From J061 sp003695725 [NCBI: Candidatus Schekmanbacteria bacterium] (lineage in GTDB: Bacteria; Schekmanbacteria; GWA2-38-11), in contig RFHX01000236.1 in the NCBI GenBank assembly GCA_003695725.1, positions 1-13,472 on the forward strand: 13,472 bases of DNA, read 5' to 3'. The first letter of the stretch is position 1; every line of letters begins with the position of its first letter. The notes below the pieces were generated by a model, which saw only the letters and a list, made by a program, of their open reading frames with translations, was not told the origin of the DNA and searched no databases. Both the position numbers and the translations under genes were made by a program. Below are positions 1 through 13,472 of this stretch, one piece after another.

Positions 1-85
1 ATTTAATACATCATATTATAAGAGCAACCAAGTTTTCGTAATAATAGTAAAAAAATATGAGTCAATAAAAGAAGGAGGATGAAGG

Positions 86-835
86 GTGAATATAGTAGTT
101 TGTATGAAAAGAGTTCCGGATACGGCGACAAAAATACGCATCAATAGCGATGGAACAGGTATTGATGAGAGCGGAATTGAGTATGTAATCAATCCATATG
201 ACGAATATGCAATTGAAGCAGGATTGCAGTTGAAAGAAAAATTTGGCGGTGAAGTAGTAATTCTGACACTTGATTCATCTGAAGCGGCACCAGTGGTAAG
301 AAATGCTTTGGCAATGGGTGCAGACAGAGCTGTTATTTTGAAGTGTGATAAAAAACCTGTTGATTCTTTGTCAACAGCTACGGCTTTGGCAGAGGGACTC
401 AAAGCACTAAATCCCGATGTTATCTTGATGGGGAAGCAGGGTGTTGACTATGACAATTCGCAAGTTGGACCTATGGTTGGCCAACTACTTGGTATTCCCT
501 GTGTGAGTGTGATTACAAAATTGGAAGTTTCTGATGGCAAAGCTGTTGCAAATAGACAGATAGAAGGCGGAGAAGAGGTGGTAGAAGTTGAACTTCCTGC
601 CATTTTTACAGCTCAAAAGGGACTGAACGAGCCAAGATATGCTTCATTGAAAGGAATAATGGCAGCGAAAAAGAAGAAACTTGATGAACAGGAAGCTCAA
701 ATTCCAGAAGGAGCTATTGAAGTAATCAAGATGGAAATACCCCCTGCTAGAGAGGGAGGAAAGATTGTCGGTGAAGGTGCTGATGCAGTACCTGAATTGG
801 TGAAACTGCTTCAGTTTGAAGCAAAAGTCCTTTAA
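86..835 (+). CDS. etfB: Electron transfer flavoprotein, beta subunit (EtfB/FixA-like)
   Basis: This is the small subunit of the soluble heterodimeric ETF, which carries electrons from acyl-CoA dehydrogenases (or, in bifurcating versions, NADH) to a membrane ETF:quinone oxidoreductase. The 249-aa product has the family length. The nucleotide (AMP or FAD) binding loop GKQGVDYDNSQVGP lies at residues 116-129. The EtfB signature spans about 157-198, including IEGGEE, LPA, GLNEPRYASL and the KKKK stretch. The start is GTG at 86, chosen because AGGAGG at 73-78 sits 7 nt upstream; the ATG at 79 is out of frame. It is the first gene of an etfB-etfA-fixC-fixX order, 48 nt before etfA. No convincing promoter is visible in the 85 nt upstream, so one may lie outside the window. 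The nucleotide loop does not have the DGDTAQ form I associate with bifurcating FixA proteins. Family assignment is certain; bifurcation is not settled. Confidence 0.96.
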   Translation: MNIVVCMKRVPDTATKIRINSDGTGIDESGIEYVINPYDEYAIEAGLQLKEKFGGEVVILTLDSSEAAPVVRNALAMGADRAVILKCDKKPVDSLSTATALAEGLKALNPDVILMGKQGVDYDNSQVGPMVGQLLGIPCVSVITKLEVSDGKAVANRQIEGGEEVVEVELPAIFTAQKGLNEPRYASLKGIMAAKKKKLDEQEAQIPEGAIEVIKMEIPPAREGGKIVGEGADAVPELVKLLQFEAKVL

Positions 836-883
836 ACAAGATAATGAAAAAAATTTGATAAAGAGATTTTGGAGGATAAATAA

Positions 884-1870
884 ATGGGCAATAACATTTT
901 GGCTTTTGCAGAACAAAGAGAAGGAAAATTTAAGAAGAGCGCTTATGAAGTAATAGGTGCAGCAAAAAATATAACAAATCAGACAGGCGGCGAAACAATA
1001 GCTCTTGTAATCGGCTCTGGTGTTGAAGGAATTGCTGGAGAGCTCGGCGCATATGGCGCTGATAAGGTCATAGTTGCAGACAATGATTCTTTGAAATATT
1101 ACTCAGGAGAGCTTTACTCCAATATTGTAGTGGAAGAAGCAAAGAAGAATGAAGCCGATGTCATTCTGATGCCTGCATCTTCAATGGGAAGAGACCTTGC
1201 TCCTCGTTGTGCAGCAATAACTGGAAGCGCTGTTGCCGCTGATTCAATTGCTGTGGAAAATAGTGATGGCTCGATTATTGCAACAAGGCCTGTGTATGCC
1301 GGTAAGACTTTGATTAAAGTCAAGTCATCAAAAACACCTTTTATAATAAGTTTGAGGCCAAATGTTTTCCCCTTGCCTGAAAAAGAAGAAGGTAAAAATG
1401 CAGAAGTGCAAAAGTCTGAAGTAAGCGTTGCAGGTGATTCTCTGAAAGCAATAGTTAAAGAGATTGTTGCTTCAGCATCGGGAAAGATGGACCTAACTGA
1501 AGCATCTGTTATTGTTTCCGGTGGCAGAGGAATGAAAGGTCCGGAAAACTTTAAGATTTTGGAAGAGCTTGCAGATGTGCTTGGCGGTGTTGTGGGAGCA
1601 TCAAGATCTGCTGTTGACGCAGGATGGATGCCTCAAGCGCAACAGGTAGGACAAACAGGAAAGGTTGTATCACCTCAACTTTATATTGCCTGTGGTATTT
1701 CAGGGGCAATTCAACATCTTGCAGGCATGTCATCATCAAAATGCATCGTGGCAATCAATAAAGATCCTGAAGCCCCGATATTTCAGGTTGCCGACTATGG
1801 TATCGTAGGTGATTTGTTTGAAGTAGTTCCTGCATTGACTGAAGAGGTGAAGAAGGTTGTCAGCAGTTAA
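884..1870 (+). CDS. etfA: Electron transfer flavoprotein, alpha subunit (EtfA/FixB-like)
   Basis: This is the FAD-carrying subunit of ETF and the partner of the preceding etfB. The 328-aa product is of usual length. The N-terminal adenine-nucleotide-hydrolase-like domain covers about residues 1-190. The C-terminal FAD domain shows SGGRGM at 212-217, GASR at 238-241, the GQTGK to SGAIQH signature at 256-278, NKDPEAPIF at 292-300 and ADYGIVGD at 303-310. All are the residues expected around the flavin, and none is missing. The start ATG has GGAGG 8 nt upstream (871-875). The 48-nt gap after etfB and 68-nt gap before the FixC-like gene carry no terminator, so one transcript is likely. The arginine of GASR is the conserved residue placed near the isoalloxazine ring in characterised ETFs. 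This is a confident call; the acyl-CoA or other dehydrogenase partners are not in the window. Confidence 0.96.
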   Translation: MGNNILAFAEQREGKFKKSAYEVIGAAKNITNQTGGETIALVIGSGVEGIAGELGAYGADKVIVADNDSLKYYSGELYSNIVVEEAKKNEADVILMPASSMGRDLAPRCAAITGSAVAADSIAVENSDGSIIATRPVYAGKTLIKVKSSKTPFIISLRPNVFPLPEKEEGKNAEVQKSEVSVAGDSLKAIVKEIVASASGKMDLTEASVIVSGGRGMKGPENFKILEELADVLGGVVGASRSAVDAGWMPQAQQVGQTGKVVSPQLYIACGISGAIQHLAGMSSSKCIVAINKDPEAPIFQVADYGIVGDLFEVVPALTEEVKKVVSS

Positions 1871-1938
1871 ATCCCTTGTTTGATAGGTTGTTTTTGGTCT
1901 TTCAATTAAAATAAAGAGATAAAAGGGGAGACAGCTCA

Positions 1939-3258
1939 ATGGGTGATGAAGAGATATTAAAATTTGATGCCATCGTTATAGGCGCCGGACCTTCAGGTAT
2001 GTGTGCCGCTTATGTGATGGCAAAAGCAGGAATGGATGTTGCTGTCATTGAAAGGGGAGAATATCCCGGTTCAAAAAACCTATTCGGAGGAATTCTATTT
2101 ACAACTATCTTGAATAAATTGATTCCTAACTTTTGGGAAAAAGCCCCTGTAGAAAGAAATGTCATCTCAAGAAAATTTGCATATCTTACAGATGATACAC
2201 AGGTAGCCCTTGAATTTAAGACTGAAAGATATAATAAGCCCCCTTATAACAATACCTTTACTGTTTTGAGGTCGAAGTTTGACCGATGGTTTGCTGAAGA
2301 AACAGAATCTATCTTTAATGAAAATTCTTTCGTTTTCAGTGGATTTACCGTTGTGGATGTAATCAAGGAAGGACATAAAGTTGTTGGCGTAGTGACTGAC
2401 AAGGAAGGACCAATGTATGCAGATGTCGTAATCTGCGCTGAAGGTGCAAACTCCTTGATTGCTGAAAAAGCAGGTCTGAAAAAGAAACCTGAACCTCATG
2501 ATATGGTAACAGGAGTAAAGGAAGTAATAGCTCTCCCTTCTGCTGTCATCGAAGACCGTTTTGGTGTATCTGGTAATGAAGGTGTGGCAATCGAGTATTT
2601 TGGTAAAGCCGTTGACGGTATGGTTGGGGGCGCATTTATTTATACAAATAAAGAAAGTTTGTCTGTGGGTATATCTTGTTCGATTATTGATTTTACCAAA
2701 AAAAGAGTAAATCCAAATGATATCTTAGATAAGTTCAAAGAGCATCCTGCAATCAAAAATCTTTTAAGAGGCGGTGAAACGATTGAATATGCCGCTCATA
2801 TGATTCCTGAGTTTGGATATGATAAACTCCCCCAACTTGTGGCTGATGGAATAATGCTTGTTGGCGACACAGCAGGATTTGTCAATACTTCCCACTATCA
2901 TGAAGGCTCAAACCTTGCAATGGCTTCAGGTGTAATGGCAGGAGAGACAGCCGTTGTTGCAAAGCAAAAGGGCGATTATTCAGCAGAAACACTTTCTCTC
3001 TATGTAGATAAGCTGAATGACAGCTTCGTAATGAAGGACCTTAAGAAGTTTAGAAAAACGGCAAAGTTTTTACATGAAAATCCTCAAGTCTTGAATGATT
3101 ATCCCACACAAATGGTTGATACTTTAGTGGAATACTTTACAATCAGCGAAAAACCGAAAGAGGAAATCCGCAAGGATGTAATTGGCGGGTTGATAAAAGA
3201 TGTGAGATTTATTAGAATGTTATGGGATATGAATAAAGCAAGAAAGGTGATGTTATGA
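1939..3258 (+). CDS. fixC: FixC/ETF:quinone oxidoreductase-like flavoprotein
   Basis: This FAD-dependent oxidoreductase of the geranylgeranyl-reductase/ETF-QO superfamily probably takes electrons from the upstream EtfAB and passes them to membrane quinone together with the downstream ferredoxin. In the 439-aa product the Rossmann motif GAGPSG is at residues 15-20 with ERG at 38-40, the LR.KFD motif typical of the family is at 110-115, and the second FAD motif VGDTAG is at 308-313, followed by HEGSNLAMASG at 321-331. There is no C-terminal 4Fe-4S domain, which mammalian-type ETF-QO carries in the same chain; here the cluster protein is the separate next gene, as in FixC plus FixX. A GGGGAG element ends about 8 nt before the ATG. 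The stop overlaps the next start (ATGA), so translation is coupled. The alternative label, a generic geranylgeranyl reductase, is unlikely given the neighbours. Confidence 0.93.
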   Translation: MGDEEILKFDAIVIGAGPSGMCAAYVMAKAGMDVAVIERGEYPGSKNLFGGILFTTILNKLIPNFWEKAPVERNVISRKFAYLTDDTQVALEFKTERYNKPPYNNTFTVLRSKFDRWFAEETESIFNENSFVFSGFTVVDVIKEGHKVVGVVTDKEGPMYADVVICAEGANSLIAEKAGLKKKPEPHDMVTGVKEVIALPSAVIEDRFGVSGNEGVAIEYFGKAVDGMVGGAFIYTNKESLSVGISCSIIDFTKKRVNPNDILDKFKEHPAIKNLLRGGETIEYAAHMIPEFGYDKLPQLVADGIMLVGDTAGFVNTSHYHEGSNLAMASGVMAGETAVVAKQKGDYSAETLSLYVDKLNDSFVMKDLKKFRKTAKFLHENPQVLNDYPTQMVDTLVEYFTISEKPKEEIRKDVIGGLIKDVRFIRMLWDMNKARKVML

Positions 3259-3569
3259 AGATAGAGGATGCATTGAAAGAGCTAAAGAAACTAAGTCTTG
3301 AAGATAAACTTTTTACAGTAAAATACAATCTTTCAAAGGATAGCCACATCGAAATCAATCATGAGATTTGTCCAAAATGTTCTACTGAAAGGGTATGCCT
3401 TACAATCTGTCCTGCAAAGGTTTATGAAGAGGAAGAGGGGAGTGACAAGGTGCATATCTCATTTGAAAACTGTCTTGAATGCGGCACATGTAGAATTGCA
3501 TGCACAGACAATGCAATAGATTGGCAATGTCCTCAAGGTGGAATGGGCGTTTGCTATCGCTGTGGATAA
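3255..3569 (+). CDS. fixX: FixX-like 2[4Fe-4S] ferredoxin partner of FixC
   Basis: This 104-aa ferredoxin should relay electrons between the FixC flavin and quinone. Cysteines 39, 42, 48 and 52 (the last followed by Pro) and 73, 76, 79 and 83 form the two interleaved cluster motifs of the dicluster FixX type, and CLECGTC at 73-79 is characteristic. The C-terminal tail has the FixX layout W, P, GG, GV, YR, G but with three additional cysteines at 92, 100 and 103, where FixX proteins I know have aromatic or other residues. The ATG overlaps the fixC stop by four bases, giving translational coupling. The first 38 residues form a charged, probably helical extension. It is the last gene of the ETF operon. 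A seven-T run (3570-3576) follows the stop, but the hairpin before it has only about 4 bp, so termination is not well supported. Confidence 0.92.
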   Translation: MKIEDALKELKKLSLEDKLFTVKYNLSKDSHIEINHEICPKCSTERVCLTICPAKVYEEEEGSDKVHISFENCLECGTCRIACTDNAIDWQCPQGGMGVCYRCG

Positions 3570-3651
3570 TTTTTTTAGAAATTTTAAATAATTTCCCCAC
3601 CGTGCCCCATGAATTTTTTTCGAAGTAATGCAGGGCTGCCATCGTTTATCA

Positions 3652-3680
3652 TTTGACACAGTCCATTATTATCCGTCAAA
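3652..3680. promoter_or_regulatory. Possible upstream activator site (inverted repeat) for the sigma-54 promoter
   Basis: The half-sites TTTGAC (3652-3657) and GTCAAA (3675-3680) are perfect inverted repeats separated by 17 nt. Their centre is roughly 145 nt upstream of the predicted sigma-54 transcription start, within the usual range for enhancer-binding-protein sites. The repeat is short and could occur by chance in AT-rich DNA. No activator gene lies in the window, so this is inference from position only. Confidence 0.25.
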
Positions 3681-3785
3681 AAAGAAACGCATTAAAATTC
3701 CCCTACCTGAAAAATTCAAGACCAAAACAAAAAAAATTTATTTAAAAATCAGTAAGTTAGTTAGTATAATAAAAAAAATTTTTTT

Positions 3786-3803
3786 TTGGCACAAATTTTG
3801 CCT
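3786..3803 (+). promoter_or_regulatory. Sigma-54 (RpoN) promoter upstream of fadL-like gene
   Basis: The sequence TTGGCACAAATTTTGCCT matches the -24/-12 consensus. GG at 3788-3789 and GC at 3800-3801 are separated by exactly 10 nt, and the flanking TTGGCAC and TTGC boxes are complete. The predicted transcription start is near 3813, about 40 nt before the fadL-like start codon. Sigma-54 promoters need an AAA+ activator, so the porin would be switched on by a specific signal rather than made constitutively. Confidence 0.78.
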
Positions 3804-3853
3804 ATTCAAAAGCGTTCAACTGCTATTTTTAACTAAACCAAGAAAGGTATATG

Positions 3854-5167
3854 ATGAAAAGAATTGATGTCACATTAACATTATTGATTGTAGCTTTTTT
3901 ATTGTTACCTTTTATTGCAAGAAAAAGCTTTGCAAATGGTTTTATCATCGGCGAGCAGGACGCAGAGGCAATGGGTGCAGGAGGAGCATTTGCAGCAAGG
4001 GCTGATAATCCTTCTGCTATCTTCTATAACCCTGCCGGTATTACCCAGCTTGATGGTATAAATGTGAAATTGGGTACAACTTTGGTTACAGTGCAAACGA
4101 CATATGATAAACCGGGCGGAGGAGACAAAAGTTCGAACAAAGATAGAGTTGATACTCCTCTCTATTTTTATCTTACAGGAAAAATAAATGAAAAGTTCTC
4201 AGCAGGATTTGGTTTTTATCAGCCCTATGGCCTTGCATCTGACTGGCAGAGTAATTGGCCCGGCCGCCATATTGTTACATATGCTTTGCTTAGAACATAT
4301 TTTTTTAATCCAGTATTTGCCTGGAAACCTACGGAAAAACTTTCTGTTGCTTTCGGTGTAATTGGTGCTTACTCGGATATCAATTTAAACAGCCGCCTTT
4401 CATATAGAAAGATAGCAGAAGCAAATGGCACAACGCTTCCTAAAGGTTTTTTGGAAGGTGTTGAGGGACATTCAAGATTGCGCGGAGATGGCGGCGGCGC
4501 AGGAGTAAATGCAGGTTTTTTATATAGGATAAATAACAAGGTAAAGTTTGGGTTATCCTATCGCTCTCCTGTAAGAATAAGATACTTTGGAAGGGCTGAA
4601 TTTAGGAAAGCTGATAGTTCGTTGAGCCCTCTTGTTGCTGTAGTCAATGCCTTGAATTATAATTCAGATGTGGCATCAAAGATTACAATGCCTCCTCAAT
4701 TGCTAGCGGGCATTTCCTTTGCACCTAATGAAAAATTGACATTGGAATTTGATATTGATTGGCGTGGTTGGTCCCAATTTGATACAATTAGAATCAGATT
4801 CAAGGACAAGAGGGTCAATCGCGTTGATTTAAATGCCAACTGGAAGGATACGATTACTTACCGTGTAGGTATGGATTATAAACTGAACGACAATGTTTCA
4901 TTAAGAGCCGGATATGCCTATGACCCATCGTGTATCAAAAACAATCGTCTTGACCCATTAGTGCCTGACAGCGATAAGCATGCAATAACAGTTGGTTTTG
5001 GCTACAGGTGGAAGAAATGGACATTTGATATTTCAAATATGGCTCTCTTTTTTGAAACTGCATCTACCCATACAGCCAAGGCAGGATTCAATAATATGTT
5101 TGATTTTGATGCAAAATACAGAACATTCGCCAATCTGACATCGATTAGCTTAAGTTATAAATTTTAA
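3854..5167 (+). CDS. FadL/TodX (OmpP1) family outer-membrane transport protein
   Basis: This is a monomeric beta-barrel channel for hydrophobic compounds; family members import long-chain fatty acids or aromatic hydrocarbons across the outer membrane. The N terminus has a basic start, a hydrophobic core and a probable signal-peptidase site after SFA, so the mature protein begins NGF, as in FadL. The family hallmark EQ...G.GGAFAARADNPSAIFYNPAGIT follows within the first 70 residues. The remainder alternates short beta-strand-like segments and ends in aromatic Phe (SLSYKF), the outer-membrane assembly signal. I chose the ATG at 3854 (437 aa) because the purine-rich GAAAGG at 3842-3847 is 6 nt away; the adjacent ATG at 3851 is only 3 nt away. 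It is preceded by its own sigma-54 promoter. The position beside ETF genes suggests fatty-acid or hydrocarbon use. The substrate cannot be read from the sequence. Confidence 0.93.
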   Translation: MKRIDVTLTLLIVAFLLLPFIARKSFANGFIIGEQDAEAMGAGGAFAARADNPSAIFYNPAGITQLDGINVKLGTTLVTVQTTYDKPGGGDKSSNKDRVDTPLYFYLTGKINEKFSAGFGFYQPYGLASDWQSNWPGRHIVTYALLRTYFFNPVFAWKPTEKLSVAFGVIGAYSDINLNSRLSYRKIAEANGTTLPKGFLEGVEGHSRLRGDGGGAGVNAGFLYRINNKVKFGLSYRSPVRIRYFGRAEFRKADSSLSPLVAVVNALNYNSDVASKITMPPQLLAGISFAPNEKLTLEFDIDWRGWSQFDTIRIRFKDKRVNRVDLNANWKDTITYRVGMDYKLNDNVSLRAGYAYDPSCIKNNRLDPLVPDSDKHAITVGFGYRWKKWTFDISNMALFFETASTHTAKAGFNNMFDFDAKYRTFANLTSISLSYKF

Positions 5168-5176
5168 GGTTATATA

Positions 5177-5236
5177 ATGAAAGAACGATTATTATTTGCT
5201 TTTGGAACAAATTTTAACTTAGGAGGTTGCCTATGA
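5177..5236 (+). CDS. Possible 19-codon ORF coupled to the secreted-protein gene
   Basis: An ATG at 5177 opens a 19-codon frame that ends in TGA at 5234-5236, overlapping the ATG of the next gene as ATGA. AAGG (5166-5169) lies 7 nt upstream. The predicted peptide is MKERLLFAFGTNFNLGGCL. It fills the whole gap between fadL and the next gene and runs through that gene's ribosome binding site. It may be a translated leader, or simply a chance frame; the short length gives no statistical support. Confidence 0.2.
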   Translation: MKERLLFAFGTNFNLGGCL

Positions 5237-5694
5237 AATTTAAAAAAGCTCTTTTGGCAATAGGTATTTCTTTTGCTCTCTGTTTTGCTATGAATATAGA
5301 TGCGGCGCAGAAGTCGTACCGCTACAAAAAGAAGAAACCCTTTCAAGGAAAATTTGTAGGTAAAATTACTCAGGATAGTATAACTTACAAAGTCTATTAC
5401 AAGATAAAGCAGGATGGCACATCACTTTCAGGTCAGATTAAAACAAAGCTCAATGGCCAGACTGTTTTACCTCTAACCTTTACAGGGAAAGTTGATAACA
5501 GCGGAAAAATGGCAACTATTACCCTTTTAGGTGAAGGAGGAATGGATCCTACGGAAATCCCCAACAGTGGAATACCAAGTGACAATGTAAGAGTTTATTT
5601 GAGAAGGAAGGGAAGAATAGGGCTCAAGATGTATTATGTCAATGACAGTGGACAGAAGATGGCAAAGACAGTCAAATACAAAAGAATTAAATAA
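5233..5694 (+). CDS. Small secreted basic protein, function unknown
   Basis: I do not recognise a family. The 153-aa product begins with a clear Sec signal peptide: KFKK, then a hydrophobic stretch to about residue 20, with likely cleavage near DAA at 23-25. There is no lipobox, so it should be periplasmic or extracellular. The mature part starts with a Lys/Tyr/Arg-rich segment (KSYRYKKKK) and continues as alternating beta-strand-like segments such as GKFVGKITQD, YKVYYKIKQDG and LPLTFTGKV, with a basic C terminus. That pattern suggests a small beta-barrel or lipocalin-like fold, but this is inference. The start ATG is set by a perfect AGGAGG (5221-5226) 6 nt upstream; the TTG at 5227 overlaps that spacing and is not credible. 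It lies 65 nt after the fadL-like gene and probably shares its sigma-54 transcript, ending at the terminator downstream. Confidence 0.85.
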   Translation: MKFKKALLAIGISFALCFAMNIDAAQKSYRYKKKKPFQGKFVGKITQDSITYKVYYKIKQDGTSLSGQIKTKLNGQTVLPLTFTGKVDNSGKMATITLLGEGGMDPTEIPNSGIPSDNVRVYLRRKGRIGLKMYYVNDSGQKMAKTVKYKRIK

Positions 5695-5719
5695 ATAATT
5701 AAGCAGACATACCAATTTC

Positions 5720-5748
5720 AAAGGCAGTCGTAATGACTGCCTTTTTTT
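5720..5748 (+). terminator. Rho-independent terminator after the fadL/secreted-protein unit
   Basis: A 10-bp perfect stem, AAAGGCAGTC (5720-5729) with GACTGCCTTT (5735-5744), closes a 5-nt loop and runs into a T tract to 5748. It ends the plus-strand unit 25 nt after the secreted-protein stop. On the minus strand the T run after the stem is only three bases, so it would serve the converging isomerase gene poorly. Confidence 0.88.
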
Positions 5749-5778
5749 AATGTGATACATTAATAATTATAAAATAAC

Positions 5779-6849
5779 TTATTGAATAACCAATTCTTTT
5801 TTCTTTTGTTTATACATATCAATAGAATCAACGGGCGTAGGATTGACTCCTCTTAGGATAGCTAAATAGTAACTAATCCAATCGCCCAAATAACATTGAG
5901 TGATAAGACAGGATAAGCGTGATTCTCCCTTTCCGCACACATTTATTACCTCATGTCCTGCTTCTCTGAATATATCGAGCGCAACATCCATAGACCTTTT
6001 CAGCAATGGACTTTCTTCTGTTGAACGAAGAGCAAATATTACTATATTCTTTCCCTTCTTTTCCGGATCATCGACAAGTCCGATTATTTCGTTATGGCAC
6101 AATTCAGGAAAGGTGTTGTAGTAGATGTTGATTTTAGAATTTTCATTGAATTGAGTTTTCCATCGTAGCGCTGAAGCTGATGTCAGTTTTTTTGATCCCA
6201 ATACGAAAATTTCACTGTCTTTGATCTTCAAAGCAAACTTTTTGGCGTTATTTTCTTGAGTTGGTGACGAAAGAGTATAGATACTTTTAAATATTTGAAG
6301 CTGATTGATTGTCTCCTTTATCTCTGATTCATCGACTGTTTTTGGGAAAAGTGTTTTAAAGATATGTAGAAGCGGATTCAAAAGATTTCCTAAAGCAGTC
6401 CTTGGCATTAAACTATCATTGACTTTAATGAATGGAATCCCTTCCTTTTCCGCTTTCATCATCATTTCCCCGCCATTTGAGAGGGCAATGATCTTTGAAT
6501 TTCTTTTGATGCATTGATCCATTAATGCGAGAGTTTCCTCTGTATTCCCTGAATAGCTGATAATAATTGAAAGTGTCGTGTAATCTACAAAGGATGGGAG
6601 ATAATAATCCTTTACTACTGCAATAGGCATTTTTAATTTATCAGAGAAAAGTGTTTCAATTATGTCACCGCATATTCCTGACCCACCCATTCCTCCAATC
6701 ATTATTTTTTTAATGTTGCCGTATTCAGGAGGCACAGTAATATCCAAATTTGTCGAGAAATTTTCAGGCAAGTTGTCAAGCTCATGATACATTTCATCTT
6801 TATCAATTTTAAGAATACTCTTTATATCATTAAGCTTTTCTCCATCCAT
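5779..6849 (-). CDS. Bifunctional phosphoglucose/phosphomannose isomerase (SIS-domain type)
   Basis: This cytosolic isomerase interconverts glucose-6-P, mannose-6-P and fructose-6-P, linking glycolysis to mannose-derived cell-surface sugars. The 356-aa product is of typical length and has two SIS domains. GGMGGSG is at residues 52-58, SYSGNTEETL (the phosphate-binding SIS loop) at 98-107, PR at 149-150, and ALRWKTQFNE at 227-236, followed by PELCHNE at 248-254. Glu236 and His252 are 16 residues apart, matching my recollection of the catalytic pair of the Pyrobaculum aerophilum enzyme. The start ATG has GGAGAGG 4 nt upstream (6854-6860). It is a single gene with its own sigma-70 promoter, divergent from the siroheme-type gene and convergent with the secreted-protein gene. 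This family is common in archaea and scattered in bacteria. It is unlikely to be a plain KpsF- or AgaS-type SIS protein. Confidence 0.92.
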   Translation of the reverse strand: MDGEKLNDIKSILKIDKDEMYHELDNLPENFSTNLDITVPPEYGNIKKIMIGGMGGSGICGDIIETLFSDKLKMPIAVVKDYYLPSFVDYTTLSIIISYSGNTEETLALMDQCIKRNSKIIALSNGGEMMMKAEKEGIPFIKVNDSLMPRTALGNLLNPLLHIFKTLFPKTVDESEIKETINQLQIFKSIYTLSSPTQENNAKKFALKIKDSEIFVLGSKKLTSASALRWKTQFNENSKINIYYNTFPELCHNEIIGLVDDPEKKGKNIVIFALRSTEESPLLKRSMDVALDIFREAGHEVINVCGKGESRLSCLITQCYLGDWISYYLAILRGVNPTPVDSIDMYKQKKKELVIQ

Positions 6850-6880
6850 TTTTCCTCTCCATTAAAAGTTTATTGTCCTA

Positions 6881-6909
6881 ATGATAACAGTGCACCTAAA
6901 TGTCGTCAA
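6881..6909 (-). promoter_or_regulatory. Sigma-70 promoter for the sugar-phosphate isomerase
   Basis: On the minus strand TTGACG (6909-6904) is followed after 17 nt by TATCAT (6886-6881). The boxes match the -35 and -10 consensus at five of six positions each, at the optimal spacing. Transcription would start near 6874, about 25 nt before the start codon, leaving a short leader. Confidence 0.7.
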
Positions 6910-6939
6910 GATTTGAAGAATAAAAGGATAAACTTTTTT

Positions 6940-6963
6940 AAATGTGAAGAAATTTTTACATTT
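6940..6963. promoter_or_regulatory. Palindrome in the divergent intergenic region, possible operator
   Basis: AAATGTGAA (6940-6948) and TTTACATTT (6955-6963) form a near-perfect inverted repeat with one G.T pair and a 6-nt centre. It lies between the divergently transcribed isomerase and siroheme-type genes, just upstream of a possible -10 (TATAAA, 6969-6974) for the latter. The shape resembles binding sites of dimeric regulators such as the CRP/FNR or Rrf2 classes, but the half-sites match no consensus I can name. An AT-rich chance palindrome is the alternative. Confidence 0.3.
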
Positions 6964-7047
6964 TTCTTTATAAAATCATTAGAATTTTTTTTCTAAAAAA
7001 ACTAAAAGAAGATTAATTTTGATTTACTTATTAAGGAGGGGTTTTCT

Positions 7048-7929
7048 ATGAAATGGGAACAAGAAGCAAGAGATGCCATCAACGCAATTCCTGTGCCCGA
7101 AATAATCAAGGATATGACGACACTATATGCAGAAAAGCTTGCAAGGGCAGATGGAGTGGACACTGTAACTATGGACCATATCAACCGCACTCGCGATGAT
7201 TATTTTGAGATGTTGGGAGATTCATACAAAGAAAGGATTAGCTGTGCCAGATGTGAAGGGAAATCCGATTCTGATGTTGATCCGGAAATTGAACTTAATA
7301 AAGGTCCTTCATTGTTTAGGGTTGAACTTTGTCATCAACGCTTCTTCGGGTGTCCACGCCAGATTTTGGATGTAAAAGAGGCAGGTAAAAAAGTAAAAGA
7401 GAAACTTGAAGAAATCAAGTTGACTGAAATAATCGCAGATAAGACAACCGAACCTTTTATGCCCCATAATTTTTTCACTGTTTCAATCTCTTCCTGTCCG
7501 AACAATTGTTCTGCCGCAGAAACAAAGGACTTTGGAATTTATGGTGTAAGAGAGCCGGAAATTGATGAGGAAAAATGTAATCAATGTGGTAAGTGCATAG
7601 AGGTATGCCCTGATGATGCTCTGCTCATAAAACATGGTAAAATCAAGCTAAATTCCCGTGCCTGTGTAATTTGTGGTGCATGTATCGAGGCATGTCCTGT
7701 TGGAGCAATAAAGAACAAGAAAGAAGGTGTAAGAGTGCTTGTTGGTGGAAGATTTGGGAGATGGCATACTGACGCAAAGGAGCTTTTCAAAAATGAGCCT
7801 TTCGATACCGCTATGAAAGCACTCGAAGCGGCTGTAGATTTAATCAAAAACGAAGCTGGTGAGCATGAGCATCTCTACCATCTTGTAAATCGCTTGGGAT
7901 TGAAACCAATCTACGAGAAAATCGTCTGA
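7048..7929 (+). CDS. PCP_red / siroheme-type / 2[4Fe-4S] ferredoxin fusion protein
   Basis: This is a cytosolic iron-sulfur redox protein of unproven function; relatives are often labelled PCP-reductase-family or sulfite-reductase-like proteins. In the 293-aa product, residues 1-55 match the short PCP_red helical domain (KWEQEA, IP, YAEK, T..HI...RDDYF). A CARC pair is at 66-69. Residues 95-154 resemble the cluster-binding half of nitrite/sulfite reductases: C95 and C102, then C150-PNN-C154. A bacterial-type ferredoxin domain follows with C177, C180, C183 and C187 and C206, C209, C212 and C216. The C-terminal segment (229-293) begins VGGRFGRW, a motif also typical of siroheme reductases. Only one such half-domain is present, and C95-C102 has six intervening residues instead of the canonical five. 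The start follows AAGGAGGGG with good spacing. It stands alone between two terminators. A full sulfite reductase is excluded by size; an electron-transfer or assembly role is possible. Confidence 0.82.
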   Translation: MKWEQEARDAINAIPVPEIIKDMTTLYAEKLARADGVDTVTMDHINRTRDDYFEMLGDSYKERISCARCEGKSDSDVDPEIELNKGPSLFRVELCHQRFFGCPRQILDVKEAGKKVKEKLEEIKLTEIIADKTTEPFMPHNFFTVSISSCPNNCSAAETKDFGIYGVREPEIDEEKCNQCGKCIEVCPDDALLIKHGKIKLNSRACVICGACIEACPVGAIKNKKEGVRVLVGGRFGRWHTDAKELFKNEPFDTAMKALEAAVDLIKNEAGEHEHLYHLVNRLGLKPIYEKIV

Positions 7930-7944
7930 AATTAAAAGTTCAGT

Positions 7945-7974
7945 AGAGCAGGCGCTTCGACGCCTGCTCTTTTT
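7945..7974 (+). terminator. Rho-independent terminator between converging genes
   Basis: A 10-bp perfect GC-rich stem, AGAGCAGGCG (7945-7954) with CGCCTGCTCT (7961-7970), closes a CTTCGA loop containing UUCG and is followed by a T run to 7974. It terminates the siroheme-type gene. The converging VWA gene ends on the same T run: its TAA occupies 7975-7973. Its message therefore also reads into the stem, but lacks a proper T tract behind it. Confidence 0.9.
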
Positions 7975-9604
7975 ACCTTACCCTTTTCCTTTTCTTTTCG
8001 ACATAGTCGACAAGGACGTAATGTCCCAAATCGGAAGGGCTTGTGTAAAAAGCGCGTCCTTTGTTGACTTTGGTCATTTTTTGAACAAATGCTTTTAATG
8101 ACGGAGTAGTGTCGAGCATAAAAGTATTTATGGTCAAATCTTTTCTTGTGCATCTGTATACTTCTTTCATCGTTTCCCGGCATGCCCGTGGACTTACTCC
8201 TCCAAATCCTATGGGCCATTCGAACTGAAGCTGGTTATTGTGGAAATAGGCAGTGGGCTGTCCGTCTGTAATGAGAATTATTTGCTGATTCTTTGAACGA
8301 TGTTTAGAGGCAAGGTCAGCTGCAAGCCTCAGTGCATCCTGCAAATTTGTGAAAGCATTGCCTATGTCTTTGCTTCCATCGACAAGCATCAAATGAGCCA
8401 ACTCCTTCTTTGTAATCACCCTTGCCCTTGATGCAAATCCCACGATATAAAAATTATCCTTTGGAAACTTGGTGCTTATCAGATGGTCAAGCGCAATTGC
8501 CACTCTTTTTGCGCTCAAAAATCTTCCGCCCCATGCCATTGAAAAGCTCATATCGATAAGCATTATTGTTGTTGTCTGAGAAGAAAAATCGATGTCATAA
8601 ATTTCAAAATCAGAGGCATCTAATTTGACTTCTTTACCTTTGTTGCCTCTTTTCAAAGAATTCATAAGTGTCGCGCCAATATTTATATTGAAAGGGTCTC
8701 CAAATTGATATTTTTTCACTACATCAGGTTTGATTGTACCCACACCTGAAAGATGAGTCTCATGTGTTCCAAATTGGTCCTTTTTCATATTTGAATAAAT
8801 GCTTTGCAATGCGTTATAGCCAATCCTTCTTATACCCTTTGCAGATATATCGATTTTGTTCCCTTCAACACTGATATATCCGGCTTTTTCTAAGCGCTCA
8901 ACCGTTGTCTGCAAATATTGAAGTATCTTTGCTATATCAGGATCCAAGAAGAAATTTACATCTTCAATATTTATCTGCAGAAAATTTCCATGGAGAATAT
9001 CTTTTTGCAGTTTATCGAGGCGCTTAAACTCTTTCATAACTTCAACTGCTTCATCAAAATTTAGTGGTTTTTCACCGTTGAATTTTTTTCCGTAATCATC
9101 CAAGAATTTTTCCAAATCCCTGAGGTCCTCAAGTTTTCTTAATAGTTTGTCAAACTCCTTTTTTGATTTTTTGCTTACAAAATCGTGATGTTTGAGTGCT
9201 TCGATTTTTTTGCTCAACTTTGGAGGCAGGTTTTTGAGCCAAAATTCTTTCTCTGCCAATTGCCTATCAGCATCCGGTTCGTCCTTAAGCTGTTTTCGAG
9301 TTTCTTTCAACTCCTCATCGATAATTTCATTCAGTTTTTCTTCTATATCATCTAAGGCATAATCCATATTGAACTGATTGAAATATTCATTTTTGAGATT
9401 TTTCAGGTAATCAAGATATTGGTTGATTGACATTAGCTTTATGTTGGGATTCTGCTTCAGATATTCCATTATAAGCCACTGAAGAGCTGCATTCATATCT
9501 CCTTCGCGGAGGAAAAACTCCGAAAGTTTATCGAACAGCTCATCATCATCTAAATCGAGCTTTGCCTGAGTGCCATCCCATTCGGAATATCTATATTTCT
9601 TCAT
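7973..9604 (-). CDS. VWA-domain (MIDAS) protein, partner of the MoxR-type ATPase
   Basis: This 543-aa cytosolic protein has no signal peptide. Its C-terminal von Willebrand A domain spans about residues 340-543. The complete metal-ion-dependent adhesion site is visible: DMSFS at 351-355, a threonine near 419 and TDG at 446-448. The end GRAFYTSP..LGHYVLVDYVEKKRKR is typical of the VWA class paired with Mg-chelatase-like ATPases. The N-terminal 330 residues are rich in charged helices (about 60-205), probably coiled, with a hydrophobic or aromatic patch near 205-245. In characterised systems (Mg-chelatase ChlI/ChlD, MoxR/CoxE) an AAA+ ring and a VWA protein together insert metals or remodel a client. 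Here the client is unknown. The ATG overlaps the stop of the ATPase gene by four bases, so the two are coupled and likely made in fixed ratio. No clear Shine-Dalgarno is present. Confidence 0.9.
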   Translation of the reverse strand: MKKYRYSEWDGTQAKLDLDDDELFDKLSEFFLREGDMNAALQWLIMEYLKQNPNIKLMSINQYLDYLKNLKNEYFNQFNMDYALDDIEEKLNEIIDEELKETRKQLKDEPDADRQLAEKEFWLKNLPPKLSKKIEALKHHDFVSKKSKKEFDKLLRKLEDLRDLEKFLDDYGKKFNGEKPLNFDEAVEVMKEFKRLDKLQKDILHGNFLQINIEDVNFFLDPDIAKILQYLQTTVERLEKAGYISVEGNKIDISAKGIRRIGYNALQSIYSNMKKDQFGTHETHLSGVGTIKPDVVKKYQFGDPFNINIGATLMNSLKRGNKGKEVKLDASDFEIYDIDFSSQTTTIMLIDMSFSMAWGGRFLSAKRVAIALDHLISTKFPKDNFYIVGFASRARVITKKELAHLMLVDGSKDIGNAFTNLQDALRLAADLASKHRSKNQQIILITDGQPTAYFHNNQLQFEWPIGFGGVSPRACRETMKEVYRCTRKDLTINTFMLDTTPSLKAFVQKMTKVNKGRAFYTSPSDLGHYVLVDYVEKKRKRVR

Positions 9605-10995
9605 CTGTAAACTATCCGATTATTGACTTCGTTTTTATTGAGCTTATTGAATAGATGCAGACCCTCAAAAATGAATTCAATTGCTGATGCTATCTGTGCA
9701 GTGCTTTTTGAACCATTAACAAGCTTCATTACATTATCCTTTAAGCCGTCTATTTTTTCAAGACAATCCAAATATTCTTTTGAGGGCATCATATCGGAGA
9801 CTTCTGCAACCCATCCGTTTTTGAAACTTTCAACAACCGGTTGTAGTTTATCAGGAGTAAAATGTCTTTCAAAAACCTTTTTAACTGCTTTGGAAATGAT
9901 TTTATTTACCAACTCTTCCTCTTTTTTGTCTTCACCGGTATATTCAAATTCAATCTTCCCATTAGTCGAAGAGAAGAGGGAATGAAAGTCGCTTAACCTT
10001 GGTACTGTTTCAGATTCTCCGTTTATAATTGCTCTTTTTTCAGCATTGCTGAGCAAGTTTTCATAATTGGCAATAGTCATTCTTACGCTGACACCGGAGC
10101 GTTGGTTTACATCAGGATTTTCTCTTGCGCCCATAGTTATCTCTGCAATTATTTCCTTGATGAAATCAGGTGTATTATCGACAGGCCTATCTGGGAAATT
10201 TGCTTTTTCTTGTTCCATAATGGCTATTTCATCTTCAATGGAAACAGGATAATGAGTCCTTATCTGTGATTCAAAACGGTCTTTCAACGGTGTGATAATT
10301 CTGCCGCGATTGGTATAGTCTTCGGGGTTGGCACTTGCTACGACAAAAATATCAAGAGGCAGACTAACCTTATACCCTTTTATTTGGACATCTCCTTCTT
10401 CCATTATGTTGAAAAGGCCTACTTGAACTTTCTCCTGCAAATCCGGCAATTCATTGATTGCGAAAATGCCTCTATTGGTGCGTGGTATTAACCCGAAGTG
10501 AATTGTCAATTCATCGGATAAATATCTTCCTTCTGCAACCTTGATAGGGTCGATTTCTCCTATTATGTCTGCAATGGAGACATCAGGAGTTGCAAGTTTC
10601 TCTGCATATCTTTTCTCTCTCGGTATCCATTCAATCTCTGTTTTCTCGCCTTCTGCTTTGATTTTTTCTTTGCAGTATTTACAAACAGGATTCAATGGGT
10701 TATCATTGATTTCACATCCCGCAATGGCAGGAATATAAGGGTCAAGCAGATTGACAAGAGACCTAATTATCCTTGTCTTTGCCTGACCTCTTTCTCCCAA
10801 AAGAATTATATGGTGGCCTGAAAGTATGGCATTCTCAATCTGTGGAATAACTGTATTGTCATATCCAATTATCCCCGGGAAAATCTTTTCTTTCTTCTTC
10901 AATTTTTCAATCAAGTTTTGCCGCATCTCAAGCTGTATCGGTTTTGATGTATAGCCGCTTTCTTTAAGCTCTTTGATGTTTTTTGCTTTTTTCAT
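9601..10995 (-). CDS. AAA+ ATPase, MoxR/Mg-chelatase subunit I type
   Basis: This is a helix-2-insert clade AAA+ ATPase, expected to form a ring that works with the VWA protein encoded next. From the ATG chosen here it is 464 aa. Walker A GERGQAKT is at 67-74, Walker B GIFAINEL at 176-183 (with Asn in place of the usual first Asp), sensor 1 ASANP at 220-224, the arginine-finger region R238-R242 (KDRFE), and a sensor-2-like arginine at about 305. C94, C105 and C108 (C-x10-C-x2-C) lie in the segment after Walker A and look like a metal site. I chose ATG at 10995 because GGAGA (11010-11006) lies 10 nt upstream and the conserved region begins soon after. A TTG at 11070 would add 25 poorly conserved-looking residues and lies near the predicted transcription start. 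It forms an operon with the VWA gene. A sigma-54 activator is unlikely, as no GAFTGA motif is seen. Confidence 0.9.
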   Translation of the reverse strand: MKKAKNIKELKESGYTSKPIQLEMRQNLIEKLKKKEKIFPGIIGYDNTVIPQIENAILSGHHIILLGERGQAKTRIIRSLVNLLDPYIPAIAGCEINDNPLNPVCKYCKEKIKAEGEKTEIEWIPREKRYAEKLATPDVSIADIIGEIDPIKVAEGRYLSDELTIHFGLIPRTNRGIFAINELPDLQEKVQVGLFNIMEEGDVQIKGYKVSLPLDIFVVASANPEDYTNRGRIITPLKDRFESQIRTHYPVSIEDEIAIMEQEKANFPDRPVDNTPDFIKEIIAEITMGARENPDVNQRSGVSVRMTIANYENLLSNAEKRAIINGESETVPRLSDFHSLFSSTNGKIEFEYTGEDKKEEELVNKIISKAVKKVFERHFTPDKLQPVVESFKNGWVAEVSDMMPSKEYLDCLEKIDGLKDNVMKLVNGSKSTAQIASAIEFIFEGLHLFNKLNKNEVNNRIVYR

Positions 10996-11089
10996 CTGCA
11001 ATATTTCTCCACTAAAATAATTTTTCAAAAAGTTTTGGTTATTCTCTCCCTGTTGGTACAATGAGTACAATAAACCTCTAATCAGAATA

Positions 11090-11119
11090 ATACTAATTTT
11101 TTTATTGGCACTTTGTCAA
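11090..11119 (-). promoter_or_regulatory. Likely sigma-70 promoter for the ATPase/VWA operon
   Basis: On the minus strand a perfect TTGACA (11119-11114) is followed after 18 nt by TAGTAT (11095-11090), which matches four of six -10 positions. Transcription would start near 11083. The remaining plus and minus sequence between here and 11361 shows no gene, strong hairpin or repeat that I can support. Confidence 0.5.
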
Positions 11120-11361
11120 ATCGAAATGAAGTGAAATTCATAGTTGATATTATCTATTTTCTATCTTTCATCAATTTTCAGTTGTCCTCTTATAAGGAAT
11201 ATTCTTTTTCTTGCCATTGAAAAACTTTTTTTGGTCAAGGTAGATTTATTTATCAGTCAAAGTGTGAAACTATTGAGCAGATACCCAGAATTTGTTCTTT
11301 TTTATCTAACGCTTTTCAATATCTTTCATTAAGGAAATAATAAAAGATTATTGGAGTCTTG

Positions 11362-11958
11362 TCACCTTTCTGTTATTTTCCACATCTTTTCACTGTAGCA
11401 GAAAAATTTTACTGCCAGCGCCACAGCGCAGAGTAGATAGGTGGCCTGTTTAAAAATCTTTTCAATTTTGAATATCAGTGCAGATGCAGGTAAAAACTTT
11501 TCTATCAATAGAAGAGTGAGAAACATTGTAACTGCAAATGGTACACTCTTACCAGTGTAATAGAGAAGTTTGTCGTTTTTGAAAAATTTGAAAGGAGTAA
11601 ATCCTGTAATGAAGAAAAGAAAAATCATAGTAAAGGCAATAAGAAAAAGGGGGTTGATTTTTCCTTCAATGAAGAAATAAAACAAAAGAGAAATTCTGTA
11701 AAAAAAGTCGGCAAGGATGTCCAATTGTTTTCCTGTTTCAGATTCGAGGTTGAATTTTCGCGCAATAAATCCGTCGAATATATCGCTGATTATGATGATT
11801 GAAAAGATGATGAGGATAGATAATCCATAGAATGAGAATGATGATCTTGCTTCTTCATAATAAGTGTTGGCTAATAGAATGAGAAGGGGAGGGGTAAGAA
11901 TAAACCTTATACTTGATGCAAGATTTGGAATATTGAATTCGATCTTTGTGAAGGGTAT
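11362..11958 (-). CDS. CDP-alcohol phosphatidyltransferase, apparent non-ATG start
   Basis: This integral membrane enzyme transfers a phosphatidyl group from a CDP-lipid to an alcohol; the N terminus (NIPNLASSIRF) is most like phosphatidylglycerophosphate synthase (PgsA). The frame contains the complete family motif D-x2-D-G-x2-A-R-x8-G-x3-D-x3-D as SDIFDGFIAR...G...D...D at residues 58-84, and several hydrophobic segments before and after it. At 198 aa the length is normal. The frame is open from the TAA at 11976-11974 but has no ATG, GTG or TTG before a TTG at 11724, which falls inside the catalytic motif and would remove its first half. GGAGGG (11972-11967) is placed for initiation at ATA 11958-11956 (8 nt) or GTT 11961-11959 (5 nt). 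I therefore start it at the ATA. It follows the aldehyde dehydrogenase by 24 nt in the same frame, separated by three stops, and is probably cotranscribed. A base change or read error of ATG to ATA is the main alternative. Confidence 0.8.
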   Translation of the reverse strand: MPFTKIEFNIPNLASSIRFILTPPLLILLANTYYEEARSSFSFYGLSILIIFSIIIISDIFDGFIARKFNLESETGKQLDILADFFYRISLLFYFFIEGKINPLFLIAFTMIFLFFITGFTPFKFFKNDKLLYYTGKSVPFAVTMFLTLLLIEKFLPASALIFKIEKIFKQATYLLCAVALAVKFFCYSEKMWKITER

Positions 11959-11966
11959 AACTCTAT

Positions 11967-11972
11967 CCCTCC
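11967..11972 (-). promoter_or_regulatory. Ribosome binding site that sets the phosphatidyltransferase start
   Basis: GGAGGG on the minus strand lies just after the aldehyde dehydrogenase stop (11985-11983) and 8 nt before the in-frame ATA at 11958. An ATG overlaps it (11974-11972), but that frame stops after three codons. The site argues that translation begins here rather than at the TTG at 11724, which has no such site. Confidence 0.65.
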
Positions 11973-11982
11973 ATTATTATAG

Positions 11983-13407
11983 TCAATATGAAATACTTAC
12001 CATTTTAATATCTGTCATTTCTTCAATTGCATATTTGGGTCCTTCTCTGCCTATGCCACTTGCACGCACACCTCCATATGGCATATGGTCGACACGAAAT
12101 GTGGGGATATCATTTATCATAAGACTTCCTACCTTGTATTCCTTGATTGCCTCGATTGCTCTTTCGATTTTATTTGTGTAAACACCGCCGTTAAGGCCGT
12201 AGATTGAGTCATTCGCCATACTCAATCCTTCATCAAAGCTATCGAAAGGCATTACGGAAACCACAGGAGCAAATATTTCATCTTTTACAACCTTCATTTC
12301 TGCACTTGTATCAGATAAGACTGTTGGTGAAATTATCGCCTTTTTTCTTTCCCCTCCTGTAATCAACTTTGCTCCGCACTTTTTTGCTTCCGAAATCCAA
12401 TCTTCTACTCTTATGGCTTCCTTCTCTTCAATCAGTGGTCCATAGAGCACTTTGTTGTTGAGAGGATTACCAACTTTTATTTTCTTGACTTCATCTTTCA
12501 AGTCGCTGATGAATTTTTTATAAAAAGATTTATGAACATAAATTCTTTGCACAGAAATGCATGTTTGTCCTGAATTATAATATGCTCCTACGATGATTCG
12601 TGGTATTGCTTTTTTGTATTCAACACCTTCATCTATTACCACAGCAGAATTTGACCCAAGTTCAAGGGTTACGAATTTAAGCCCAGATTTTTCCTTGATT
12701 CTTTTTCCAACTTCCATACTTCCAGTAAAAGTGATCATAGAGATTCTTTCATCTTCTACAAGCGGATTTCCGACTCTGCTTCCGCTTCCTGTGACTATAT
12801 TGAGCACTCCAGCCGGAAGCCCCGCCTTCAGCATTATTTCGCCGAGTTTCAATGCTGTAAGGGGAGTAGTTGATGCTGGTTTAAGCACTACACAGTTTCC
12901 CGCGGCAATGGCAGGACCTACCTTATGCGCAACGAGGTTGAGAGGAAAATTGAATGGTGAAATTGCGGCAATAACTCCTTTTGGAAGGCGAATGTAAAAG
13001 CCCAATCTCTTTTCTCCTGCTGATGAAGCATCCATAGGCACTGTTTCGCCGTGAATCCTTTTTGCTTCTTCTGCAGAGAATTTAAATGTATCGATTGACC
13101 TTGCTACTTCAGCCCTTGAATATGTAATTGCCTTACCTGATTCAAGAGATATGGTCCTCGCTATATCATCTGCGTTTTTTGAAATAATCTCTGCTGTCTT
13201 TTCGAGTATCGATGCTCTAATGTGAGCTGGAGTATCTTTGAATTTTTTGAATGTCCTTTCTGCTGTCTCTATTGCTTTTGATACATCTTTACTGTCTCCT
13301 GCAGGTACCGCGGCAAGAAATTTCCCATTATAAGGATTTATAACAGGGAAGGTCTCTTTTTTAGAAATCCATTTATTGCCAATCAACATTTTATTTTTGA
13401 ATGCCAT
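11983..13407 (-). CDS. NAD(P)-dependent aldehyde dehydrogenase
   Basis: This 474-aa cytosolic enzyme of the ALDH superfamily oxidises an aldehyde to the acid. All catalytic landmarks are present: oxyanion Asn153 in SPFNFP (150-155), Lys176 in LKPAS (175-179) for cofactor binding, FTGS at 227-230, general base Glu249 in LELGSN, nucleophile Cys283 in NSGQTC (278-283), and Glu377/Phe379 in DEIFAPV. The ending PYGGVRASGIGREG at 443-456 is typical. The substrate is uncertain. The overall look is of the lactaldehyde / non-phosphorylating glyceraldehyde-3-phosphate / succinate-semialdehyde group, and I would not pick one. The ATG has GGAGG (13419-13415) 7 nt upstream. The phosphatidyltransferase follows 24 nt downstream. 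The 65 nt upstream contain only a weak promoter candidate (TTGCTT, 18 nt, TATATT). Confidence 0.93.
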   Translation of the reverse strand: MAFKNKMLIGNKWISKKETFPVINPYNGKFLAAVPAGDSKDVSKAIETAERTFKKFKDTPAHIRASILEKTAEIISKNADDIARTISLESGKAITYSRAEVARSIDTFKFSAEEAKRIHGETVPMDASSAGEKRLGFYIRLPKGVIAAISPFNFPLNLVAHKVGPAIAAGNCVVLKPASTTPLTALKLGEIMLKAGLPAGVLNIVTGSGSRVGNPLVEDERISMITFTGSMEVGKRIKEKSGLKFVTLELGSNSAVVIDEGVEYKKAIPRIIVGAYYNSGQTCISVQRIYVHKSFYKKFISDLKDEVKKIKVGNPLNNKVLYGPLIEEKEAIRVEDWISEAKKCGAKLITGGERKKAIISPTVLSDTSAEMKVVKDEIFAPVVSVMPFDSFDEGLSMANDSIYGLNGGVYTNKIERAIEAIKEYKVGSLMINDIPTFRVDHMPYGGVRASGIGREGPKYAIEEMTDIKMVSISY

Positions 13408-13472
13408 CTCAATACCTCCGGAATTTTTTATTGAATATATCAGATATCATAAACAATAAGCAAAAATATGAC

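What the first reader, a model, noticed from the sequence alone, without database searches (positions are those of the whole stretch)
11362..11976. Intact phosphatidyltransferase frame with no ATG/GTG/TTG start; AUA initiation or a lost start codon
Reading the minus strand upstream of the TTG at 11724, the frame stays open to a TAA at 11976. It encodes the full CDP-alcohol phosphatidyltransferase motif (D59, D62, G63, A66, R67, G76, D80, D84 counting from ATA 11958) plus a PgsA-like N terminus. No standard start codon exists in that stretch. A GGAGGG at 11972-11967 is correctly spaced for ATA 11958 and acceptable for GTT 11961. Automated callers would give a 120-aa fragment that begins inside the active site. 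Either this gene uses a rare AUA start (as infC uses AUU to autoregulate), or one base (ATG to ATA) has changed by mutation or assembly error.
Basis: partly seen in the sequence, partly recalled or inferred. Interest (0 to 1): 0.62.

Follow-up and report, generated by a model that had tools for sequence, protein, structure and literature searches.

The report
Phosphatidyltransferase gene starting at AUA
A membrane-lipid enzyme gene in an uncultured bacterium has no normal start codon and most likely begins at the rare codon AUA, as a few other genes of the same genome appear to do, so it is probably intact but weakly translated and would be cut short by ordinary gene finders.

Summary
On the minus strand the frame 11976-11362 is open, encodes a CDP-alcohol phosphatidyltransferase with the full active-site motif, and has no ATG/GTG/TTG before 11724. 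GGAGGG (11972-11967) is followed 8 nt later by ATA (11958). The other three genomes held of this phylum carry the gene behind the same aldehyde dehydrogenase gene. The nearest (40% identical) starts at GTG, one codon downstream of the ATA position, and shares FTKI after it with synonymous changes, so the start is pinned to within about a codon. infC of this genome also appears to start at ATA, and three more genes (deacetylase ATA, rarA ATT, holA ATT) show the same layout: Shine-Dalgarno, then ATA/ATT, no usual start. All were in the first 420 frames examined; a further 343 gave none. The same scan of 300 kb of E. coli K-12 found only infC (ATT). Best reading: genuine weak AUA initiation, presumably limited by IF3; a known kind (infC; ccpN and citZ of S. 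aureus) in a new gene and lineage. A consensus error or a recent start-codon mutation is not excluded: neither reads nor another genome of the genus could be examined.

The parts
11362..11958 (-). CDP-alcohol phosphatidyltransferase (PgsA-like) coding frame read from ATA, 198 codons plus TGA stop
   Evidence: translation; Pfam PF01066 61 bits; relatives in the same place in 3 of 3 other genomes held of the phylum
11956..11958 (-). proposed start codon ATA
   Evidence: 8 nt after GGAGGG; within one codon of the aligned starts of three orthologues
11967..11972 (-). Shine-Dalgarno sequence GGAGGG
   Evidence: 9 nt from the end of its GGAGG register to ATA, a spacing seen 21 times among SD-to-usual-start pairs in the genome sample, which peak at 5-8
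11959..11961 (-). GTT, alternative non-standard start (less likely)
   Evidence: in frame, 5 nt after GGAGGG; sequence only
11963..11974 (-). ATG GAG GGA TAG: three-codon out-of-frame mini-ORF overlapping the SD; the only ATG between the dehydrogenase stop and the ATA
   Evidence: sequence; no SD of its own
11949..11973 (-). 10-pair hairpin with one bulge that pairs the SD with CCCUUC; third base of ATA is the bulge
   Evidence: -9.6 kcal/mol, z -2.46 in 36 nt and -2.36 in 41 nt, but z -0.43 in a 121-nt context
11707..11784 (-). active-site motif D..DG..AR........G...D...D
   Evidence: present in all four orthologues (alignment)
11722..11724 (-). TTG, first usual start codon in frame; lies inside the active-site motif, so not a credible start
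11983..13407 (-). aldehyde dehydrogenase gene directly upstream (stop TGA 11985-11983), possible translational coupling partner
   Evidence: Pfam Aldedh 541.5 bits; same neighbour in all three relatives
9601..10995 (-). downstream AAA+ ATPase gene; start is probably ATG 10995, not TTG 11070
   Evidence: the G001 orthologue starts at the corresponding ATG
7973..9604 (-). VWA-domain protein gene, next on the same strand
   Evidence: Pfam VWA_2 42.2 bits

Best explanation
The gene is intact and is translated from AUA at 11958. The strong Shine-Dalgarno sequence GGAGGG places the codon in the ribosomal P site, where the ordinary initiator tRNA (anticodon CAU) reads AUA with a third-position mismatch. 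IF3 rejects part of these complexes, so the enzyme is made at a low level that should rise when IF3 is scarce. Ribosomes ending the upstream aldehyde dehydrogenase 24 nt before the AUA may help by opening the hairpin that hides the Shine-Dalgarno sequence. Shown: frame, motif, SD spacing, synteny, conservation of the N-terminal peptide, existence of a normal initiator tRNA arm, four further genes of the genome with the same layout. Inferred: initiation at AUA itself, IF3 sensitivity, coupling, low expression.
For: (1) The gene lies behind the same aldehyde dehydrogenase gene in 3 of 3 other genomes held of the phylum. (2) The G001 orthologue begins GTG TTT ACA AAG ATT (VFTKI) against ATA CCC TTC ACA AAG ATC (IPFTKI) here: FTKI identical with two synonymous changes; over codons 1-78 (73 aligned) positions 1, 2, 3 differ 38, 27 and 49 times and 15 of 30 identical residues use different codons, as in a translated region. 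(3) GGAGGG 8 nt before ATA. (4) infC of this genome reads GGGAGGTGAAAGTT-ATA-AAA, its only usual codon nearby being a GTG inside the SD; read from ATA, its N terminus aligns without gaps to E. coli IF3, which starts at ATT. infC of G001 fits ATC; G002 and G003 fit ATA, or the ATC or ATT next to it. (5) One scan over 763 5'-closed coding frames (121 contigs, 972 kb) gave 10 hits, 5 of them with ATA/ATT 6-9 nt after the SD register and no usual start other than a GTG inside the SD of infC: this gene (ATA), infC (ATA), deacetylase (ATA), rarA (ATT), holA (ATT). E. coli K-12, 244 frames: 1 hit, infC ATT. (6) SD-like motifs deep inside genes have an in-frame ATA/ATT/ATC at 6-9 nt in 160 of 1,659 cases (9.6%). 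(7) An initiator anticodon arm with CAT is present in 4 of 4 genomes. (8) S. aureus infC, ccpN and citZ start at AUA and cvfC1 at AUU; in reporters for ccpN, citZ and cvfC1 these starts gave about 10% of AUG in poor medium, up to 30% for ccpN in rich medium (PMC13009471, passages).
Against: No relative uses ATA for this gene: G001 has GTG, G002 and G003 have ATG. The rarA orthologues read (G001, G003) have ATG, and holA and deacetylase orthologues of G001-G003 have usual codons near the start, so only infC shows a conserved unusual start. All five cases were in the first 420 frames and were known to me before I fixed the scan; the second set of 343 frames (60 contigs, 439 kb) added none. The scan of 297 frames of G001 gave no such gene (its one hit has an ordinary ATG start). 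Spacing 9 is on the shoulder of the distribution. No reads or expression data.
Confidence: 0.66

Rival explanations
1. Sequencing or assembly substitution: the real start codon is a usual one and the consensus of this draft genome is wrong there.
For: Draft genome in 374 contigs; orthologues have usual starts; no read support could be inspected.
Against: It would have to strike start codons repeatedly and end in ATA or ATT each time: among the scan hits without a usual start at the site none shows AAG, ACG, AGG or CTG in place of ATA/ATT. If the originals were ATG, 3 of the 7 one-base changes that give no usual start are ATA/ATC/ATT, so 4 of 4 (without infC) has a probability of about 0.03 (own arithmetic).
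Confidence: 0.14
2. Real but recent start-codon mutation on the way to gene loss: the enzyme is redundant and its start has decayed.
For: The genome has six CDP-OH_P_transf matches, of which this is the fourth best; three other copies carry the full motif (two look PgsA-like and one PssA-like to me, not tested).
Against: The rest of the frame is undamaged, the motif is complete, and the gene persists in synteny in 3 of 3 relatives; AUA behind a strong SD still gives some translation by precedent.
Confidence: 0.09
3. One-base length error or real indel in the G run of the SD: translation starts at ATG 11974, a few codons upstream, which is now out of frame.
For: ATG 11974 is the only ATG between the dehydrogenase stop and the ATA, 8 nt after that stop, and its frame differs from the gene's by one base; G001 likewise starts just after the stop without an SD.
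Against: The properly spaced GGAGGG would be coincidence; ATG 11974 has no SD; it explains none of the other ATA/ATT genes.
Confidence: 0.07
4. Start at another non-standard codon of the same stretch: GTT 11961 or ATC 11943 (the latter would give an E. coli PgsA-like N terminus; recalled).
For: GTT is 5 nt after GGAGGG; the G002 and G003 orthologues start one aligned codon upstream of ATA.
Against: GTT is not known to me as a natural start; ATC 11943 is 23 nt from the SD and would leave conserved FTKI untranslated. The other four genes of the kind have ATA/ATT.
Confidence: 0.04

Closest known systems
infC (IF3): AUU start in E. coli, AUA in S. aureus, ATC in Streptomyces
   Same: Strong SD, AUN start, no usual start codon; infC of this very genome appears to use ATA (PMC13009471 and PMC5472188, passages)
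   Different: infC is autoregulated by its own product; this gene encodes a lipid enzyme and its unusual start is not conserved in the relatives
S. aureus ccpN and citZ (AUA), cvfC1 (AUU)
   Same: Protein genes other than infC with AUA/AUU; reporters gave about 10% of AUG activity in poor medium (PMC13009471, passages)
   Different: Shown there by ribosome profiling and reporters; here only sequence. The citZ case is limited to one strain lineage, like the narrow distribution here
Streptomyces sigR (GTC start, repressed by IF3)
   Same: Unusual start codon, mis-annotated to a usual one nearby (PMC5472188, passages)
   Different: GTC instead of ATA; that paper examined 34 Streptomyces genomes for conservation (passage), here only one genome has the start
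PgsA-type CDP-alcohol phosphatidyltransferases (PF01066)
   Same: Motif and domain coverage
   Different: Divergent copy (62.7 bits against 141 for the best match of the genome); substrate unknown

Membership tests
CDP-alcohol phosphatidyltransferase (PF01066) | Profile match over the curated cut-off | tested here: met
   61 bits against 22
CDP-alcohol phosphatidyltransferase (PF01066) | Motif D..DG..AR........G...D...D (recalled as the family motif) | tested here: met
CDP-alcohol phosphatidyltransferase (PF01066) | Enzyme activity and substrate (glycerol-3-phosphate for PgsA) | not testable with these tools
   none
Genes with genuine AUA/AUU/AUC initiation (infC kind) | No usual start codon at the homologous start | tested here: met
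Genes with genuine AUA/AUU/AUC initiation (infC kind) | Strong SD at working distance | tested here: met
   GGAGGG, 8 nt; spacing table
Genes with genuine AUA/AUU/AUC initiation (infC kind) | Unusual start conserved in relatives (usual supporting evidence, not a strict requirement: S. aureus citZ is lineage-limited) | tested here: not met
   GTG in G001, ATG in G002 and G003; no other genome of the genus held
Genes with genuine AUA/AUU/AUC initiation (infC kind) | Initiation at the codon shown by profiling, peptide or reporter; repression by IF3 | not testable with these tools
   none
Genes with genuine AUA/AUU/AUC initiation (infC kind) | Read support for the codon | not testable with these tools
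   no reads held

The most novel reading that the evidence does not exclude
This lineage uses AUA and AUU starts as a standing, IF3-sensitive class of genes (infC, rarA, holA, a polysaccharide deacetylase, this phosphatidyltransferase and perhaps more in the unsampled 65% of the genome): an IF3 regulon linking DNA repair and replication, envelope and lipid synthesis to initiation-factor supply, missed by gene finders that allow only ATG/GTG/TTG.
Probability: 0.22. Interest if true: 0.62.

Novelty: new member of a known kind. Interest (0 to 1): 0.4.

Why it matters
AUA/AUU starts outside infC are known to me in only a handful of bacterial genes (recalled, and the cases in PMC13009471). A comparison of 36 triplets of annotated genomes counted one AUG-to-AUU switch in 61,358 ancestral AUG starts (PMC5622118, passages), but start prediction leans on ATG, GTG and TTG and misplaces other starts (PMC5472188, passage). 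Five candidates in 763 testable frames of one draft genome suggest that the class may be undercounted, and that it can be looked for by combining SD position, coding signal and orthologue starts.

Tried and rejected
Read-through from the aldehyde dehydrogenase: same frame, but three in-frame stops (TGA 11985, TAA 11979, TAA 11976) separate the two; rejected.

Changed initiator tRNA: one CAT-bearing initiator arm was found in each of the four genomes. The pattern itself asks for CAT, so this shows that a normal arm exists, not that no other does. ARAGORN on 60 contigs found four tRNA genes, none of them for Met or Ile.

Relaxed IF3: aligned with E. coli, IF3 here differs at positions that I recall as linked to start fidelity (131 R to Y, 99 R to K), but G001 has the same residues at these two, so they do not explain a difference between the two genomes; inconclusive.

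SD-hiding hairpin as a regulatory element: significant in short context, not in 121 nt. Of the other four sites, holA and deacetylase show no structure over the SD, rarA a small hairpin over it (z -1.15), and infC was not tested because the stretch folded began after the SD core. Kept only as a possibility. No Rfam match in the window at gathering thresholds. The promoter and terminator scan gave counts close to its shuffles and was not used.

More distant relatives: the scan of genome contigs gave five loci, 28-39% identical over their best segments, in draft genomes of Clostridia, Chlamydiae and Acidobacteria; their starts were not analysed.

Loose SD-anchored count: in-frame ATA/ATT/ATC 8 of 48 codons after 21 orphan SDs against 4 of 96 in the other frames; weak support only, since it contains this gene and known cases, and several of the 21 look like ordinary genes.

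Hits of the scan not counted as unusual starts (G000): L078 (TTG), L185 (ATG) and L179 (GTG) have a usual codon at or overlapping the SD match; L045 has a usual ATG further on (MKIIFMG); L184 rests on a 4-base SD match and may not be a gene. The scan missed E. coli pcnB, which lay in the control stretch and starts at AUU (recalled), so it undercounts.

Literature searches. One search ('AUA initiation codon' with bacteria and Shine-Dalgarno) found no paper. One search used a guessed phylum name and gave nothing useful on it. Papers seen in passages only: PMC13009471, PMC5622118, PMC5472188; all others only in search listings.

Full report
What is there. The minus-strand frame 11976-11362 is open between TAA 11976 and the TGA ending at 11362 and encodes a 198-residue protein counted from ATA 11958. 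It matches CDP-OH_P_transf at 61 bits (cut-off 22) and holds the complete motif D..DG..AR........G...D...D. The first ATG/GTG/TTG in frame is TTG 11724, which lies inside this motif and gives the 120-aa fragment that an ORF lister reports. A stretch of 78 codons without such codons is not rare in this genome (473 of 14,923 sampled stretches); the missing start is what matters.

Where the start should be. The collection holds one genome of this genus, two of the family and four of the whole phylum. The three relatives carry the gene behind the same aldehyde dehydrogenase gene. G001 (40% identical) has GTG immediately after the dehydrogenase stop; G002 and G003 have ATG. In the alignment G001 starts one codon downstream and G002/G003 one codon upstream of the ATA. 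FTKI follows in both the window and G001, with TTC/TTT and ATC/ATT as synonymous differences. Over codons 1-78 (73 aligned) positions 1, 2, 3 differ 38, 27 and 49 times, and 15 of 30 identical residues use different codons. So the region upstream of TTG 11724 is translated, and the start lies at ATA or within about one codon of it. GGAGGG ends 8 nt before ATA.

Does the genome do this elsewhere? infC of this genome reads GGGAGGTGAAAGTT-ATA-AAA; the only usual codon near is a GTG inside the SD itself. Read from ATA, the IF3 N terminus aligns with E. coli IF3 without a gap. infC in G001 fits ATC; in G002 and G003 it fits ATA or the ATC/ATT next to it. I then took 120 further contigs; with the window this is 972,343 of 2,771,721 bases. 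A scan for coding frames with an SD, no usual start before it or within reach of it (other than one overlapping it), at least 18 codons to the next usual start and coding signal in between gave 10 hits among 763 5'-closed frames. Five have ATA or ATT 6-9 nt after the SD register: this gene (ATA), infC (ATA), a DUF3473 polysaccharide deacetylase (L074, ATA), rarA (L062, ATT) and holA (L069, ATT); families by Pfam. Of the other five, four have a usual start in or after the SD match and one is doubtful. The same scan gave 1 hit in 297 frames of G001, an ordinary ATG start, and 1 hit in 244 frames of E. coli K-12, which is infC with its ATT.

How strong is that? Among SD-like motifs deep inside genes 160 of 1,659 (9.6%) have ATA/ATT/ATC in frame at 6-9 nt. 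Four of four by chance, leaving out the gene I was given, would be about 1 in 10,000. This is an indication only: I had seen all of these cases before fixing the scan and the spacing range. The contigs added later were the nearer thing to an independent test, and they gave no further case: 5 of 420 frames in the first 61 contigs, 0 of 343 in the next 60.

How it likely works. A normal initiator tRNA arm reading CAU exists in all four genomes, so AUA would be read with a third-position mismatch, helped by the strong SD and limited by IF3, which represses non-canonical starts (PMC5472188 passages). In S. aureus, infC, ccpN and citZ start at AUA and cvfC1 at AUU; reporters for the last three gave about 10% of AUG expression in poor medium and up to 30% for ccpN in rich medium (PMC13009471 passages). 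The dehydrogenase stop lies 24 nt before the ATA, and a local hairpin pairs the SD with bases right after the start; a terminating ribosome could open it. This part is inference, and the hairpin is not significant in longer context. Low output would fit an accessory enzyme: the genome has six matches to this family and this one is the fourth best.

What remains open. Orthologues of this gene use GTG or ATG; the rarA orthologues that could be read (G001, G003; the G002 locus was not resolved) use ATG; holA and deacetylase orthologues have usual codons near the start. Only infC keeps an unusual start across the phylum. The other four could be lineage-specific switches, or errors, although errors should not choose ATA/ATT each time. 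A length change in the G run would bring ATG 11974 into frame and is the neatest single-site artefact, but it explains only this gene and makes the SD a coincidence. Reads or another genome of the genus would settle it.

Verdict. It is a new member of a known kind; the wider pattern in this genome is the more interesting part and needs an independent test.

Noticed in passing
L059 9145-8570 (-) (same gene as in L087): infC of this genome appears to start at ATA behind GGGAGGTGA; infC in the three relatives fits ATC or ATA.
   Followed up: yes
L062 1397-2791 (+): rarA frame with AAGGAGGT and ATT 9 nt after the SD register, no usual start before the PLAERMRP region; ATG in G001 and G003.
   Followed up: yes
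L069 6808-5705 (-): holA (DNA polymerase III delta) with GAGGT and ATT 9 nt after the SD register; a TTG is available in G001.
   Followed up: yes
L074 2022-2918 (+): Polysaccharide deacetylase (DUF3473) with AGGAG and ATA 6 nt after the SD register; first usual codon is the 64th of the frame.
   Followed up: yes
L136 6694-9084 (+), genome G001: Frame with AAGGAG followed by ATA ATC in frame; its first usual codon is the 53rd of the frame. Possible ATA start in the sister genome; not among the scan's hits.
   Followed up: partly
L031 19762-18800 (-): ATPase-like frame that begins right after a stop codon, close before its P-loop, with no usual start there; looks decayed (own reading).
   Followed up: no
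window 10995-11070 (-): ORF listing extends the AAA+ ATPase gene to TTG 11070; the orthologue in G001 suggests ATG 10995.
   Followed up: partly
window 7973-11070 (-): AAA+ ATPase followed by a VWA-domain protein, a MoxR/VWA-like pair (recalled); the ATPase follows the phosphatidyltransferase in G001 too.
   Followed up: no
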